Source: an uncultured Poribacteria bacterium
Lineage (GTDB): Bacteria; Poribacteria; WGA-4E; WGA-3G
DNA length: 64,000 bases
Direction: 5' to 3'
Assembly (NCBI GenBank): GCA_951828385.1
Contig: OX639973.1
Location: forward strand, 4,827,200 to 4,891,199
Shown here piece by piece: positions 1-64,000 of the stretch; the first letter of the stretch is position 1; each line of letters starts with the position of its first letter. The translations under genes and the position numbers were made by a program. Below the pieces are notes generated by a model, which was given only the letters and a program-made list of their open reading frames with translations, searched no databases and had not been told where the DNA came from.

Positions 1-1269
1 TGAACCGGACCTTCCGTCAGTTGGTGCAATTACCCATAACCACGGCCCCTCTATTTTCGGACCACCCCGGAAGCGGAGTATTTTAGGCAACCCTGCCAAA
101 GGCGAAAAGTCAGATATCAAATTATCTTGAAGATATAGATGTTCCAAGTGAATTAAACCTGATAGTGGAGACACGTCGAATATTACGTTATTTTGAAGAC
201 CCAGAAATTCTAAGCTAATCAACCCAGATAGTGGAGATATGTCCGATATCCTATTGTATCCGAGAGACAAGGATTTCAAACCTGTTAGGTTCGCCAATGG
301 AGTTATATCCGATATTGTATTTTCTTCCAGATTTAATCGTGCCAACCTTTTTAACTCTGCCAGCGGAGCGATATCCGATATCGTGTTGTTTTGTAGTTCT
401 AACTGTAGTAGCCTTTTTAAGCTGGCCAGCGGGGATACATCCGATATTATGTTGTGCTGAAGTGACAGTGTTTCTAAGTTATTTAACGTTGCCAGCGCGG
501 AGATGTCCGATATTCCGCTGTTGGGAATTATTAACGTTCTTAAAGACGTTAAACCTTCCAGAGAAGTGATGTCCAATATCGGGTTGTCACTTATGTTTAT
601 TGATCTCAGTTTGGGTAATGCGGCGAGGGCAGAAAAGTCTGATATTGATGTCTTCCAAGCGTCCAAGGTCTCTAAACTGATTAATTCTGCAAGCGAAGAT
701 ACGTCAGATAACGGATTGTCATTAATCGCTAACCAATCTAATTTTTTTAAACCCGTGAGAGCGGATAAATCCAATATCACATTACGCGAAATATCGAGCG
801 ATCTCATATTGAACAATCCAGCAAGTGGTGATAGGTCAGTTATTGCGTTATCTTGTAACTTCAACCTCTCCAGTCTGATCAAGTCTGCCAGAGGTGATAA
901 ATCCGATACTAAGTTGTCTCTGAGCTCTAATACCTCCAGGTTTTTGGCAAATTCAAGACCTGTCAAATGTTGAATACCTTCGTTATTTCCATAAAGCCTT
1001 GTCAAAGTTGCCATCTCGTTTTCTGTGATTGGAACCACTTCGGCTTCGCCTTCTTCTGTTTCAATGATGGCATGCAGTGGTCCACTATCTTTGCCAAGAG
1101 CCTTTTCAATAACAGCGCGCAGATTGCGATCTGGAATGTCAACGGTTTGTGCTATTGTACTTGGTAGAATTAAGAGAGAAAGAGTGCCAAAAGTTAGGAT
1201 ATAGGCAAGTGCCAAGTATATCTTGAAAGATTTTTTTGTAATAATATATCGCGATATGAAACATTTCAT
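1..1269 (-). CDS. Leucine-rich repeat surface protein (3' end beyond window)
   Basis: The frame is open from the ATG at 1269 to position 1, so 423 codons are present and the C-terminus lies outside the window. Residues about 12-45 form a signal peptide or anchor ending near 'STIAQT'. From about residue 90 onward the protein is a run of about 21-22-residue leucine-rich repeats of the type 'ISDISPLAGLxxLxxLxLxxN', as in internalin-like LRR proteins. Such repeats form a curved protein-binding surface; no catalytic domain is visible. The gene begins 30 bp after the peptidase gene on the same strand and is probably the last known member of that operon. Partner unknown. An AAGGAG lies about 20 nt before the ATG, which is far for a ribosome binding site, but no closer in-frame start exists. 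Confidence 0.85.
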   Translation of the reverse strand, partial: MKCFISRYIITKKSFKIYLALAYILTFGTLSLLILPSTIAQTVDIPDRNLRAVIEKALGKDSGPLHAIIETEEGEAEVVPITENEMATLTRLYGNNEGIQHLTGLEFAKNLEVLELRDNLVSDLSPLADLIRLERLKLQDNAITDLSPLAGLFNMRSLDISRNVILDLSALTGLKKLDWLAINDNPLSDVSSLAELISLETLDAWKTSISDFSALAALPKLRSINISDNPILDITSLEGLTSLRTLIIPNSGISDISALATLNNLETLSLQHNIISDVSPLASLKRLLQLELQNNTISDIAPLAELKRLARLNLEENTISDITPLANLTGLKSLSLGYNRISDISPLSGLISLEFLGLQNNVIFDVSPLSGLIHLEHLYLQDNLISDFSPLAGLPKILRFRGGPKIEGPWLWVIAPTDGRSGS

Positions 1270-1299
1270 AATGTAAGTATCGGGGATTTTCTCCTTAAT

Positions 1300-2349
1300 T
1301 TACATCAGATTAGACGGCGTATAAAGTTTGCTATACGTCAGCATAATCCGATTGTGAATAAATTCATATTTCTCAGGGCAACAGAAGCGGAGTTTATCGG
1401 GATACACAAAATAGAATCCGATACTTTCTGCCATATCCTCATTTGGATTTTCTGTATAAGCGTAATCTGTTACAAACGCGGATCGTTCTTGAGTCGTTGA
1501 CCAACCCGATTCACTTGCATCTCGGGACCAGCCGCCAAGTTTCGCCCAATCCAATTTAAGTTGGTCATTAAAAACATAAGCCCATAAGAAGTGTGCCTTC
1601 TCGTGGGTAATTATTTTACGCGTATCCTTAAGAGCGTAAAGACCACTGCGCATGAGAATAGATTCAGCTAACACTATAGAACCGCGACCTGGCCGTGCAT
1701 AACTCATGCCTCTTTCTTCCGTATCAATTCTGCGGACTATATACTTTAATTGCGGTATTTTATGTAATGCCTGAGGGAATTCTTCAAATACTGATATAAT
1801 GAGCATCAGATCGTCATTTTCAAAAGCCGAGTAGCGTTCTGGTGTTCTGTTTGGGGCGACCCCGGTTAATGAAGCGCGGACATATACACCATACCTGTTT
1901 TGCAATATTAGTTCTATTACGGATCTGTTTGTTCCATTCTCTGTTACGAATTGAACGACAGCATAATACAGGTCCTTGTCCGGTGACAAAACCTCTTCGG
2001 ATCCTTCAACAGGAAAGATATTTCTACTAATCGTAACGAGTTTTAACTTATCCTTAGGTTCAATCTTAATACCATTTTCTAAATCTTCATTGCTTATATG
2101 CCATCTGGAAAACTGTAGATTCAGACCGAACGGCATGGATTTAAAGACCTTTAAAAGCGCAGCAGCCTCTTTTGTCGTCCAGGTAGCATCTAAATAAACA
2201 GAATATTTTGCCTCCAACGCCAAATGAGAAGCGTATTTTTTCTCCCGCTGTGAAGTCGGATTTTTATTTACTGTATTATACTGGGATATATAACAACTCG
2301 GTTGTAGGATTATGATAGCAAGCAGAACGAAATTACCGATAATTCGCAT
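1300..2349 (-). CDS. Secreted zincin-like metallopeptidase (HEKAH), possible lipoprotein
   Basis: The N-terminus is a hydrophobic signal with a cysteine in 'ILQPSCYIS', possibly a lipoprotein site. The C-terminal third has HEKAH, which fits the HExxH zinc motif, followed about 50 residues later by 'NPNEDMAES', where the glutamate could be the third zinc ligand. This layout resembles lethal-factor-like (ATLF) or other gluzincin peptidases. The middle region is not recognised. I chose the ATG at 2349 (start MRIIGNFVLL) over a TTG two codons upstream. It starts 2 bp after the stop of the DUF1592 gene, so the two are almost certainly co-translated. Function is inferred from motifs only; the substrate is unknown. 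Confidence 0.7.
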   Translation of the reverse strand: MRIIGNFVLLAIIILQPSCYISQYNTVNKNPTSQREKKYASHLALEAKYSVYLDATWTTKEAAALLKVFKSMPFGLNLQFSRWHISNEDLENGIKIEPKDKLKLVTISRNIFPVEGSEEVLSPDKDLYYAVVQFVTENGTNRSVIELILQNRYGVYVRASLTGVAPNRTPERYSAFENDDLMLIISVFEEFPQALHKIPQLKYIVRRIDTEERGMSYARPGRGSIVLAESILMRSGLYALKDTRKIITHEKAHFLWAYVFNDQLKLDWAKLGGWSRDASESGWSTTQERSAFVTDYAYTENPNEDMAESIGFYFVYPDKLRFCCPEKYEFIHNRIMLTYSKLYTPSNLM

Positions 2350-2351
2350 CG

Positions 2352-4880
2352 TCAATTACCCTGAGTGCCACGTCGCAAACGGAACGGATCACTTTTAACA
2401 ATTTCAGTAATCAAGACGGAGCTCCTGTAACCTTCAGATTCAAGTTGTGCTACGATTCGGTCAACAGTTGGGCGATCGTAATATTCCAATCCTCTCCCTA
2501 AAGCATACGTCAACATTTTCTCCGTCAAACAGCGTACAAACTGTTGATGCCTATCTTTAAGGATCTGCTTCAGGTCTGCTATACCGTCAAAGGCAGTGCC
2601 ATCTGGTAATTCGGCGGTTGTATCAATTTCCAATTCGCCTTCTTTGGTCCGAAACGCCCCAATCGCGTTATAGTTTTCGAGTGCGAACCCGATGGGGTCC
2701 ATCTTGGCGTGGCAGTTAGCGCATGCAGGGTCTTCTCTATGTTGTTCAAGGCGTTCTCGCAAGGTGGTTCCGGTAATAGCATCGTGGTCCTCTTCCAATT
2801 CTGGGACATCTGGGGGTGGAGGCGGTGGCGGTGAACCGAGTACCTGTTCCAAGACCCAACGTCCCCTTTTGACGGGGGAAGTACGCGTCGGGTTAGAAGT
2901 TGCCGTCAGGATACTGGCGTGCGTAAGGATACCCCCACGTGAGGCACCTTGCAACGTAACCCGCTGAAATTCTTTGCCTTTAATCGCTTCGCCACCGGGG
3001 ACTGTTTTCTTCTGATACAGCCAGTTTCCATTGGTGTCAGCAATACCGTAGTGGTTCGCCAATTCCTTATTGAGGAAGGTATAATCTGCGTCAAGCAAAT
3101 CAAGGACACTTTGATCCTCACGAAGGATTGACTCGACAAAAAGCTCTGTTTCCTTCAACATCGCGGCTCGCAATCTACGACCAAAGGTTGGAAATCGCTC
3201 ACGGTCAGGCGTAACCGTTGCGATGCGTTGGATTTGCAGCCATTGTGCGCCAAAGTCACGTGCTAATTCCGTTGCTTTCGGATCTGCTAACATCCGTTTA
3301 ACTTGTGCTTCAAGAGTGTCAGTCAGTTGGTTTTGCGCCGCGAGTTCAAAAAGTTCGTCATCTGGCATACTGCTCCATAAAAAATAGGAGAGTCGTGACG
3401 CGAGTTGGAATTCATCAATCGGATATGGATCTGGGCTTTGTGGACGGTCATCTAACTCCAATCGGAATAGGAACTTCGGTGAACAGAGAATAACTTTAAT
3501 CGCCTGCTGAATCGCTGCTTCCCACTTTGCACCATCGGCTTGAATCGCGCCTACAAACTGTGTGAGCTGCTCCACTTCGTCTTCAGTCGGTGGACGGCGA
3601 TACCCTCGACGTAGTAGACGGGTCAACACTTCACGCGTCTGTTCTACTTGTGGGATGTCCGGTGTACACGCCAAAATTTCGAGTTGGGTATCAGGACGAG
3701 TATCCAACGGACCTTCTGCCCAAAGCACCCGAATCTGGAGTTTCGCGGACGGTTCACCTTCTGTAGGTTTAACCATCGCAATCCCTGCGCGTTCGATGTT
3801 CGGGATGCCAGTAACAAGGTACTCAACAGTCTGTGTCTTTTTCGGGTCGCGGGAAGTAACCTCAAAGGTCTTTAGAATCTTAATCCTGTTATCCGCTGCT
3901 GGGTCCACACCAACTAACTGGGTAAGCTCTTCTGGCGGAGAAACTTCCTCTAATGCTTCACCTTGAATAAATAGGGCAACTTCAATAGGGGTTTGACGCT
4001 CAGCCTCAGCGATAGGCGTTTCACTATCCGTTTCAGCGGCAGCGGTTTCACTATAGGGATCAGTTTCAGCAGCAGGTGTCCCACTGTCAGGCTCAACGTA
4101 GAGTGTTGCCTTGTAGATGATTTCTTCATCCGGGAACATCTTGAAAAATGCCGCACCTGTTGTAAAGGGACCAGATTTCCACGCCTCTGTAGCCGTTGGG
4201 TCAAGGAGTCGGAAACGTTGATCTGGGACATCATTGTGGCGTGGATCGAGACGCGACCCCCTTTGGTAGCGTTTCGAGGGCGGTGGCGGTTCCACTAAAA
4301 TCACGCGGGTGGCAATGGCTTCTGCCGCTTCAAGATAGCGTTCCATCAGGAGCGGCGACATCGTCAGTACATCGCCGATATTATCAAATCCGTGTCCTAC
4401 GTCATCCGCTGGGAAATTTTCGGTAGGGTCGAAATCAACGCCGAGCAGGTCTCGGACGGTATTTTTGTATTCGACTTTATTGAGTCGGCGGACGGTTACT
4501 CGCCCTGGATCCGGTTTCGCCGTACGGTCTGCGTGTTCAAAAATCGCCTCAATATGCGCAACAAACGCATCTGATTCTTCTAAAACGGGTTGAACCTCAC
4601 TCTCCGATGGTGGCATGTAGCCTGTTGATACCATGTCTAAGACCCGGTCCCAGACATCACGATTCTCAATGAGCGACATATCATCTGAAAATGCATTGAG
4701 CGCGAGTTCGGCGGCGGGTTCATCGCCAGCATGACAACTGAAGCAGTATGTTTTCAAGAATGGGAGACCCTCTTGCGAGAAACTGGAAGTTTCCTCTCCA
4801 CCCGGGTTAGCGGCGAATGCAATGAGGATCAATACTAATATTAGGCAGAGGAACTGTGGGATATGATTAAGCGAAATCAT
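2352..4880 (-). CDS. DUF1587/DUF1592/DUF1588/DUF1585 cytochrome-like protein
   Basis: This exported protein of about 842 residues has a signal peptide and then CFSCH (c-type haem site, about residue 46), as in planctomycete-type cytochrome C proteins. The order that follows is typical of the family: DUF1587 near the N-terminus, DUF1592 in the middle ('LASRLSYFLWSSMPDDEL'), DUF1588 with a second CxxCH ('CANCHAKMD', about residue 720), then DUF1585 at the C-terminus. The biochemical role of the family is poorly known; periplasmic redox chemistry is inferred. An acidic low-complexity stretch rich in ET/PIAE repeats at about residues 275-300 looks expanded. I chose ATG 4880 over TTG 4895 because GGAG sits 7 nt upstream. 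A promoter-like TTGACT-N18-TATTAT lies at 4998-4969. First gene of the operon with the peptidase and LRR genes. Confidence 0.85.
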   Translation of the reverse strand: MISLNHIPQFLCLILVLILIAFAANPGGEETSSFSQEGLPFLKTYCFSCHAGDEPAAELALNAFSDDMSLIENRDVWDRVLDMVSTGYMPPSESEVQPVLEESDAFVAHIEAIFEHADRTAKPDPGRVTVRRLNKVEYKNTVRDLLGVDFDPTENFPADDVGHGFDNIGDVLTMSPLLMERYLEAAEAIATRVILVEPPPPSKRYQRGSRLDPRHNDVPDQRFRLLDPTATEAWKSGPFTTGAAFFKMFPDEEIIYKATLYVEPDSGTPAAETDPYSETAAAETDSETPIAEAERQTPIEVALFIQGEALEEVSPPEELTQLVGVDPAADNRIKILKTFEVTSRDPKKTQTVEYLVTGIPNIERAGIAMVKPTEGEPSAKLQIRVLWAEGPLDTRPDTQLEILACTPDIPQVEQTREVLTRLLRRGYRRPPTEDEVEQLTQFVGAIQADGAKWEAAIQQAIKVILCSPKFLFRLELDDRPQSPDPYPIDEFQLASRLSYFLWSSMPDDELFELAAQNQLTDTLEAQVKRMLADPKATELARDFGAQWLQIQRIATVTPDRERFPTFGRRLRAAMLKETELFVESILREDQSVLDLLDADYTFLNKELANHYGIADTNGNWLYQKKTVPGGEAIKGKEFQRVTLQGASRGGILTHASILTATSNPTRTSPVKRGRWVLEQVLGSPPPPPPPDVPELEEDHDAITGTTLRERLEQHREDPACANCHAKMDPIGFALENYNAIGAFRTKEGELEIDTTAELPDGTAFDGIADLKQILKDRHQQFVRCLTEKMLTYALGRGLEYYDRPTVDRIVAQLESEGYRSSVLITEIVKSDPFRLRRGTQGN

Positions 4881-4968
4881 GGATAAACTCCGCAAGATGC
4901 AAAATTGGATTTATTTGCTTATGGCTAATTGTTTGTGTCTGTTTATGGCTTGGTTCCTGTATAGAGTA

Positions 4969-4998
4969 ATAATACCACAACTTTTTACGTAAAGTCAA
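4969..4998 (-). promoter_or_regulatory. Sigma-70-like promoter of the DUF1592 operon
   Basis: On the minus strand TTGACT (4998-4993) and TATTAT (4974-4969) are separated by 18 bp, about 90 bp before the start codon at 4880. Confidence 0.5.
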
Positions 4999-5055
4999 GC
5001 AAAAGGTGAAGCAGAGCCATTCAGTTCTCCCGTTTTTGGGTCGGGTTTTCCGCCC

Positions 5056-5090
5056 AGGCCCGGTAGGTTTGGTTTCCTAACCGAACCGGA
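5056..5090. repeat. Family A palindromic repeat
   Basis: The unit reads 'ccggtaggtttggtttcc' followed by 'taaccgaaccgg'; the arms 'ccggt..ggtt' and 'aacc..accgg' are inverted. Near-identical units occur at 5151-5185 and 11468-11502. Confidence 0.85.
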
Positions 5091-5150
5091 TACTCGGCAG
5101 GAACCTTGCATACGCCAGAAGACTTTTTGAGTTTCTCCATCCGCAGCCCC

Positions 5151-5185
5151 AGGCCCGGTAGGTTTGGTTTCCTAACCGAACCGGA
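5151..5185. repeat. Family A palindromic repeat
   Basis: Same 35-base unit as at 5056-5090, identical across the core from 'aggcccggtaggtttgg' through 'ttcctaaccgaaccgga'. Confidence 0.85.
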
Positions 5186-5258
5186 CTTGTCTCAACCCGG
5201 GCCGTTTAGCGGAAACCCTGTTTAGCAAACCCTGCGGCTGAAGGTTTTCGCGGAGAAT

Positions 5259-5285
5259 CCGATGTGGTTTCCTAACCGCACCGGA
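5259..5285. repeat. Family A repeat, partial
   Basis: Shorter unit with 'gtggtttcctaaccgcaccg', the 'gcacc' variant of family A; the left arm is degraded. Confidence 0.65.
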
Positions 5286-5325
5286 TCCTCTCAGTTTTCT
5301 ATTTTTTACCGATTTTGGGGAAAGC

Positions 5326-5352
5326 GTCGCGACCGGGAGGTCGCTCCTACAG
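5326..5352. repeat. Family B palindromic repeat
   Basis: Unit 'gcgaccgggaggtcgc' followed by 'tcctacag'. The arms 'gcgacc' and 'ggtcgc' are inverted. Related units are at 58123-58148 (inside the pheS T-box leader) and 59063-59112. Confidence 0.8.
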
Positions 5353-5426
5353 TAAAGAGTCTACCCGCAAAAAATCGAAATTAAGGAAGGGTTTTGGACA
5401 TTTGTGAGGTTGGACGGATTGCCGTA

Positions 5427-5456
5427 AAAGAAAATGCCCTAACTGGACGGTAGGGC
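5427..5456 (-). terminator. Intrinsic terminator of the TPR/coiled-coil operon
   Basis: On the minus strand GCCCT and AGGGC form a stem around an 11-12-base loop, followed by a T-rich run (ATTTTCTTTT). It lies 37-66 bp after the TPR stop codon. The stem is short. Confidence 0.5.
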
Positions 5457-5492
5457 GGTGGTGTTTTTCAGACTACAAGGATTATAGCGTTT

Positions 5493-6302
5493 CTAATCCT
5501 CTAACCTTTTCATAATTCTCATAATTTCCGATTTAAGTTCTTCGTCTCCTGCCTTCTCCATTAAATCTAATGTTATCTGATAATCTTGCTTAGCGTCATC
5601 AATGAGACCTAACTTTCTTTTCACAGTCCCCCGGTTGGCATAGGCATACGCATCATTTGGGTTTAGACGGATCGCCGCATCAAAGTCAGGTAGAGCTGCT
5701 TCAGGATGTCCCAACTTAATTTTCACACCACCTCGATTGTTATAAGCATCTGCAGCATCAGGGTTTAGACGGATAACCGTATCAAAATCTGAGATAGCTT
5801 CAAAATGCTGTCCGATATTGTTTTTCGCATTGCCTCGATTGTTGTAAGCATTTGCATCGTTAGGATCTAAGCGGATAGCCTCATTATAGTCGGAAATAGC
5901 GGCTTCAGAATGTCCCAAGGAGTCTTTTACAATAGCCCGATTGTAATAAGCACTTGCATCGTCAGGATTTAGCCGAATAGCCTCATCGTAGTCAGAAATA
6001 GCTTCAAAATGTTGTCCTATCTTACCCTTTACAACGCCTCGATTGTAATAAGCACTTGCATCGTCAGGATTTAGCCGGATAGCCTCATCATAGTCGGAAA
6101 TGGCTTCAGAATCTTGTCCGATTTTGCTTTTCGCATTGCCCCGTTTAAAATAGCCAACAGCAAGGTTCGGGTTTAGTTCAAGTGCTTTATCATACGCCGA
6201 AATAGCAGATTCATAACCTCCTTGACCAGACAAGGCATTTCCCTTATCAAGATAGTTTTCGGCAGATTTGGCATTGCCATTTGTGTTGTTAATGTTTTCC
6301 AT
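5493..6302 (-). CDS. Tetratricopeptide repeat protein
   Basis: This 269-residue protein is built of about seven consecutive TPR units of 34 residues with the consensus 'AISDYDEAIRLNPDDASAYYNRG'-like pattern. The repeats at about residues 85-118 and 119-152 are nearly identical, so recent internal duplication is likely. There is no signal peptide; it is probably cytoplasmic and binds a protein partner. Its ATG overlaps the stop codon of the upstream membrane protein by one base (TAATG), so the two are translationally coupled and likely act together. No catalytic domain is visible. Confidence 0.85.
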   Translation of the reverse strand: MENINNTNGNAKSAENYLDKGNALSGQGGYESAISAYDKALELNPNLAVGYFKRGNAKSKIGQDSEAISDYDEAIRLNPDDASAYYNRGVVKGKIGQHFEAISDYDEAIRLNPDDASAYYNRAIVKDSLGHSEAAISDYNEAIRLDPNDANAYNNRGNAKNNIGQHFEAISDFDTVIRLNPDAADAYNNRGGVKIKLGHPEAALPDFDAAIRLNPNDAYAYANRGTVKRKLGLIDDAKQDYQITLDLMEKAGDEELKSEIMRIMKRLED

Positions 6303-6799
6303 TAGACTTTCTCTTCTGTGGGAGGAGAATAATTTTTTAGATGCTCTAATAACTCTTCTTCCTCGGAGAACCCTGACGACGAGGTTGAGGTGGAAGCTGC
6401 TTCGCCTTCACTATTAGTAGAAGCGGTTTCGCTTTTACTCGGTCTGTTAAGTATTTTTTGAGTGAAAATGTAATACACTATAGGAGCAATAATCGCTACC
6501 ACCAATGGGGCTATGATTGATGCCAAAATCACGTGTTGCACCTTAGCGATTCCCTGCGTCCTTTCGTCAATTTTCCCAACTGTTACTTTCAGGTCCTCTA
6601 CCGTTGTTTTTAGGTCCTTCACGGTCGTGTTGAGTTCCCCGACAGTCATGTTGAGGGTCTTCACAGTCGTGTTGAGTTCCCTCAGATCTATCTTTTCAGT
6701 AACTGTTATAATGTTTGGATCCGACGGATCCTGTCCAAACGCAGCAGCAACAAAGAGGACACAAAGAATCCCGAATAGCACAACCCGCCCATTTAGCAT
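6302..6799 (-). CDS. Membrane-anchored coiled-coil protein
   Basis: The 165-residue product has a signal sequence ending near 'AAFGQ', then an extracytoplasmic heptad-like coiled coil made of imperfect 7-residue units 'TVxxLNT/TVxDLKT' (about residues 38-80), one strong transmembrane helix (about residues 89-112) and a Ser/Thr/Glu-rich cytoplasmic tail. The layout suggests a periplasmic oligomerisation stalk with the tail facing the TPR protein encoded immediately downstream. The family is not recognised. GGGAG lies 7 nt before the ATG. Confidence 0.65.
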   Translation of the reverse strand: MLNGRVVLFGILCVLFVAAAFGQDPSDPNIITVTEKIDLRELNTTVKTLNMTVGELNTTVKDLKTTVEDLKVTVGKIDERTQGIAKVQHVILASIIAPLVVAIIAPIVYYIFTQKILNRPSKSETASTNSEGEAASTSTSSSGFSEEEELLEHLKNYSPPTEEKV

Positions 6800-6874
6800 T
6801 ATGAATCTCCCAGACTTCAGTTTTACCGAATGAAAATAACGTATATACCACTATTTTAGTTGATAGGTTAAATT

Positions 6875-6903
6875 ATTTTAGCATATTACTAAAAAAAATG
6901 CAA
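6875..6903 (-). promoter_or_regulatory. Promoter of the coiled-coil/TPR operon
   Basis: On the minus strand TTGCAT (6903-6898) and TAAAAT (6880-6875) are spaced by exactly 17 bp, about 75 bp before the ATG at 6799. Confidence 0.55.
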
Positions 6904-7041
6904 AAAAAGTACACTATGTATGCTACCCTTGCGGCGCAGCAGCGTGCCAAGGAGATTGATAACAAAAGCGAGAACTCCAAATTAATCCTCCGCGCCCTCA
7001 GTTTCTATAGTTCCCTGTAAATGACTAAATGACTCTGAAAT

Positions 7042-7070
7042 TTGCTTTTTAAAAACGGATTTGCTAAGAT
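7042..7070 (+). promoter_or_regulatory. Promoter of the Ldh2-type dehydrogenase
   Basis: TTGCTT (7042-7047) and TAAGAT (7065-7070) are separated by 17 bp, 35 bp before the start codon. Confidence 0.4.
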
Positions 7071-7104
7071 AATAGCACTAAAACCGTGATGGGGGTTTAT
7101 AGTC

Positions 7105-8175
7105 ATGAATCAACACGAACAAGAACGAATTGTGAATGCAACAGCGTTGCAAAGTGTCTGTAGTGCGCTTTACCAGAAAGTCGGCGTTGCGCAATCAGAT
7201 GCGGATACCGTCTCGGAAATGCAAGTACTGATGGATTTGCGTGGCGTTCATTCACACGCGACACGCGGCATGCCGGGTTATGTCCGGGGCATCATCGGTG
7301 GGAACATTAATCCGAATCCACAACTCCAGACGCTTGCGGATAATCCTGCCTCTGTGCTATTGGATGGCGACCGCGGATTGGGACATCTCGTCGGTGTTCG
7401 GGCAATGAACATCGCTATTGAAAAAGCGAAGTCCGCCTCTATCGGTGTGGCGATTGTTCGGAACAGCAATCACTTCGGGGCTGCCTCCAGCCATGCGATG
7501 CGCGCACTTCCGCACGATATGATCGGTTTCGCAACGACCAACGGACTCGGTGTGAATACTGCCGTTTTTGGTGCGAGAACTGCTTCGATCGGAAATAATG
7601 CGTTTTCCTTTGCGATCCCTGCTGGCGAAGAGCCACCGATTGTGTTGGACATGGCGTGCGGTGCTGCCGCCGCTGGACGGATTGGGACTGCAAGGTTATA
7701 CCAAGAGAAAATCCCGTTGGGATGGGCACTTGACGCGGACGGTAACGAAACCGATGATCCAGGGAAAGTCGCCGTTATCCTACCCGCTGCAGGTCCGAAA
7801 GGTTCCGCGCTCGCGATTGTGATGGATGTCTTGTGCGGTCCGTTGAGCGGTGGGTTGATGGGCATCAACAAACACTTTCAACCCGGGGACGCGCCACCAG
7901 AGAAGCGCGTATCGGCACACTTTTTCCTCGCGATTAACATTGCCAGTTTCACCGCTGTTGCAGAATTCAAAGCCGAAATTGACCGACAGATTCGGATGAC
8001 ACGTCAAGCGACCCCACGCGCCGGTTTTACGCGCGTCACCCTACCCGGTGAGATTGAGTCGGAATTGACGCAAGAACGCATCGCAAACGGGATTCCGCTG
8101 CACAACGAACCGTTGCAAACGATCGAGCAACTCGCCGACGAGTTAGAGGTTGAAATCCCATGGAGCCGACAGTGA
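7105..8175 (+). CDS. Malate/L-lactate dehydrogenase family oxidoreductase (Ldh_2)
   Basis: This 356-residue protein matches the NAD(P)-dependent Ldh_2 family (malate/L-lactate/ureidoglycolate/sulfolactate dehydrogenases) over its whole usual length. Typical segments are 'DLRGVHSHATRGMPGYV' near residue 45, 'SNHFGAASSHAMRAL' (catalytic His region) near 120, and the glycine-rich 'GPKGSALAIVMDVLCGPLSGG' region near 235. It should reduce or oxidise a 2-keto/2-hydroxy acid in the cytoplasm; the exact substrate cannot be read from sequence. GGGGG lies 9 nt before the ATG. It stands alone, with its own promoter and a separate promoter for the next gene. Confidence 0.85.
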   Translation: MNQHEQERIVNATALQSVCSALYQKVGVAQSDADTVSEMQVLMDLRGVHSHATRGMPGYVRGIIGGNINPNPQLQTLADNPASVLLDGDRGLGHLVGVRAMNIAIEKAKSASIGVAIVRNSNHFGAASSHAMRALPHDMIGFATTNGLGVNTAVFGARTASIGNNAFSFAIPAGEEPPIVLDMACGAAAAGRIGTARLYQEKIPLGWALDADGNETDDPGKVAVILPAAGPKGSALAIVMDVLCGPLSGGLMGINKHFQPGDAPPEKRVSAHFFLAINIASFTAVAEFKAEIDRQIRMTRQATPRAGFTRVTLPGEIESELTQERIANGIPLHNEPLQTIEQLADELEVEIPWSRQ

Positions 8176-8184
8176 ATTTTCTGC

Positions 8185-8214
8185 TTGCAATCGCGCCTTA
8201 TATCCGTGTATAAT
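8185..8214 (+). promoter_or_regulatory. Promoter of the restriction-modification gene
   Basis: TTGCAA (8185-8190) and TATAAT (8209-8214) are spaced by 18 bp, 46 bp before the start at 8261. The hexamers and spacing are identical to the promoter of the BrnT-like gene at 11846-11875. Confidence 0.65.
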
Positions 8215-8260
8215 TGGCGTTGTCTCAAATCCGATTGCCAATGCTACACGGGGAAACGCC

Positions 8261-11200
8261 ATGCCGACACTTAATATCAAACCGACACATAAACCCATCA
8301 AAAACTATTATGCAGAACTTGAAGCATACACGAAAATCGGCGCGGAACACGAAGGCGCAGTCCGAACCGCATTCCAAACGCTCCTCCAACACTATTGCCG
8401 ACAAGGGGGCCTCATCCTTGTCTGTGAAAAGACACGCTACACAAAAGCGAACAGGCGCATCCAGTTAGATGGCGAAATCGTTGATGCTTTCGACTTACCC
8501 CATGGACACTGGGAAGCAAAAGATACACAGGACGATCTGCCGACCGAAGCGCGGCGAAAATCGGAAGCAGGGTATCCGTTTAAAAATATCATCATTCAAT
8601 CCCCAACACGCGCACTCCTCTATCAGAACGAGCACCTCCGCCTTGACCGCGACCTGACGGATCCAAAGAATCTTATCGAGCTACTGAACACCTTCTTCGC
8701 GTATCAAGAGGAAAACATCGTCGATTGGTATGCTGCAGTGGAGGAATTTCGGGAGAAGGTGCCGGTGCTGGGCCGCGGTGTCGCACAGCGCGTTGAGACC
8801 GAGATGCAGGACAACCCGTTGTTTCAGCAAGCCTTTACGAATTTTCATCAGCAGTGCCGAGCCGCTATTGACCCAAACCTCACCGAGGCACAAGTTGAAG
8901 AGATGCTCATCCAACACCTCCTCACCGAACGGATTTTCCGCACCGTTTTTGACAATCCCGATTTTACCAACAGAAACATCATCGCCCAAGAAATTGAGAA
9001 GGTGATCCGTGTCCTTACGCAGCGTTCCCCAAGCCGCTCCGAGTTCCTGCGTCCCCTAAATCCGTTCTACATTGCGATTGAGAAAACCGCCGCGACTATC
9101 ACCGATTTCTCACAAAAACAGTCGTTTTTGAACACCGTCTACGAGCAGTTTTTTCAAGGTTTTTCGGTGAAGGTTGCCGACACGCACGGCATCGTTTACA
9201 CGCCACAACCCATCGTGGATTTCATGGTGAAAAGCGTTAAACACGTGCTTAAAGCCGAGTTCGGACGGTCGCTTTCGGATATGGGGGTTCACATCATCGA
9301 TCCGTTTGTTGGCACCGGTAACTTCATTGTCCGCCTCATGCAAGAGATTCAGGGGCGGCGACTGCCACAAAAATACCGAGAGGAACTACACTGCAACGAG
9401 GTGATGCTCCTTCCGTATTACATCGCCAGTCTCAACATTGAACACGCCTATTTTGAGCGAACCGGCAGCTATGAACCCTTCCCGCATATCTGCTTCGTGG
9501 ATACGTTTGATACAGTGGATTTAATGGACGCGCCGCATCAAACAGGACAGTTTTCCTTTTTTACACCGGAGAATACGCTTCGGGTTGAGGAACAGAGAGA
9601 GATGCCAATGTTCGTCGTTATCGGCAATCCCCCGTACAATGCAAGACAGACTAACGAAAACGATAACAACAAGAATCGACCGCATGCAGGCGTTGATGAG
9701 CGGGTGCGGAACACGTTTGCCGCTGATTCTAATGCACAGTCGAAAAATAAACTCTATGACCCGTACGTCAAGGCGTTCCGGTGGGCAATGGACAAGCTTG
9801 GCGATGAGGGGATCGTCGCCTTCGTGACGAACAACAGTTTTATTGACGCGCAAATGTTTGATGGCATGCGAAATCACCTCTCCGAGGAGTTTGACACGCT
9901 CTATATTCTGGATTTAGGTGGCAACGTCCGCAAGGGACAGCCAGGAGATGCGAATGTGTTCGGCATTCAGGTTGGCGTGAGCATCAATATCTTCGTCAAA
10001 AGTAGTAGGCACAGTCCCTGTGCTGTAACTGCTGAAGGTGTTTCGCGTATGCTTTACAATGACGAAACTGCCGAACTAAATAAAGCACGTACCTTCGCGT
10101 TCCTTGACGAAAATCAGCATATTGGTAATATAGAATGGCAGGAGCTAACTCCTGATAAACGGCATACATGGCTCACAGCGGATCTCCACACCGATTTTGA
10201 CACTTTCATTCCGATGGGGAGTAAGGAAGCAAAGGCAGGTCAGGGTAAAACTGAAGGAACGCTTTTTAAAACCTACAGTCTTGGTGTGTCAACGAACCGA
10301 GATGCTTGGGTTTACAACTTCAATACAGCCTCTCTCACTGAAAACATTCAGCGGATGATAAAATTCTACAATGCTCAGACGCTTGAGTGGGTAGGTACAA
10401 AAAACAACACGGGAGTGAATCTCGATGATTTCGTGGATTCGGATCCGCAGAAAATTAGTTGGAGTGAAGGCTTAAAACGTAAACTGAAAGCCAGACAACT
10501 CGCAGAATTTGCTGAATCAAAACTACGTCAATCTCTCTACCGACCATTCACAAAAACAAACCTATTTTTTGATAGGCTCATGAATGAGCGCGTTTATGTA
10601 TTTCCCTCCATTTTTCCTACGCTTGAAACGGAGAGCGAAAATCGGATTCTCTGTGTCAACATGACTCCGGAGAGACCCTTTGCTTGCTTGATGAGTGATT
10701 GCATTCCTGTAAATGTTATGGCTGGTGGCTTTGGATCGCCGACACAGTGCTTTCCGTTCTACACCTATGATGAGGATGGCACCAACCGCCGTGAAAACAT
10801 CACCGATTGGGCGTTGACGCAGTTTCAAAAACACTACGCAGATGACACTATCACCAAATGGGACATCTTCCATTATACCTACGGATTACTGCACCATCCC
10901 GATTATCGCGAGCGGTATCAAGAAAACCTCAAACGAGACTTACCGCATATCCCCTTTGCGGGAGATTTTTGGGCGTTTGCAAAGGCAGGCGCGCGGTTGG
11001 CAAACCTCCACATCACCTACGAATCCCAACCCGAATACAATAAACTTGAGCCGATTGAGACACCGGGCATGCAAGTCAATCTGCGTGTGGAACGAATGAA
11101 ATTCTCCAAAGACAAAACGCAATTGAAATACAATGATTTTCTGATGTTAGAGGGCATCCCGCCTGAAGTATTTGCATATCGGTTAGGGAACCGGTCTGCG

Positions 11201-11374
11201 CTGGAGTGGGTTGTGGATCAGTATCGTGTAAAGGTAGACAAACGGAGCGGCATCAAGAACGATCCGAATCGACTTGAGAATCCAGAGTATATCCTTCGTT
11301 TAATTGGACAGGTCATCACAGTCAGTTTAGAGACGGTGGATATTGGTAAAGGCTTGCCCGCTTTAAAATCGTAG
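8261..11374 (+). CDS. Type IIG/ISP-like restriction-modification enzyme
   Basis: The 1037-residue protein joins three parts. Residues about 60-110 contain a PD-(D/E)XK nuclease core (D75/D78, then E85-A-K87 in 'HWEAKD'). Residues about 305-600 form an N6-adenine methyltransferase with motif I 'DPFVGTGNF' (about 347) and NPPY (456-459). The C-terminus, with 'SLYRPFTKTNLFFDRLMNER', matches the Type ISP C-terminal/target-recognition region. No helicase domain lies between nuclease and methyltransferase, so the layout is closer to Type IIG than to true Type ISP. It should cut foreign DNA and methylate host DNA at one site. I chose ATG 8261 over a frame 37 codons longer because the promoter lies between them. 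Residues about 582-591 are encoded by a palindromic repeat (see repeat at 10004). Confidence 0.85.
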   Translation: MPTLNIKPTHKPIKNYYAELEAYTKIGAEHEGAVRTAFQTLLQHYCRQGGLILVCEKTRYTKANRRIQLDGEIVDAFDLPHGHWEAKDTQDDLPTEARRKSEAGYPFKNIIIQSPTRALLYQNEHLRLDRDLTDPKNLIELLNTFFAYQEENIVDWYAAVEEFREKVPVLGRGVAQRVETEMQDNPLFQQAFTNFHQQCRAAIDPNLTEAQVEEMLIQHLLTERIFRTVFDNPDFTNRNIIAQEIEKVIRVLTQRSPSRSEFLRPLNPFYIAIEKTAATITDFSQKQSFLNTVYEQFFQGFSVKVADTHGIVYTPQPIVDFMVKSVKHVLKAEFGRSLSDMGVHIIDPFVGTGNFIVRLMQEIQGRRLPQKYREELHCNEVMLLPYYIASLNIEHAYFERTGSYEPFPHICFVDTFDTVDLMDAPHQTGQFSFFTPENTLRVEEQREMPMFVVIGNPPYNARQTNENDNNKNRPHAGVDERVRNTFAADSNAQSKNKLYDPYVKAFRWAMDKLGDEGIVAFVTNNSFIDAQMFDGMRNHLSEEFDTLYILDLGGNVRKGQPGDANVFGIQVGVSINIFVKSSRHSPCAVTAEGVSRMLYNDETAELNKARTFAFLDENQHIGNIEWQELTPDKRHTWLTADLHTDFDTFIPMGSKEAKAGQGKTEGTLFKTYSLGVSTNRDAWVYNFNTASLTENIQRMIKFYNAQTLEWVGTKNNTGVNLDDFVDSDPQKISWSEGLKRKLKARQLAEFAESKLRQSLYRPFTKTNLFFDRLMNERVYVFPSIFPTLETESENRILCVNMTPERPFACLMSDCIPVNVMAGGFGSPTQCFPFYTYDEDGTNRRENITDWALTQFQKHYADDTITKWDIFHYTYGLLHHPDYRERYQENLKRDLPHIPFAGDFWAFAKAGARLANLHITYESQPEYNKLEPIETPGMQVNLRVERMKFSKDKTQLKYNDFLMLEGIPPEVFAYRLGNRSALEWVVDQYRVKVDKRSGIKNDPNRLENPEYILRLIGQVITVSLETVDIGKGLPALKS
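10004..10032. repeat. Family E-like palindrome inside the restriction gene
   Basis: 'gtaggcacagtccctgtgc' holds the perfect stem GCACAG/CTGTGC (10009-10023). The start 'gtaggcacag' matches, on the opposite strand, the unit between hisG and hisS (39118-39179). It is translated in frame as 'SRHSPCAVTAEG' within the methyltransferase. Confidence 0.6.
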
Positions 11375-11467
11375 GAGAATCCGTGCCTTGTGCCGTGAAT
11401 ATCATTGTACGGGCTAACCCGACAAAACCATTTAGTTCTCCGTTTTTAGTCCAATTTTGAACCCCCC

Positions 11468-11502
11468 AGGCCCGGTAGGTTCGGTTTCCTAACCGAACCG
11501 GA
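11468..11502. repeat. Family A palindromic repeat
   Basis: 35-base unit with 'cccggtaggttcggtttcc' followed by 'taaccgaaccgga', one base different from the copies at 5056 and 5151. Confidence 0.85.
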
Positions 11503-11845
11503 TTCTACGCGGAAACCTTGAAGATTCATAACGCTCTTAGTCCCGTAGAGACGTTATGTTTATAGAAATGGATATGAAAGAAGGATTCCAACCCTGTAAG
11601 GGTGGCATGTTTATATCATCTATGCTAAACGCCACCAAAAAATCGCTAAATTGACACCTATAGTGCGGTTTTTGCGGCGTACTTGCCCAGATGCGAAGTG
11701 CATCGCGGTGTACTCACCTGCCCCCCTGAGAAGGGGATAAAGGGGGCTTGCGATCGGCATTCCTAACCGCACCAGATCCTGGAAAAAGGACGAGAAACTC
11801 TATAATTTCTTAAAACTGAATGACTCTGCTAATCTCGACAAAATG

Positions 11846-11875
11846 TTGCAAAAACCATGTACAATGTGATATAAT
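11846..11875 (+). promoter_or_regulatory. Promoter of the BrnT-like/STAND operon
   Basis: TTGCAA (11846-11851) and TATAAT (11870-11875) with an 18-bp spacer lie about 125 bp before the TTG start at 12003. Same hexamers and spacing as the restriction gene promoter. Confidence 0.6.
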
Positions 11876-12002
11876 GTTGAAAGGAAAGTCAACCGGAAAA
11901 GTGTGTGGCACTCGCCTGACTTTGCACTTTAACTTCTGAAAACGTATCTTTACAAGCACCAGGCTATTCGCCGGAACGCCAACACGAAACCGGAGCGGGA
12001 AT

Positions 12003-12290
12003 TTGCAAATTGATGAGATTATATGGCAACAACAATTTGTTGAGAAATTAGCGATAAAGCATGGTGTAGAAAAAACGGAAGTTGAAGAAGTCTTAAGTAA
12101 TCGTCCTCGTTTTCGTTTCGTTTCTAAAGGCAATCGGGCAGGTGAAGATGTTTACTTGGCTATGGGACAAACAGACGCAGGACGTTATCTCATCGTTTTT
12201 TTCATTCAAAAACCAAATCGCCGGGCGTTGGTTATCAGCGCAAGAGACATGACGAGAACGGAGCGAAGGAATTATGGCAGACAAAAATAA
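12003..12290 (+). CDS. BrnT-like (DUF497) toxin
   Basis: This 95-residue basic protein resembles BrnT-family RNase toxins: 'EIIWQQQFVEKLAIKHGVEK' at the N-terminus, a central 'EEVLSNRP' helix, 'GEDVYLAMGQTDAGRYLIV' strands and the terminal 'ALVISARDMTRTERRNYG', which is the conserved end of the family. It is expected to be a small ribonuclease-like toxin held by a cognate antitoxin. No separate antitoxin follows; instead its last 17 bases overlap the start of the large STAND gene, whose first 50 residues look like that antitoxin. The start is TTG at 12003 with GGAGCGGGA just upstream; no ATG or GTG is available in frame. Confidence 0.75.
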   Translation: MQIDEIIWQQQFVEKLAIKHGVEKTEVEEVLSNRPRFRFVSKGNRAGEDVYLAMGQTDAGRYLIVFFIQKPNRRALVISARDMTRTERRNYGRQK

Positions 12291-15200
12291 AAAACGAGAT
12301 CCAATGCCACCTCCGGATGCAACACCAGAAGAGATCGGCGAGTTTTGGGATACCCATAGCCTCGCTGATTATTGGGATGAAACCCATGAAGTGGAATTTC
12401 AGGTTAATCTCAAATCACGTCAAAATCTGTCGCCAGACGAAACAGTTGAACAGAGAGACGCACTTTCGGCAGAACGGGGTTGGCAAAAACTAAAAAAACT
12501 TATCCAAAAAATGGACTATAGAGACTTTGAAAAACTCGCTGCTGCGTTGCTAACATCATTTTTCAAAGTCCGCTTTGTTGTTGCGAGATCTGGCGACCAA
12601 CCAAGCGGTGATGCTAGGAGTCTGACAGGTGAGGTGGCAATTCAAGCCAAGAACTACAGTAACAGAACAGATCCTAGAGACGTAGAAATTGTAGGAGATA
12701 TTGATATAGTAAACGAAAATTTACAGGATCTCCAAGTTTATGTCTTAGTTATTTCTCGTGATATTCCGGCACAATTGTTTGATAAATTGGAAAAGAAGAA
12801 AAAAAATACTGGCTTGGACATTGTTGCCCTTGAACTTTCTGATGAGTTATCAGATTTGGGGGCATTGTGTGTTACCTACTGGGAGGATATCTGCCATTTC
12901 TTTGACCTGTCAGACACTAATCCAGAATTTTCAGATTGGGTTCAAATAGCAAAGAATGAGTCACAGACCCGCGAGAAAATGAAGGATGTCCGAAAGAAGT
13001 TGGAAGAAGGAATCCAAACTCAAAAACAAATTCAAAAAGACGTTGAGAAATATCTACTTAAGCGTTTTAATAGTCCTGAAGGTTTCAATCCAATTAACTT
13101 GTCCCAAGCGATAGACCGGGAAAAAGAATCACAGATCTCAGATTGGTGGGGAACCGAGGGGGCACCTATTTGCTGCCTTGAAGGGGAAGAGGGCCACGGA
13201 AAATCATGGCTTGCTGCCAAGTGGATAAATTCAATTCGTGAAAAAGAAAATATTGTCACTTTTTGGTTAGATAGTAGAGACTGGAGCGGTGCTAGGTCTA
13301 TATTTAATTTGCTTTACACTTGTTTTGATGTAATCTATCCATCTTATGAGGAAAGAAAGATCAGCAAACTTCAGAACAAGCCCGCAAAAATCTGGCGTAA
13401 AACGCTCATTATCCTTGATGGGGTCAATGAAAGGAATGCAATTGAGGCAGCACAGCGAATTCTTGCTGAATACTTTAGGAACGACGAAAGCGAGTGGAGA
13501 GATAGAATCCGTTTTCTGCTGACCACGCGTCCTTTGGATGACTACCCGGATTTGTGGAGCGGGTGCCATAAAATTTCTGTTGACCCTTTTGATGACTCTG
13601 AACTCCAGGCGGCCCTAAACCGACAAGGACTCCAACTTGATAATTTGCCAGATTCATTAAAAGAAGAAGTTGCAAGAATTCCTCGGTATTTTCAGAGGTG
13701 CATTGAACTACGAGATGAACTTGGTTCATTTGCGGTTGTCACCAAGGAAATGGTTTTATGGGCGGATCTGCTTTACAAAATCAAATATAGTGGCGACCGA
13801 CAAATTCGGAAAAAACTTGATTGGCAGAGCATTGAAGATGCTCAGGATGACCTTGCAATGCTCGCTCGAGAAGCGAAGTGGACCGATGCGCCACATGCTT
13901 CTGTAGAACTGCTTAGAGATTGTTTTCCTAATTACCGTAAAATCCGTCGAGATCTTAAAGAACAACGGATTGCCCTTAAGGCACATAAGAGACAAGCCAA
14001 GTTGAATACAGATCATATTGTACTCGGTTGGGCTCTTTACCTTGCTAATCTGTTTGATTGTACAGAATTTACCGGAATTAAAGATTTCGCCGAGGGTTTT
14101 CAGAACGCGCTTGAGCCGATCCCTTCAGAAGATCTGAGAACTGAAGCACTATTTGTCGCACTACAAATCACTGTGATGTCCCCCGATCCTGACATTTCAC
14201 AAGACCAACTTTCACAAAAACGAGCTGCCTTAATGCTAGCGTGGTTTGATAGTCACAATGCACAGATTACCAATAAGCGCATTTCTTTTTGGGTACAGAC
14301 AGATATCGATGCCTATGCACAATTTGTCAAAGTTCAGTTGGAAACTCACAATCAATCGAGTTATGAAGAAGCACTCATTACGCCTCTCGCCAAAGCCTGG
14401 TTGCACGAAACAGGTCAGATTGATCAATTAAGATTGCGTCTTACTAAATGGTTTCTCGCTCCATTAACCGATGATGGATCAGAAGATATTGTCTATGTTG
14501 GTCATAAAGGGAATCAATTTCCTCGGGAAAAGGGTGATATACAGGCTCAATTATCACGCGCCGCTATCTCAATTTTATCCCAAAGGCCAGAGCATCAATT
14601 TCTAAAAACACTTGCAAATTGCTACGCAGGTTTACAGAACGGAAAAAAGTCTGACGAAAGCAATCATAGATTTTTCTATTTTAGTGAGCATCTCGGCAGA
14701 CTGATGCGATGGGGATATACTGAAGCAGTTTTGGAAGATTTGCGTTTGTTAGCAGAACAAGCCCAAGGCGATGAATTTTTGTTGAACGGGATTTATGGGT
14801 TAGCTGCTAATCTTCAAGTAGTGGATTTACCCCCTCTCTTGCAACGACCTCTCTCAAAAGAAGATAGAGAGCTGTACGCCCGCGCAGCGGAATTCCGTCG
14901 TAACTTTAAATCCGCTTTTGATCGTGTCTCTAATCAAGAACAATTACTAAAAGGCGAATCACCGGAAGCGAATGTAAAAGGTAATTTCCACGGACTTGAC
15001 TATTTAGCAGTTCGTACAGACTTGCCTGATTTGCGTAATGAAGATAAGGTTGAAATCAAAAAGGTTTTGCACCATATCTCAGTAAATGCTGAATTGGCAC
15101 AAGGGCGTTCTGCATCACTGGAAGGTTTTTGTATAGAAAACTTAATGCCGTGGGTTGCCAAATACTCTCCCGAGGATTACGCCGAACTTGCCTGCAATCT

Positions 15201-16956
15201 TAAACTTAACGCCCTGAATCAAAAATGGGCGCATATCGGCCTTCTGTCAATTCAAGGGCTTATTTTTGAACCGGAAGATCGGATAAAAATTACGGAAGCA
15301 ATTTTGGAGATGAAACAACGTCTCGTTCAAGACGTTCAGGCGGATAATTCATCTTCGGAGACTATTTATTTAACCTCCGTACTGACAGAAACTCTTCTTT
15401 TTTCTGCTTCTGAAGAGAGGTTAACCGATTGGTTTAAATTCCTTGCTGCACATGAGCCACTTAGAGTTGCAATTTGCTATGATACACTCCCGTGTTTGTT
15501 GAGGGAATTATTACCTGAAACAATTGTGGAATTGGCACAACAGAAGTTGGAAACACTTTGGTCTTCGTCATCTGATGATCAAATTGCGGACGATAGTGAA
15601 GCGAAAGAATTCTCGGAGGAAGAGTTCTGGTGTACGCTTTACGCCTATGGTGCCCCAGCTGATAAAAACGCAGTAAATTATGCATTAGAAGCATTGAAAA
15701 TCAGAGATCCCGATTCGACTGGAACATATCCAATGCTCTGGTTAGCCTTATCTGGTCCAAATCAGTTTTTGGCTGAAACGTTAACTGATAAAGAAATACG
15801 GAGGCACCTTTTTTCTCGAAATGGTAAACGGTTCAGAATACCCATTTACGAAGGTGAAAATGTCCCTTCTTATGATGTGTTAATGTCGTTGTTGCCTCCA
15901 AGAATTGTGGGTTATTTTCTCTGCTCACCGGATCGGTGTAGCGATCTTTCTCAGTGGGGCAAAGAAATTATCGAGTGGATATTTTCAAATCTTCAAGGTA
16001 TTCAGGTAGACTTCGATTATGATTCGGCAATAAGGTTTTCGGTTAATCCAAAAATTCTTCGGACTTGGGCAGAACAGAATACGACAGATTTCTTACAATT
16101 AGCGGATGAATATCTCGCCGAACTTTCCAAGTTCCCTCAGTACAGCCAAGCATTGTCGGACTTCACGGATGCCGTTCTCTGTTTGTTATTGCGTTTCCAG
16201 CCTACTGTCGCAATGCAATATTATCGTCAATCGAAGACTGAAGGTTTCAGAATAGTGTGTTCAACGCACTACGGCTTAGAAACATCCATTGCTCAACTCT
16301 GGCAGGTTGCGGAGTGTGGATTAACTGAACATCGCGACCTCAGACGCAAACTGTTGGAGGAGTGTCTAAATGACGAAGATATTATGTTTATGACACTGGC
16401 TGCTTTAGTTGGCGGAGGCGAGGAAGAGTTGTGGAACTTGGTGACACAAGAGTACTTAGCAAGTCCGTACGCAAAAGAACGGAATCTGGGTGTTTCTATT
16501 TTACCGTGGTTTGGAAACGACAAAGCAATTGAGAAACTTAAGGAATTGAAATCGGATGATCCAAGCCAGTGGGTTCGAGGACACGCTTGGTGGGCGTACG
16601 AGGTTGCGCAGCAGGAACGCAGTTGCCGAGAGGTCTACCGAGAAGCCTTGCAAACGCGCGACCTATTCCGAATCTCTGCCGTTTTCGAGCAAATAAAACC
16701 TGCCCTTTCACCGACTGCTCGATGGTGGCATCGTGAAATTGAAAAAGAAGAAGGATTCCATGAGGAATCACTATACATCGATCCCAGGCTTGATGCTCTC
16801 CATTACCGATTTTGGTATCGGTGGGGTAATTCTTCAAAGACAAAGAGTAACATTGAAGTTTTCGGGAGAAAGTTGCGGGAGTATTGCCGAGGCGAAAAAC
16901 TGTCAGCAGGTTCGCCTCCTCGAATCGCCCCTTGGTGGAAACCTACCTCCGATTGA
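12274..16956 (+). CDS. Antitoxin-like / PD-(D/E)XK nuclease / STAND NTPase fusion (Avs-like)
   Basis: The 1560-residue protein has four visible parts. Residues about 12-52 ('EEIGEFWDTHSLADYWDETH') match the N-terminus of CopG/BrnA-type antitoxins that normally follow BrnT toxins. Residues about 75-210 resemble an Mrr-like nuclease: 'FEKLAAALL', then G107-D108, and E120...Q124-A-K126. Residues about 285-480 form a STAND/NACHT-like NTPase with Walker A G304-EEGHG-K310-S311, Walker B 'TLIILDG' (D382) and 'FLLTTRP' (R419). The remaining thousand residues are helical, with HEAT-like segments near the C-terminus, suited to target recognition. This order (nuclease, NTPase, long sensor) is that of Avs antiphage STAND proteins. 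The antitoxin head and the overlap with a toxin gene are unusual. A terminator follows at 17113. Role in defence is inferred. Confidence 0.75.
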   Translation: MADKNKKRDPMPPPDATPEEIGEFWDTHSLADYWDETHEVEFQVNLKSRQNLSPDETVEQRDALSAERGWQKLKKLIQKMDYRDFEKLAAALLTSFFKVRFVVARSGDQPSGDARSLTGEVAIQAKNYSNRTDPRDVEIVGDIDIVNENLQDLQVYVLVISRDIPAQLFDKLEKKKKNTGLDIVALELSDELSDLGALCVTYWEDICHFFDLSDTNPEFSDWVQIAKNESQTREKMKDVRKKLEEGIQTQKQIQKDVEKYLLKRFNSPEGFNPINLSQAIDREKESQISDWWGTEGAPICCLEGEEGHGKSWLAAKWINSIREKENIVTFWLDSRDWSGARSIFNLLYTCFDVIYPSYEERKISKLQNKPAKIWRKTLIILDGVNERNAIEAAQRILAEYFRNDESEWRDRIRFLLTTRPLDDYPDLWSGCHKISVDPFDDSELQAALNRQGLQLDNLPDSLKEEVARIPRYFQRCIELRDELGSFAVVTKEMVLWADLLYKIKYSGDRQIRKKLDWQSIEDAQDDLAMLAREAKWTDAPHASVELLRDCFPNYRKIRRDLKEQRIALKAHKRQAKLNTDHIVLGWALYLANLFDCTEFTGIKDFAEGFQNALEPIPSEDLRTEALFVALQITVMSPDPDISQDQLSQKRAALMLAWFDSHNAQITNKRISFWVQTDIDAYAQFVKVQLETHNQSSYEEALITPLAKAWLHETGQIDQLRLRLTKWFLAPLTDDGSEDIVYVGHKGNQFPREKGDIQAQLSRAAISILSQRPEHQFLKTLANCYAGLQNGKKSDESNHRFFYFSEHLGRLMRWGYTEAVLEDLRLLAEQAQGDEFLLNGIYGLAANLQVVDLPPLLQRPLSKEDRELYARAAEFRRNFKSAFDRVSNQEQLLKGESPEANVKGNFHGLDYLAVRTDLPDLRNEDKVEIKKVLHHISVNAELAQGRSASLEGFCIENLMPWVAKYSPEDYAELACNLKLNALNQKWAHIGLLSIQGLIFEPEDRIKITEAILEMKQRLVQDVQADNSSSETIYLTSVLTETLLFSASEERLTDWFKFLAAHEPLRVAICYDTLPCLLRELLPETIVELAQQKLETLWSSSSDDQIADDSEAKEFSEEEFWCTLYAYGAPADKNAVNYALEALKIRDPDSTGTYPMLWLALSGPNQFLAETLTDKEIRRHLFSRNGKRFRIPIYEGENVPSYDVLMSLLPPRIVGYFLCSPDRCSDLSQWGKEIIEWIFSNLQGIQVDFDYDSAIRFSVNPKILRTWAEQNTTDFLQLADEYLAELSKFPQYSQALSDFTDAVLCLLLRFQPTVAMQYYRQSKTEGFRIVCSTHYGLETSIAQLWQVAECGLTEHRDLRRKLLEECLNDEDIMFMTLAALVGGGEEELWNLVTQEYLASPYAKERNLGVSILPWFGNDKAIEKLKELKSDDPSQWVRGHAWWAYEVAQQERSCREVYREALQTRDLFRISAVFEQIKPALSPTARWWHREIEKEEGFHEESLYIDPRLDALHYRFWYRWGNSSKTKSNIEVFGRKLREYCRGEKLSAGSPPRIAPWWKPTSD

Positions 16957-17112
16957 AATAAGTGATTGAGCAGTTATAGTTTATGCCTGAATCTAATTAC
17001 ATACCGTACGCAATTGTGTAAAAGACGGTGTCAACCACAACGGGTTAATTAACCTGCAAATCCTCTAATCCTGATTCTGACAACCATTCCTTTGACAACT
17101 GAATGCTTTTCC

Positions 17113-17145
17113 AAACGGACCAGGGTGATTCAATTGTCCGTTTTT
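17113..17145 (+). terminator. Intrinsic terminator after the STAND gene
   Basis: AAACGGAC (17113-17120) pairs with GTCCGTTT (17136-17143) around a 15-base loop, followed by a short T run. Confidence 0.6.
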
Positions 17146-17302
17146 GGTGTTGTCCTTTTCGCAGGTGTTAATACTTTATGTATGTTATGTTTTAAAACAA
17201 AACGCAGAAAAATTCGCAGCATTTCGCAGCATTTCGCTAGAAAAACGTCCAATCCAATACTTTCTTAAAATTGAATGGTCCTACTGAAAACCAAATTAAC
17301 AC

Positions 17303-17331
17303 TTGACATTCCTTTAAAAGTTAGGTATAAT
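17303..17331 (+). promoter_or_regulatory. Strong sigma-70 promoter of argF
   Basis: Perfect consensus hexamers TTGACA (17303-17308) and TATAAT (17326-17331) with a 17-bp spacer. Confidence 0.8.
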
Positions 17332-17438
17332 TATGCTTTCTTATTTACCGCCGATAAGCAATTCAAAACGACATAAGCATGATTCGCGAAGAAAAAAAAC
17401 GGTGTGCCGGTTTCCAAAGACCCGTTGTGGAGATAATT

Positions 17439-18377
17439 ATGCATCTAATTTCGCTGAACCCTTGGTCAGAAACAGATATTCTTGAGACGGTCGAAAACAG
17501 TCTGAACATAAAAAAATATCCCGAAAAATATAGACACGCTGTAGGTGGAAAGAGCCTCTGTCTGCTTTTCCAAAAAACCTCCACGCGCACGCGCTGTGCA
17601 GGTGAGATTGGCATTACACAACTCGGTGGACACGCACATTACCTCGACTGGCGCACGACAAACTTCGCATTAGCTGACCTCGGCGATGAAATGCGCGTCC
17701 TCTCTGCTTATGTGGATATTATCTTGGCTCGCTTCTTGAAACACACTGAACTCGTTGAAGCCACCGCTGCCGCAACAGTACCCGTCATTAACGGCTGTTG
17801 CGACAAGTATCATCCAACGCAAGCACTCGGCGATCTAATGACGATACAGGAACACCTCGGCAGACTGGAAGGGGTCAAATTGTGCTTCATCGGTGTGCAT
17901 AATAACGTCTGTAATTCGCTGATTGCTGCGGGTATGAAGGTCGGTATTGAGGTTACTGTCGTCGCACCGGAGATAAACCCCGCTGCTGTTGACAAAGAAT
18001 TATGGGATGCAGCCGCCCAGAAAGGCCTCTATAAGACACTTGACACAGACACGCCAAACATCAGTCCTGCGCTCGAAAAAGTCATCGCTGAAAGCGATAT
18101 TGTCTATACAGATACGTGGGTGGACATGGAATTTTTCACAGATCCGGCTTTTGAAGAAGAGCGGGAACGCCGGCTAAAAAAGATGGCACCGTATCAATTG
18201 AACGCCGAATTGCTGAACAGACACAAGTGCAAGGTTATGCACTGCCTCCCCGCGCATCACGGATACGAAATCACAGGTGAACTCGTCAACGATGAGCGTT
18301 CAATTATCTTTGATCAGTCCGAGAACCGTCTCCATAGCATGAAAGCGATCCTTCTCAGATTGCTCGCGCACGCCTAA
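17439..18377 (+). CDS. argF: Ornithine carbamoyltransferase
   Basis: The cytoplasmic enzyme transfers the carbamoyl group from carbamoyl phosphate to ornithine, making citrulline in arginine synthesis. The 312 residues from the ATG at 17439 contain the carbamoyl-phosphate loop 'STRTR' (48-52), 'HPTQALGD', and 'HCLPAHHG' with the catalytic Cys. I prefer this ATG to one 20 codons upstream because 'HLISLNPWS' is the usual family start and GGAG precedes it. The ornithine-binding 'SMG' loop of classical enzymes reads 'DTWVDMEFF', which marks a divergent subgroup; a modified ornithine substrate cannot be excluded. It has its own consensus promoter and thrC follows closely on the same strand. Confidence 0.85.
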   Translation: MHLISLNPWSETDILETVENSLNIKKYPEKYRHAVGGKSLCLLFQKTSTRTRCAGEIGITQLGGHAHYLDWRTTNFALADLGDEMRVLSAYVDIILARFLKHTELVEATAAATVPVINGCCDKYHPTQALGDLMTIQEHLGRLEGVKLCFIGVHNNVCNSLIAAGMKVGIEVTVVAPEINPAAVDKELWDAAAQKGLYKTLDTDTPNISPALEKVIAESDIVYTDTWVDMEFFTDPAFEEERERRLKKMAPYQLNAELLNRHKCKVMHCLPAHHGYEITGELVNDERSIIFDQSENRLHSMKAILLRLLAHA

Positions 18378-18408
18378 TTCACCCTCTATTCTAACAAGGA
18401 ATTTTTTC

Positions 18409-19584
18409 TTGGAGCAACATCTCTCTCTCGCGCATAGCGAAACGTTAAAAGACCTTGAATGTAGCAAGTGTGATGAAACCTACCCGCACACGGTGCCGCA
18501 GAACGTCTGTACCGCTTGCGGGAAACCGTTACTTGCCCGTTACGCACTTGAACAGCTCGCCGGAACATGGACACGTGATTCCCTTCTGACACGTCCCGCG
18601 TCACTCTGGCGTTACGGAGAACTCCTGCCTATATCCGACCCCCAGGACATAGTAACGCTCGGCGAGACAATGACACCCCTCATCCACGCCGAAAGATTGG
18701 GCGCGAGGTTTGGTCTCACGGAGGTATGGGTGAAAGACGAGTCGCGATTACCCACCGGTAGTTTTAAGGCACGCGGCTTAGCAATGGCAGTATCCAAAGC
18801 GAAATCCCTCGGATTGACGCAGTTGGCAATCCCGTCCGCTGGTAACGCCGCTACGGCACTTGCGCTTTATGCTGCTGCAGCGGGTATGACCGCACACATT
18901 TTCATGCCGCAAGATACACCCACCTTCAATAAAGAGACGTGTCAACTCGCCGGGGCTAACGTCACACTGATTGATGGTTTAATCAACGATGCTGGTAGGA
19001 TCGTTGCAGAACGGAAGGCAGATGAAGGGTGGTTTGATGTGTCAACCCTCAAGGAACCGTACCGTGTGGAGGGTAAAAAGACAATGGGATTTGAACTTGC
19101 GGAGCAATTCGGGTGGGAACTACCGGATGTAATTATCTACCCTACTGGTGGTGGCACGGGTATTGTCGGGATGTGGAAAGGTTTCGCGGAATTAGAGGCG
19201 ATCGGGTGGATCGGTAAAAAGAGACCGCGTTTTATCTCTGTACAATCCACTGGTTGCGCACCGATTGTGAAAGCGTGGGAGGAAGGCGCAACTGAAGCAA
19301 CACCGTGGCGTGATGCACAGACCGTTGCGAGCGGTTTGCGCGTGCCGCAAGCGATTGGTGATTTCCTTATCTTAGAGGCGATTCGTAAGAGCAACGGTGC
19401 CGCAATTGCTGTCACGGACGATGCTATCCGTGAGGCAATGCAACTGCTGCCTACAACCGAAGGGATTTTAACATGCCCTGAAGGTGCAGCGACCGTCGCT
19501 GGACTCAAACAACTTGTTGCAAAAGGGATGATCAGACCTTCCGAACGCGTCGTCTTATTCAATACCGGTGGCTATCAGTCATAA
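18409..19584 (+). CDS. thrC: Threonine synthase
   Basis: The PLP enzyme converts O-phosphohomoserine to threonine. The 391-residue protein starts with a zinc-ribbon-like segment (CSKCDE...CTACGK, residues about 19-40), common in class II threonine synthases. 'LPTGSFKARG' near residue 122 provides the PLP lysine, 'SAGNAATALALYAAAAG' the substrate loop, and 'TGGGTGIVGMW' the phosphate-binding glycines. The start is TTG at 18409 with AAGGA 8 nt upstream. It follows argF by 31 bp and is probably co-transcribed. The related threonine dehydratase family is less likely because of the zinc ribbon and overall order. Confidence 0.88.
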   Translation: MEQHLSLAHSETLKDLECSKCDETYPHTVPQNVCTACGKPLLARYALEQLAGTWTRDSLLTRPASLWRYGELLPISDPQDIVTLGETMTPLIHAERLGARFGLTEVWVKDESRLPTGSFKARGLAMAVSKAKSLGLTQLAIPSAGNAATALALYAAAAGMTAHIFMPQDTPTFNKETCQLAGANVTLIDGLINDAGRIVAERKADEGWFDVSTLKEPYRVEGKKTMGFELAEQFGWELPDVIIYPTGGGTGIVGMWKGFAELEAIGWIGKKRPRFISVQSTGCAPIVKAWEEGATEATPWRDAQTVASGLRVPQAIGDFLILEAIRKSNGAAIAVTDDAIREAMQLLPTTEGILTCPEGAATVAGLKQLVAKGMIRPSERVVLFNTGGYQS

Positions 19585-19594
19585 AGAGAAATCA

Positions 19595-20332
19595 CTATCG
19601 GTTTTCAAGATAATCGTAAGTTGGCTTTTCCTTCGCTTCCTCTCCCTCTTCAGCTGTCTTGTTCTTCAGGTGATAGCCTACCTCATGCTTCTGCACCGAT
19701 ATAATTGGATAGGGACCGTCAAATCCGACGACGGTTCCTTGTACTTCAACCGGTTTACCGCTAACTCCAACATCAGTCCGGAGCTGATCGAACTCAGGGT
19801 TCGCGTCGAAAACGAAATTCTGCCCCTGATTTTCGGTGACCATCGCATGATGGATATTAGAGGTTTCCGGCCGCCAGCGTCGCCATGACGGAACGTTTCG
19901 GATATAACTCCGGGCGAAGCCGGGGTGTGCAAACATATTGCCGCGAATAGTCGCATGGGTTTTCAGGACACGCGCACCCCCGAGCCCATGGCGGCCCCGG
20001 AAGCGTGAATCGTTAAGCTGCCGCATGATGTTATACACATCAAACGTATGTGTTTCGCTGTACTTGCTAACCCCTTGTCTCGCTTTGACTTCTACGACGG
20101 TCGTGAAATGTCGCTTTCTACCGTGCTTGTCAACAGGTGTACTGAAGGTAACATCTTTCGGATCCGCCCACGGTTCCAACAATCGCCGAATCTGGCGCGC
20201 ATCGGCGTTGCTAACAACATCGGAAATCTCTATTTTTAAGACAACCGCATCTTCAGCCATGCTTACCACGCTGATACCAACAAATAGGATGACCACGAGA
20301 AAAGTGAGCCAATAGAAATGTGAACGTTTCAT
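19595..20332 (-). CDS. Secreted protein, possibly metal-associated
   Basis: The 245-residue product has an N-terminal signal/anchor (residues 7-26). Residues about 30-75 ('VLKIEISDVVSNADARQIRR') have the spacing and predicted beta-alpha-beta pattern of a heavy-metal-associated (HMA) fold but lack its CxxC. A later 'VEVQGTVVGFDGPYPIISVQ' segment is OB-fold-like. I do not recognise a family with certainty. It lies 360 bp downstream of the CusA-type pump gene on the same strand, which makes a link to metal efflux plausible but unproved. GGAGGAGA precedes the ATG. Its end is 10 bp from the convergent thrC. Confidence 0.65.
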   Translation of the reverse strand: MKRSHFYWLTFLVVILFVGISVVSMAEDAVVLKIEISDVVSNADARQIRRLLEPWADPKDVTFSTPVDKHGRKRHFTTVVEVKARQGVSKYSETHTFDVYNIMRQLNDSRFRGRHGLGGARVLKTHATIRGNMFAHPGFARSYIRNVPSWRRWRPETSNIHHAMVTENQGQNFVFDANPEFDQLRTDVGVSGKPVEVQGTVVGFDGPYPIISVQKHEVGYHLKNKTAEEGEEAKEKPTYDYLENR

Positions 20333-20694
20333 TCTAATCTCCTCCTGATTTTCTCCCTTAATCTATAAGTTTCACGTCTCACTTATATTAGACACCATTT
20401 GATAAAAAAAGTTTCAAAAAAAATCACTGAGTCCAATCCGATAACTTCATCTAACCTGTTAGGACTTACGCAAACCCACTACATTGGCTGTCAAGGTTTC
20501 AAACCTCGCCAGTGATGCCTTAGTATGTGTACTAATTTTGTGTAAGTCCTGTAACCATTAATGACGCGATCTCACAGTAAAAAGGGTGCATAATTTTAGA
20601 AAAAGTCAAAATCCTAAGTTTTACAACGTGAGTTCGACGATCTGAAAACCTAAACGCTCAGCATCATAAAGAAGTTTACACGGAAACATATAAT
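20333..20694. other. Intergenic with a MITE-like element
   Basis: Apart from the 90-bp inverted-repeat element at 20461-20550, no gene or clear signal is visible. Confidence 0.5.
20461..20550. mobile_element. MITE-like element with 14-bp terminal inverted repeats
   Basis: The ends AGGACTTACGCAAA (20461-20474) and TTTGTGTAAGTCCT (20537-20550) are inverted with one mismatch and enclose 62 bp without coding capacity. The 'aggacttacgca' end resembles transposon ends seen in several phyla. No clear target duplication is visible. Confidence 0.55.
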
Positions 20695-23600
20695 TTACGA
20701 CTTTGCGCTTTTACGTTGGAAACTCGCTACCCAGCTTAATTCGACAATGTAGTACAACACCGGTAAGACGAGCAATGTTAAAAGCGTGGCAGTTATCATA
20801 CCACCACTGATAACAATTGCAAGCGGTTTCTGGAGTTCTGCGCCTGAACCGTGCGCAAGTGCGAGGGGTAACATCCCTAACCCTGTGGTCAGTGCTGTCA
20901 TTAACACCGGACTGATGCGCTCCTCGGCACCTTTCATTACAGCATCGTAGAGCGACATCCCTTCTGAACGCAGCGTATTGATGTGTGACACCAAGATAAT
21001 GCCGTTTCGGACAGCAATACCGAACAACAGAATGAAACCCACCAGCGACGGGATACTCAGCACACCGCCGGTGAGAAAAATACTGACCACACCACCGATT
21101 AACGCTAACGGCAGGTTCAGCATTACCAATAGTGAAAGCCGAAATGAACCCATTGCCAGAAATAGCAGAACACAGATACCAGCAACCACAAAGCCCGTCT
21201 GAATCAAAATTCTTCTTTGTGCAGACTGTTGGCTTTCAAATTGCCCGCCGTAGGTCAGAAAATACGCTTCGGGCAAATCAATATGTTCGTTAATTGTTTG
21301 CTGGACTTCCGCGATAAAGTTGCCGAGGTCTCGATCTTGGACGTTACACTGAATGACGATACGCCGCGAAACGTTCTCGCGATTGATCGTATTCGGTCCG
21401 TAGCCAAAGCCAACATCAGCGACCTGTTTTAACGGAACGAATGTCCCGGAAGGCGTTCGGAGTTCTAAGTTTTGGATGGATTCAACGGTGTTGATAAGTG
21501 TCGGATCCATCCGAACAAGGAGCGCGTACTGACGCTGCCCTTGGATAACCCGACTGACGGTCTCACCTTTGAATGCAGTTTCTGCGAAATGTGTAACGTC
21601 TTCAACCCGTAAACCGTAGCGCGCCGCTTCAAGGCGTTTAACTTTGATTTGAAGCTGCTCCACTTGGACCTGCTGCTCTACCTGTAAATCGGCTGCACCT
21701 TCAATCTCGGAAATAACTGCTTTAATTTCTTCTGCCTTCTGTCTGAGCGTATTAAGGTCTGGTCCGAACAACTTCAGTGCCACTTGCGCACTGACCCCAG
21801 ACAACAGATGGTCGAGCCGATGCTGAATCGGTTGACCGACAGATACGAGGACCCCTGGAAAGTTTTCAGGCGATAACAGTGTACGTACTTCCGTGAGGAG
21901 TGCTACCCGTGTTTTTTCGCGTTCATCAGGCGGAATAAAGTTCACAAGGATTTCGTGCGTGTTCACATCGTGCGCGTGTTCATCGGCTTCTGCACGTCCA
22001 GTGCGACTACTGACACTCGTTACTTCTGGAATTGTTAAAAGCCTTGTTTCCATCTCTCTACCGATACGGGTTGATTCGCCTAACGAGGTTCCCGGCGGTG
22101 AAAAGACACTGATAACAAACGTGGCTTCATCCATAACGGGCAAAAATTCGCGACCCAAACGCGGAATTGCCGCTACTGTCAATACAACCAATAACAGTGC
22201 CAAAACGACAACCGCCCAACGTAAACGCATCACCAGCGCGAGCATCGGACGATAAGCCTTTTTAATCCACACGACTATGGGGCTCTCTTTTGGTGGTGCT
22301 GGTTCGGCATCGGATTCTTTTCTTATATGCTGCCAATGGAAACGCGTCAATAGTAAATCGCTTAGCACGGGAACCACTGTCAGTGCAACGAGTAGCGATG
22401 CCGCCATCGAAATGACAACAGCCCAACCGAGTGGACGGAACATCCTGCCTTCCATACCACTCAAACTAAATAGTGGCACGAAGACAAGAATGATAATCAA
22501 CGTCGCAAACACAATGGATGCCCGGATTTCATCACTCGCACGCCTCACAACTTCTGATGGTGTTTCGTCAGGTTCTTTACCCATATAACGCAGCCGAAAG
22601 TATTCCTGCAATCGTCGGAAGATATTTTCAACGTACACAATAGCGTCGTCAACCACCATGCCAACTGCAATCGCCAACCCCGCGAGTGTCATAATGTTGA
22701 GGGTGCCTCCTTGAGAAAGCAAGGCAATAACGGCTATGATTAGAGAGAGTGGGATCGCTGTCAGGGTAATCAGGGCGGTGCGAATATTAAAAAGAAAGAT
22801 CGCTAAAATGATAACGACGAGGATAGCACCATCGCGTAGCGCATCTTTGACGGTATCCACAGCACGGTGGATTAAGTCCGCTTGCGCGTACTCGACTTTA
22901 ATCTTTACACCTTCAGGCATTGACTCCTCAAGTGATTTCAAGACGGAAGTCACTTTATCGCTGAGGTTTATCGTGTTGATACCCGGTTGTTTGATGACTT
23001 TGCCTAACACGGTTTCTTCGCCGTTGTGGCTCCCCGCACCGCGCCGAATTTCCGGAAGCGATCCGATTTTCACTGTCGCAACATCTTTAACGAAAATCGG
23101 TGTGCCGTATCCCCGCACATCAACGACAACGTTTTCAATATCTGCAACCGTGGAAATTCGTCCTAATCCGCGAATCATCAATTCACGGGACTCTTTGATG
23201 AGGAAACCGCCTGCAGAGTTTTCGTTGCTCTTTTCAAGCGCAGAGGCAACATCTTCAAGTGAGAGTTGGTAACTGATCAACCGCTCAGGCGTGACGAAAA
23301 CTTGAAATTGTTTTACGTATCCGCCGATGTTAATCACGTTAGCGATACCACCTTGTGATTGCAGCTGGTATCGAATAATCCAATCTGCCAAATCCCGCAT
23401 CTCCATCTCACTGAATTCCCCTGTTTCATCAACGAGCGCATATTCTATAATCTCGCCCAAAAGAGAGGAAGTCGGTAAAATAATCGGGGCATCAACATCT
23501 TCAGGTAAATTCGGTGCAACAAGTTGAAGCCGCTCAGAAACCATCTGCCGCGCAAGGAATATGTCCATACTCCAGTCGAACTCAACGAAGACAAGCGACA

Positions 23601-23868
23601 AACCGATTGCTGACGAAGACCGAACCCCTGTAACATCCGGTGTACCGTTCATCGCACTTTCAATCGGTAGCGTTACAAGCGTTTCCATCTCCTCAGGCGA
23701 CCAACCGTGTGCCTCCGTCAGCACGGTAATACGTGGCGGGTTGATGTCAGGATAGACATCAATCGGTGCCGATTGAAACATCCTGAAGCCGATGATAACC
23801 GCCACAATCGTACAAGCGATGACAAGAAGTCTGTTTTTGAGTGAAACCTCGGTGATTTTTGACCACAT
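20695..23868 (-). CDS. CusA/CzcA-type heavy-metal RND efflux pump
   Basis: This inner-membrane proton-driven pump of 1057 residues has the RND layout: an N-terminal helix, a porter domain ('PDINPPRITVLTEAHG'), helices 2-6, a second porter domain and helices 8-12. The heavy-metal subfamily is suggested by 'ESAMNGTPDVTGVRS' and 'VFVEFDWSMDIFLARQ'. The proton-relay helix reads 'GMVVDDAIVYVEN'. The metal cannot be read from sequence; the His-rich adaptor and CDF-like neighbour point to divalent or copper-type ions. I chose ATG 23868 (MWSKITEV) with GGAGG upstream over a frame 18 codons longer that would overlap the adaptor gene. It works with the adaptor and TolC-type channel encoded just upstream in the same operon. 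Confidence 0.9.
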   Translation of the reverse strand: MWSKITEVSLKNRLLVIACTIVAVIIGFRMFQSAPIDVYPDINPPRITVLTEAHGWSPEEMETLVTLPIESAMNGTPDVTGVRSSSAIGLSLVFVEFDWSMDIFLARQMVSERLQLVAPNLPEDVDAPIILPTSSLLGEIIEYALVDETGEFSEMEMRDLADWIIRYQLQSQGGIANVINIGGYVKQFQVFVTPERLISYQLSLEDVASALEKSNENSAGGFLIKESRELMIRGLGRISTVADIENVVVDVRGYGTPIFVKDVATVKIGSLPEIRRGAGSHNGEETVLGKVIKQPGINTINLSDKVTSVLKSLEESMPEGVKIKVEYAQADLIHRAVDTVKDALRDGAILVVIILAIFLFNIRTALITLTAIPLSLIIAVIALLSQGGTLNIMTLAGLAIAVGMVVDDAIVYVENIFRRLQEYFRLRYMGKEPDETPSEVVRRASDEIRASIVFATLIIILVFVPLFSLSGMEGRMFRPLGWAVVISMAASLLVALTVVPVLSDLLLTRFHWQHIRKESDAEPAPPKESPIVVWIKKAYRPMLALVMRLRWAVVVLALLLVVLTVAAIPRLGREFLPVMDEATFVISVFSPPGTSLGESTRIGREMETRLLTIPEVTSVSSRTGRAEADEHAHDVNTHEILVNFIPPDEREKTRVALLTEVRTLLSPENFPGVLVSVGQPIQHRLDHLLSGVSAQVALKLFGPDLNTLRQKAEEIKAVISEIEGAADLQVEQQVQVEQLQIKVKRLEAARYGLRVEDVTHFAETAFKGETVSRVIQGQRQYALLVRMDPTLINTVESIQNLELRTPSGTFVPLKQVADVGFGYGPNTINRENVSRRIVIQCNVQDRDLGNFIAEVQQTINEHIDLPEAYFLTYGGQFESQQSAQRRILIQTGFVVAGICVLLFLAMGSFRLSLLVMLNLPLALIGGVVSIFLTGGVLSIPSLVGFILLFGIAVRNGIILVSHINTLRSEGMSLYDAVMKGAEERISPVLMTALTTGLGMLPLALAHGSGAELQKPLAIVISGGMITATLLTLLVLPVLYYIVELSWVASFQRKSAKS

Positions 23869-23890
23869 TGATTTGCCTCCTCTATCCACT

Positions 23891-25813
23891 TTAGTGGGTG
23901 TGTCCCGCATGCGCATCAACAACTTCGGAGGGAGCTGCCATCACTCTCATCAGTTGATGCGTCCCCTGAACAACTACCAGCTCACCCGGCAGCACACCAT
24001 CTCTAATCTCTATGTACCGGTCATCCTTGGTACCGACCACAATTTCGTGCTTTGTATAAGTAGCACCGTACGCAACAAAAACAAACCGGCTACCGCCATC
24101 TTCAATCACCGCATCTAACGGAACGCTCAAGACATCGACACCTTTTTCGAGGACAATCGTCTGTTCAGCAAACATCCCAGGTTTCAGCTGATGATCAGGA
24201 TTTTCGATTTCTGCCCAAAAGTGAACGGTCTGCTCCTCTGGCTCCACAATATCCGAAATGCCAGAAATCTTGCCGGTGTGAATTGTTTCTGGGTACGCAG
24301 CGACGTGAATACGCACCTCACTGCCTATCTGCCATTTGTCCTGAATTAACGCAAGTGTGTCTTCGTGAACTTCTCCTTGAACCCAGACAATATCGGTGTC
24401 CAGTATTGAGAAAAGGACATCGCTCTTTTCAACTGTCGTGCCGACTGTCACATGCTGCTCGGTAATTTGCCCAGAAGCGGGTGCCTTGACATAGAACATA
24501 GCGGACGGTTGACCTGTTTGAATAATCTTGTCGATGTCTTCAAGTGTGAGTCCGGACACCTGAAGTTTCTGGCGAACTTTGTCCAAGGTGATGTTCGCAT
24601 TGCGCAATGTTTCTTCCAGTTGAAGAACCCCCTCCAATGCTTCCGAACTTTCTACAAAGGCGAGGTAATTCTCAATCAAGGCATCGGTGGACAAATCGTC
24701 AAAGGACGTGATTGAACCCGTTTCAGCCAAAGCTTCGAGGAGTGTTTCGGTTAATCCAGCAGCCAAGGCGCGTTGTCTGTTTGCTGCAACCTTGATAGCC
24801 GCAAGTTCGTACGCCACTTCTGCATCAACCAACCTTGTTGATCCCTCACTAAGCACCGCATATTTTTCCAGTAGGGGCGAGGTTACCTCGTCCCTTAGAG
24901 GCGAGGTAACCTCGCCCCTGTCCAGGCTCTCTGTATCTAATAGCGAGAGGATGGGTGTCTCCCCATTATCACGCAGGATCTTTTCCAATGTCTGTTCGCT
25001 GATGCCGAGGATCTGGAATTGTCGCTTCGCATCTGCTAACTCATTTTTCGCTTTCTTATATTCTGCCTGTTTCGCAATAAGCTCTTTCTGTGCTGAGATA
25101 CGCTTTTCTGTGAGGGTCTTAATCCTTTTGAGGATGCTATCAAGCAATTGGTGTTCAACATCAGCCTTGACCAATCTAAACCGCATCTGTTCTAATGCTG
25201 AGGTAATCTGCGTTACGGCGAGGGCTTTGCGTTTTTCAACCGTCTTATGCAGCTGCTGTAGTTCGGATAGCGATTGCAAGTAGTCAATTTGCCGTGTTTG
25301 TAATTCCCGGCGAATTTGTTTGGCGAAAACCTCTGTCAGTCTCGCCAACTTGGATACAAGTGATTTCTGTTGAGATGCTGCTTCAATAAGTTCGATCTGT
25401 GCCATTTGTAAATCAAGGCTCTCCAGTTCAAGCAGCACATCGCCTTTTTTCGGCGTTTCGCCAACGCTGAAATGGATACGCTTCACGATACCGCCGGTTC
25501 TCGGTGTGACAATGGCTTGCCGTTCTGGGTGTGCCATTACGTTTCCGTGAACAGACACAACCGTTTCAATCGCACGAATATCGGCTTCATCAGTCTTCAG
25601 ACCGATATTAACTTTCGCTTTATCGGTGAGTGTCACCGTATTCTCTTGGCTGTGTGCGTGTCCAGCTTGCTCACTATGGGTATGGGCTTGCTCATCGTGA
25701 ACATGTGTATCTTGGGCCCAAGTCAATGTAAGCGTGAGATTTAGCGCAATCAAGCTTCCCATTATGATAACGAGGATTCCCAAAAGTGGTGTGATATGAG
25801 AATAACGTAACAT
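23891..25813 (-). CDS. His-rich periplasmic adaptor of the efflux system (CusB/CzcB-like)
   Basis: The 640-residue membrane-fusion protein has an N-terminal anchor (residues 10-33), a His-rich segment (residues about 36-56, 'HVHDEQAHTHSEQAGHAH') and a second His tail at the C-terminus ('HAGHTH'), both likely metal-binding. In between lie a lipoyl/barrel-sandwich half ('GGIVKRIHFSVGETPKKGD'), a long alpha-hairpin coiled coil (about 140-470, longer than usual), the second lipoyl half ('APASGQITEQHVTVGTTV') and a beta-barrel. It should link the pump to the outer-membrane channel. Residues about 298-315 ('RGEVTSPLRDEVTSPL') come from two palindromic repeat units inserted in frame. GGAGAAATC precedes the ATG. 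Confidence 0.88.
   Translation of the reverse strand: MLRYSHITPLLGILVIIMGSLIALNLTLTLTWAQDTHVHDEQAHTHSEQAGHAHSQENTVTLTDKAKVNIGLKTDEADIRAIETVVSVHGNVMAHPERQAIVTPRTGGIVKRIHFSVGETPKKGDVLLELESLDLQMAQIELIEAASQQKSLVSKLARLTEVFAKQIRRELQTRQIDYLQSLSELQQLHKTVEKRKALAVTQITSALEQMRFRLVKADVEHQLLDSILKRIKTLTEKRISAQKELIAKQAEYKKAKNELADAKRQFQILGISEQTLEKILRDNGETPILSLLDTESLDRGEVTSPLRDEVTSPLLEKYAVLSEGSTRLVDAEVAYELAAIKVAANRQRALAAGLTETLLEALAETGSITSFDDLSTDALIENYLAFVESSEALEGVLQLEETLRNANITLDKVRQKLQVSGLTLEDIDKIIQTGQPSAMFYVKAPASGQITEQHVTVGTTVEKSDVLFSILDTDIVWVQGEVHEDTLALIQDKWQIGSEVRIHVAAYPETIHTGKISGISDIVEPEEQTVHFWAEIENPDHQLKPGMFAEQTIVLEKGVDVLSVPLDAVIEDGGSRFVFVAYGATYTKHEIVVGTKDDRYIEIRDGVLPGELVVVQGTHQLMRVMAAPSEVVDAHAGHTH
24871..24920. 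repeat. Family D palindromes (two units) inside the adaptor gene
   Basis: 'ggggcgaggttacctcg' and 'gcgaggtaacctcgcccc' are adjacent palindromic units. The same sequence lies between ubiE and pheT (54413-54441). Here it is read in frame. Confidence 0.8.
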
Positions 25814-25842
25814 TTTGATTTCTCCTTAGTTTTGTCCATCAA

Positions 25843-27123
25843 TCATTGCCGGTCTATGGTACGTACGGATTCGAGAGTTGTGCCTACAGCTGCTTCAAGT
25901 TCAGCTAACGCCTTATGGTACGCTGCGAGCGCGTCAAGGTAGGCAAATCGTGTTTTGATGTACTCGTTCTGCATCAAAATGACCTCTAAAAGTTCTGTTT
26001 CCCCTAACTCGTATGCGGTACGTGTTAGCTTAAGGTTTTCGTTGAGTAACTTCAGTGAATCGCCTTCATAAAACGTAAGCATTTTTTGCGTGGTACTGAG
26101 AGACAGAAATGCTGCCATGACCTCTCGAACAATCTGTTTCTCAGCATTATTAATTTCTGCAGTGTCCACCTGCTGTTGGGCTTTTGTGGCATTGATCTCG
26201 GCACGATTCCTATTAAACAGTGGCAATGGAATCGAAAACTTCACACCGAGTGCCCTCTCGTTTACACTGCGTTCGGCAAGTGCTCCAACACTCAAATCTG
26301 GGATGTTCGCCGCCTTCGCGAGTCGGAGTTCGTTTTCAGTGAGTTGCGCGTTGAGTTGCAGCGACTTTAGATCGTTACGATGGGCAAGGGCTTGCGTCTT
26401 CAAAGCGTCAAGCGTCAATTTCTGCAGTGTATCTGGCGGTGCCTTTTCGCGTAATTCCCCGACAGCGACACGTACTGTCTCAAGCGGGGCACCCATCAAC
26501 CCGTTAAGGGATAGATGTGCCAGTTGCAATTTGCTCTCTAACATCACTGCTTCGCGCAGTGCCGATTGCAGATGAATGGTCGCCAGATTTGCTTGTGTTA
26601 CCGAAATGTCACCGGTTTCAAATCGGGTCTGCGCGATGTCGCGCATCTGTTCATTATGCTCGACAATCTCTTGGGCTAACTTAAGTTTCTCTTGGACAAG
26701 TAGCAACTCATAAAAAGCGATTTTCACCGATTTCGTAACGAATTGCGACGCTTTAGCAAGTTCGGCATCTACTTTTTCGAGGTGTGTCTTTGCAAGTCGT
26801 ATCCGATGTCCACGTTGGCCACCGAGCTCGAACGCCTTGGTTAATTCGAGTTTCTGTTCAGCATGCGCGCCTCCAACAAACTCGGTTTCGAGTTCCGGGT
26901 TACCAAGCAGTGCGATACCGTCAATGCGAGCGCGAGCGACTTTAACTTTTTCACGAATCGCCTTAAGTTGTGGATTTTCGCGCAATGCTGTCTCAATGGC
27001 GATCTCAAGTGAAATCCTACTCTCTCCATTTGAAAAGGCGGACGGGATTTGCACCATGCTCAACGTTAACAGGCAAATTCCGCCTATCATTAAAATATGG
27101 TTGAATGTGGCTTTGGTACGCAA
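25843..27123 (-). CDS. TolC-family outer-membrane efflux channel (CusC/CzcC-like)
   Basis: The 426-residue protein has a signal peptide ending near 'SAFSNG' and two outer-membrane-efflux-protein repeats: 'LEIAIETALRENPQLKAIREKV' at the start and 'LRLAKAANIPDLSVGAL' in the second half, joined by long coiled-coil helices. It should form the trimeric outer-membrane duct for the adaptor and pump downstream. The start is TTG at 27123, supported by a strong GGAGGAGA 6-7 nt upstream. The next gene follows after 30 bp, so the operon is channel, adaptor, pump. Confidence 0.88.
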   Translation of the reverse strand: MRTKATFNHILMIGGICLLTLSMVQIPSAFSNGESRISLEIAIETALRENPQLKAIREKVKVARARIDGIALLGNPELETEFVGGAHAEQKLELTKAFELGGQRGHRIRLAKTHLEKVDAELAKASQFVTKSVKIAFYELLLVQEKLKLAQEIVEHNEQMRDIAQTRFETGDISVTQANLATIHLQSALREAVMLESKLQLAHLSLNGLMGAPLETVRVAVGELREKAPPDTLQKLTLDALKTQALAHRNDLKSLQLNAQLTENELRLAKAANIPDLSVGALAERSVNERALGVKFSIPLPLFNRNRAEINATKAQQQVDTAEINNAEKQIVREVMAAFLSLSTTQKMLTFYEGDSLKLLNENLKLTRTAYELGETELLEVILMQNEYIKTRFAYLDALAAYHKALAELEAAVGTTLESVRTIDRQ

Positions 27124-27442
27124 TTCTCTCCTCCATGTAAAATAATTTATGAATGTCTGTCGGTATCCTCTGGAACTTGAAGTGCGAGGTACCTGTAAAT
27201 ACTATTGGTCACACCTACCAGAGATATTCCGTTCTGTCACATCGTTAATTTCAGGATCGCGATGCTCCGCTGTAGGCGCGATACGCGCATAAAACCGGCA
27301 CAAAATCCGCAGCTGAATAGCTTTGAGATACTTATAGATAACGGGAATATTTGAAATAAGTTCACATTAGTACGCGTCAACGCCTAAGTTAGGATTGAAC
27401 AGGGTGATGCAAGCTGCGCTTAGGTAGAATGGCAGCAAAATT
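27124..27442. other. Intergenic upstream of the efflux channel
   Basis: No gene, repeat or convincing promoter could be recognised in this stretch. Confidence 0.4.
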
Positions 27443-27892
27443 TTAAATGAGAAGTGTGGTGGTCCGAAGAGATATAAGCGTAGGATCTACTACCGATGGC
27501 GTGTTCAGACAGGAAGGATATGTCAGAATCGTGGAAGCGAGCGTCTGGTCTGTCGTAGGAGCAACTACGAAAACCGGGGACTGTATTGAGGCATTTTTGA
27601 CCGGAACAAGATAGGATTCAGTATCTATGGAAGCAAAAATGGCGAGATCGATACACGAACCGCAGTGATCTTCTTCCGAAGCGGCTGCAGCGATCACAAC
27701 TTCCGTATGTTCCCTGCTAAGACCGTGTAGGTCAGTACATCGTCCATTAGCTGCGATTTCAAATTCGACGTGCCCGTCCGAACCAATACACAGCACATAG
27801 TTGGACAACTGCATCGGAACTATGGAAAGATAGATCAGTAGCCAAATCAAAGGAATGATCGCGCTCTTTTTTTTCACCAAAATGGATTCCAT
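27443..27892 (-). CDS. Small secreted cysteine-containing protein of the efflux locus
   Basis: The 149-residue product starts with a basic region and one strong hydrophobic segment (about residues 10-30). The exported part has 'VLCIGSDGHVEFE', 'GRCTDLH' and 'DHCGSCIDLA', so four to five cysteines that could form disulfides or bind metal. I do not recognise a named family. Position just before the efflux operon on the same strand suggests a periplasmic metal sensor or chaperone; this is inference. I chose ATG 27892 over a frame 20 codons longer because AAGAG precedes it and the longer N-terminus is not signal-like. Confidence 0.6.
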   Translation of the reverse strand: MESILVKKKSAIIPLIWLLIYLSIVPMQLSNYVLCIGSDGHVEFEIAANGRCTDLHGLSREHTEVVIAAAASEEDHCGSCIDLAIFASIDTESYLVPVKNASIQSPVFVVAPTTDQTLASTILTYPSCLNTPSVVDPTLISLRTTTLLI

Positions 27893-28091
27893 TTTTCTCT
27901 TCCAAAAAGTGATATAAGTCTTTAAACGCATCCAGTTGACTGTTCCGTTCAAACACTTTGCATTTAAGTATACACGACTTTCTCAAAAAAGTCAAGAAAA
28001 AGTGTCAAAACCCTCCATGTTATTGTAACCTAAGAACGCCACTTAAATTATAATCCGGAAAAGGTTACAGATTTTGGTAGTAGAGTAGCCA

Positions 28092-28763
28092 TCAAGTCTC
28101 ATCTTCTTCACAATCGCAGCATGAATTTTTACCTTGTGCCTTTTCAAACGCTTCTTTTCCTTCCTTTGCTGAGAAATAGGCAATTCCCAGAGCAGCTATA
28201 CTATCTAAATAGCCTAAGTGCGTCAGTTCGTAGATGAGACTTGATGCTAATAGAACAAACGACATCCAAAGACATACTTTCGTGCATTTCGCATCAGCGA
28301 TAATGGGTTGAGAGTCTAATTGTTTTCCGACCTTCATCTTCAAAACGATTAGAATCCACATCGTAATAATTGAAACTCCTGAAATGACAATCCCCCAGAA
28401 GGTTGTTTCAGGTTGATGACTCCGAACGATGTTGAGAACCGCAGTAATAACAAGCCCGACTGTTAGAAGATAGAAACAGCTTCCGGTGATACGTAGCGCA
28501 GTGATTTCAAATCTATCCCTTGATACATCTGGAAAACGGCGGATTCGAGTAATCATATAGGCGATACCAATTGCTGAAATTAACTCAATAAAACTATCTA
28601 TCCCGAAACCTACAAGTGCGAGCGTTTCGTCTTGAAATCCCAGCAAGGTAGCAACTATCCCTTCTATGAAATTATAGCCAATCGTAAATGCACTCAATCG
28701 CAGTGCCCACCGAAAAGCTTGTATTTCTGTTTCTTTACTGATTACTTTCTGTGTTAGGAACAT
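28092..28763 (-). CDS. Cation-efflux (CDF-like) membrane protein without cytoplasmic domain
   Basis: The 223-residue protein has about six hydrophobic segments and the CDF-like 'LVGFGIDSFIELISAIGIAYM' helix with an Asp, plus a second acidic helix 'GYLDSIAALGIAYFSAKEG'. The C-terminal cytoplasmic domain of classical CDF transporters is absent and replaced by a short Cys-rich tail 'NSCCDCEEDE', which could bind soft metals. It lies upstream of the RND efflux genes on the same strand. Transport of a divalent metal is inferred. AAGGAG precedes the ATG. Confidence 0.75.
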   Translation of the reverse strand: MFLTQKVISKETEIQAFRWALRLSAFTIGYNFIEGIVATLLGFQDETLALVGFGIDSFIELISAIGIAYMITRIRRFPDVSRDRFEITALRITGSCFYLLTVGLVITAVLNIVRSHQPETTFWGIVISGVSIITMWILIVLKMKVGKQLDSQPIIADAKCTKVCLWMSFVLLASSLIYELTHLGYLDSIAALGIAYFSAKEGKEAFEKAQGKNSCCDCEEDET

Positions 28764-28883
28764 TTAGGCATTTCTCCTTCTGCTTAGAAGATATTCTATC
28801 GGATTTATAGTATACCAGATTTTATCATAACATAACGCAAGTTGTTATCTAAAAGGTTATAGGCAGTTTAGGCTATTAGGTAC

Positions 28884-28929
28884 GCCCCATTTCGTGCAAT
28901 CGATTGTAAAAAATGCCCCGTTTTGTGCA
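28884..28929 (+). promoter_or_regulatory. Two direct repeats upstream of the sigma-54 promoter (possible activator sites)
   Basis: GCCCCATTTCGTGCA (28884-28898) and GCCCCGTTTTGTGCA (28915-28929) are 15-base repeats with two differences, 31 bp apart, close to three helical turns. They end 53 bp before the -24 element, a normal place for enhancer-binding protein sites. Confidence 0.6.
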
Positions 28930-28981
28930 GTACATTCTCTGCGTTTTGTAGAAAATCGCGTCAGTGTGGTATTGTTCAAAT

Positions 28982-28997
28982 TGGCACGAAATTTGCT
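28982..28997 (+). promoter_or_regulatory. Sigma-54 (RpoN) promoter
   Basis: TGGCACG-AAAT-TTGCT fits the -24/-12 consensus exactly, with GG and GC separated by 10 bases. Confidence 0.75.
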
Positions 28998-29288
28998 ACA
29001 TCTAACCAACAGAAAAATCAATCAAAAGGTGTTGGACATAGACAGGATGCAAGCAAGGTTTAAATGAGAAGGATTTCAGTATAACAAAATTTTCCAATAA
29101 AAATCAAAAAAAAAACGGTGTAGAATTAAATCAAACCGAATTTAATAGCACCTTGGGCATGTTATGGGTACTGGGCGAATATACAAATTTCTTGAAAATT
29201 ACGCTGAAATATGCTAACATTTAAAAAATGGACGCTATTCCATGAGCTTTAAGTCAAACAGAAATATAGGACAAAACAGGAGACTACG

Positions 29289-30293
29289 ATGAAAAAAATG
29301 TTTTGGGTAGCGATGCTCTTTGTGATGTGTGTTGCTACCAGTTATGGGCAATATAATGGCGAGTGTTGGGTTGTCAGTGGAGGCGATACGGTTTACAAAT
29401 TGCATGCGAATGGTAACGCCGATCCGACGGTCATTCCCAATTTGGCGCAAGCGAGTGCTGCGGAGGTCAATCCTACCAATGGTGTCGCTTGGATCGCTAT
29501 TTCTGCGTCAAATGCTGTCTACAGGTACGATCAGGCGGCCCAGCCTCCCGATGAACCATTCACACAAGCACCGGATATTGAACGTCCAAACATGATCTCT
29601 GTGAATCCAGCAGATGGCACTGTCTGGGTGGCATGGCTGCACGGGGTATCGAAGTTATCAAGTGACGGAAAACAAATTCTCGCCCAGGTAGTCCCAGAAG
29701 GTGGGCCTCCCAACGTAGAGACAGGTAGGTTCAATGTCGCTGTAAACCCTAAGGATGGCAGTATCTGGATAGCGGACGCACGCGGTCCCATCAATCGTTA
29801 CGACGCAAACGGCAATCAAATTGCAACCGGCCCGACGATGCCAGACCCGGAAAGCGGTGTCCCGATTCCGGTAATGCGGGAACCGAAAGGTGGTATCTCT
29901 GTTGACTACGCGGGCAACGCATGGGTCGCTGATAGTCAGTTTAACACACTCATTCGGATTTCACCAACCGGTCAAGAACTCGTAAAACTTACGATCACCA
30001 GTCCAGTTTCTCCGCGCGTCAGTCCTAAGGATGGCAGTGTATGGGTGGTTTCGGAGCAGTCAATGCTGCTAAACTTATCAGCAGACGGGACGAGAAGACA
30101 TGAATTTCCTGCAGGGATGGCTGTTGTCGGAATAAGTCTCTCACCTGCAGATGACGGTATTTGGGTCGCAGACCTGCTCGGGGCAACTTTCTCCGGCGAA
30201 GTCAGTAAGTTTTCTACAAACGGAACGAAACTCTTCGCGAATCCTATTCCGCAACCTTCCTCCGTTTCGGTCGGATTTTGGGAAGGAAACTAA
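29289..30293 (+). CDS. Secreted beta-propeller (NHL/Vgb-like) protein
   Basis: The 334-residue protein has a signal peptide cut near 'ATSYGQ' and about six repeats of 'VNPxDGxxWVAxxxxNxVxRxxxxG', the pattern of NHL/virginiamycin-lyase-like propellers. The catalytic His of true Vgb lyases is not apparent, so a binding role outside the cytoplasm is more likely. It is the first gene behind the sigma-54 promoter, with a leader of about 280 bases, and GGAG lies 7 nt before the ATG. The toroid/CARDB gene follows on the same strand. Confidence 0.75.
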   Translation: MKKMFWVAMLFVMCVATSYGQYNGECWVVSGGDTVYKLHANGNADPTVIPNLAQASAAEVNPTNGVAWIAISASNAVYRYDQAAQPPDEPFTQAPDIERPNMISVNPADGTVWVAWLHGVSKLSSDGKQILAQVVPEGGPPNVETGRFNVAVNPKDGSIWIADARGPINRYDANGNQIATGPTMPDPESGVPIPVMREPKGGISVDYAGNAWVADSQFNTLIRISPTGQELVKLTITSPVSPRVSPKDGSVWVVSEQSMLLNLSADGTRRHEFPAGMAVVGISLSPADDGIWVADLLGATFSGEVSKFSTNGTKLFANPIPQPSSVSVGFWEGN

Positions 30294-30394
30294 TCCACAG
30301 GACTACCACGGATTGCGTCGCTACGTTCATCTGCTTATCGGAGTACTCGCGGGCATGATGGCAACTTCTCTGAGAGATAAATGTGAGGTGTATT

Positions 30395-32830
30395 ATGATT
30401 GGTTATCAGCCTTTAGCACAGCATAGAGGTTTTCAAGGCTTCCTGTTAAAATTCGCAATCGGAATTTTTATTCTTGGATTGTGCGCTACGAGCGGATTCG
30501 CGCAGCTGCCAGATTTCCGTGTTGATACGAATAGTATTACCTTTTCCAACCCCACTCCGGTTGAAGGGGAAGAGATTACCATCTCGGTTGAGGTGAAGAA
30601 CATTGGAGATGGCACCCCGACGATGAACGAGGACCTCGTTGTTGAGCTTTACGAAGGAGACCCAGCGACGCAACCGCTCCAAATCGTCTGTAAGGATGTA
30701 ATCATCGAATTAAAATCTGGGCAGACCGGCAGCGTGAAAGCTCAGTGGCAGCCACCCCCTGGTAAAACAGAAATTTACGCTGTCGTTAACCCGGCAGGCA
30801 CTAAGCATATTGAGGAAGCGGATGCGGGAAATAACGTTGTGCATACGACGCTCGTCGCCCAAACGCGGACATTCCCTACGGTCACGCCCGAACAAATCCA
30901 GAACGCAATCACAAAAGGGGTTGATTGGATAGAGGCACAGCAGGGAAAGCATAGCCGTACCTGTTTACAATGTGGCACTGAAAACCAACTCATCTTGATC
31001 TGCATCACCTGTCAGGCGAGTCTGAAGGGGTTGGCTGAAAACTTCATTCCTGATGTTGTATGGAATTTTGGTGAAGATCAAACGCAGGAGACAGCACTGG
31101 CATTGCAAACCTTGTTTGCAGCCGGACGTACCCCTTCGCATCCAGCCGTTAAAAGCGGCTTGGAATTCCTACTGGCGCAGAATTGGAATGAGTTCGCTGT
31201 TTACCAATTCGCAGTTATTGTTCCAGTACTGGTAGCAACCCAAGATGAAACGTACAGGGAACGTGCGCAATTTGCCGTGAACCAGTTGATCAAAAAACAG
31301 CTCCCGGTCAGTGGTAGTGAGTTCGCTGACCCAAGAGACGATGGCGGCTGGGGGTACGGTTTTACTGCCGATGGAGCGCACATGAACATGGTGATCTATG
31401 CACTCTATGCTGCAAAGCAGTGGGGGCTTGATATTCCACAGGATACCTGGGCACGATCCGAACAGTGGATTCGCCGGAACCAAACCGAAACAGGCGGATG
31501 GCTCTATAATTTAGTTGACGACGGTTCACCGTGGGCGATCGGTGTGTACGGTAGTATGACTGCAACCGGATTGTGGGCACTTCGCGCGTGTGGTGTGCCC
31601 GTCGAGGATCCACAGGTACAGAAGGGCATGGCATGGGTGAAAAGGCATTGGACGCTAACCCGGAACCCCGGTTCTAACTCATGGCTCTACTATTATCTGC
31701 TCTCGTTGCAACGGTTCTGTGACATCCCACCAACCTTAAATACGTTTGATGGCTACGATTGGTACGATGAAATCTCACAGATGATGGTGGCACAACAAGA
31801 ATCTGACGGGAGATGGCGGGGATCTGAGAGCGATTTTTTATCGACCTGTTTTGCCGTGATGTCCTTGAGTCACGCGCTCGCGGGGCCAACAGAACCCAAT
31901 ATTGGGATCATCCCACGGAGTCTCCGGTTTTCACCACCTGCCCCGCGCGTCGGTGAGGCAATTCGGCTCAGTGCAACCCTTCGTAATACGGGAACACCTT
32001 TTGATGGGATCCTCAACGTCCGGTTTTATGTAGATGACGAAGAGGTTACCTCAACTGAAGTGCTTTGGACACCTCAATTAGCGGAGACTGTCGTTTCAGC
32101 GGATTGGGCACCTACGACTGAAGGTGACATAGAACTTGTCGCGCGCGTGGACATCGCAGAGACAGATGAAAGTGATAATACTGCTTCGGAAAAACTCACT
32201 GTCTATCCACAATCTACCGCAGCGACAGATGTCTTGTCGATGAAGCCTGAGAAAATTAGTGAAAATGTTCACCGACTCGGCAATGTCCTTTTGGACACCA
32301 GCAAACGGGAGGTAACTCTGCCGGCTGAGATTAACATTGTCGGTGCGGATGCCAATATTGAATTTTTTGCCTGCGGTAAACTCGGAAAAACGCATGAGAG
32401 CATCTTGGTTGTTGACGCAGAACCTGTCCATATACTCTTTGCACTCGGCGCATTGGAGTTGGAACCAGGCAGGAACCTCGCTGTTGAAGGCGATCCACGA
32501 ATTCCAACAGGGGCACCCGTTGAAATCTGGGTACAATGGAACCAAGACGATAAGGTAATTTCACGACGCGCGCGCGAGTTGGTATGGAATGCCTTCAAAG
32601 AGCAACCGATGCAAAAAACACCATGGGTTTTCACAGGGGGACGGATAAAAAATAATCAACTGACATCCCAACTTTTCCATAATATTATTGCTGTCTATCG
32701 CGATCCAGATTCCCTCTTCAATCATCCTTTACCCACCGGTACAGATGACCGAACCTATCGCGTCAATACCGATGTGATTCCACCTAAAGGCACGAAGGTA
32801 AAGCTAATCATTCGGCCCGTCGCGGCTTAG
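30395..32830 (+). CDS. Secreted CARDB / alpha-toroid (prenyltransferase-squalene-oxidase repeat) protein
   Basis: The 811-residue protein has a signal peptide (to 'SGFAQ'), a CARDB adhesion-like domain (about 40-140), an alpha/alpha toroid of the prenyltransferase/squalene-cyclase repeat type (about 150-500, with 'QTETGGWLYN', 'DGGWGYG', 'DGRWRG'), a second CARDB domain (about 510-600) and a C-terminal beta-rich region. An inserted 'CLQCGTENQLILICITC' is a four-cysteine, zinc-ribbon-like knuckle in the first toroid helix pair. It lacks the DxDD motif of cyclases, so it is probably a binding or polysaccharide/peptide-processing protein. I chose ATG 30395, preceded by GAGG, over GTG 30383. Confidence 0.75.
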   Translation: MIGYQPLAQHRGFQGFLLKFAIGIFILGLCATSGFAQLPDFRVDTNSITFSNPTPVEGEEITISVEVKNIGDGTPTMNEDLVVELYEGDPATQPLQIVCKDVIIELKSGQTGSVKAQWQPPPGKTEIYAVVNPAGTKHIEEADAGNNVVHTTLVAQTRTFPTVTPEQIQNAITKGVDWIEAQQGKHSRTCLQCGTENQLILICITCQASLKGLAENFIPDVVWNFGEDQTQETALALQTLFAAGRTPSHPAVKSGLEFLLAQNWNEFAVYQFAVIVPVLVATQDETYRERAQFAVNQLIKKQLPVSGSEFADPRDDGGWGYGFTADGAHMNMVIYALYAAKQWGLDIPQDTWARSEQWIRRNQTETGGWLYNLVDDGSPWAIGVYGSMTATGLWALRACGVPVEDPQVQKGMAWVKRHWTLTRNPGSNSWLYYYLLSLQRFCDIPPTLNTFDGYDWYDEISQMMVAQQESDGRWRGSESDFLSTCFAVMSLSHALAGPTEPNIGIIPRSLRFSPPAPRVGEAIRLSATLRNTGTPFDGILNVRFYVDDEEVTSTEVLWTPQLAETVVSADWAPTTEGDIELVARVDIAETDESDNTASEKLTVYPQSTAATDVLSMKPEKISENVHRLGNVLLDTSKREVTLPAEINIVGADANIEFFACGKLGKTHESILVVDAEPVHILFALGALELEPGRNLAVEGDPRIPTGAPVEIWVQWNQDDKVISRRARELVWNAFKEQPMQKTPWVFTGGRIKNNQLTSQLFHNIIAVYRDPDSLFNHPLPTGTDDRTYRVNTDVIPPKGTKVKLIIRPVAA

Positions 32831-32840
32831 AGGTAAAACG

Positions 32841-33023
32841 ATGCCAATTTTTGAATACCATTGCAACGACTGTGAGACTGAGTTTGAAGTGCTCGAACGC
32901 GCAGGGAACGCCAAGAAACTTCCGAAATGCCCCAGTTGTGGTGCACACGACACCAAGAAACGCTTCTCCGCGTTCGCTACCGCAGGGACGCAAAAGGAGT
33001 CCGCCAGCGATAACGCCACCTGA
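32841..33023 (+). CDS. FmdB-family zinc-ribbon protein
   Basis: The 60-residue protein starts with 'MPIFEYHCNDCETEFEV', the typical FmdB opening, and has the second pair 'CPSCG', so one zinc ribbon. The role of these small proteins is uncertain; regulation is often suggested. It lies 10 bp after the toroid gene and is probably the last gene of the sigma-54 operon. GAGG lies 8 nt before the ATG. Confidence 0.85.
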   Translation: MPIFEYHCNDCETEFEVLERAGNAKKLPKCPSCGAHDTKKRFSAFATAGTQKESASDNAT

Positions 33024-33090
33024 GCAATTCCAGCTGGCGGCAGTTTGCCCTAACCATCTATCCTACTCTAAACCATTTAACCTGTGATAG

Positions 33091-33240
33091 CACCCACTGC
33101 CTAAAGGCAGGGGCTTCGGCTTCGTAGACAATAGCAGTTTTCCTGAAAGGTCAACCGTCTTACGCTGTCTCCACCAGCAGGCGATTCCCCGAACGGTGAA
33201 TTAAGTCCCTTCGAGCATATCATGCGGAAACTTTCATGGC
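33091..33240. mobile_element. Possible IS200/IS605 (TnpB-type) end remnant
   Basis: The hairpin CTGCCTAAAGGCAG (33097-33110) followed by 'gggcttcgg', then 'cgtcttacgctgtctcc' and a stretch ending near 'catatcatgcgg', resembles the right end of IS200/IS605-type elements beside tnpB genes. No transposase or TnpB frame is present. Based on pattern memory only. Confidence 0.35.
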
Positions 33241-33318
33241 TATCCCCGCCTGCCTCTCTCCAAAATGGAGAGAAAAGTTGAAAAAGGGGGCAGCAATAAC
33301 CGCACCTTTCACCCAAAC

Positions 33319-33385
33319 CACGGTAGGTGCGGTTTCCTAACCGGGGTCCCCACCCGTTACTGGGAAGGGGCACCGGGCATAACCA
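33319..33385. repeat. Family A repeat interrupted by family C
   Basis: 'cggtaggtgcggtttcctaa' 'ccg' is followed by 'gggtccccacccgttactgg' 'gaaggg' and then 'gcaccggg'. Removing the middle block restores an ordinary family-A unit. The middle block also occurs in pheT (55667-55699) and near rpmI (59063-59112). Confidence 0.75.
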
Positions 33386-33524
33386 AAAACAGTAGATTCT
33401 TTTAAGAGGAATCATCAATTGGAATTGGTATTATTTATTCGGTAAACACTTGTAAGCACCTTGATCGTCGGTGTTTTGTTATTATCCGGTATTCCTTCCC
33501 AAACTATACCTAAAGGAAATTTTA

Positions 33525-34940
33525 ATGAAACAAAAACCCACAAATCCACCACCAAATATCCTCCGAGAAATCCAAGCGAATAAAGTTTTCCCCGTGTATC
33601 TGCTCTGTGGCGAAGAAAGTTTTCTCATTGAGGGAACCCTCAAACAGATGCTTGATCATTTGCTGACACCTGATACACGCGATTTCAATCTCACTTTTTT
33701 AGAGGATACTACTATAACAATTCGAGAAATTTTGGGTCAAGCGGATCTCTATCCAGTCATGTCAGATTGGAGGGTTGTGGTTGTCCGAGATGCCCCTTTC
33801 TTTAAAGTTCAGCAACGTACAACACCGATAACAATCGTCCGAAATGCATTCAAAGTTGAAATTACAAATCCCCAGAAATCTATCTCTACATTGGCAAAAC
33901 TTTTGGAAGTCAGTTCACAACAGATCGCCGAAAATCATTTAAACTACCTAAATGCTGTTGATTCGCTCATTGATGAACTGGATACGAAGCTCACCGATGA
34001 AGAGCGCGGTTTTCTTGAACGTTTACCCCAAATCGCTCAACAACTCGAGACATACCCTACGGAAACTGATGATACCGACGATGTAGCCGTATTGCTTGAA
34101 TGGCTTCAAGGCGATCTCCCCAAAAATAGCGTCCTGATATTTACAGTACGGGGAGTCGTGAACGAGCGCAACCAGGTTGTTAAAGCCATTGAAGCCGTCG
34201 GACGCTACCGATCTTTCGACCCAGTCGAGGCTGGACCGTCGTTGAACCGAGACCCGCTCTATAAGAAAGTCTTAGACAAATTCGCTGAATTTGATAAGCA
34301 GATTACACCCCGAGCGTTCTCTCTACTACGGACTCGAACCGGCGGCGATATGCACACTGTTGCTGAAGCCATCAATAAAATTGTCAATTTTGTTGGCGAC
34401 AAACGCCAAATTGACGAGCAAGATGTCCGAAACATGGTGACACAGAATACATTTGACGGCATCTTTGATCTCACTGATGCAATCGGAAAACGCTCGGTCG
34501 GACAGGCGTTGAAAAGCCTTCATGAGGTGTTAGCGAGCGGTCAAGAACCTATTCCTATTCTTTCAACAATCGCCCGCCAATTCCGATTTGCGCTCCAAGC
34601 GAAGCTAATCGCTGAAAGGAAGGAACTCCGGAACGTCCACAGCCGGATGCCGTTTCGTGAATTTACAGCAAATATATTCCAACCACTCGCCAAAGAAGTC
34701 GGCGGTATCTTACCGAATGCTGCTACGCACAACATTCTGAAGCAGAACCCTTATGTCGCTTACAAAATCTTTCAAACGCTGAACGCTTTTACGGTTGATG
34801 AGTTAGTCACTGCCCTTGAAAAAAGCTTAGATGTGGATGCCCAATTGAAGACGAGCAATCCAGACCCTACGTGCATTTTGGAGCAATTAGTATGTGAACT
34901 TTGCACCAGTGCAACCGGCAGGAGATCCACACCTCTCTAA
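33525..34940 (+). CDS. holA: DNA polymerase III delta subunit
   Basis: The clamp-loader subunit opens the sliding clamp during replication. The 471-residue product begins with the delta signature 'IQANKVFPVYLLCGEESFLIEGTL' and has 'RDFNLTFLEDT', 'PVMSDWRVVVVRDAPFF', 'ELVTALEKSLDVDAQLK' in the usual order. It is about 100-130 residues longer than typical delta because an acidic helical insertion (about residues 100-190) interrupts domain I. I chose ATG 33525 with AAAGGAAA upstream over a frame 18 codons longer. It is flanked by repeats and an integrase-like gene, without other replication genes. Confidence 0.85.
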   Translation: MKQKPTNPPPNILREIQANKVFPVYLLCGEESFLIEGTLKQMLDHLLTPDTRDFNLTFLEDTTITIREILGQADLYPVMSDWRVVVVRDAPFFKVQQRTTPITIVRNAFKVEITNPQKSISTLAKLLEVSSQQIAENHLNYLNAVDSLIDELDTKLTDEERGFLERLPQIAQQLETYPTETDDTDDVAVLLEWLQGDLPKNSVLIFTVRGVVNERNQVVKAIEAVGRYRSFDPVEAGPSLNRDPLYKKVLDKFAEFDKQITPRAFSLLRTRTGGDMHTVAEAINKIVNFVGDKRQIDEQDVRNMVTQNTFDGIFDLTDAIGKRSVGQALKSLHEVLASGQEPIPILSTIARQFRFALQAKLIAERKELRNVHSRMPFREFTANIFQPLAKEVGGILPNAATHNILKQNPYVAYKIFQTLNAFTVDELVTALEKSLDVDAQLKTSNPDPTCILEQLVCELCTSATGRRSTPL

Positions 34941-35014
34941 CACATATAGGGTAACCGATAAAGTTTTTATTTCGTTTTATTGGATATATGTACTGTAAGT
35001 GAAGGAGTTTTTAA

Positions 35015-35782
35015 ATGAAAGGCACAAGACCATTAGATAATTCCGAAATCCGAAAAGTATCGGAGGCTTTTAGCGGTACGTTTGCCATTCGGAATCGGTG
35101 TTTGTTTATGTTAGGCGTATCCGTTGGCGGACGGATTAGCGAACTGCTTGCGTTGAAAGTGGGAGATGTATGGCAGAATGGTAAGTCCGTCAAAGATTTG
35201 CTGTTTGATCGGAACATTGTGAAAGGCGGTGAGGTATCAAGAGCCGTACCTGTCAATGTAGACGGCAGAGAGGCGATTGAGGCACTTATTGCTTGGCATG
35301 CCGAACTATATGGGGATATTGATGCCACCCGTCCGCTGTTTCCGTCGCGAAAAGGACAAGGTTCACAACCAATGACGAGAATATCGGCACACAGATCACT
35401 GAAACCGGCATTTGAGGCCGCGGGGTTGAATGGAAAACTTAGCACACATTCCCTACGGAAGTCTTACGCACAGCGTCTTTATGAACAGACGAATGACATT
35501 TATGCCGTGCAAGAGATGTTAGGACATAAAAGCGTGGTGACAACCCAGCGATATTTGGGTGTCAATTACGCCAGTGTTCGGGATGCATCGGAGGCGATGT
35601 CGATCCATTCTGAATGTAACGTAACAACGAAAACGTTACATTCGGTAAATGATGCCTCAGATGACGCACTTTTCATCGAATTGCTCCGGAGAGGGTATGA
35701 CGTGGCTCGCCTGCTTCAAAAAGACGAATCGGAACAATCTATTCAACTGCCAGATGAGAAAAACATATCGAAATTTGTTTAA
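35015..35782 (+). CDS. Short tyrosine recombinase (phage-integrase family)
   Basis: The 255-residue protein carries the full catalytic set of tyrosine recombinases: R40 ('SVGGRISELL'), K70, H145-xx-R148 ('HSLRKSY'), H171 ('LGHKS') and nucleophile Y180 ('TTQRYLG'). The N-terminal core-binding (SAM-like) domain is absent; residue 1 is almost at the catalytic domain. About 70 extra residues follow the tyrosine. It may belong to an integrative element or to short XerC/D-like enzymes. No attachment site, tRNA or excision partner was found. AAGGAG lies 7 nt before the ATG. Downstream are two small membrane proteins. Confidence 0.85.
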   Translation: MKGTRPLDNSEIRKVSEAFSGTFAIRNRCLFMLGVSVGGRISELLALKVGDVWQNGKSVKDLLFDRNIVKGGEVSRAVPVNVDGREAIEALIAWHAELYGDIDATRPLFPSRKGQGSQPMTRISAHRSLKPAFEAAGLNGKLSTHSLRKSYAQRLYEQTNDIYAVQEMLGHKSVVTTQRYLGVNYASVRDASEAMSIHSECNVTTKTLHSVNDASDDALFIELLRRGYDVARLLQKDESEQSIQLPDEKNISKFV

Positions 35783-35877
35783 GATAAATTGGAGGTGTTT
35801 TTTTTACTCTCTTTTTCTCTTCTGCTGACTCTAATAAAATAAGACCACATTTTATTCAAAAGTTGGAGGTATTGAAA

Positions 35878-36114
35878 ATGGGAGAAGTTGTGCTGATTAT
35901 CGCTATTATATCTGGAAGCATCATGGTAATAACGCTCGGATGCGTCTGGATGGGTATTTCTTACGTCAAAAAAAGAGACGGATTGACAAAAGGAGCGTCA
36001 GAGCGTGAAATGATGACACTGCAGCAACAGGTGGCAGACGTTCAACAAGAAATCACTGTTCTCAAAAAGGAAGTGGAACGACTCATCAAAATCGCTAAAG
36101 GCGTGGATGGGTAA
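35878..36114 (+). CDS. Small membrane protein with coiled coil
   Basis: The 78-residue product has one transmembrane helix (about residues 4-27) and a C-terminal heptad-like coiled coil (about 42-74, 'LQQQVADVQQEITVLKKEVERL'). The layout is like PspB, but sequence identity to it is not evident. GGAGG lies 9 nt before ATG 35878; a TTG five codons upstream overlaps that site and is rejected. The next gene, 15 bp on, has a similar plan. Confidence 0.6.
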   Translation: MGEVVLIIAIISGSIMVITLGCVWMGISYVKKRDGLTKGASEREMMTLQQQVADVQQEITVLKKEVERLIKIAKGVDG

Positions 36115-36129
36115 AGGAGGAGGACAGCT

Positions 36130-36459
36130 ATGTCTGCGTTACTCATAATTTTTCTTGTGGTGGTGTTTTTCTTTCTTTTTAAGTTTACCGCTGCGTTTAC
36201 CGCTATTGTAGCAATAGTTGCAGGGACAACAATAATCACGACACTCGTGTGTGTCTGGCAGGGAACCGCGTATTCTCTGAAAGCATCGGGGTATAAACCA
36301 AACAGAAGCGAACAGACTTACCGTCAGGTGGATGCCGGTTTAAAACAGATTGTTGGGGATTTGCAGGAAATCCGCTCTCAATTGGAAGAAACTGAACTAC
36401 ACCTTCAGAATCTGGAGTATCTAAAGTACGCCCGCCAGGATCGCAACGGAGAAAAATAA
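36130..36459 (+). CDS. Small membrane protein with coiled coil, related in plan to its neighbour
   Basis: The 109-residue product has two hydrophobic segments (about residues 3-21 and 23-46) and a C-terminal coiled coil ('DLQEIRSQLEETELHLQNLEYL'). Both it and the preceding gene share 'TxxCVWxG' after the membrane helix ('TLGCVWMGISY' and 'TLVCVWQGTAY'), so they are likely diverged duplicates that pair in the membrane. GGAGGAGGA precedes the ATG. Function unknown. Confidence 0.6.
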   Translation: MSALLIIFLVVVFFFLFKFTAAFTAIVAIVAGTTIITTLVCVWQGTAYSLKASGYKPNRSEQTYRQVDAGLKQIVGDLQEIRSQLEETELHLQNLEYLKYARQDRNGEK

Positions 36460-36542
36460 GTCATAGGCAGGACATATCTGAGTCTTGCCTATTTCGCGTA
36501 CACCAACATCAATCCGAAAGCACATCGGAAACCGAATCAGTG

Positions 36543-37730
36543 CTAAAAAGTCAACCATCGTTGAAAGAGAACACCCCTACCTTCAGGTTCAACCACCCGC
36601 AACAGCACCTTCCCATCACCAAAAAAATCCACTGCCATGAAACCTGTGTGCTGATGTGCAAACAAGGTATTTTCCCCAGACATTACTTCTGTCACCTTTC
36701 GACTCGCGGCAGCCCCGCTGACAAGAATATAGTCAACAGTTTCGCCTTTCAGGACTTGTAGAGAGTGTTCATGTCCTGAAGCATAGATTAAAAGTGATGT
36801 AGCTTGATGTGTTGGTTTCCGCGCAGAAAAGGCTCGGTTGAGTTGCGCTATCAAATTGTCGTATGGGGCACTGCCTATATCTTGATCGAATTTGTAAAAG
36901 TATTTCCTTGCATACGGATGCACTGAACCAATTACCGGTATTGGAATCCAGAGCCATTCTTTTAAAGCTCTGGTAGGAAAAAGATGTGCCTTCCAGTCAA
37001 AATAGCCGCCGTGTGGACCGTAACTTTGCAACGGGTGGTGTCCCAGAACGATGACCGGCAATTCTGTATCCAATAGTGTTATAAGTTCTGCTATAACCGT
37101 TTCAGGTGATTTTTCTGGTTTTTCGTGTTGATGGATCCACCATTGTGTATCCAGTACAATCAGCCGGACTACGGGGTTAACTTTCGGCAGCTCAAGCGCA
37201 ACTGGACCGGGTGAACCTCCAGAGGGCAGGAAATTCTGTTCACCGGCAAGGGCATCATTGATAAACTTCTCTTGTGCAAGAAGCGCACTATACCCTTCCG
37301 ATTTTCCGCTTGCCCAGTCGTGGTTTCCCGGAATAAAAAGTCCGTGGACACCCGCATCTTTGATGACAGAGAGTTGTGGTCCGAGACGTTCCGGTGCTTC
37401 ATGTTTTCGGCGTTCAGTCATCCCCTCTGGATACATATTGTCCCCTAAAAAGACGATACTCGTTTTCGCAGCGTCCTTTTGTGCCCATTCACCGAGGGTT
37501 TTCAAGACCGGTTCATCCGGGATCGGTATCCCACCATCGCCGAGTAACAAAAGACGATAACGGAGTACGCCTTCTGGTTCACTCTCACGTCTTTCGATAT
37601 CAGGTATCTCTGGATGGTAATACGGCTTGGTATGACTGCATCCCGCACTTGTCAACTGTATCGCCTGAATAATGCAACAGAGGAGAATAATATAGCGGGT
37701 GAAATTAGGGCGTTGATAAAATCGTTTCAT
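36543..37730 (-). CDS. Calcineurin-like metallophosphoesterase lipoprotein
   Basis: The 395-residue protein has a lipoprotein signal ending in 'LTSAGC' and all metallophosphoesterase motifs: 'LLGDGG', 'VFLGDNMYPEG' (GDxx), 'PGNHDW' (GNHD), 'VLGHHPL' (GHH) and 'ASGHEHSL' (GHxH). It should hydrolyse phosphomonoesters or diesters outside the cytoplasm with two bound metals; the substrate is unknown. The first motif reads GDGG instead of the usual GDxH. It starts 47 bp after hisS on the same strand, with AGGAG upstream of its ATG. Confidence 0.85.
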   Translation of the reverse strand: MKRFYQRPNFTRYIILLCCIIQAIQLTSAGCSHTKPYYHPEIPDIERRESEPEGVLRYRLLLLGDGGIPIPDEPVLKTLGEWAQKDAAKTSIVFLGDNMYPEGMTERRKHEAPERLGPQLSVIKDAGVHGLFIPGNHDWASGKSEGYSALLAQEKFINDALAGEQNFLPSGGSPGPVALELPKVNPVVRLIVLDTQWWIHQHEKPEKSPETVIAELITLLDTELPVIVLGHHPLQSYGPHGGYFDWKAHLFPTRALKEWLWIPIPVIGSVHPYARKYFYKFDQDIGSAPYDNLIAQLNRAFSARKPTHQATSLLIYASGHEHSLQVLKGETVDYILVSGAAASRKVTEVMSGENTLFAHQHTGFMAVDFFGDGKVLLRVVEPEGRGVLFQRWLTF

Positions 37731-37777
37731 TTTTTACAAAACTCCTATTGTTATTTGCAATATTCAACAGGCAATCT

Positions 37778-39109
37778 TTACATACTTGTCCATTCTTGAA
37801 TGCGTTTAGCAACTTCACCTCGCGGGACAATGTGCTGTTCCCTGTTTGCGAGGTCTCGGATTGCAATTGTGCCTGCCTCTACTTCATCCGAACCGAGGAT
37901 AACAGCATACGGGATGCCTTTGGTGTCCGCATATTTTATCTGCGCGCTCATGCGCGCCGGACGGGAGTAAACCTCCGCACGAATACCACTTTCACGCAGA
38001 AGCGTCGCGACTTTCAAGGATTCTTGCGCCAGATCGGCATCAAAAACTGTCACTAACACCTGCGTTACCGTCTTTCCGACTGCGGATGGGAACATATCAA
38101 ATTCTTCCATCACATCAATAATCCGCTCAATCCCGAAACTGGTGCCGGTTGCAGGGTACCCTTGTTTGCTGAAACTTCCGATAAGTTCATCGTATCGACC
38201 GCCACCGGTGATACTCCCGATTTTCGGTTCTTCAACGATGGTTTCATAAATCGGACCGGTGTAGTATTCCAAGCCACGTACCATCGCGACGTTCACCTTG
38301 TAGAATTCTTCCGGCACACCGAGCGTTGTGAGATAACCGATCAGTGCCTCCAATTCCGAGATACCTTCTCGTGCTGCTTCAGAATCACCGAGTTGCGCAT
38401 TGAGTGCATTCAGGACTGTCGCTGCATCGCCTTCTACTTCAAGCAATGCAAGAAGTTTTTCAATAACAGGCTCCGGAATCTGGTTTTCCGCTAATTCGGT
38501 TCTAACCCCTGCTAACCCAATCTTATCTAACTTATCAATAGAACGATAGAGACCACCCAGTTGCTCAGTTGGCACGCCAGCGAATTGTCCGATGCCAGTG
38601 ATGAGTTTCCGGTCATTGATATTAATCTCGAATTGCTTAAAACCGAGACGCGTTAGCACCTGATAAACGAGCGTGACGTTTTCGGCATCAGCGAGCATAC
38701 TCTCGCTGCCGACCGTATCTGCATCGCACTGGAAGAATTGGCGATAACGCCCCTTTTGTGGACGTTCTGCTCGCCAGACCGGATCAATCTGGTATCGCTT
38801 AAACGGTTTCGGGAGTTGTGGATACATAGCGATGAGTCGGCAAAGCGGCACCGAAAGATCGTAGCGGAGGGAGATGTCCTCCTTTCCACCGACGTGTCCA
38901 GCCTGATAGATAAGCTTCTCCGCATCCGGTCCGTATTTGCCTGTGAGTACTTCCGATAATTCGAGGGCAGGGGTCTGCAAAGGTTCAAACCCAAATTCCT
39001 CAAACACGTCACGAATCACATCTATAACATATTGTCTACGAATCATCTGTTCAGGTAAGATGTCTCGCATCCCGCGCGGGACGCGCGGCTTAATGAATGG
39101 GGTTGCCAT
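37778..39109 (-). CDS. hisS: Histidine-tRNA ligase
   Basis: The enzyme charges tRNA-His. The 443 residues from ATG 39109 show class II motif 1 near 'FGFEPLQTPALE', motif 2 'RYQIDPVWRAERPQKGRYRQF', the histidine loops 'RGLEYYTG' and 'SITGGGRYDELIG', motif 3 'GTSFGIERII', and a C-terminal anticodon-binding domain. The open frame runs 110 codons further upstream through a tandem repeat and hisG, but 'MATPFIKPRVPRGMRDILPE' is the expected start. It is the third gene of hisZ-hisG-hisS; this true synthetase lies beside its catalytically dead paralogue HisZ. Confidence 0.92.
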   Translation of the reverse strand: MATPFIKPRVPRGMRDILPEQMIRRQYVIDVIRDVFEEFGFEPLQTPALELSEVLTGKYGPDAEKLIYQAGHVGGKEDISLRYDLSVPLCRLIAMYPQLPKPFKRYQIDPVWRAERPQKGRYRQFFQCDADTVGSESMLADAENVTLVYQVLTRLGFKQFEININDRKLITGIGQFAGVPTEQLGGLYRSIDKLDKIGLAGVRTELAENQIPEPVIEKLLALLEVEGDAATVLNALNAQLGDSEAAREGISELEALIGYLTTLGVPEEFYKVNVAMVRGLEYYTGPIYETIVEEPKIGSITGGGRYDELIGSFSKQGYPATGTSFGIERIIDVMEEFDMFPSAVGKTVTQVLVTVFDADLAQESLKVATLLRESGIRAEVYSRPARMSAQIKYADTKGIPYAVILGSDEVEAGTIAIRDLANREQHIVPRGEVAKRIQEWTSM

Positions 39110-39117
39110 AAGTTCCG

Positions 39118-39183
39118 CTCCTTTGTAGCATAGACTGTTAGTCTGTGCCTCCTTTGTAGCATAGACTGTTAGTCTGTGCCTCC
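39118..39183. repeat. Family E, two tandem 31-bp units between hisG and hisS
   Basis: Two exact copies of the unit starting 'ctcctttgtagcatagactg' and ending 'ttagtctgtgc' (39118-39148 and 39149-39179), plus the first bases of a third. Each has the small palindrome GACT-gtt-AGTC. Confidence 0.9.
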
Positions 39184-39188
39184 TTAAA

Positions 39189-39968
39189 TTAAATGTGTCC
39201 GGGAAGTGTTTGGCTCCGCCGTCTCCGCAAACCTTTCTGAAGTGTCTGCTTGAATTCTTCAATCTTTTCTCGCTTCCATGCGTCCCTGAGTGCCTTCGGA
39301 TTTGCAATAAGGGTAGATTCGGATTCGCGTAAGAGTTCAATCTCCTTGAGTACATTCGCCTTGATTGTACGCCGTGATGCCGTCGAATTGTCGATGATAG
39401 CATCAGCTTCTTCAGGCGGTTTCCCTTCAGTTGCTCCAAAAGACAACATGAGCGTGATCGGGGACTGGTAAGAACCGGCGGTATTAAGTCGTTTCCACGG
39501 TGTTAAGATCGTCGGCGCGACCTTATTTTCCGTCTTTTCAAGGATATATTTCTCGGCGATATTCAAATATTCCGTAGAAATGAGGATATCTCCATCAGCG
39601 AGGTTCATCAAATCCTCAAATGTATTGATATCTTTTCGTTCTTCACGAACAGCGAGAATAATATCAATGTGTCCATATTCCAGAGGCAGGATCTCTTCAA
39701 CGTCTGAATCCGTCTCTTCAACCCAATCTTGACCCGTGATCCCCAAATCGTAGAAATCATCCATACCGACATAGACGGGGATCTCTTGTGGACGTGAAAT
39801 CTTGATCTGAAATTCGTTATCATCGCGGAAGGTCGCGCGATACGATCTATCAGTTTCGGTATAACCGTTGAGTTCGTAACCGGCACGCTGAAACAGTTCA
39901 AGGGTCTCTGATTGTAGACTCCCTTTCGGTAAAAGTAGATTCAGCGTCCGTTGTGATTCCGTTTGCAT
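39189..39968 (-). CDS. hisG: ATP phosphoribosyltransferase catalytic subunit
   Basis: HisG joins ATP and PRPP in the first step of histidine synthesis. 'LNLLLPKGSLQSETLELFQRAGYEL' is the family start; 'RPQEIPVYVGMDDFYDLGITGQDW', 'ISTEYLNIAEKY' and 'DAIIDNSTASRRTIKAN' (the PRPP loop, normally 'DTGxTLxxN') follow. The protein of about 259 residues lacks a recognisable C-terminal regulatory domain, which fits the short form that needs HisZ, encoded immediately upstream. It has about 45 extra basic residues at the C-terminus. I chose ATG 39968; an ATG 13 codons earlier is possible, as an AGGAG lies between them. Confidence 0.88.
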   Translation of the reverse strand: MQTESQRTLNLLLPKGSLQSETLELFQRAGYELNGYTETDRSYRATFRDDNEFQIKISRPQEIPVYVGMDDFYDLGITGQDWVEETDSDVEEILPLEYGHIDIILAVREERKDINTFEDLMNLADGDILISTEYLNIAEKYILEKTENKVAPTILTPWKRLNTAGSYQSPITLMLSFGATEGKPPEEADAIIDNSTASRRTIKANVLKEIELLRESESTLIANPKALRDAWKREKIEEFKQTLQKGLRRRRSQTLPGHI

Positions 39969-40037
39969 TTTTTTACTTGTGCTCCTTTTTCTCAAAGGTA
40001 ATTGCATTCTGTTTCAGTTTTTGACGGGCAACAACAC

Positions 40038-41474
40038 CTAAAGGAGATCGGTAACAGTGATTTTTTGTGTGTCGCCAGTTCTGAGATGAATCAGGTACAT
40101 CGAAGCATCTGTAGTTAAACGGAGCAGATAATCGTAGTTCAGTCGATTGGCGTAATCCCGTTGTGCTTGGAAATCACGTTCCATTAAATCCACTTCCACG
40201 TTCTTACCTTCCCTTCGCAGCGTCTCAGCGAGTCGTTGCGCCTCCGAAGTCTGTTTCAAAGTTTCCGTTGCGATAAAGTAGTCTCTTCTTCCGTTACCTG
40301 TCGCCTTTCCTGTGTCGGCAAATGCCTCTACAAGCGCGTCAAATTGGAACGCAAATCCAGCACCCGGTGTCGGTGGACCGCCAAAGGACGCGATGAGACC
40401 ATCGTATCTCCCGCCACCACAGAGTGATAAACCTTTCTCAGACAATTCAATCTGAAAAACTGTGCCGGTATAGAAATCAAATCCGCGTGTGATACCTAAA
40501 TTGATTTCAAAGTCTGTAATATTGTAGTTTTCTAAACAGTCGCAAAGTGTTATCAGTTCTTGACGTGCTGTTTTAGCAGTGTCCCCGAGAAGTGTCTCCC
40601 ACGCTGCCATGACATTTTTCTTATCGCCACAAATCTTTGAGACATCTATACAACGCTGCGCGGTCTCTTCGGAAATATTAAAGTAGCGGAGCCACCGGGC
40701 TTTATAAGTTGCCTCGGCAATTGCTGGTAGTTTTTCTGCATAAGTCAGCGCAGTATTTTCGGTCAGTTCTTGAACTTCGGAAGTCTCTATTTTGTAGGCA
40801 CCTTGGTAGTCGGGGCCTTGCGACCGGCGCAGCATATTGAGCGCGTCTTGAAGCGTTTGTATATCCCAGAGGTAGCTTTCGCTACGGAGACGGGCGAGGT
40901 AGTCAATGTCCCATATAATTTCACCGTGGTCCTTGGTATCCAGCGCGACCTGTTTGAAAATCTCGCGGAAAATCCCTGTATTGCCGATTCTTAATCGCGT
41001 CTGTGAGATGTCGAGCTTCTCAAGAATTCGGATCGGAATCGCAATGATTTCGGCATCTGCGTGCGCGGAAGCCGGTCCAACAAGTTCAACCCCTGCCTGT
41101 CGGAATTCCCGCTTGACTTCGGTGCCGTCAGTGATCGGTTCCTGTCGGACACACTGCCCGATGTAGTAAAGTTTATACGGATGAGGAAGGTCTTTTAGTT
41201 CACCATTGGCGATGAGTCGGCAGACAGGGGCAGTCAACTCAGGTCTCAGCGCATAATCTACCCTATCCGAACCGACGAATGTAAACATTTTGTGACGGAT
41301 CTCTTCGCCAGCTTGTGCGGACAGAAGTGCGAAGGATTCAAACAGCGGGGTTTGAACTTGTGCGTATCCGTAGGTTTCAAAGGTTTCACGAACAATATTT
41401 TCAACGAAATTTCGCTGAGCCATCTGCTCGGGTAGAAAGTCATTCGTCCCGGCAGGTTTATCAAACTTCTCCAT
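40038..41474 (-). CDS. hisZ: ATP phosphoribosyltransferase regulatory subunit
   Basis: The 478-residue HisRS-like protein has the class II fold ('KPAGTNDFLPEQMAQR', 'YALRPELTAPVCRLIA', 'YIGQCVRQEP', 'ITRGFDFYTGTVFQ', 'CGGGRYDGLI') but motif 2 lacks the usual ATP-binding 'xFRxE' form and it sits directly upstream of a short hisG, 70 bp away. It should therefore be the regulatory partner that lets HisG bind PRPP and be inhibited by histidine. It keeps a C-terminal anticodon-domain-like part, longer than in many HisZ. A divergent second HisRS is the alternative, made unlikely by hisS two genes downstream. Confidence 0.82.
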   Translation of the reverse strand: MEKFDKPAGTNDFLPEQMAQRNFVENIVRETFETYGYAQVQTPLFESFALLSAQAGEEIRHKMFTFVGSDRVDYALRPELTAPVCRLIANGELKDLPHPYKLYYIGQCVRQEPITDGTEVKREFRQAGVELVGPASAHADAEIIAIPIRILEKLDISQTRLRIGNTGIFREIFKQVALDTKDHGEIIWDIDYLARLRSESYLWDIQTLQDALNMLRRSQGPDYQGAYKIETSEVQELTENTALTYAEKLPAIAEATYKARWLRYFNISEETAQRCIDVSKICGDKKNVMAAWETLLGDTAKTARQELITLCDCLENYNITDFEINLGITRGFDFYTGTVFQIELSEKGLSLCGGGRYDGLIASFGGPPTPGAGFAFQFDALVEAFADTGKATGNGRRDYFIATETLKQTSEAQRLAETLRREGKNVEVDLMERDFQAQRDYANRLNYDYLLRLTTDASMYLIHLRTGDTQKITVTDLL

Positions 41475-41524
41475 TTTTTCATGTACCCCAATGAAGGTTA
41501 AAAAATAAACTGGGTAATTTACTC

Positions 41525-41561
41525 CAGGTCCGGTAGGTGCGGTTTCCTAACCGCACCGGGT
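41525..41561. repeat. Family A palindromic repeat
   Basis: 'ggtccggtaggtgcggtttc' followed by 'ctaaccgcaccggg': the 'gcacc' variant with inverted arms GGTGCGGTT and AACCGCACC. Confidence 0.85.
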
Positions 41562-41648
41562 CCCATAAAAAACTGAAAATTACCCGATTAAATTCTTAAT
41601 CTTCATAAGCAAGTTTCAATATTAAATATGCACATTGTCCATTGATAA

Positions 41649-41672
41649 CGGGCGGGGAAACCCCGCCCCTAC
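41649..41672. repeat. Family D-like GC palindrome
   Basis: 'gggcggggaaaccccgcccc' followed by 'tacg'; same end 'ccctac' as the family-D units at 24871 and 54413. Confidence 0.65.
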
Positions 41673-41717
41673 GAACTCGGTGTCATCATCTTCTGAAAAA
41701 AATCGGAAGATTATTAT

Positions 41718-41741
41718 TTAATATTGCTTAAGCAATATTAA
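41718..41741. repeat. 24-bp perfect AT palindrome
   Basis: TTAATATTGCTT followed by its exact reverse complement AAGCAATATTAA. Confidence 0.9.
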
Positions 41742-42293
41742 GAAATAAATTTCAACTTTTGAGGAAGGGTGGAAAACAGGAAGGATGGAAGAACCACCGT
41801 GTCCCCTATCTTCCCCACTTCCAACCTTCCAATCTTCCAATCCATCCGAAGATCAAAAACGTCCATTTAATATTGAAACTTGCTTAAGGGTACATCCTCC
41901 ATGTATTGTTTATGAGAAACTCCAGTTTCAATTTTTAAGGTAAAGGCCTTACAAGTTTCCAATCCTGCCACGGTCTCGGCAGAAACGGAGCGAAAACTTA
42001 GTAGTTAAAAAATAAAAAACCCAGTAAACGCTTGCACTTTTCTCGCGCGTGCTGACAACATAGCACGGAGGAGAGCGGCTCGTTTACCAGGGTCCAAACA
42101 AGTTAAACTTGCTTCGTATCAAAGATATTTATTCACATTCCCTCATCCGCTCTACTCAAAAGTGGACCGAATGATGGTGATGGATATTAAATGTAGTAGT
42201 GTTAAGCATTTTTCAGGATCGTTTGCAAGCCAAAACTTGCTACTAAAAAGTTAGTGACTTTAATTTACACTTAATGATATTATACCCTATTGA

Positions 42294-43955
42294 ATGGTAA
42301 ATGTCAAATTTTTAAAAAGGCTACCCAATAATGCCATGAAAATTAAACCTATTTTTATCATCGCGATACTTGGTGTACTGCTATCGGTACTCCTATGCGG
42401 TATCTACTTCCAGTTCACCTACTTTGAACCAGACACTGTCTCGTATCTATTCCAAGCGAAGTTGTTCGCGGCGGGTAAAATCTCGGTGCCGGCGCCCCCG
42501 GAACAAGGATTCTCTTCTTCACCACATATTAATGTTCTCAACGGTAAATGGTATTCAAAATATCCGTTCGGAAACGCCTTGATGCTGATATTTGGCGTTT
42601 TTATCAACGCGCCATGGTTGATCCCCGCACTTGCGACAGGTGGTGCGCTACTATTTCTTTACCTTTTTGTGAAAGAGATATATGGAGGCATCCATAACGG
42701 CATCGCACTCATCGCCGCGGTGCTTGGACTCATTTCACCAGCGACACTCGGTATGGGGTCAACGTGGTTTAGTGAACCTGTAAGTCGTTTCTACCTCGCG
42801 CTCTTCCTGTTTACACTCCTTAAGACATTAAATTGCAAAAGCGATGCCCCACTCCTCGCGCGGATCGGCTACCCCGTGCTCTCAGGGTTCGCTTTGGGAT
42901 ATGCTTTCAATACGCGTCCGCTTTCCGCTGTGGTCTTTGGCGTTGTCGGTGGAGGGTTGACAGTTTATCATTTGTTAACGCAATTGCAGCATCGGCAAGC
43001 ACTACTCGGCACGATAAAACGCTTCGGATTCTTCTTTATTCCATTTGTTGTCCTGCTTGGTATATGTATGGCGTGGAACGCGCATTTCACAGAAGATCCG
43101 TTCATGTTCACACACACGGTTGCCCAGCCTTACGATAAAATCGGGTTCGGTCCTCGGACAGAAGGCTACGTACCTGATATTGAAGGGGCACGTATTTTCA
43201 CGCCAGCATGGGCAATCGAAAGGACATGGCGACACATTCTCCCGTGCATCAGTTTCAACGCACTCGGCTGGGGAAGCTATCACCACCATTTGTTGAGAGA
43301 TGCCGAATTATCTTTGACATGGCTGATCGCTTTCGTCCCGTTAATTCTGCCGTGGTGCTTATTATTTATCCCGTTCTTCCACGCTTCGCGGAACAGATAC
43401 GATGTGTTTTGTCTGACCCTTCTCGTGGCAAACCTGTTGCTTTACGCCTTTTTCTACTTTGAGGGTTCAACATGGGGATACACGCCAGTAAACGCACGCT
43501 ATTACACCGAATCGACATTCCTCGGCTTCATTCCGTTAGTAGCACGTGGGATGTTTATCTGCTATGAGCGTTTCAAACTGCGTGAGAGGCGTGGACTTGC
43601 GTTGGCTGTTGGCGTGTGCCTATTGTTGTTGAGTGTCAACACGGTATGGAGTTATGTTCGTATTGGGGAAAGGTATCAGAATTGGGGGCATGTCTATCAG
43701 AAGCTGCCACCGATGGTAGCAGAGCAAAACATTCACAACGCCGTTATTTTCGTGTCTCGGCACCGGGGCGCGCCGATTGGCGATTATCCGTTTAAGAGTC
43801 TCCAAGAGGCGGACATCGTCTATTTTAAGCTCGGTCCCGCACCCCGATGGAAACTCACAAACAGCGATTGGGAAAATGTATACGCACAGTATTTCACCGG
43901 CAGAAGCGCGTATCTATATGTACCCGGTGAGAACAGTCTGGAACGATTGAAATAG
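42294..43955 (+). CDS. Polytopic membrane glycosyltransferase-like protein (GT-C type)
   Basis: The product (553 residues, or 539 from the ATG at 42336) has about 10-12 hydrophobic helices. The first large loop begins 'YFEPDTVSYLFQAKLFAAGKI', with an acidic residue just after helix 1 and an aromatic 'KWYSKYPFGNAL', as in PMT/ArnT-like GT-C glycosyltransferases using lipid-linked sugars. A soluble C-terminal part ('IVYFKLGPAPRWKL') follows. The donor and acceptor are unknown. Neither start has a clear ribosome binding site. It stands alone, divergent from hisZ and convergent with the beta-propeller gene. Confidence 0.65.
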   Translation: MVNVKFLKRLPNNAMKIKPIFIIAILGVLLSVLLCGIYFQFTYFEPDTVSYLFQAKLFAAGKISVPAPPEQGFSSSPHINVLNGKWYSKYPFGNALMLIFGVFINAPWLIPALATGGALLFLYLFVKEIYGGIHNGIALIAAVLGLISPATLGMGSTWFSEPVSRFYLALFLFTLLKTLNCKSDAPLLARIGYPVLSGFALGYAFNTRPLSAVVFGVVGGGLTVYHLLTQLQHRQALLGTIKRFGFFFIPFVVLLGICMAWNAHFTEDPFMFTHTVAQPYDKIGFGPRTEGYVPDIEGARIFTPAWAIERTWRHILPCISFNALGWGSYHHHLLRDAELSLTWLIAFVPLILPWCLLFIPFFHASRNRYDVFCLTLLVANLLLYAFFYFEGSTWGYTPVNARYYTESTFLGFIPLVARGMFICYERFKLRERRGLALAVGVCLLLLSVNTVWSYVRIGERYQNWGHVYQKLPPMVAEQNIHNAVIFVSRHRGAPIGDYPFKSLQEADIVYFKLGPAPRWKLTNSDWENVYAQYFTGRSAYLYVPGENSLERLK

Positions 43956-44008
43956 AGATGGACCTTGCTTACCAAAGTGAGTCGGCTAACTTCACCAGTC
44001 GCAAAGGT

Positions 44009-45115
44009 CTACATTACCTGTTCCAAAATAACGATGTCTCCAGGGTTCCATGATTGCGCGATGATGTAAAGTTTACCGTCAATCTTGCGAATCACTGCGC
44101 CATGCAGATGTTGGAAGGTCTCCATACCCAACTCTTCTTTTAACATAACAGTTGAGACGAGGTTGTTTCCCTCCAATATGTAGGGCGGCGCGCCCTTCTC
44201 TCTATTCGGTCCGAAGAGACTGGCAACGACAGCGTACCCTGCTTCATAATCAATACTGCACGGAAATGAGCCTTTGATGAGCGAAAGTGTTTCCAAATAG
44301 GTTCCATCTGGTGAATAGCGTTCAATTTCTGCATTTGCCCGATCGGAAGCATCCAATCGATTTGTCCCGTAAGGCACTGTGATGTGATGTCCTGTCCCGA
44401 ATTGTCCGGGTTCATCGCCTTTACCACCGAACGCCAACGGATACCAACTTGCTTCAAGCGGTTCAAGACTCGTGAGTTTCGCACCCAAGATGTAATCTAA
44501 ATCAGAGTAACCGGTCGTAACATAGAGCATGCCATCGATATGCGTTACCCCCGTGGGGACAAACTTTCCGCCTTCACTGAAATAGGTGTTGACCGCCTGA
44601 TGCTTGAAATCCGTCATTGCGTCTGGAGATTCCAGCGTATGCACGAGCTTCCCATCCATCGTTGTTGTGAAGATTTTACCGACATCGTTAGCCGGAAAAG
44701 ACAGGTAAGGTGTACCACCGGATGTTGCCCAGACGGTTACATAGTGTGCATTGGCTTTTTTCAACGCTGCGGGAGTCTCAATCAGCTGTGTCGTTTTCAG
44801 GTCGGCACTGATTTGGATGATGCCGACTTCTGGTAACGCAAAATAGGTTTCGCCTTTTCCTTCCCGCCGATCCACATCAAACCCACCGTGTGCCTTATCA
44901 ATCGCAGCGACGACTTCAGCCGGGAAATGGTCGCGCGTATAGAGCACTTTAAACTTAAGCGCGCCTTGTCCACTGGTCAACTTCGTGTCAGGTGTCTCGT
45001 GGTGTACCACGAACTGAAAGCCTTCCGTCTCTGCCGGTGGGTGTTCTGTTACGTGTGCAGAAGCGTGCCCGATTATAAAGGTAACAGCGAGAATTAAATA
45101 GAAAACCTGTCTCAT
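44009..45115 (-). CDS. Secreted beta-propeller protein
   Basis: The 368-residue protein has a signal peptide cut near 'ASAHV' and propeller-like repeats ('FVPTGVTHIDGMLYVTTGYSD', 'GQFGTGHHITVPYG', 'YSPDGTYLETL', 'LHGAVIRKIDGKLYIIAQ') of the NHL/six-bladed type. Several histidines (GTGHH, LHG) could be metal ligands, as in alpha-amidating-lyase-like propellers, but the match is not good enough to assign a reaction. GGAG lies 9 nt before the ATG. It follows the TIM-barrel gene by 15 bp on the same strand and probably forms an operon with it. Confidence 0.7.
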   Translation of the reverse strand: MRQVFYLILAVTFIIGHASAHVTEHPPAETEGFQFVVHHETPDTKLTSGQGALKFKVLYTRDHFPAEVVAAIDKAHGGFDVDRREGKGETYFALPEVGIIQISADLKTTQLIETPAALKKANAHYVTVWATSGGTPYLSFPANDVGKIFTTTMDGKLVHTLESPDAMTDFKHQAVNTYFSEGGKFVPTGVTHIDGMLYVTTGYSDLDYILGAKLTSLEPLEASWYPLAFGGKGDEPGQFGTGHHITVPYGTNRLDASDRANAEIERYSPDGTYLETLSLIKGSFPCSIDYEAGYAVVASLFGPNREKGAPPYILEGNNLVSTVMLKEELGMETFQHLHGAVIRKIDGKLYIIAQSWNPGDIVILEQVM

Positions 45116-45130
45116 TCGGAAGTCTCCTCT

Positions 45131-45904
45131 CTATGCTTGTATCATCGCTCGAAATGTTTGGGTGAATTCGCAGCTGCGCGCAATGCTCGCGATATCTTCC
45201 ATCTTATATTGGACGACCAACGGGCCGGAAAAACCGATTTCCTTCAAACCTCGCGCAAACGTCTCAAAATCGAAAACGCCGCCACCGGGTTCACCACGGT
45301 TGCTCCCCGATACATGTACATCGCCGAGGCATGCCTTCATCGCGTGTGCCGCTGCGTGTGGTTCCGCGCCATCGTTGAAAAGGTGATACGTATCGCACGT
45401 CAGGTAGACGGACAATCCTGTGTCCTCAATGAATTGAATACCTTCGCGATAGTTATCAAGCGGACACCCTTTTTCAAACTCCAATGCGATCTTCATTCCA
45501 TTTTCAGCGCAGGGGACTATCATCTGGGACAGGTTATCGGCGAGCGCGTCCAGAGACGCTTCTCGCGAAACACCTTCTGATGGATTCACCCACACGCCAA
45601 TAACGTCAGCCTGGAATCTTCGGGCAACTTCGAGTACAATTTCAAAGTGTTGCAATGCTTCGCTTTTACGGGCTGGTGTTGTCAAGATATGGTTGCCGAA
45701 ACCGATTGTCGGTGCAACGAGTCCGTGTTTCTCAGCGAGGTTCACCGCATCGTCTATCTCCGCCGTGGAAAGTTCACCAAGAAAACCGGAATGTACAGGA
45801 ATATTGATACCTTCGTAGCCTGCTTCGGCGACGAGATCAAAAATCTCGGCACGCGTAAACTTACCTAATGTGCCAGCATAAGGATCGTAACAGACAGTTA
45901 ACAT
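45131..45904 (-). CDS. Sugar phosphate isomerase/epimerase-like TIM barrel
   Basis: The 257-residue protein fits the xylose-isomerase-like TIM-barrel (AP endonuclease 2) family: 'FDLVAEAGYEGINIPVHS', 'CAENGMKIALEFEKG' with the metal-binding Glu, 'VYLTCDTYHLFNDG' (Asp/His), 'CLGDVHVSGSNRGEPGGG' (His) and 'GFSGPLVVQYKM'. It probably isomerises or epimerises a sugar or inositol derivative; substrate unknown. It overlaps the end of the preceding small gene by 7 bases. Such genes are amplified in Poribacteria- and planctomycete-like genomes. Confidence 0.82.
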   Translation of the reverse strand: MLTVCYDPYAGTLGKFTRAEIFDLVAEAGYEGINIPVHSGFLGELSTAEIDDAVNLAEKHGLVAPTIGFGNHILTTPARKSEALQHFEIVLEVARRFQADVIGVWVNPSEGVSREASLDALADNLSQMIVPCAENGMKIALEFEKGCPLDNYREGIQFIEDTGLSVYLTCDTYHLFNDGAEPHAAAHAMKACLGDVHVSGSNRGEPGGGVFDFETFARGLKEIGFSGPLVVQYKMEDIASIARSCEFTQTFRAMIQA

Positions 45905-46128
45905 GTTTCCTCACTTGAATCCGTTTCTTTTGATAGTGGATACGGATCTTCTGTTGTCAGTTCACCATTCGGGAGTTCATAATATAGGTGTCCGTTGATA
46001 TCATACACGTTTGGAATCCCTTTTTTGCGGTTCTCTTCTTGTGCCCTTTTTGCGGCGCGATTGCCAATCTGCAAGAACTCCAGTGTTCGTTTGTAAATAT
46101 CAACGGAATCTAATTCATCTTGATGCAT
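45898..46128 (-). CDS. Small protein paired with a zeta-like toxin remnant (possible antitoxin)
   Basis: The 76-residue protein has a helical 'EFLQIGNRAAKRAQEENRK' followed by 'GIPNVYDINGHLYYELPNGEL', a short beta-hairpin pattern that I associate with small partners of zeta-type kinases. Its ATG overlaps the stop of the upstream kinase fragment by one base, so the two were a coupled pair. With the kinase truncated it may be an orphan. The antitoxin role is inference. It overlaps the isomerase gene downstream by 7 bases. Confidence 0.55.
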   Translation of the reverse strand: MHQDELDSVDIYKRTLEFLQIGNRAAKRAQEENRKKGIPNVYDINGHLYYELPNGELTTEDPYPLSKETDSSEETC

Positions 46129-46433
46129 TATGCACCTCCATTGCGAATGTCTTGCATAAACAGTTCAAAGAAATCTTCATTTATTACTTTAACCTGATTG
46201 CCTTTACCAATTGCGGTTTCCTGAAAATGTCCAGTAGAATTGTAGAACAGATGCCACTCATCCACTAAATTTCTATAAATGTGCCAAAAGTTATGCTTGC
46301 TCCGATAAAACCGACGCACGACATCTTCGGTTGGCACGTGGTGTCCGCCTGCTTCTACCCGATTTCGCACACGAGCAACGCTTGTTTCAGGGGATTTGAG
46401 AAAAATAAAGACGATTATTACATTTTTTGACAA
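46128..46433 (-). pseudogene. C-terminal fragment of a zeta-toxin-like kinase
   Basis: The 101-residue frame (TTG start) reads 'IFLKSPETSVARVRNRVEAGGHHVPTEDV' then 'RRFYRSKHNFWHIYRNLVDEW', the second half of zeta-toxin/P-loop kinases. The N-terminal half with the Walker A motif is missing: an in-frame TGA lies 4-5 codons upstream of the TTG and the radical-SAM gene ends only 29 bp away. It cannot bind ATP and is a remnant, unless a very short product is functional. Its stop overlaps the next ATG. Confidence 0.65.
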
Positions 46434-46462
46434 AATTGTGCCCTTTCACTCAGGAGGTTGGC

Positions 46463-47761
46463 TTACCTTTTGTTTAAACAGCACTGCTTATACTTCCGAC
46501 CGCTACCACACGGACACGGTGAGTTCCGTCCGACTTTCTGTGAGACTTGTGAGGCTATCGCGGTGTTGGCTTGTGCTTTTTCCTGTCGCCGCTGCCGTAG
46601 GGTTGGTATGATACTGTTCGCGGGGCGTCCTGCCTGCAGCGCAGCAGCCATCATCTTCATCGGTTCGTCAATATGATTGAAAAATTGCTTATAGCCAGCG
46701 CAGAGGTAGTTCAAGCCGTCTTCACCCGTAGGCGTTTTGATGAAACGATTTTTCGGACAACCGCCATTACAGACAAACTTCACTTCGCAGCTGCGGCAGT
46801 ATTCGGGGAGCGTGTCCCGTTTATCTGTGCCGAATTTGCGTTGGAACGTCGAATCTACCATCTCCGCGACAGTGTTCTCCGCAATGTTTCCAACGTGATA
46901 GTCAGGCGTAACGAAATGGTCACAGGAGTAGAGGTCGCCGTTATGCTCAATTGCGAGTGCATCACCGCAGGTCTCATTGAAAACGCAGAGGCTGGGGTTA
47001 TAACCCAACCACGCCTCCAACGCAACATCGAAAATTTGTACAAAAATTCTGCCGATGTCGTTCACTACCCACTCATCGAAAATCGCACAAAGGAATTTAC
47101 CGTACTGTCGTGCCGTGACAGAGCGTGGGGTCACATTCTTCCCACCAAAATTCTCAACCGCAGGGATAAACTGCATAAATTCCGCACCAAGTTCTTTGAA
47201 GTAGTTATAAACTTCTTTCGGATACTCGGCATTGTGCTTATTCACGACACACAGAATATTATAGTCGACCTTGTGCTGCTGTAAGATGCGCAAACCACGG
47301 ATTACCTGATCGGACGATGGACGCCCGCGTTTGTCGTAGCGGTACTTATCGTGAATCTCTGGCGGTCCGTCAATACTTACGCCGATCAAGAATTTGTTCC
47401 GTTTGAAAAATTCTCCCCATTCATCGTCAAGGAGTGTGGCGTTCGTTTGAAACGAATTCTGGATCTGCATACCCGGACGGCGGTATTTCTGTTGGTATCG
47501 GATCGCTTGGCGGAAGAAGTCTACACCCATCAGCGTAGGTTCGCCGCCTTGCCATGCGAACGTAACTTCATTAACTTCTTGTGCCTCAATGTACTGCTTA
47601 ACGTAATTCTCCAGGACTTCGTCATCCATCCGAAAGGATCGCGTTTCCGGATAGAGCTTTTCTTTATCGAGATAGAAGCAGTATTCGCAATCCAGATTAC
47701 ATATTGGCCCGATCGGCTTTGTCATCACATGAAATGCGCGCGGTGTGTTGTGTTGAACCAT
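46463..47761 (-). CDS. Radical-SAM/SPASM enzyme of the anaerobic sulfatase-maturase type with SEC-C tail
   Basis: The 432-residue enzyme has the radical-SAM cluster C21-xxx-C25-xx-C28 ('CNLDCEYCFY'), 'WQGGEPTLMG', 'FQTNATLLDD' and the SPASM domain with its auxiliary-cluster cysteines ('CGDALAIEHNGDLYSCDHF', 'CRSCEVKFVCNGGCPKNRF'). This order matches anSME, which oxidises Cys or Ser of sulfatases to formylglycine. The last 25 residues add a SEC-C zinc motif ('SPCPCGSGRKYKQCC'), unusual for anSME. No sulfatase gene lies in the window. Closest alternative is another SPASM peptide-modifying enzyme. Confidence 0.85.
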   Translation of the reverse strand: MVQHNTPRAFHVMTKPIGPICNLDCEYCFYLDKEKLYPETRSFRMDDEVLENYVKQYIEAQEVNEVTFAWQGGEPTLMGVDFFRQAIRYQQKYRRPGMQIQNSFQTNATLLDDEWGEFFKRNKFLIGVSIDGPPEIHDKYRYDKRGRPSSDQVIRGLRILQQHKVDYNILCVVNKHNAEYPKEVYNYFKELGAEFMQFIPAVENFGGKNVTPRSVTARQYGKFLCAIFDEWVVNDIGRIFVQIFDVALEAWLGYNPSLCVFNETCGDALAIEHNGDLYSCDHFVTPDYHVGNIAENTVAEMVDSTFQRKFGTDKRDTLPEYCRSCEVKFVCNGGCPKNRFIKTPTGEDGLNYLCAGYKQFFNHIDEPMKMMAAALQAGRPANSIIPTLRQRRQEKAQANTAIASQVSQKVGRNSPCPCGSGRKYKQCCLNKR

Positions 47762-47895
47762 CTGATTGTCCCCTTTTCACCTAACCTCATAGCGTACGCT
47801 CAAAGATGTCATAAAGTTTAGCATATCTCACGCGAATCTACAAGAAAAAAATAGAGATTCGTTTTGATTGCCGATCCACTACATCGGAAATCCTT

Positions 47896-47924
47896 TTGGA
47901 AAAAGAAAAGAGATATGATATAAT
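47896..47924 (+). promoter_or_regulatory. Promoter of the LamG protein gene
   Basis: TTGGAA (47896-47901) and TATAAT (47919-47924), spacer 17 bp, about 100 bp before the ATG. Confidence 0.5.
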
Positions 47925-48024
47925 AAATACATTGTATGAAGGGAAGATGGGAGAACTTGTTATCCTGACATCTTAAAACTGTTATTATTTGTTTCAAGAA
48001 AATTTTGAACATGGAGGCGTTAAA

Positions 48025-48795
48025 ATGAAATTACTAACCTCAAGCTTTGTGTTACTTTTATGTCTTTGCGCTGTTTCATTGGCACTGGAAGAAGATGATC
48101 CAGCGATTGTTGGTGTATGGCTCTTTGAAGGCGATGTTAAAGACGTGTCAGGCAACGGTAATGATGGAAAGATTGTCGGCAATTTTAAATTTGAGAACGG
48201 TAAATTCGGTAAGGCAGTCGTCGCTGGAGGCGGCGGCAGTATTGATGTTCAAGATTCAAAAAGCCTCCAGAGTGTCAGCGACGAATTGACCGTAGCGGCT
48301 TGGTTCCGAGTCGATGCCGACTCAGATACCGGTGTCAGAAAAAATGGTGCGTACTTGCTGGAAGATCAGTCTGGTGGCGAACCTATCCCTGACGGTTTCT
48401 CATTCCGGGTCTGGACATCCGACGGTATTACACCCGGATTCTACGGCAAAACAGAACTCGAACAGGGAACGTGGTACCATGTTGCGGGGACGTATGACGG
48501 CTTAAACGTTGAGATGTACGTCGATGGTGAACCGGAAAGTGAAAAGGGCGCGTTGGATTCCGCTAAGGCGGATTGGAAACCGCAATGGAACGGTAAGGTC
48601 GCTGCGGGTCAGGTGCTTCAACTCAAATTCGGTCCAGAATCGTTTACCGGTGGTATTGACGAGATTGTGATTCTCAGCCGTGCCCTTGAGCAGGCGGAAA
48701 TTGAACAACTCCTGAACGGTTGGGAGGACGCTTTCGCCGTTGAGCCGGAAGGAAAATTGGCAACAACGTGGGGAAGAGTGAAGGCTGCCCGATAA
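48025..48795 (+). CDS. Secreted LamG/concanavalin-like domain protein
   Basis: The 256-residue protein has a signal peptide ending near 'AVSLALEE' and a LamG-3/concanavalin A-like lectin domain: 'VGVWLFEGDVKDVSGNGNDG', 'LTVAAWFRVDAD', 'TWYHVAGTYDG', 'MYVDGE' and 'GGIDEIVILSRALEQAEI'. The C-terminus 'VEPEGKLATTWGRVKAAR' is a tail I associate with Poribacteria LamG proteins. It probably binds carbohydrate outside the cell. I chose ATG 48025, which has GGAGG 8 nt upstream, over a TTG 12 codons earlier. No catalytic domain. Confidence 0.85.
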   Translation: MKLLTSSFVLLLCLCAVSLALEEDDPAIVGVWLFEGDVKDVSGNGNDGKIVGNFKFENGKFGKAVVAGGGGSIDVQDSKSLQSVSDELTVAAWFRVDADSDTGVRKNGAYLLEDQSGGEPIPDGFSFRVWTSDGITPGFYGKTELEQGTWYHVAGTYDGLNVEMYVDGEPESEKGALDSAKADWKPQWNGKVAAGQVLQLKFGPESFTGGIDEIVILSRALEQAEIEQLLNGWEDAFAVEPEGKLATTWGRVKAAR

Positions 48796-48857
48796 TTTAT
48801 AGTGAATCCGAAAAATAAATAGACACATTCGTAGCACAAACTTCCAGTTTGGGTTTC

Positions 48858-48890
48858 CAGTCTGAATACCTGTTATAGGTATTCAGACTG
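48858..48890. repeat. Perfect hairpin, 14-bp stem
   Basis: CAGTCTGAATACCT and AGGTATTCAGACTG enclose the 5-base loop 'gttat'. It lies 60 bp after the LamG gene and could act as a terminator-like structure, but no T run follows. Confidence 0.8.
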
Positions 48891-48952
48891 TTTGAGAGTG
48901 CCCAATTAATTATAGGTTTTACTATAATCAGTAAAGCAGGTACATTTTCGCT

Positions 48953-48985
48953 GTGCGAGGACACGCGCAAGTGCGGTCCTCGCAC
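48953..48985. repeat. Hairpin downstream of the methyltransferase gene
   Basis: GTGCGAGGAC (48953-48962) and GTCCTCGCAC (48976-48985), 10-bp stem. It lies 15 bp past the minus-strand methyltransferase stop and could terminate it, or be another dispersed repeat. Confidence 0.65.
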
Positions 48986-48999
48986 AATATTTTTGTCGT

Positions 49000-50511
49000 T
49001 CAATCAAACGCCAAAATCTTCTTAATCTTACCCGGCTGTGCCCAATTGCATTTTCCCGCACCATTGAGTTGCCGCAACAAAGTCGGAATCTCTGGATCCT
49101 CAAGGGCGGTCTTAATCCGTTGCGCGTCATGTGCAGTCCAACACGGAATGAATGCGTGCATTGCCTGATTCCCTTGCCACATCTGTCCCTCTACACTGCT
49201 CAGCACTACCGGCGTAAAATCACTTTTCCCGTATGCCTGCCAGATCACTTTAAAAGGCGCGAACGAATATGGTCCCACACCAAGCAGTGCCCACCAGTTA
49301 CCTCTATTCATAGCAGATCGGAGAAGTGTTCCTTTACGGGATTTTAGCACCTCTTCGGCATTCTTAAGATACGCCTTCAAAGTGTTCCACTGTTCGATTT
49401 CTGCTGATATGAGCGGTTTCCCAGTTTGCGGATCGTACGGCAACAGGATCCACTTACACGGTAAAGATATATTTTGCCGCCATATCTCTTTTGTTGCGAG
49501 TGGATATAGAAATTGTTCAGGGAGATGTGAAGGTTTGTGATCAAAGATGAAGACACTATTTGCGCCGCATGTATTCACACCCTGTCGCGGTTTTTGCTCT
49601 GGCGACAGTCTGACTTCAAGCGTCGTGTCCATATTCAGTTCATCAAGGTCTTTCACAATCCGCCACGGATCTGTCGGGTTTTCGAGCGGCAGTGCCTTAT
49701 GTTCAACCCATTCACTGTCCGACTCCTTGAAATACGAGACTGGAAAATCCTGCCGTGTGTCTCCACAAAATTTAGCGCAACAGTACGAAGTGCCAACACT
49801 GTCAAATACTTTCGTCGATGTGAATTCATAAACCGTGTCTATGGCGAAATCTCTGTGGGAAACGATCCCGTTTCGCGTAGACCTTGCACTATAATTCCGA
49901 AATCCACTATGGGCACCGTCGCCAAAAAAGAGAGAAGTAGGCAGATAGAAATATCCCACGCCATTCTCTCTGAGCAATCTTCCCAAAGCAACCTTCAGTA
50001 CCAGTGCCGCTATATCCGTCCGAGAAGAACCGAGGAGCGTCTTCTGTCTATCTGGCACAAGTTCTTCTTGAAGGAAAAAAGGTTGGACACGCGCCTTATA
50101 TGCTGTCGGTAAATTTCCGAAGTTTGCCCACGGCGGATTCCCAACGAGAATGTCGTATTTTCCCGCATGCGCCTCCGTAATAACATCTTGGCAGAAGATT
50201 TGAGAGGTAGGGAAGTCAACGCTAAACTCTCGTTTGACGTTTTCTCTAAACCGTTCAAGATGCGATGGGACTATCTCGATAAGCGTTAACTGTGACAGGC
50301 GTTCAGGCGTAATAGCAATCCCTTTTTGCCTCGCAATATGGAGCATTGCAAGCGGGAACGCACCCTTTCCTGCAGTGGGATCGCAAATATGCGCGCCATC
50401 AAGCCACGCATCAAAGATGCCCCATCTATTGATGAGCCACTCTGCCCATTTCAAAGGTGTAAAAACCTGTCCGATACTGTTGTTTGCTAAGTGAGAGGTG
50501 TCTGTTTTCAT
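49000..50511 (-). CDS. N6-adenine DNA methyltransferase with target-recognition domain
   Basis: The 503-residue protein opens with 'GQVFTPLKWAEWLINRW', typical of gamma-type adenine methyltransferases, then motif I 'DPTAGKGAF' (44-52) and NPPW (125-128). The second half ('QGVNTCGANSVFIF', then 'LYPLATKEIW') matches the TaqI/Type IIG-like target-recognition region. There is no nuclease motif in the protein. Neighbouring genes do not include an obvious cognate restriction enzyme, so it may be an orphan or part of a split system with a nuclease elsewhere. No clear ribosome binding site. Divergent from the HDAC-family gene. Confidence 0.82.
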   Translation of the reverse strand: MKTDTSHLANNSIGQVFTPLKWAEWLINRWGIFDAWLDGAHICDPTAGKGAFPLAMLHIARQKGIAITPERLSQLTLIEIVPSHLERFRENVKREFSVDFPTSQIFCQDVITEAHAGKYDILVGNPPWANFGNLPTAYKARVQPFFLQEELVPDRQKTLLGSSRTDIAALVLKVALGRLLRENGVGYFYLPTSLFFGDGAHSGFRNYSARSTRNGIVSHRDFAIDTVYEFTSTKVFDSVGTSYCCAKFCGDTRQDFPVSYFKESDSEWVEHKALPLENPTDPWRIVKDLDELNMDTTLEVRLSPEQKPRQGVNTCGANSVFIFDHKPSHLPEQFLYPLATKEIWRQNISLPCKWILLPYDPQTGKPLISAEIEQWNTLKAYLKNAEEVLKSRKGTLLRSAMNRGNWWALLGVGPYSFAPFKVIWQAYGKSDFTPVVLSSVEGQMWQGNQAMHAFIPCWTAHDAQRIKTALEDPEIPTLLRQLNGAGKCNWAQPGKIKKILAFD

Positions 50512-50663
50512 TCGTGGTAATTTTGAGTTGTTTTATTTCAATTTTATGTTATAGTGACAAGGGGTCATGGAAAAGACATATTGGTATAAATGTTACGTGG
50601 TGATGAGATATATCCTATCATATATTCAAATGCCACAGTCAACTTTTTTATAAAGGCAAAGAG

Positions 50664-51611
50664 ATGGACATGACACAAAAAACAGGTTTCGCCTACCATC
50701 CAGACTACCTGAATCACGACACCGGCCCGGGACATCCTGAACGACCGGATCGGTTACGTTCAAGTTTGGCAGCACTTCAACAAAGCAGTGTATGGGATCA
50801 ATTGCACCAGATTGAACCGACTCCGGCGAGCGTTGAGCAGATCGCTTACGCGCATAACCCTGCTTATAGTGAATATATCCGACAACACTGTGAAAAAGAA
50901 ATTCCGCTCACCTACGACACGACCGTCGGATTTGAATCGTTTGATATTGCATTGCTTTCAACAGGCGGTGTCCTGCGTGCAGCAGATGCAGTCGCAACCG
51001 GTGAGGTGAAAAACGCTTTCGCAATGGTACGTCCGCCGGGACACCATGCCACCCCGGGACAGAGTATGGGATTCTGTCTATTTAACAACATCGCGATTAC
51101 GGCACGCTATCTCCAACGGGAACACGGGGTCGGGAAAGTCGCGATTGTAGATTGGGATGTCCATCACGGCAACGGCACGCAAGACATTTTCTATGAAGAT
51201 GAATCCGTCTTCTTTTTTTCTATCCACCAATCGCCGCTCTACCCCGGCACGGGTTCAAGTCGCGAGCGCGGTAGCGGAAAGGGAGGCGGCACGACGCTAA
51301 ACGTACCGATGCCTGCCGGAAGTGGCGACGCCGAATACGTCAAAGTCTTTACGGATATTCTCATCCCGGCACTCCGAGACTTCTCACCAGAATTTCTATT
51401 AATTTCAGCAGGTTTTGATGCACACTACCTCGATCCGCTCGCCGGCACTGAACTCACAGCAGGCGGATTCGCTACACTCACAGACCTGATGCTTGAACTT
51501 GCCGATGAAACCGCATCAGGGCGCGTTGTCTCCGCGTTGGAAGGTGGTTATAGTTTAGAAGGTATATCTGAATCCGTCGTCACACATGTGGAACGATTGG
51601 CTAAAGTGTGA
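50664..51611 (+). CDS. Histone deacetylase-family (AcuC/APAH-like) hydrolase
   Basis: The 315-residue zinc amidohydrolase has the family motifs 'HPERPDRL', 'RPPGHHA' (catalytic His pair), 'GFCLFNNIAI', 'VDWDVHHGNGTQ' (zinc Asp/His), 'LISAGFDAH' (zinc Asp) and 'LEGGYS' before the end. It should remove acetyl groups from lysine, acetylpolyamine or a related amide. Its last 230 bases are present a second time, diverged, at 53411-53654 on the far side of the ATPase gene. Confidence 0.88.
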   Translation: MDMTQKTGFAYHPDYLNHDTGPGHPERPDRLRSSLAALQQSSVWDQLHQIEPTPASVEQIAYAHNPAYSEYIRQHCEKEIPLTYDTTVGFESFDIALLSTGGVLRAADAVATGEVKNAFAMVRPPGHHATPGQSMGFCLFNNIAITARYLQREHGVGKVAIVDWDVHHGNGTQDIFYEDESVFFFSIHQSPLYPGTGSSRERGSGKGGGTTLNVPMPAGSGDAEYVKVFTDILIPALRDFSPEFLLISAGFDAHYLDPLAGTELTAGGFATLTDLMLELADETASGRVVSALEGGYSLEGISESVVTHVERLAKV

Positions 51612-51643
51612 CGCAAGTGTTCAGTTCTGATTGCCTTGTCGCA

Positions 51644-53257
51644 TTAGGTGTGGAATGTCGAGGGGGCTTCTTGTAACACAGGGATGACATAACTCCGAAG
51701 CGTCAAACCTGACACCGTTTCTGTTTCTACAATCGGCTCTGGATTTTGACGGTGATCGAAGACAATATAATAACCCTCCGTTGCGTCCTCCGATTTCAGA
51801 TAGGCAGCGAGCTGTTGCTTTCCTGCTGCATAGCGGCGCGCCCCTTCCCAAATCTTGGTTTCAACGATGTATTTCTGTTGGTTGTGAAGGATAAGCAGGT
51901 CAAGTCTGCCTCGCCCGGTTGGTACTTCAAGGAACATCGTTCCCCCCACAGTGCGTACAAACTGGTCGAGATAAGCATAAAGCAGATGTTGTCCGATGTA
52001 TTCTTGTGGCGTATCTGGGACCTGTAGGATGCGGAACCCGGCGCGGGCGATGAATGCCCGGAAGTTTTCAAGGAGCTGCCCCATCTCAATCTGTCGTCCA
52101 CTCGGAGTTAGATAATCAATAAAATTGGTGTCGGTGTCTTCGGAGAAATAATCGTCCTCTAATCCGTTAAATAGCGGTTTGAAAGCTTGGAAGATGCGGT
52201 GTTGATAGATCGGATTGACAATTTCACACATACCGTCAGCACCTGCTCTGATAACTCCATAAATGGCGAGTTCATTCATGAGCTCATTGTCTAAACTGAA
52301 GGGTATGCCTCTCTCATAAGAGATAATTCGCATGAGGAGACTTTCAAATTGACGTTCTTTGCGGATATTGGTAAGCAGATGATCAATGTTAGTGTTCCGT
52401 TCTCGAAGGAGCTGCGTATATGCTTGTGCAAAGTGCCCCATCCTAATCATCTCAGTTTTGGGAACACCGAGTTCTGTGGTGAGAATCTGTCCGAACCGAT
52501 TAACGAGGAAGGGTTGTCCAGCAGTTTGTCTGTGAATAGATTCAATCACCTCGGGGGCAAAGGGTTGCCCGACTTCGTCGGTATATTGTTCAAAGAGGTC
52601 GCGCACTTGTTCCCGAGTAAAGCTCGGCAGATGAAATTCATCTTGGATATTGAAGGGTGAGATAGACCGGTCGTAGTTGAGTTGTGCGATGTTTTTGACG
52701 CCTACAATACCAACGCTATATAAACATCGTTCGTCCTCGAAATGGTAGATGTGGCGGAGTGTATGAAGAAAATCACTAACAGCGGCTGGGGGAATGCCAT
52801 CAAACTCGTCAATGATGAAGACGATTCTCTGCTCACTATATTCAATCGCCAGTAAACTCGCGAAATCTTCAAAAAATTCCATCATTGAACCGTGATGGCT
52901 GAATTTAGCGTTATCCAAGAATTGCGTCAACGCTTCAGAAAGGACGTGGCGGCGTTTCTGGAAAACGTTTTTAATCTGTTTGCGGATCCTTCTACAAAGC
53001 AATTCGTAAAAATCGGAAGGCGAGAGGTTTTTATAGATATCAAAACTGAGCTGGATCGAAAAATAGGTTGGATCTTCCGCGGCGAGTGTCGCGAGTGCCA
53101 ATCGGAAAAACGTTGTCTTGCCCGTCTGGCGCGGCGCGAAAAGGACGATGTACCGTCCATCTTTCATGCGGTTGATGAAATCTTTAACCTCTTCGGTGCG
53201 TGGAACAACATAATGCCGGTCGGTTTGTACCGAACCTTGGGTACCAAACGTTCGCAT
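51644..53257 (-). CDS. AAA-like ATPase with C-terminal PD-(D/E)XK domain
   Basis: The 537-residue protein belongs to the AAA-like (P-loop, PDDEXK-fused) group. It has 'PRTEEVKDFINRMKDGRYIVLFAPRQTGKTT' with Walker A GKTT (residues about 42-53), Walker B 'RIVFIIDEFDG', and a winged-helix-like middle. The C-terminus has a nuclease core: 'GRGRLDLLILHNQQ' then 'KYIVETKIWEG' (D...E-x-K). Such proteins are often found in many copies and near mobile or defence genes; their role is unknown. AAAGGAG lies 8 nt before the ATG. It lies convergent to the HDAC-family gene, between the complete gene and the extra 3' copy. Confidence 0.82.
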   Translation of the reverse strand: MRTFGTQGSVQTDRHYVVPRTEEVKDFINRMKDGRYIVLFAPRQTGKTTFFRLALATLAAEDPTYFSIQLSFDIYKNLSPSDFYELLCRRIRKQIKNVFQKRRHVLSEALTQFLDNAKFSHHGSMMEFFEDFASLLAIEYSEQRIVFIIDEFDGIPPAAVSDFLHTLRHIYHFEDERCLYSVGIVGVKNIAQLNYDRSISPFNIQDEFHLPSFTREQVRDLFEQYTDEVGQPFAPEVIESIHRQTAGQPFLVNRFGQILTTELGVPKTEMIRMGHFAQAYTQLLRERNTNIDHLLTNIRKERQFESLLMRIISYERGIPFSLDNELMNELAIYGVIRAGADGMCEIVNPIYQHRIFQAFKPLFNGLEDDYFSEDTDTNFIDYLTPSGRQIEMGQLLENFRAFIARAGFRILQVPDTPQEYIGQHLLYAYLDQFVRTVGGTMFLEVPTGRGRLDLLILHNQQKYIVETKIWEGARRYAAGKQQLAAYLKSEDATEGYYIVFDHRQNPEPIVETETVSGLTLRSYVIPVLQEAPSTFHT

Positions 53258-53350
53258 CGCTTTCTCCTTTCAATCAGTTTTAATCAGATTGTACCCCAAA
53301 AATGAGCATTTGTCAACAGCGAAATTTACACTATTTCTTCAAAAAAATTA

Positions 53351-53378
53351 TTGACTTCCTTATGGTTTCTGATATAAT
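53351..53378 (+). promoter_or_regulatory. Orphan promoter before the HDAC-family fragment
   Basis: TTGACT (53351-53356) and TATAAT (53373-53378), spacer 16 bp, pointing at a fragment that cannot encode a working enzyme. Confidence 0.45.
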
Positions 53379-53410
53379 TTCCTTCGGATGGTAACATCTC
53401 CTTAAAATTC

Positions 53411-53654
53411 TGAAGACTTCTCACCAGAATTCTTGTTAATCTCCGCGGGTTTCGACGCTCACTACCTCGATCCATTGGCTGGCACTGAACTCACAGCGAA
53501 CGGATTCGCCACACTCACAGACCTGATGCTTGCGTTTGCTGAGGAAACTACATCAGGACGCGTCGTCTCTGCATTAGAGGGGGGTTATAGTTTAGAAGGT
53601 ATATCTGAGTCTGTCGTGGCGCATGTTGAACGGTTGGCGAAAAAGGGCAGTTGA
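53411..53654 (+). pseudogene. Duplicated 3' end of the HDAC-family gene
   Basis: From 'agacttctcaccagaatt' onward this stretch matches 51383-51611, the end of the complete gene. It encodes 'LISAGFDAHYLDPLAGTELT' through 'LEGGYSLEGISESVV' with about ten residue changes in 75 and mostly synonymous base differences. It lacks the first three quarters of the enzyme including the catalytic His pair, so it is a remnant. Confidence 0.85.
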
Positions 53655-53683
53655 AAATTGACACCAGCATCTCACGCATTAAG

Positions 53684-54406
53684 TCAAGCACTGTTCCTCG
53701 GTTTCTTCCCAACGTGAATAGCAACGATACCGAATGTTTTCCGATGAAACTGCACATCTGTCAGTCCGCACTGCTCCATTTCCGCTTTCAGCGCATCGCA
53801 ATTCGGGAATTTCATAACAGACCGCGGGAGATACCCGTACGCGTCATCTTTGCTGCGGGAGATTAAGTTCCCGACAAAAGGCAAGATCTTCGTGAAATAA
53901 AAATAATAGAGACCCCGAAACAGCGGGTTTGTCGGTTGTGTAAACTCCAAGATAGCGACCCGCCCGCCCGGTGCAACAACGCGCGTCATCTCGCGTATCC
54001 CCATCTCTAAATCGGAAACATTCCGAATACCAAAACCGACAGACACAACATCAAAGGTATTGTCTAAAAACGGGAGAATGAGGGTATCCGCTGCCAGAAA
54101 GTTTGTAGTGCGGTTAGAAACCGCACCTACCGGTTGTTGAAGTTTCTGATCCCCGATAACGAGCATCTCAAAGCAGAAATCTGAGCCGATAACGAAACCC
54201 TCTGCACCAATTTTATCCGAGTATGCAAGCGCAAGTTCACCGGTACCCGTACAGACATCCAGCACCTTATTCGTCGGTTCAACGTCGCTTGCTTTGACTG
54301 TTTCCCGTCGCCATATCTTGTCACGCTTGAGACTTAGCAGCGCGTTAAGAAAGTCGTAATAACGAGCAATGGCAGAAAATAGGTTTTTGATCCGCTGTGC
54401 CTGCAT
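53684..54406 (-). CDS. ubiE: Demethylmenaquinone/2-methoxy-benzoquinol methyltransferase
   Basis: The SAM-dependent C-methyltransferase acts late in menaquinone or ubiquinone synthesis. The 240 residues show the family signatures 'FSAIARYYDFLNALLS', SAM motif I 'VLDVCTGTGELAL', 'DNTFDVVSVGFGIRNVSD' (UbiE signature) and 'PGGRVAILEFTQP', with 'YGYLPRSVMKFP' near the end. Residues about 90-102 ('PVGAVSNRTTN') are encoded by a family-A palindromic repeat inserted in frame between two conserved segments. Downstream of pheT on the same strand, separated by a family-D repeat. Without other quinone genes nearby, menaquinone versus ubiquinone cannot be decided. Confidence 0.9.
   Translation of the reverse strand: MQAQRIKNLFSAIARYYDFLNALLSLKRDKIWRRETVKASDVEPTNKVLDVCTGTGELALAYSDKIGAEGFVIGSDFCFEMLVIGDQKLQQPVGAVSNRTTNFLAADTLILPFLDNTFDVVSVGFGIRNVSDLEMGIREMTRVVAPGGRVAILEFTQPTNPLFRGLYYFYFTKILPFVGNLISRSKDDAYGYLPRSVMKFPNCDALKAEMEQCGLTDVQFHRKTFGIVAIHVGKKPRNSA
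54106..54133. repeat. Family A palindrome inside ubiE
   Basis: On the minus strand 'ccggtaggtgcggtttctaa' then 'ccgcacta': the family-A core with one base missing from 'ttcctaa', read in frame. Confidence 0.85.
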
Positions 54407-54412
54407 AGTTCA

Positions 54413-54441
54413 CCGTAGAGGGCGAGGTGACCTCGCCCCTA
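54413..54441. repeat. Family D palindrome between pheT and ubiE
   Basis: 'gagggcgaggtgacctcgcc' 'cctac'. The minus-strand TAG at 54441-54439 that ends pheT is the 'cta' of the repeat's end. Confidence 0.8.
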
Positions 54442-56892
54442 CATCCGTAATTCCGCACCAAGTTCCTGATTGAGATGCTTGACAACTTTATCGTGAAGGG
54501 CATTTACTGCCTTGTCTGTCAAAGTTTCGGTTGCAGAATGATACGTGATCGCGTAGGCGAGACTCTTTTTGCCTTCCGGTACCTGTTCGCCTTCATAGAC
54601 ATCAAAGAGACGGACCGATTCAACCAATTCGCCACCCGTTGTGTAGATAAGTGCTGTCGGCATATCCGACAATATCTCTTTATCCACGACAATCGCAAGG
54701 TCACGCTCAACCTTCGGATAGACAGGGATAGGTTCAAAACGTTTGGCAAATATGGCAGCATCTACTAACGCTTCCATGTCAAAATCAAAGAGATACGCTT
54801 TGTAAGGCAGATCGTAATTTTCGAGCACCTCTGGATGTGCTTCTCCGAAGATGCCTATCTGTTTGTGACTCGACAGCACCGCTGCGTTGCGACCGGGGTG
54901 GAAGGTCGGCGCATCCGTTTTCTCCAATGTGTAATCAACAATACCGCAAACCTCAAGTATCCCCTCCACAAGCCCTTTGATATCGTAGAAATCTGGTTCT
55001 CGGTGCGGGTTGCTATACACGCCATCCCCGACCTGTCCAGCGAGGATGCCCGTAACCCGTTCCGGCTCTTTCTCCGTTCCATTGCGGATGAAGACGCTGC
55101 CTATTTCAAAAAGCGCGATGGTGTCTATCTGATGGTTCCGGTTATGCTGCGCGTTTTCGAGTAAACTCGGTAGTAGTGTTGTGCGGAGCACCGACATTTC
55201 TGGACTCAACGGATTTTGCAACTTCAAGACATCGCGGAGTGGATGGTCCACAGCGAAGCGGATCTTGTCAAAACAGTTCGGATCACAAAAACTATAATTG
55301 ATTGCTTCCATCATTCCGGCGGCGCGGAGAAAATGCTTTATATGTTTCCGAACCTCTGTGCTCAGATTCGGGGCAGGGACAGGAATATCACCCTTGGGCA
55401 ACGTTGTCGGAATATTATCGTAGCCATAAACGCGCGCAATCTCTTCAACAAGGTCGATTTCACGGGTGACGTCAGATCTGAACGTTGGTACAGTGACTTG
55501 TAGGCGCGAGGTCTCCTCGTCCGCTTGATAATTTCCAGTGCCATTGGCTTTGACATCAAAACCGAGGTTGCTTAAAATCTGCACCATCTCTGAGGTATCA
55601 ATTGTAGTCCCCAATATGAAATTAACACGTTCTGGGCGGAGTTGAATCTCGGTCAAGGGTTGCTGTGCCCCCTTCCCAGTAACGGGTGGGGACCCCGGGT
55701 AGACATCGACGACACCTTTACAGATGCTACCGCCTGCAAATTCGGCGATGAGTTGTGCAGCACGGTCAAGCGCAGTAAGGACTGCACCTGGATCGCCACC
55801 ACGCTCAAATCTGTAAGAGGCTTCCGTGCTAATGCCTAATGCTTTAGCAGTCGCGCGGATACTTGACGGATTGAAATAAGCACTCTCCAGCAACACATCA
55901 GCGGTGGTCTCTGTGATCTCAGAATCATATCCGCCCATAACCCCTGCGAGCGCGACAGGCTTTTCAGCATCCGCAATAACGAGCATATCAGATGTGAGTT
56001 CACGGTCTATCTCATCAAGCGTTGTCAGATTTTCACCCGCCGCCGCACGCCGCACAACAATACGGTTCTCGGCGAGTTTGTGGTAATCGAAAGCGTGAAG
56101 CGGCTGCCCATATTCCATCAATACAAAGTTCGTAATATCGACAATGTTATTAATAACGCCGATCCCAACAGATTCAAGGCGCTGCTGTAACCATGCTGGA
56201 GATTGTCCTACTTTAACGCCTCGGATAACACGTGCAGCATAACGCGGACAGAGGTCAGGTGCTTCAATTGTCACAGAGGTTATCTCTTGAGTATCGGTTT
56301 CATCTTCGTTGAAATCAACTTGTGGCAGTTTTAAAGCATTGCCTGTCTCCGCACGGATTTCACGGGCAACGCCGATCAGGCTCAGGCAATCTGGACGGTT
56401 GGGTGTTATCTCAAGTTCAAACACGACATCGTCTAATCCGAGTGCTGCTGAAATTGATGTACCAAGGGATAGGTCTGTCGGTAATTCCATTAAACCCGCG
56501 GTATCTTCAGAGAGTCCTAACTCCTTTTCGGAGCAGAGCATTCCGTGTGAAGTTTCGCCGCGCAGTTTCGCGCGTTTAATTGTCAGCCCGATGGGCAGCG
56601 TTGCACCGATTGTGGCAACGGGCGCGAGCATACCTTCTCGGACATTCGGCGCGCCGCAGACAATCTGGAGTTCTTCCGTCTCACCGATATCTACCTGACA
56701 CAGAACAAGTTTGTCGGCATTTGGATGCGGCTTGATGGATCCAACGCTGCCCACGACCACGCCTTCGAGTTCAGCACCCAGCTGCTTAACAGATTCAACT
56801 TCAACGCCTAACATCGTTAGCCGATCAGCGAGTTCGCTTGGAGATAATTCAAAATCGATATAGTTTTTAAGCCAATTGAGGGTTACGTTCAT
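54439..56892 (-). CDS. pheT: Phenylalanine-tRNA ligase beta subunit
   Basis: The 817-residue subunit starts 'MNVTLNWLKNYIDFELSPSEL' and shows the tRNA-binding (EMAP-like) domain ('VGSIKPHPNADKLVLCQVDIG'), B3/B4 editing region, B5, the catalytic-like core ('GMMEAINYSFCDPNCFDKI', 'LQNPLSPEMSVLRTTLLPSL') and the C-terminal ferredoxin-fold anticodon domain ('YPKVERDLAIVVDKE'). It works with PheS as an alpha2-beta2 enzyme. Residues about 398-409 ('GSPPVTGKGAQQ') replace a short loop and are encoded by a family-C repeat in frame. The stop codon lies within a family-D repeat. It follows pheS by 90 bp. Confidence 0.95.
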   Translation of the reverse strand: MNVTLNWLKNYIDFELSPSELADRLTMLGVEVESVKQLGAELEGVVVGSVGSIKPHPNADKLVLCQVDIGETEELQIVCGAPNVREGMLAPVATIGATLPIGLTIKRAKLRGETSHGMLCSEKELGLSEDTAGLMELPTDLSLGTSISAALGLDDVVFELEITPNRPDCLSLIGVAREIRAETGNALKLPQVDFNEDETDTQEITSVTIEAPDLCPRYAARVIRGVKVGQSPAWLQQRLESVGIGVINNIVDITNFVLMEYGQPLHAFDYHKLAENRIVVRRAAAGENLTTLDEIDRELTSDMLVIADAEKPVALAGVMGGYDSEITETTADVLLESAYFNPSSIRATAKALGISTEASYRFERGGDPGAVLTALDRAAQLIAEFAGGSICKGVVDVYPGSPPVTGKGAQQPLTEIQLRPERVNFILGTTIDTSEMVQILSNLGFDVKANGTGNYQADEETSRLQVTVPTFRSDVTREIDLVEEIARVYGYDNIPTTLPKGDIPVPAPNLSTEVRKHIKHFLRAAGMMEAINYSFCDPNCFDKIRFAVDHPLRDVLKLQNPLSPEMSVLRTTLLPSLLENAQHNRNHQIDTIALFEIGSVFIRNGTEKEPERVTGILAGQVGDGVYSNPHREPDFYDIKGLVEGILEVCGIVDYTLEKTDAPTFHPGRNAAVLSSHKQIGIFGEAHPEVLENYDLPYKAYLFDFDMEALVDAAIFAKRFEPIPVYPKVERDLAIVVDKEILSDMPTALIYTTGGELVESVRLFDVYEGEQVPEGKKSLAYAITYHSATETLTDKAVNALHDKVVKHLNQELGAELRM
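55667..55699. repeat. Family C repeat inside pheT
   Basis: 'ttcccagtaacgggtgggga' plus flanking C/G runs; reverse complement of the block at 33343-33375 ('tccccacccgttactgggaa'). Read in frame in pheT. Confidence 0.85.
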
Positions 56893-56982
56893 GATAAAGT
56901 CCGTAAAGTGTTCTAAAGTGAGCTAAAGTTGTGCGCGGGCCCGAATTTTAGCACACTTGTCAACTTTACGCGCCTCCTCCTT

Positions 56983-57999
56983 TTAAAATTGACGCAAGAA
57001 GCGGAGATCATTCTCATAGAAGGTGCGGATATCTGGGATCCGGAATTGAAGGTTTGCGATCCTTTCGACACCCATACCGAAGGCAAACCCGGTAACTTCA
57101 TCTGGATCATAGTTCACCGCTTCAAATACGGCTGGGTCAACGGCACCAGCCCCCAGAATTTCGACCCATCCCGTGCCGCCACAACTCCGACATCCTTTTC
57201 CTTGACAGACAGCACAGGAAATGTCCATCTCTGCACTCGGCTCCGTAAAAGGGAAGAAATGCGGACGGAAGCGCATCTGCGTTTGGTCACCGAACATCTG
57301 TCGAGCGAAGGAGGTCAAAATCCCTTTGAGTTCGCTGAAAGTGGCATGCTTATCCACAAGCAAACCTTCTACCTGATGGAACATCGGTGTGTGGGAGACA
57401 TCGTAATCCACCCGATAACATTTTCCCGGCACGATAATGCGGACCGGCGGTTTCTGATGCTCCATCGTGCGAATCTGAACCGGGGATGTATGGGTCCGTA
57501 AAAGGTGTCCATCCGTTAGGTAAAACGTATCGTGTAGATCACGAGCGGGATGATCGGCGGGTGTATTCAGCGCATCGAAGTTGTAATATTCGGTCTCAAT
57601 GTCGGGGCCGGTCACGACTTCAAACCCCATTTGGCTGAAAATTGCCTCAATCCGTTCTAAGATTTGCATCACTGGATGCGCTTTCCCGTAGGCAGGCTTT
57701 CGTCCCGGAAGTGTGATGTCAACAGATTCTGCCGCAAGCTGCTGCTTCTGTTGTTGATGATGCAGTGCCTGTGTGGTCGCTTCAAACGCTTGCGTTAGCG
57801 TAGTACGCACCTTATTGGCGAGCTTTCCAATCTCCGGACGCTCCTCTTTGGAAAGGTTACCCATGCTTTTCATAACATCTGTCAGTTTTCCGCTGCGTCC
57901 AAAATACGTAATCCTGAGCGATTCAAGCGCGTCTGATGTTTCCACCGATTTTAATGCCGCAAGTGCTTCTGCCTGAATCGCTTGTAGTTCTGCTTTCAT
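56983..57999 (-). CDS. pheS: Phenylalanine-tRNA ligase alpha subunit
   Basis: The 338-residue catalytic subunit has an N-terminal coiled coil, then 'GKAHPVMQILERIEAIFSQMGF', 'DNFDALNTPADHPARD'-like segment, class II motif 2 'GKCYRVDYDVSHTPMFHQVEGL' and motif 3 'GFAFGMGVERIANLQF'. A zinc-like 'CAVCQGKGCRSCGGTGWVEI' insertion is present, common in this subunit. GAGG precedes the ATG. It is headed by a T-box leader with a UUC specifier, so expression is expected to rise when tRNA-Phe is uncharged. pheT follows. Confidence 0.95.
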   Translation of the reverse strand: MKAELQAIQAEALAALKSVETSDALESLRITYFGRSGKLTDVMKSMGNLSKEERPEIGKLANKVRTTLTQAFEATTQALHHQQQKQQLAAESVDITLPGRKPAYGKAHPVMQILERIEAIFSQMGFEVVTGPDIETEYYNFDALNTPADHPARDLHDTFYLTDGHLLRTHTSPVQIRTMEHQKPPVRIIVPGKCYRVDYDVSHTPMFHQVEGLLVDKHATFSELKGILTSFARQMFGDQTQMRFRPHFFPFTEPSAEMDISCAVCQGKGCRSCGGTGWVEILGAGAVDPAVFEAVNYDPDEVTGFAFGMGVERIANLQFRIPDIRTFYENDLRFLRQF

Positions 58000-58004
58000 A
58001 GTTG

Positions 58005-58300
58005 CCTCTTAAATAGAAACGCCTATCCCTCTGCCCCGTAACTTCAAGCTTGTGGTTGAAGTTGTTATGGGGACGAAAGCGACAGGCATCTACTTCCGCG
58101 GTACCACCCCGCTTGGTGGATCGTCGCGACCTTGAGGTCGCTCCTACAAATCTACCCGCTTCATTTTCTAATTGAGTGACTCCAGGATGAAATTCGGCTG
58201 TTGCTCTCAAAACCACGCTTCCAACCGATGACGCGGTCTCTCTATTTGGGAGGTCTCAACAGCTTACGTATGTCCCTTCATAGCCGTTTGATATGTTAAT
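58005..58300 (-). promoter_or_regulatory. T-box leader (tRNA-Phe) of pheST
   Basis: On the minus strand the elements come in T-box order: an AGAGAG and 'GGTTGGAAGC' Stem I (58243-58215), a specifier region 'GAATTTCATCCTGGAGTC' with the Phe codon UUC at 58191-58189, and the T-box 'GGGGTGGTACCGCGG' (58110-58096). A hairpin follows (58072-58034) with AACTTCAA/TTGAAGTT and CCCC/GGGG arms. No U run follows this hairpin, so control may be translational. A family-B repeat (58123-58148) sits between Stem I and the T-box, where Stem II/III would be. Confidence 0.88.
58123..58148. repeat. Family B palindrome inside the T-box leader
   Basis: 'gtcgcgaccttgaggtcgct' 'cctaca': inverted arms GCGACC and GGTCGC, with the same flank 'tcctaca' as the unit at 5326. 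Confidence 0.85.
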
Positions 58301-58336
58301 TTTTTAAATGTGCAAATTCACGGTGAACCCGCGCGC

Positions 58337-58684
58337 CTAACCCTTTGCAAGGGCAACAAGCTGCCCAAAACCGGCTGCGTCATTGATAGCGATGTCGGCG
58401 AGGACCTTCCTATCCAATTCGATGCCAGCAGTCTTGAGCCCATGTATGAATCGGCTGTAAGAGAGCCCGTGCAATCTGGCGGCGGCGTTAATTCTCGCAA
58501 TCCAAAGTCTTCTAAAATCGCGTTTGCGTGCGCGACGATGTGCGTAGGCGTGATTCCATCCCTTCTCTACCGCTTCCATAGCGGTACGCTTGAGATTGTT
58601 CCGCCCGCCGCGGTAACCTTTGGAATGCTTGAGCATCCGATTGCGCCGTTTGCGTCGGACACTCCCTGTTTTTACTCGTGCCAT
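58337..58684 (-). CDS. rplT: Ribosomal protein bL20
   Basis: This 115-residue basic 50S protein begins '[19 protein letters not shown]' and ends with the usual '[20 protein letters not shown]' domain. The length is normal (114-120). bL20 assembles early on 23S rRNA and in other bacteria represses its own operon. AGGAG precedes the ATG. Third gene of infC-rpmI-rplT; the T-box leader of pheS begins about 35 bp downstream. Confidence 0.97.
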
Positions 58685-58779
58685 CTAAAACTCCTATCGC
58701 GACCCGCGTTGCCGTCCGCGATCGCTTCCACTATTTCGCCCGTGACGCGTTGGTGCGTTCTCCGTTCGGGCATTCACTT

Positions 58780-58974
58780 CTACTTATGAATGAGGCGTTT
58801 CAAGCGTTTCTCATTGCTCGGATCAACAAGGGTCGCTTGCCGCAATCTACGTTTCTGCTTTGACGACTTCGAGATAAAGAGGTGTCCAGCATAAGCACGA
58901 TTGCGACGAATTTTACCTTTTGCGGTGAATTTGAAACGTTTTGCCGCGCCTTTATGCGTTTTAATTTTCGGCAT
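58780..58974 (-). CDS. rpmI: Ribosomal protein bL35
   Basis: The 64-residue 50S protein reads 'MPKIKTHKGAAKRFKFTAKGK' and ends 'LVDPSNEKRLKRLI', full length for the family. AAGGA lies 8 nt before the ATG. It sits between infC and rplT as in most bacteria; the gap to infC is enlarged by a nested family-B/C repeat. Confidence 0.97.
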   Translation of the reverse strand: MPKIKTHKGAAKRFKFTAKGKIRRNRAYAGHLFISKSSKQKRRLRQATLVDPSNEKRLKRLIHK

Positions 58975-59062
58975 TAGAATATCCTTGACAGCAAGCGTCC
59001 GCTTGCAAGTGCCTTTCGTTTTCAGTACACGACCAACGGCCGCTGCTACAGAAAAAAATATA

Positions 59063-59112
59063 TCGCGACCGGGGCCCCACCTGTTACTGGCAAGGAGCGG
59101 CCGCTCCTACAG
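59063..59112. repeat. Family B repeat interrupted by family C
   Basis: 'atcgcgaccg' is followed by the family-C block 'gggccccacctgttactggc' 'aaggag' and then 'cggccgctcctacag'. The outer parts are the two arms of a family-B unit, the inner part a diverged family-C unit. Confidence 0.7.
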
Positions 59113-59133
59113 AAAGAGTGCAACGACAAAACG

Positions 59134-59679
59134 TTACACAGATTTCGGTGTAAGGATCATCGACATCATACGCGTTTCCATGCGTGGTGGTTGTTCAACA
59201 TCGGCAAGTTCTTCGAGGTCATCTTTAAGCCGCGAAAGAAGATTGCTACCGAGTTCGGTGTGGAGCATCTCGCGCCCCCGGAATCGAACAGTTGCGCGAA
59301 CCTTCCATCCATTTTTCAGGAAATCCTCAACATGCCGTTTCTTGAACTGATAGTCGTGTTCCGCAGTATCCGGTCGGAACTGCATCCCTTTTAGGACCAC
59401 CTTCGTCTGCTTTTTTCGAGCTTCACGGGCACGCTTATTTTTCTCATACTGATACTTCCCGTAATCCATGATCTTACAAACGGGCGGTTTGGCATTCGGT
59501 GAAACCTCCACCAAATCCAATCCAACTTCTTCAGCACGTTGCAACGCGTCGCGGGGAGACATAACTCCCAGTTGCTTGTTTTCGTGGTCTATCACTAAAA
59601 TCTCTTTCGCTCGAATCTGATAATTTGAACGACTCTGTCTTTCCTTCGTTCTCTGATTACGTCTGCCTCTGTAGTGTAT
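59134..59679 (-). CDS. infC: Translation initiation factor IF-3, probable AUA start
   Basis: IF-3 proofreads start codon choice on the 30S subunit. The IF3 C-terminal domain ('RFRGREMLHTELG') and most of the N-domain ('QIRAKEILVIDHENKQLGVM', 'VGLDLVEVSPNAKPPVCKIMDYGKYQYE') are clear. The first ordinary start codon in frame (GTG 59595) falls inside the N-domain and would delete its first strand. Upstream the frame is open to a TGA at 59685 without ATG, GTG or TTG. AUA at 59679 has GGGGGTG 6 nt upstream and gives 181 residues, the normal length. Non-standard starts in infC are known to allow self-regulation by IF-3. First gene of infC-rpmI-rplT. Confidence 0.9.
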   Translation of the reverse strand: MHYRGRRNQRTKERQSRSNYQIRAKEILVIDHENKQLGVMSPRDALQRAEEVGLDLVEVSPNAKPPVCKIMDYGKYQYEKNKRAREARKKQTKVVLKGMQFRPDTAEHDYQFKKRHVEDFLKNGWKVRATVRFRGREMLHTELGSNLLSRLKDDLEELADVEQPPRMETRMMSMILTPKSV

Positions 59680-59915
59680 TTTTCACACCCCCAAGTAAAG
59701 CGCTACACTGCGCCGCTTACAAACTCATATAAGCCATAGAGCACCGCTTGCATACCTATTAAAACGGCGACGCACTACGGTATGTGAGCAATTTATCTAC
59801 AAAACGTTTTGCCTGGACCCGGACATCGCGAAACGTGCCACTTCGCCTGAAACAGTACAGTTGAACAGCAACGCATCTGTGGTTAGAACCTTACGTCCGA
59901 ATCACAACTAAACTA

Positions 59916-59944
59916 ATTATACCATATAGCCAACACAAATGCAA
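59916..59944 (-). promoter_or_regulatory. Promoter of infC-rpmI-rplT
   Basis: On the minus strand TTGCAT (59944-59939) and TATAAT (59921-59916) have a 17-bp spacer. It leaves a leader of about 230 bases before infC, long enough for structured autoregulation. Confidence 0.6.
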
Positions 59945-59945
59945 G

Positions 59946-60302
59946 TTAAAAAAATCCGATTGTCCATAATGTGCGTAAAATAATCAAACCACCGGCTAAA
60001 CCGCCGAAAACAACGATTAAACTGATACTGACGACAAGCGCGAACCGAATAATCCGATCGCCGAGTTCGGGGTGTTCGGTTGTCCAAGCACGTGCTAACC
60101 AGAAAGTTAACGCGACACTGACTAAACTCAGGACGCAAGCACCCAAGACCGCCAACAGCATCCCCTCAAAATCTACCATCTGGATCGTTTCGGGGACCGA
60201 CCCGTATTGAGAGTAGTTCAGGATAACACCGACTAAAACACCACCCAAGACTACAATAAAACCGATGAAAACAAATAGTGCTTTCTTAAACGCTGTTCCC
60301 AT
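59946..60302 (-). CDS. Small membrane protein
   Basis: The 118-residue product has three hydrophobic helices (about residues 8-30, 47-70 and 88-112) and short polar loops. The family is not recognised. The start is uncertain: ATG 60302 gives 'MGTAFKKALFVF', while a TTG at 60374 adds 24 residues. GGAG lies about 15 nt before the ATG. It lies upstream of the infC promoter on the same strand and its stop overlaps the -35 surroundings. Confidence 0.5.
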   Translation of the reverse strand: MGTAFKKALFVFIGFIVVLGGVLVGVILNYSQYGSVPETIQMVDFEGMLLAVLGACVLSLVSVALTFWLARAWTTEHPELGDRIIRFALVVSISLIVVFGGLAGGLIILRTLWTIGFF

Positions 60303-60506
60303 GTCAACTAAAACTTTCTCCAAACTTGCAAGTTGCTTTTCAACAATTGTAACACATTTCAAATTCAATAGCAAGGTTCACTATTATGTCAGTAGTACCA
60401 TTCAGTTCTCCCATAATTTCGATGTTTCGTTCGTAGGTGCTTCTTACAGGAGAGACTTTCCTGTTACTACACTTACTGATGGCTGATCGCTCGTAACTGA
60501 AAATAC

Positions 60507-60535
60507 TTGATATATTCAGCAAAAGATGCTAAACT
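60507..60535 (+). promoter_or_regulatory. Promoter of the conserved hypothetical gene at 60584
   Basis: TTGATA (60507-60512) and TAAACT (60530-60535), spacer 17 bp, about 50 bp before the ATG. Confidence 0.45.
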
Positions 60536-60583
60536 AAATTTCAACGCATCTATTGAATCTATTTTGGAACTAAGGAGTTTCGC

Positions 60584-61174
60584 ATGAATCTAACATATAC
60601 ACCCCCAATTGCTGAAGTTATCGAAAAATTAGAAGCAGGCAACCCACTACCGACACTCGTCCCGCAGAAAGCATGGAGTACGGAACTGACGGATGCATTG
60701 GCATCGAAATCCCTTGACGAACTCTTTCAGGGTGAATCCGTGAAAAATACCACGTTTGGTGATGCTATCAAGAGCGGCCTGCTTTTGTGGAACGATGCAC
60801 TGGATGCATCACATAATATTTCACAGGGGCTCGCGAATCAGACGGGCAGCTACTGGCACGGCATTATGCACCGCCGTGAGCCGGACTACAGCAATGCGAA
60901 GTATTGGTTCGGCAGAGTCGGCACGCATCCCATTTTTCCACAGATCCGCGAACGGGCACTCGCGATATTGAATGAAACACCGAATCCGTCAGACGCTTTG
61001 GCACGCATTGCACAGACGATTGAGACGGAAGCGCAGTGGGATGCCTATCAGTTTATTGATTGGTGTCAGGCAGCCGAAAGTGAAGCTGATGATGATGTAA
61101 CCCGTTTTTTGCAACAGGTGCAGGCGGAAGAAATTAAACTGTTATTGGCATACTCCTATCAGAACGCAGTTTAA
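60584..61174 (+). CDS. Conserved hypothetical protein
   Basis: The 196-residue soluble protein is mostly helical. The central 'GSYWHGIMHRREPDYSNAKYW' with 'FGRVGTHPIF' is a strongly patterned motif rich in His, Arg and aromatic residues, which suggests a binding or catalytic site; I recall it from planctomycete-like genomes without a known function. AAGGAG lies 7 nt before the ATG. The TlpA-like gene follows after 30 bp on the same strand. Confidence 0.7.
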   Translation: MNLTYTPPIAEVIEKLEAGNPLPTLVPQKAWSTELTDALASKSLDELFQGESVKNTTFGDAIKSGLLLWNDALDASHNISQGLANQTGSYWHGIMHRREPDYSNAKYWFGRVGTHPIFPQIRERALAILNETPNPSDALARIAQTIETEAQWDAYQFIDWCQAAESEADDDVTRFLQQVQAEEIKLLLAYSYQNAV

Positions 61175-61204
61175 GACACGCCAATTGACCTCAAGGAGCC
61201 TGAT

Positions 61205-62212
61205 ATGTTTAGCCGAAATGAAATTACCGAGGCGAACCGTTGGTGCTATCTTATTATCCTGCTTACTGGATGGGTAGTGTTCAGCTCTTGTGTGAGTTCG
61301 ACGCTTAACACGACTGGTTCAACTTCACTGACAGATAACGAGGCATACGCCGAAATCAAAGCGATTGCTGGAAAACTTGAAAATAGCGGTGATCCGGCGG
61401 CTTATGAGATGTTAGTCGAGAAATCAGCCGTTTTTATCAATGCGTACCCAAAATACAAACGGGTTGATGAGGTCTACTATCTTCTCAGCACCGGCTTAAT
61501 GCAGCTGGACCGTATAGAAGAAGGAATTGAGGTCTTTGAAGAACTTATTAGGTACTATCCAGCTGCTGATTATGTTGAACCGAGCCTTTTAACGTTAGGG
61601 TTGGCTTACGATAAAGTCGGCGAGCATGAGAAAGCGGATCGGCTTTATGAAAAGCTGGTGAATCACACAAAGTACCGTGGTGGAAGGTTTTCTGATGTTG
61701 CGCAGCAGCTCCTTGAACAGGATTGGGATACCAGAACGGGTGAATTAGCCGACGCATCTGGTACAAGTGCAAGCCCAAGTCCGAGCCAATTTATGAACAG
61801 TCCTGCGTTCGATTTTCAGGTGACGGATTTGAGAGGAGAGGCACTCTCGCTAACGCAATATCGCGGGCAGGTTGTGCTGCTTGATTTCTGGGCGACGTGG
61901 TGTCCACCCTGTATCGCTGAAATGCCGAACGTTAAAGCGACTTACGCAAAGTACAAAAACCAGAAATTTGAGATTATCGGTATCAGTTTAGATCGGTCAA
62001 CAGCACCACTTGAAGCATATATCGCCAGTGAAGGGATCACATGGCGGCAATACTGGGATAATGGTGGCAGGATTAGCGATATGTACAATGTTCGCGCAAT
62101 TCCATCAACGTTTCTGATTGACGGTGCAGGTGTTGTCCGCCGAGTGAATCTCCGGGGTAGCGCGCTTGAGATGGCTGTGGCTGAACTCGTGCGCGAGAAT
62201 TTGGAAAATTAA
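61205..62212 (+). CDS. TPR and TlpA-like thioredoxin protein
   Basis: The 335-residue exported protein has a hydrophobic N-terminus with 'VVFSSC' (possible lipoprotein Cys), two to three TPR-like units (about 45-165, 'YKRVDEVYYLLSTGLMQLDR') and a redoxin/TlpA domain (about 195-335) with the active site 'WATWCPPC' and cis-Pro segment 'IPSTFLID'. It should exchange disulfides in the periplasm. AAGGAG lies before the ATG. A longer paralogue follows in tandem. Confidence 0.85.
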   Translation: MFSRNEITEANRWCYLIILLTGWVVFSSCVSSTLNTTGSTSLTDNEAYAEIKAIAGKLENSGDPAAYEMLVEKSAVFINAYPKYKRVDEVYYLLSTGLMQLDRIEEGIEVFEELIRYYPAADYVEPSLLTLGLAYDKVGEHEKADRLYEKLVNHTKYRGGRFSDVAQQLLEQDWDTRTGELADASGTSASPSPSQFMNSPAFDFQVTDLRGEALSLTQYRGQVVLLDFWATWCPPCIAEMPNVKATYAKYKNQKFEIIGISLDRSTAPLEAYIASEGITWRQYWDNGGRISDMYNVRAIPSTFLIDGAGVVRRVNLRGSALEMAVAELVRENLEN

Positions 62213-62297
62213 ATACCGTTTTCGCTGGCGAGATTCTCATCAAATGTTGCTATAAACAAACAGGTAGGTTCAACAAAGCTGAGGAGGTTTAAATAAA

Positions 62298-64000
62298 ATG
62301 TTCTCCCGAAATAAGATAAATTCACAACAGAGAGGAAACAGAGGTTTCCGTAATGTCCTCGTTGGTGCACTCACAAGTTTTGTGCTCATCGGGTTTTGTG
62401 TTAACTTCGCTGGGGCTTACTCGGTAAAACCCGCTGACGAATATAAAGAAATTAAGGCGATTACGAAGAGCCTTCGGAAACAGAGCACATCTGAAGATTT
62501 GGAGAAATTGGTTGAAAAGTCAAGAAATTTCGTTGCGGCGCATCCGGAATACAAACGGGTGGATGAAGTTTACTATCTTCTCGGTAACGCCTTAGTTCAG
62601 TTGGACCGTGTTGAAGACGGGATTCAGGTCTTTGAAGCACTTATCAAGGACCGTCCGGATGCGCGCTACGTTGAACGCTGCCTATTAGAATTGGGTTTGG
62701 CGTATGACAAACTCCAGAGGCATGACGCAGCGGATGGTGCCTATCAGAAATTAATAAATCACCCAAAATACGGTTCGCGATCGCAGGCGAAACTTGCGAA
62801 AAAGATGCTTGAACAGGAGAGAACCGAACGGAAGGGCGAATTACCGAAACCCGCTGGCGCGCAACCCGCACCCGGAATGAATCCGAGTGAGTGGATCGGT
62901 AAACCTGCGCTGGATTTCCATGTGACGGATGTGAACGGTGAAGCACTCTCCTTAGAACAATACCGAGGTCAGGTTGTACTGCTCGACTTCTGGGCGACGT
63001 GGTGTCCGCCTTGTATCGCAGAGATACCGAACGTTAAGAAGACTTATGAAAAATACAAGGATCAGAAGTTCCAAATCGTCGGTATCAGTCTCGACAGGTC
63101 GAAAGAACCACTTGAGGCTTATATTGAGAAAGAAAGTCTCACATGGCTACACTATTGGGACAACATCGGCAAGGTCAGCGATCTTTACAAAGTCGAAGCG
63201 ATTCCATCGACCTTTTTGATTGACGGTGAAGGTGTGATCCGAAAGACGAACCTCCGCGGTCATCGGCTTGAGACAGCTGTCGCTGAATTGGTGAAAGAAA
63301 ATCTCGCGCAACCGGCTGATACCCCTATAAATCCACCTTCCGACTCCCCTGACGGCACGCAAAATACGGAGCCGAATGTCAGCGAAATCATTGATGCTGC
63401 TATCGCTGCGCACGGCGGGCTTGAGAGACTACAAGCGGTGAAAAATATCGTGACGGAATCTCATAGCTTTGAACACTTTCCTGACGGGGATGTGCAGGAT
63501 GAGGGACGGTCTAAAGCCTACTTTTATCCTGACAAATTCCGCAGCGATTGGGATATAGATGGCGATGTAGGGAGTTTAATCTTTGACGGTCATTCTCTAT
63601 TTCGGGTAACTGACGGAGATGCCAAACCTGTTCCGCCTGAAGAGATTGCGTCTTATCTTATCTTTTTTAGAGATAGTCTTTTCCGAGAACCGATTTGGCT
63701 GTTACCAGCACTCGCAAAAGGCGATATTCCTGTGCAATACGCAGGCACAGAGGAGGTAAAGGGTATTCCGACATCCGTTCTCCTCGTTACGCAGCCTTCG
63801 GGGAAAAAGCTAAAGGTCTTCATTAGTAAAGAGACGCACTACGTAGTCCAGTTTAGTTATGAGGTTGGAATAGGCGGTGGCGTGGAAAACGTGGTAGCGT
63901 TCTTTGAAGATTATCGGGATGTGGATGGCGTTAAAGTCGCACATCATCGTGCCACAAAGAACGGGGAATATCGGCAAATCTTGATTACCGACATCGAATT
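62298..64000 (+). CDS. TPR, TlpA-like thioredoxin and LolA-like protein (3' end beyond window)
   Basis: The frame is open from ATG 62298 (GAGGAGG upstream) to the right edge: 567 codons, incomplete. Residues 20-40 are a signal/anchor. TPR-like units and a redoxin domain with 'WATWCPPC' (about residue 233) closely match the preceding gene, so the two are tandem duplicates. After about residue 350 comes a new part, 'IDAAIAAHGGLERLQAVKNI' and 'GRSKAYFYPDKFRSDWDID', resembling the start of lipoprotein-carrier (LolA-like) domains. The gene combines a thiol-disulfide unit with a possible lipid-carrier-like unit. Function inferred. Confidence 0.8.
   Translation, partial: MFSRNKINSQQRGNRGFRNVLVGALTSFVLIGFCVNFAGAYSVKPADEYKEIKAITKSLRKQSTSEDLEKLVEKSRNFVAAHPEYKRVDEVYYLLGNALVQLDRVEDGIQVFEALIKDRPDARYVERCLLELGLAYDKLQRHDAADGAYQKLINHPKYGSRSQAKLAKKMLEQERTERKGELPKPAGAQPAPGMNPSEWIGKPALDFHVTDVNGEALSLEQYRGQVVLLDFWATWCPPCIAEIPNVKKTYEKYKDQKFQIVGISLDRSKEPLEAYIEKESLTWLHYWDNIGKVSDLYKVEAIPSTFLIDGEGVIRKTNLRGHRLETAVAELVKENLAQPADTPINPPSDSPDGTQNTEPNVSEIIDAAIAAHGGLERLQAVKNIVTESHSFEHFPDGDVQDEGRSKAYFYPDKFRSDWDIDGDVGSLIFDGHSLFRVTDGDAKPVPPEEIASYLIFFRDSLFREPIWLLPALAKGDIPVQYAGTEEVKGIPTSVLLVTQPSGKKLKVFISKETHYVVQFSYEVGIGGGVENVVAFFEDYRDVDGVKVAHHRATKNGEYRQILITDIE

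Follow-up and report, generated by a model that had tools for sequence, protein, structure and literature searches.

Avs4 and Avs3 (AVAST) combine an N-terminal nuclease, a STAND NTPase and a long helical C-terminus in a single protein; recognition of phage terminase or portal, with oligomerisation, is a mark of the family. In type II modules of the BrnT/BrnA and BrnT/CopG kinds (PF04365 with PF12441), the toxin gene comes first and overlaps or adjoins the gene of its antitoxin. BrnT fusions in a survey of RelE/ParE toxins were BrnT-BrnA mono-genes with RHH or HTH domains only (PMC11980606). In the Brucella toxin D6, E7, K9, R41 and E78 are catalytic, and a D-E-x-K motif has been reported for activity (PMC5086665). 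The AriA ring, the ATPase of PARIS, is an antitoxin that sequesters the nuclease toxin AriB and releases it on the phage trigger Ocr (PMC11455837), and the anticodon nuclease PrrC is kept silent by the type I restriction-modification (RM) enzyme EcoprrI (PMC2610378).

The locus described here lies in a window of 64,000 nucleotides, part of the single-contig 6.66-Mb genome of a member of Candidatus Poribacteria, which are sponge symbionts. It consists of a BrnT-family toxin gene and an overlapping gene for a 1560-residue STAND protein that begins with half an antitoxin. The large protein has the nuclease, NTPase and helical C-terminus of Avs4 and Avs3, but its solenoid looks HEAT/karyopherin-like, and it has an antitoxin head and an upstream toxin gene, both of which are lacking in its headless relatives. 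With the BrnT modules the locus shares its toxin-first layout and a clearly homologous toxin and antitoxin N-terminal half, whereas a sensor of 1500 aa replaces the RHH DNA-binding half. The proposed likeness to PARIS, that of an ATPase protein that would sequester a toxin and release it on a phage trigger, is one of analogy: the proteins are unrelated, the PARIS ATPase itself binds the toxin, whereas here the binding would fall to a borrowed piece of an antitoxin, and the sensor here has its own nuclease. Silencing of an RNase by a defence enzyme, as in PrrC-EcoprrI, would find its closest parallel in a fusion of the same head to HsdS, although the head::HsdS loci are without an intact adjoining toxin; we know of no antitoxin domain in PrrC. 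The parts are of known kinds, and no precedent was found for their combination, an antitoxin half on a STAND sensor behind its toxin: a literature search that fell short of subscription papers and most preprints returned no paper on an antitoxin half on STAND or HsdS proteins. Probably the toxin is restrained by the sensor itself, which would double as its antitoxin.

Organisation of the locus

The coordinates, the overlap of 17 bases between the toxin ORF and the large ORF, and the domain order given in a preliminary description were all borne out by ORF reading and domain profiles (Table 1). The toxin ORF starts with TTG and stops with TAA, and both its GGAG and its TTG are kept in aligned relatives. 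The likely promoter comes from a pattern scan that found two matches in the region against 1.4 expected, which is weak if taken alone; its -35/-10 region is conserved in all ten aligned headed loci (those whose STAND protein carries the antitoxin head). No covariation was found for a leader RNA structure. A palindrome-like intergenic stretch (GGTTCGGTTTCCTAACCGAACC, window positions 11460-11520) lies 5' of the operon and resembles a dispersed repeat.

Table 1. Features of the toxin-STAND locus, in positions of the window
Feature	Position	Strand	Evidence or remark
Type ISP restriction-modification enzyme (context, outside the pair)	8150..11374	+	Pfam Type_ISP_C, E=3e-104
Likely promoter of the toxin-STAND operon	11846..11875	+	TTGCAA-18 nt-TATAAT with extended TG; pattern scan
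Toxin ribosome-binding site, GGAG	11992..11995	+	7 nt 5' of the TTG start
BrnT-family toxin gene, 95 aa	12003..12290	+	Pfam BrnT_toxin, E=1e-11; dN/dS 0.18
STAND gene ribosome-binding site, AAGGA	12266..12270	+	within the toxin 3' end; ATG start follows
Antitoxin head :: nuclease :: NACHT/STAND :: helical solenoid gene, 1560 aa	12274..16956	+	single open frame
N-terminal (toxin-binding) half of CopG-type antitoxin, residues 1-52	12274..12429	+	PF12441; RHH tail absent
Variable linker, residues 53-68	12430..12477	+	dN/dS 0.38
Mrr-like PD-(D/E)XK nuclease, residues 69-225	12478..12948	+	E86, D113, Q124-x-K126
NACHT/STAND NTPase, residues 281-520	13114..13833	+	NACHT 27.0 bits (cut-off 26.7)
All-helical solenoid (HEAT/karyopherin-like), presumed sensor, residues 521-1560	13834..16953	+	AlphaFold model

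The pair had been said to adjoin a restriction-modification gene. A Type ISP enzyme does lie upstream of it in the window and in seven other headed loci, but is absent from three and is therefore not required; in two headed loci the pair comes directly after a dehydrogenase gene, and in one it has another location. Within the defence island that surrounds the pair, the RM enzyme occupies a shared position. At two loci (L171:1178-3532 and L172:7103-9511) a second large gene of 784-802 aa separates the BrnT-STAND pair from the ISP RM enzyme, and the L171 product has a NACHT domain (Pfam E=4e-14).

The toxin and the antitoxin head

The toxin matches BrnT_toxin (PF04365) at 45.4 bits against a curated cut-off of 34.5 and retains nearly every position conserved across 43 relatives from Poribacteria, Chloroflexota and other groups. 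The toxin has an Arg in GRYL and a Glu in TERR, which may correspond to catalytic residues of the Brucella protein. The D-E-x-K motif is not evident in its subfamily (the window sequence there is WQQQF), and RNase activity is therefore assumed. The dS of the toxin (0.34) is lower than that of the STAND body (0.8-1.0); gene conversion or an extra constraint at the DNA level may be the cause.

Residues ~12-52 of the large protein had been described as antitoxin-like. The CopG_antitoxin profile (PF12441) matches the window protein weakly, at residues 18-50 (17.5 bits against a cut-off of 28), and the match stops at profile position 42 of 79. A stand-alone poribacterial protein, directly behind BrnT, has a head 68% identical to that of the window together with the RHH tail, and this relative scores 38.4 bits, above the cut-off. 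In a head-profile scan of GTDB contigs, matches outside Poribacteria were confined to antitoxin-sized proteins (frames of 45-142 aa), most of them with BrnT directly in front. Since the stand-alone relative passes PF12441 and non-poribacterial heads mostly stand behind BrnT, the assignment of the head by sequence to the N-terminal half of an antitoxin of CopG type is sound; of the earlier label, CopG/BrnA-type, the CopG part (PF12441) is more precise than BrnA (PF14384). No PDB relative of the head was found. The large protein is without the C-terminal ribbon-helix-helix half, its residues 53-68 being a variable linker, and is therefore not a full PF12441 member.

By the sequences searched, fusion of the head to large proteins is seen only in Poribacteria. 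No fusion was present among 88 whole-genome matches in 27 non-poribacterial genomes, where the longest open frame was 168 aa, and 400 Chloroflexota genomes searched for STAND relatives gave antitoxin-head matches only. STAND relatives on viral contigs amounted to one weak 33% NTPase match, and on plasmids to one distant Azospirillum protein that aligned from residue 99 on, that is, without the head.

The Avs-like body

The replacement of the DNA-binding tail by an Mrr-like nuclease, a NACHT/STAND NTPase and about 1000 residues of helical repeats was upheld by profiles and models. Pfam Mrr_cat matches the nuclease region weakly (E=0.22) and pLDDT in the domain model is mostly 61-88; E86, D113 and Q124-x-K126 are invariant in 14 homologues. 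The same 14 retain the Walker motifs A (GEEGHGKS) and B (LDGVNE), and NACHT was found in every one. The AlphaFold model of the solenoid (~1000 aa) is all-helical (pLDDT 69.7), with karyopherins/CAND1 as its best Foldseek matches (E~3e-4) and weak HEAT_2 matches in 3 of the 14 homologues.

For a model of residues 1-560 the best Foldseek match was Avs4 (8dgf, E=1.5e-7, probability 1.00), followed by Avs3 (8dgc); the model has a mean pLDDT of 62.8 and superposes poorly overall, so that the match is one of fold family and not of atomic detail. The protein also has the Avs-family layout, an N-terminal effector, a STAND NTPase and a C-terminal solenoid within ~1500-2000 aa. No family in PADLOC-DB 2.0.0, a library that may or may not include Avs models, matched at E<=1, and the protein is therefore termed Avs-like rather than Avs. 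Its Avs4-like fold, its family and its intact active sites make it likely that the STAND protein is an antiphage sensor with a nuclease of its own.

Coupling of head and toxin in Poribacteria

The survey of genome neighbourhoods suggested earlier found the gene pair at full length in ten genomes, including the window. Across 98 genomes searched for homologues, the ten full-length headed STAND proteins are 61-100% identical, with frames of ~1520-1590 aa; there are two further, truncated headed copies (G001 and G034), and the pair recurs in 11 poribacterial genomes besides the window's, degraded in two of them. An assembly artefact is ruled out by the presence of the same architecture in ten genomes, three of them single-contig chromosomes.

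The toxin stands directly upstream of all ten full-length headed STAND genes (nine intact, one frameshifted), usually with the overlap seen in the window. It is absent from all four full-length headless homologues and from a broken fifth. Homologues without the toxin and the N-terminal segment had been named in advance as evidence against a coupled system; they do exist, but the two parts are missing together, which supports the coupling. Seen from the toxin, the association is also tight: in 85 poribacterial genomes, all 28 full-length toxins of the window kind (E<1e-24) lie no more than 45 bases from a head, on the same strand and directly before it. Heads without a toxin are common in Poribacteria, and this asymmetry is the one expected of a toxin-antitoxin pair.

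Degraded copies were also compared. In G001 toxin and head are intact and the STAND body stops at residue 259; in G009 the head::STAND gene is intact and the toxin frameshifted; and in G034 and G007 toxin and body are both broken. By locus, toxin and head are intact before a broken body at L016, and at L083 and L107 the toxin is frameshifted or nearly gone where the remainder decays. None of these copies combines an intact toxin with loss of the head.

Headless STAND proteins start with a Met 1-3 residues from 'WQKLK', the motif that follows head and linker in the headed proteins, and no ATG is present at this junction in any of the ten headed loci. The head was therefore grafted before a complete STAND gene and is made only as a fusion. 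Production of a separate head protein by internal restart is ruled out for STAND by the same missing ATG.

Selection and phylogeny

Median dN/dS values were taken segment by segment across the ten headed loci. The head has the lowest value (0.083, against ~0.25 for the body) and is the most constrained segment of the protein; the linker stood at 0.38, the nuclease at 0.36, the NTPase at 0.24, the solenoid at 0.19-0.27 and the toxin at 0.18. The fusion has been retained across ten genomes at a dS of ~0.6-1.

A tree of STAND bodies has a branch (support 68/84) with the headed proteins all on the same side, and these may have a single origin. When the tree is built from toxin and head, the STAND cassettes group together (97/90); their clade belongs to a larger one of fused cassettes (84/97), itself nested among free poribacterial pairs. 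Between different partners the heads show a dS of ~1 with the protein conserved, so that recent copying of a mobile DNA cassette from gene to gene is rejected as the main explanation.

Other proteins that carry the head

The preliminary description had proposed a candidate new antiphage system. The STAND pair is real, but in-frame fusions of this head were found on other proteins as well: to HsdS (10 loci, in most of them directly behind hsdM), to DUF2806 (6 loci, L025, L026, L033, L036, L038 and L048, several of which belong to type I RM operons and lie between hsdM and hsdS), to ArgC of arginine biosynthesis (L020, L022 and L043) and to an FGE-sulfatase-domain protein (one locus). Its presence on several partners points to antitoxin grafting that has recurred, and not to a single purpose-built system. 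Short free heads also exist, some of which overlap hsdS.

BrnT is often retained before the DUF2806 and ArgC fusions (directly upstream of head::ArgC it is intact in L020 and frameshifted in L022) but not before the HsdS fusions. In 7 of the 10 genomes with head::HsdS no intact cassette-type toxin was found, gaps in the MAGs being possible, and the head is conserved nonetheless. By partner, the dN/dS of the head is 0.03 on STAND, 0.09 on HsdS, 0.09 on ArgC and 0.15 on DUF2806 with toxin. As the head on HsdS is conserved without an adjoining toxin, conservation alone is no proof of BrnT binding; the HsdS-borne head may neutralise incoming BrnT or serve another use. Native internal starts are retained in the HsdS and ArgC fusions, from which a separate head protein could possibly be made by internal restart.

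Several further arrangements were observed around these fusions. The FGE-sulfatase-domain fusion (L115:3974-5020) occupies the slot held by BrnT-head::DUF2806 in L102. In the window's own genome (L031:1669-3643; C1:~415.7-417.6 kb) an HsdS has the CopG head at its N-terminus and DUF433 at its C-terminus, and a DUF5615 PIN-like gene (Pfam) overlaps it downstream; by gene context, L032:3634-5458 has the same head-HsdS-DUF433 and DUF5615 arrangement. DUF433 and DUF5615 presumably act as an antitoxin/toxin pair, and antitoxin grafting on this own-genome HsdS may have happened twice. A HigBA-like pair (Gp49 and HTH_37), a UPF0175 gene, or both, lie between hsdM and head::hsdS in L023, L024 and L041. 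Part of a second head copy lies upstream of BrnT (L026, L033) or of head::HsdS (L024, 1060-1122), as if a cassette had been inserted beside an older copy.

Proposed mechanism and alternatives

The central proposal of the preliminary description, that an Avs-like STAND protein carries an antitoxin head, is sustained by the domain profiles, the co-occurrence of head and toxin, the selection on the head, the obligate fusion and the Foldseek match to Avs4. In the mechanism that we favour, the two genes of the operon would encode BrnT, a small ribonuclease toxin, and a STAND immune sensor that resembles Avs4. At rest the STAND protein would be the sole local antitoxin, its head binding and silencing BrnT. 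A phage protein would then cause the sensor to oligomerise, or the phage would inhibit or destroy it; the unrestrained toxin would cut RNA, the sensor's own DNA nuclease would act too, and the infected cell would be stopped. The reading that the STAND sensor silences BrnT, and that its triggering, inhibition or loss frees the toxin, is given a probability of roughly 0.47.

The steps of this reading differ in strength. The coupling of head and toxin and the selection on the head make it likely that the head neutralises BrnT without the RHH tail. Release of the toxin on phage sensing, which the preliminary description put forward as the trigger for nuclease and toxin alike, or on sensor loss is plausible by analogy with PARIS and PrrC/EcoprrI. 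Counting against the guard reading, the partners in the ArgC and FGE-sulfatase-domain fusions are not defence-related. In a wider form of the proposal, doubtful as it stands, the toxin-binding half of the antitoxin would in Poribacteria be a transferable 'holder' module grafted on STAND, HsdS and DUF2806 proteins, any of which, as a guard triggered, inhibited or lost, would free the RNase toxin.

If the head binds BrnT, the STAND protein is the local antitoxin; if only these two steps are true, the arrangement amounts to a lock that keeps a defence gene in place by addiction. This is the main rival, with a chance that we place appreciably below even: the graft would make the STAND gene indispensable and so stabilise a costly defence gene, a long-lived toxin would harm any cell that lost it, and the toxin would be irrelevant to phage sensing. 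Addiction accounts for the toxin-first overlapping order, for the occurrence of heads on unrelated proteins, ArgC and HsdS among them, and for the tolerated loss of the toxin in G009. ArgC, however, scarcely needs stabilising, and the lock would be leaky, given the lost or broken toxins of G034 and G007 and the broken body of G001.

Fusion might also have been opportunistic, a toxin-antitoxin module having repeatedly lost its RHH tail and run into a downstream gene, so that the fusion has no special function and the head continues to neutralise its own or incoming toxins. Five different partners, several of them degenerate, would be explained in this way, as would the BrnT remnants upstream of a head::HsdS and a head-DUF2806 fusion (L032, the HsdS fusion, and L108), the internal native starts still present in the HsdS and ArgC fusions and the many toxin-less heads. 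We consider it improbable: no fusion appears in the 27 non-poribacterial genomes with their 88 head matches, the partner is a defence gene in most loci, and the STAND fusion has been retained in ten genomes, where its head is very constrained and internal restart is lacking. Still far less probable is another function of the head, such as docking the STAND or HsdS protein to a different partner with the neighbouring toxin incidental, which would suit the conserved head on HsdS in genomes where no cassette-type toxin was found but not the exact tracking of toxin by head on STAND or the 28 of 28 toxins that adjoin a head.

Significance

If the reading in which the STAND sensor silences BrnT is true, there would be a simple way for a selfish toxin-antitoxin pair to evolve into a dual-effector immune receptor, namely by exchange of the DNA-binding half of the antitoxin for a pathogen sensor. 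The family supplies natural controls in its headed and headless homologues, its HsdS grafts and its degraded copies, and it makes testable the idea that toxin-antitoxin modules are built into other defence systems or stand guard over them.

Follow-up and report, generated by a model that had tools for sequence, protein, structure and literature searches.

The ubiE gene and its palindromic repeat

The window, i.e. the whole stretch of 64,000 nucleotides that was analysed, stems from Candidatus Poribacteria, and near-identical UbiE proteins are encoded in Candidatus Poribacteria metagenome assemblies. On the minus strand at 53684-54406, it carries a ubiE/menG-like methyltransferase gene of 240 codons, which was assigned to the UbiE/MenG family using Pfam (Ubie_methyltran, E-value 5e-66) and NCBIfam profiles (TIGR01934, above cut-off). 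Within this frame, a GTAG-tagged REP (repetitive extragenic palindrome) of a repeat family designated A (CCGGTAGGTGCGGTTTCTAACCGCAC) was found at 54108-54133 on the same strand, encoding PVGAVSNRT. The GTAG tag precedes a perfect 8-bp hairpin, GTGCGGTT-TCT-AACCGCAC, and this arrangement of a tag at the end of a short stem with a short loop, here of 3 nt, is that of GTAG-tagged REPs (stems of 5-13 bp). The RNA fold of the repeat has an energy of -13.8 kcal/mol (z -3.5). A sequence-only reading had reported the core of an intergenic palindrome inside ubiE, coding for PVGAVSNRTTN. This repeat proved to be real: the 20-mer GGTAGGTGCGGTTTCTAACC (54112-54131, minus strand) has a chance expectation of 0.00, the full match extends over 24 bases including both hairpin arms, and the peptide corresponds to residues 93-103 of UbiE.

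In the predicted structure, UbiE residues 90-100 form a loop between a helix (79-89) and a strand (101-105), which would place the insert in a loop. This block is the least confident of the model, with a pLDDT of 58 vs. a mean of 85 overall. The canonical family A sequence is free of stop codons in three of six frames. With the canonical TCCT loop, the ubiE frame would contain a stop codon, which is not the case with the TCT variant. A stop filter explains which copies are readable, since only TCT and similar loop variants leave this frame open. As had been claimed, the reading frame is kept, ubiE being open in the Poribacteria genes compared, whichever insert is present.

Including the GTAG tag, the family A core has a size of 26-30 bp. 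Its 15-base core GGTAGGTGCGGTTTC has 42 exact copies in the 6.66-Mb genome and none in the reversed control. With one mismatch at most, 130 copies were counted genome-wide vs. 3 for the reversed pattern, and the exact ubiE variant with the TCT loop has four copies in the whole genome. The sequence-only reading had listed the same core at five intergenic sites. The family is indeed shared and the GTAG tag is kept in these copies, but their cores are variants instead of identical sequences. The copies starting at 33323 and 41533 have the first 14 bases in common with the ubiE core, followed by the loop TTTCCTAACC; these REPs extend over 33322-33341 and, as a full palindrome with hairpin, over 41532-41556 (both plus strand). 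Those at 5063-5084, which is paired with the copy at 5158, and at 11475-11496 (GTAGGTTCGGTTTCCTAACCGAACC; both plus strand) are variants differing by one to two bases, as is the copy at 5158. High copy number and a mostly intergenic position, both typical of GTAG-tagged REPs, were thus found; of the 183 frequent-repeat segments counted in a 464-kb sample of the genome, 164 lie between genes. All 36 genus genomes of a first set contain the core. It also occurs in another two families of the same order, and it was not found in genomes more distant than these three families.

Several apparent intragenic copies were discarded. A 15-base match in mqnA (L011) has no second arm and was set aside as a chance match; the encoded VGAVS is a conserved MqnA motif. 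The apparent copies of L009 and L012 are in frame but precede what is probably the true start, and two ORFs (4860300-4860618 and 5026538-5027240) are spurious, running across repeats; none of these were counted. The latter region (G000:C1:5026538-5027240) is a long head-to-tail array of short repeats.

Palindromes in other genes and RAYT genes

The gene pheT (54439-56892, minus strand) adjoins ubiE in the loci read. It was examined solely as the neighbour of ubiE when chosen, and serves as species marker below. In the window it contains two in-frame palindromic repeats: a family I repeat (GGGGTCCCCACCCGTTACTGGGAAGGGG) at 55669-55696 (minus strand), which encodes PGSPPVTGKG and is absent from 49 of 51 homologues, and a diverged family E REP at 55500-55522 (minus strand), which encodes ADEETSRLQ. 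Among the species, five pheT loops bear in-frame inserts in some, mostly recognisable palindromic repeats of other families. Between pheT and ubiE, a further family E REP (GTAGAGGGCGAGGTGACCTCGCCCCTAC) matching the family consensus was found at 54415-54442, the CTA of which provides the TAG stop codon of pheT.

Two further genes of the window with Pfam support contain consensus matches in frame. A family C REP at 10001-10029 (plus strand) encodes SSRHSPCAVT within a Type ISP restriction-modification gene (8150-11374, plus strand), and in a HlyD/CusB-like gene (23891-25813, minus strand), two tandem family E REPs at 24871-24919 (minus strand) encode RGEVTSPLRDEVTSPLL. A UxaA/GarD-like gene, found via a family A copy, has three loops in which families A, C, D, E and F are interchangeable; in the third variable loop of L189, L191 and L182, a family D palindrome (GGGGTT-ACA-AACCCC) is nested in frame in the loop of a family C repeat. 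In a SelA-like gene, family A is present in 5 of 30 genomes, the remaining 25 having clean insert-free sites.

The consensus sequences of 14 families gave 65 hits in the 464 kb of genome sampled vs. 2 in the reversed sequence. Six genes with Pfam support contain eight of these hits in frame, the counts of intragenic copies resting on this 464-kb sample. With a corrected pattern, family C was found in 33 of 60 genomes. In a syntenic block of 75 kb shared with G017 (36 orthologue pairs), six in-frame indels of 6-60 residues were noted, about four of which were read by eye as such repeats; simple hairpin scores alone cannot tell repeat indels from random coding segments.

RAYT genes (REP-associated tyrosine transposase, an IS200-like HUH enzyme) were searched using the model NF047646 with a cut-off of 80 bits. 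Matches were obtained in all 38 genus genomes, 28 above the cut-off. Among the RAYT loci read, seven, from seven genus genomes, have family A or its GTAGGTTCGG variant on their flanks, family A occurring in both orientations in L212, L213, L215, L216 and L219; L217 and L218 are also flanked. A RAYT gene bordered by its REPs, as known for GTAG-tagged REPs, is therefore present in relatives. The two family A RAYTs scanned reached 125-127 bits. The RAYT of L215 matches E. coli TnpA-REP (4er8), and its locus contains the exact ubiE loop variant GTAGGTGCGGTTTCTAACCGCACC twice. Families D, F-like or GTAGTAGTGCGAT border further RAYTs. No RAYT with family A flanks was seen in the window's own genome, whose RAYTs have other families: two genes, L100 (G000:C1:476661) and L099/L204 (G000:C1:1235138), are accompanied by GTAG REP arrays (GTAGTAGTGCGAT/GTAGTAGGGCAAT and GTAGGAGCGAG, respectively). 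No target-site signature of transposition was identified. Judged from sequence, a RAYT is the likely mover of the family A REPs.

The ubiE loop in related species

The ubiE site was compared across 38 genus genomes, mostly metagenome assemblies, with one genome per species. The family A REP (type A) occupies the loop in 15 of them. An unrelated hairpin of ~90 bp rich in GGAAGG/CCTTCC (type B), which adds ~30 residues, was found in eight (L119, L121, L123, L128, L129, L143, L157 and L158). Type C, another GTAG REP (GTAGTAGGCACG-CTCCGT-CGTGCCGTAA), is present in G004 and, outside the genus, in L133; three genus genomes have likely remnants of it (type c). The remaining 11 have no repeat and a short variable stretch, and the outgroup genera have the short form of the loop. 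The type B insert has no GTAG tag; its motif CCAACCTTCCAACCTTCCA is dispersed in the carrier genomes. The ubiE gene of L133 (OY282383.1) is a mosaic, which resembles the sister genus to the left of the insert (VGKQK) and the window's genus in the type C insert itself and to its right.

The residues PVGAVSNRTTN were missing from every homologue compared that lacks the DNA repeat. The type A loop is longer than that of insert-free relatives by 9 nt only; therefore, some older loop sequence was replaced. Of the insertion proposed by the sequence-only reading, the in-frame foreign repeat stands, while the event resembles a replacement more than a pure insertion; in essence, the sequences support its interpretation. 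The exchangeable cassette, whose kind differs between sister species, lies approximately between the IGD and FLA codons (54096-54146, minus strand). At this site, sister species joined with 100% support differ in type: L111 (A) and L129 (B), L117 (A) and L143 (B), L107 (A) and L118 (C), L106 (A) and L160 (c). By this comparison, that loop takes up several interchangeable inserts, of which the ubiE REP is one. As sister species have a different palindrome or none in the same loop, such peptides appear to come and go in working proteins.

The distribution of the inserts was compared with a tree of pheT (51 taxa) as independent species marker. This single-gene tree and that of ubiE without the insert agree on the clades of mixed insert types. 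Type A vs. not-A requires 11 changes on the pheT tree (mean of shuffled labels 11.2) and type B vs. not-B 7 changes (shuffled 7.4), so the type of insert is discordant with the species tree; clustering was seen for the insert-free type only. The ubiE flanks track the species tree up to a few codons from the insert. For instance, L111 (A) and L129 (B) differ in 10 of 180 flanking bases and have entirely different cassettes, and L120 shares an identical 51-bp cassette with the window at 22 differences in 180 flanking bases. For type A, the mean distance is 0.083 in the cassette vs. 0.164 in the flanks with a correlation of r = 0.15, and the cassette is closer than the flanks in 87 of 91 pairs. 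The corresponding values for type B are 0.237, 0.172 and r = 0.65, and the insert-free loop also diverges more than its flanks. According to these distances and correlations, type B looks old and mostly vertical, type A recently spread or unusually constrained. Among 13 type A genomes, the synonymous divergence of the repeat (0.071) is the lowest of 230 ubiE windows (mean 0.366). One base pair of the stem has undergone a compensatory change in L111, and its sister L110 shows the G-U pair in between; this fits constraint and equally palindrome-templated mutation.

Two ubiE paralogues with differential loss were rejected as a cause of the mixed distribution, as one strong ubiE match was found per compared genome and the flanks agree with the tree of the species. 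It was likewise rejected that genomic REPs homogenise the ubiE copy, all type A copies keeping the shorter 3-nt loop and their own right flank.

Origin of the inserts and comparison with known elements

We consider it likely that a GTAG-tagged REP landed in the ubiE loop and that the type A cassette later spread across species by short-tract recombination. A non-autonomous REP would have inserted into ubiE, its cognate RAYT processing it as a folded single strand. The insert would have survived because of the flexible surface loop, the stop-free frame and the absence of any shift of the gene, the peptide itself probably being neutral. At ubiE, the cassette of ~50 bp may then have spread among species by recombination over short tracts, replacing type B and insert-free alleles. 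Against this explanation count that neither a RAYT with family A flanks in the window's own genome nor a target-site signature was found, and that the genomes are mostly metagenome assemblies with one per species; in addition, selection on the hairpin could also keep the A copies alike. Such selection might act at the RNA or DNA level, on mRNA structure or protein binding, type A then being old, inherited vertically and lost elsewhere. The minimum of synonymous divergence, the stable fold and the compensatory change would agree with this. However, most genus members are without type A, A clades include species of type B and insert-free ones, type A is no more clustered on the tree than shuffled labels, and near-identity across clades is equally expected from recent spread; we regard a selected hairpin as unlikely.

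Alternatively, the loop may be a landing pad into which RAYTs or other processes bring several REP families repeatedly and independently, also into older REPs, the differences between sisters reflecting fresh insertion and decay. The nesting of family D in family C and tandem copies (L173, L179, L193) in the UxaA-like gene argue for such events, as does the SelA-like gene, where family A occupies one site in two distant clades but the stem variants differ. In ubiE, however, type A copies of distant clades share ~10-15 bp of non-repeat sequence per side (AAACTTCAACAR, TACAAAC) together with loop length and frame, which is unexpected from independent events, and a unique motif is common to the B copies of several clades. 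We regard repeated insertion as somewhat unlikely for ubiE. Ordinary loop variation with a chance repeat match was discarded as extremely improbable: although the loop has the length of that in yeast Coq5 with a gap-free alignment, and a chance 15-base family match does occur in mqnA, no 24-base match with both arms is expected, and the same phenomenon was found in three other genes, the comparative data already refuting this explanation.

The sequence-only reading had likened the insert to Rickettsia palindromic elements (RPEs). The likeness is apt, in-frame palindromes having been found at conserved loci (ubiE, pheT, the UxaA-like and the SelA-like gene), but the nearest known kind is instead the RAYT-moved GTAG-tagged REP. 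To our knowledge, no transposase is known for RPEs. That the inserts are of the RPE kind and unrelated to RAYTs is very improbable; the in-frame behaviour and the occurrence of different families at the same locus match RPE-4, -6 and -7 (PMC3767692), whereas the GTAG tag, the short stem and the RAYT-flanking copies fit REPs. Both groups of palindromes leave the frame intact, are found in orthologues at the same loci and target pheT, and different RPE groups may share one locus (PMC3767692). However, RPEs are described as ~100-150 bp long (PMC3767692), a size which the GTAG-tagged, RAYT-flanking family A does not reach. The Rickettsia study left open whether such loci are insertion hotspots or contain one diverged insert (PMC3767692). 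As the Poribacteria insert families are clearly unrelated and several of them, including family A, have their own transposase gene neighbourhoods, this question becomes testable.

GTAG-tagged REPs including intragenic ones were described in 2013 (Di Nocera et al. 2013, PMC3733652), so intragenic REPs are, like RPEs, of a known kind. In common are the position of GTAG next to a short palindrome, the large number of copies, the presence of several families in one genome, cognate REPs flanking RAYT genes, some in-frame intragenic copies and TAG stops provided by GTAG; in two Xanthomonas species, different REPs even lie at about the same recB site (PMC3733652). The Poribacteria families differ in being new in sequence, the phylum not being mentioned in that paper, and in that sister species show swaps of them at fixed loops of several housekeeping genes, the phylogenetic discordance having been measured. 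No paper on Poribacteria palindromes was found in the literature searched, which is weak evidence of absence. As far as this literature shows, the families, their breadth and the swapping of unrelated palindromes between sister species, measured against a tree, appear to be new. Extragenic palindromes become protein sequence again and again at the same loops in a group with ~38 comparable genomes, which amounts to a natural series of peptides that core enzymes tolerate in their loops.

A further reading, which we consider quite unlikely, is that REP hairpins are homing-like mini-cassettes which sit at fixed loops of housekeeping genes and favour their own spread between species at the expense of alternative alleles, for instance through hairpin-induced breaks that are repaired over short tracts, or because a RAYT acts on a REP already in place. 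If true, peptide inserts from unrelated palindromes would circulate as trans-species alleles in core proteins. The TnpA-REP enzymes of E. coli, Stenotrophomonas and Marinomonas process folded single-stranded REPs, GTAG being involved in the choice of the cleavage site (PMC8266576). As in these REPtrons, a gene for a predicted HUH tyrosine transposase is bordered by its own REPs in Poribacteria; in contrast, the intragenic Poribacteria copies lie outside any REPtron.
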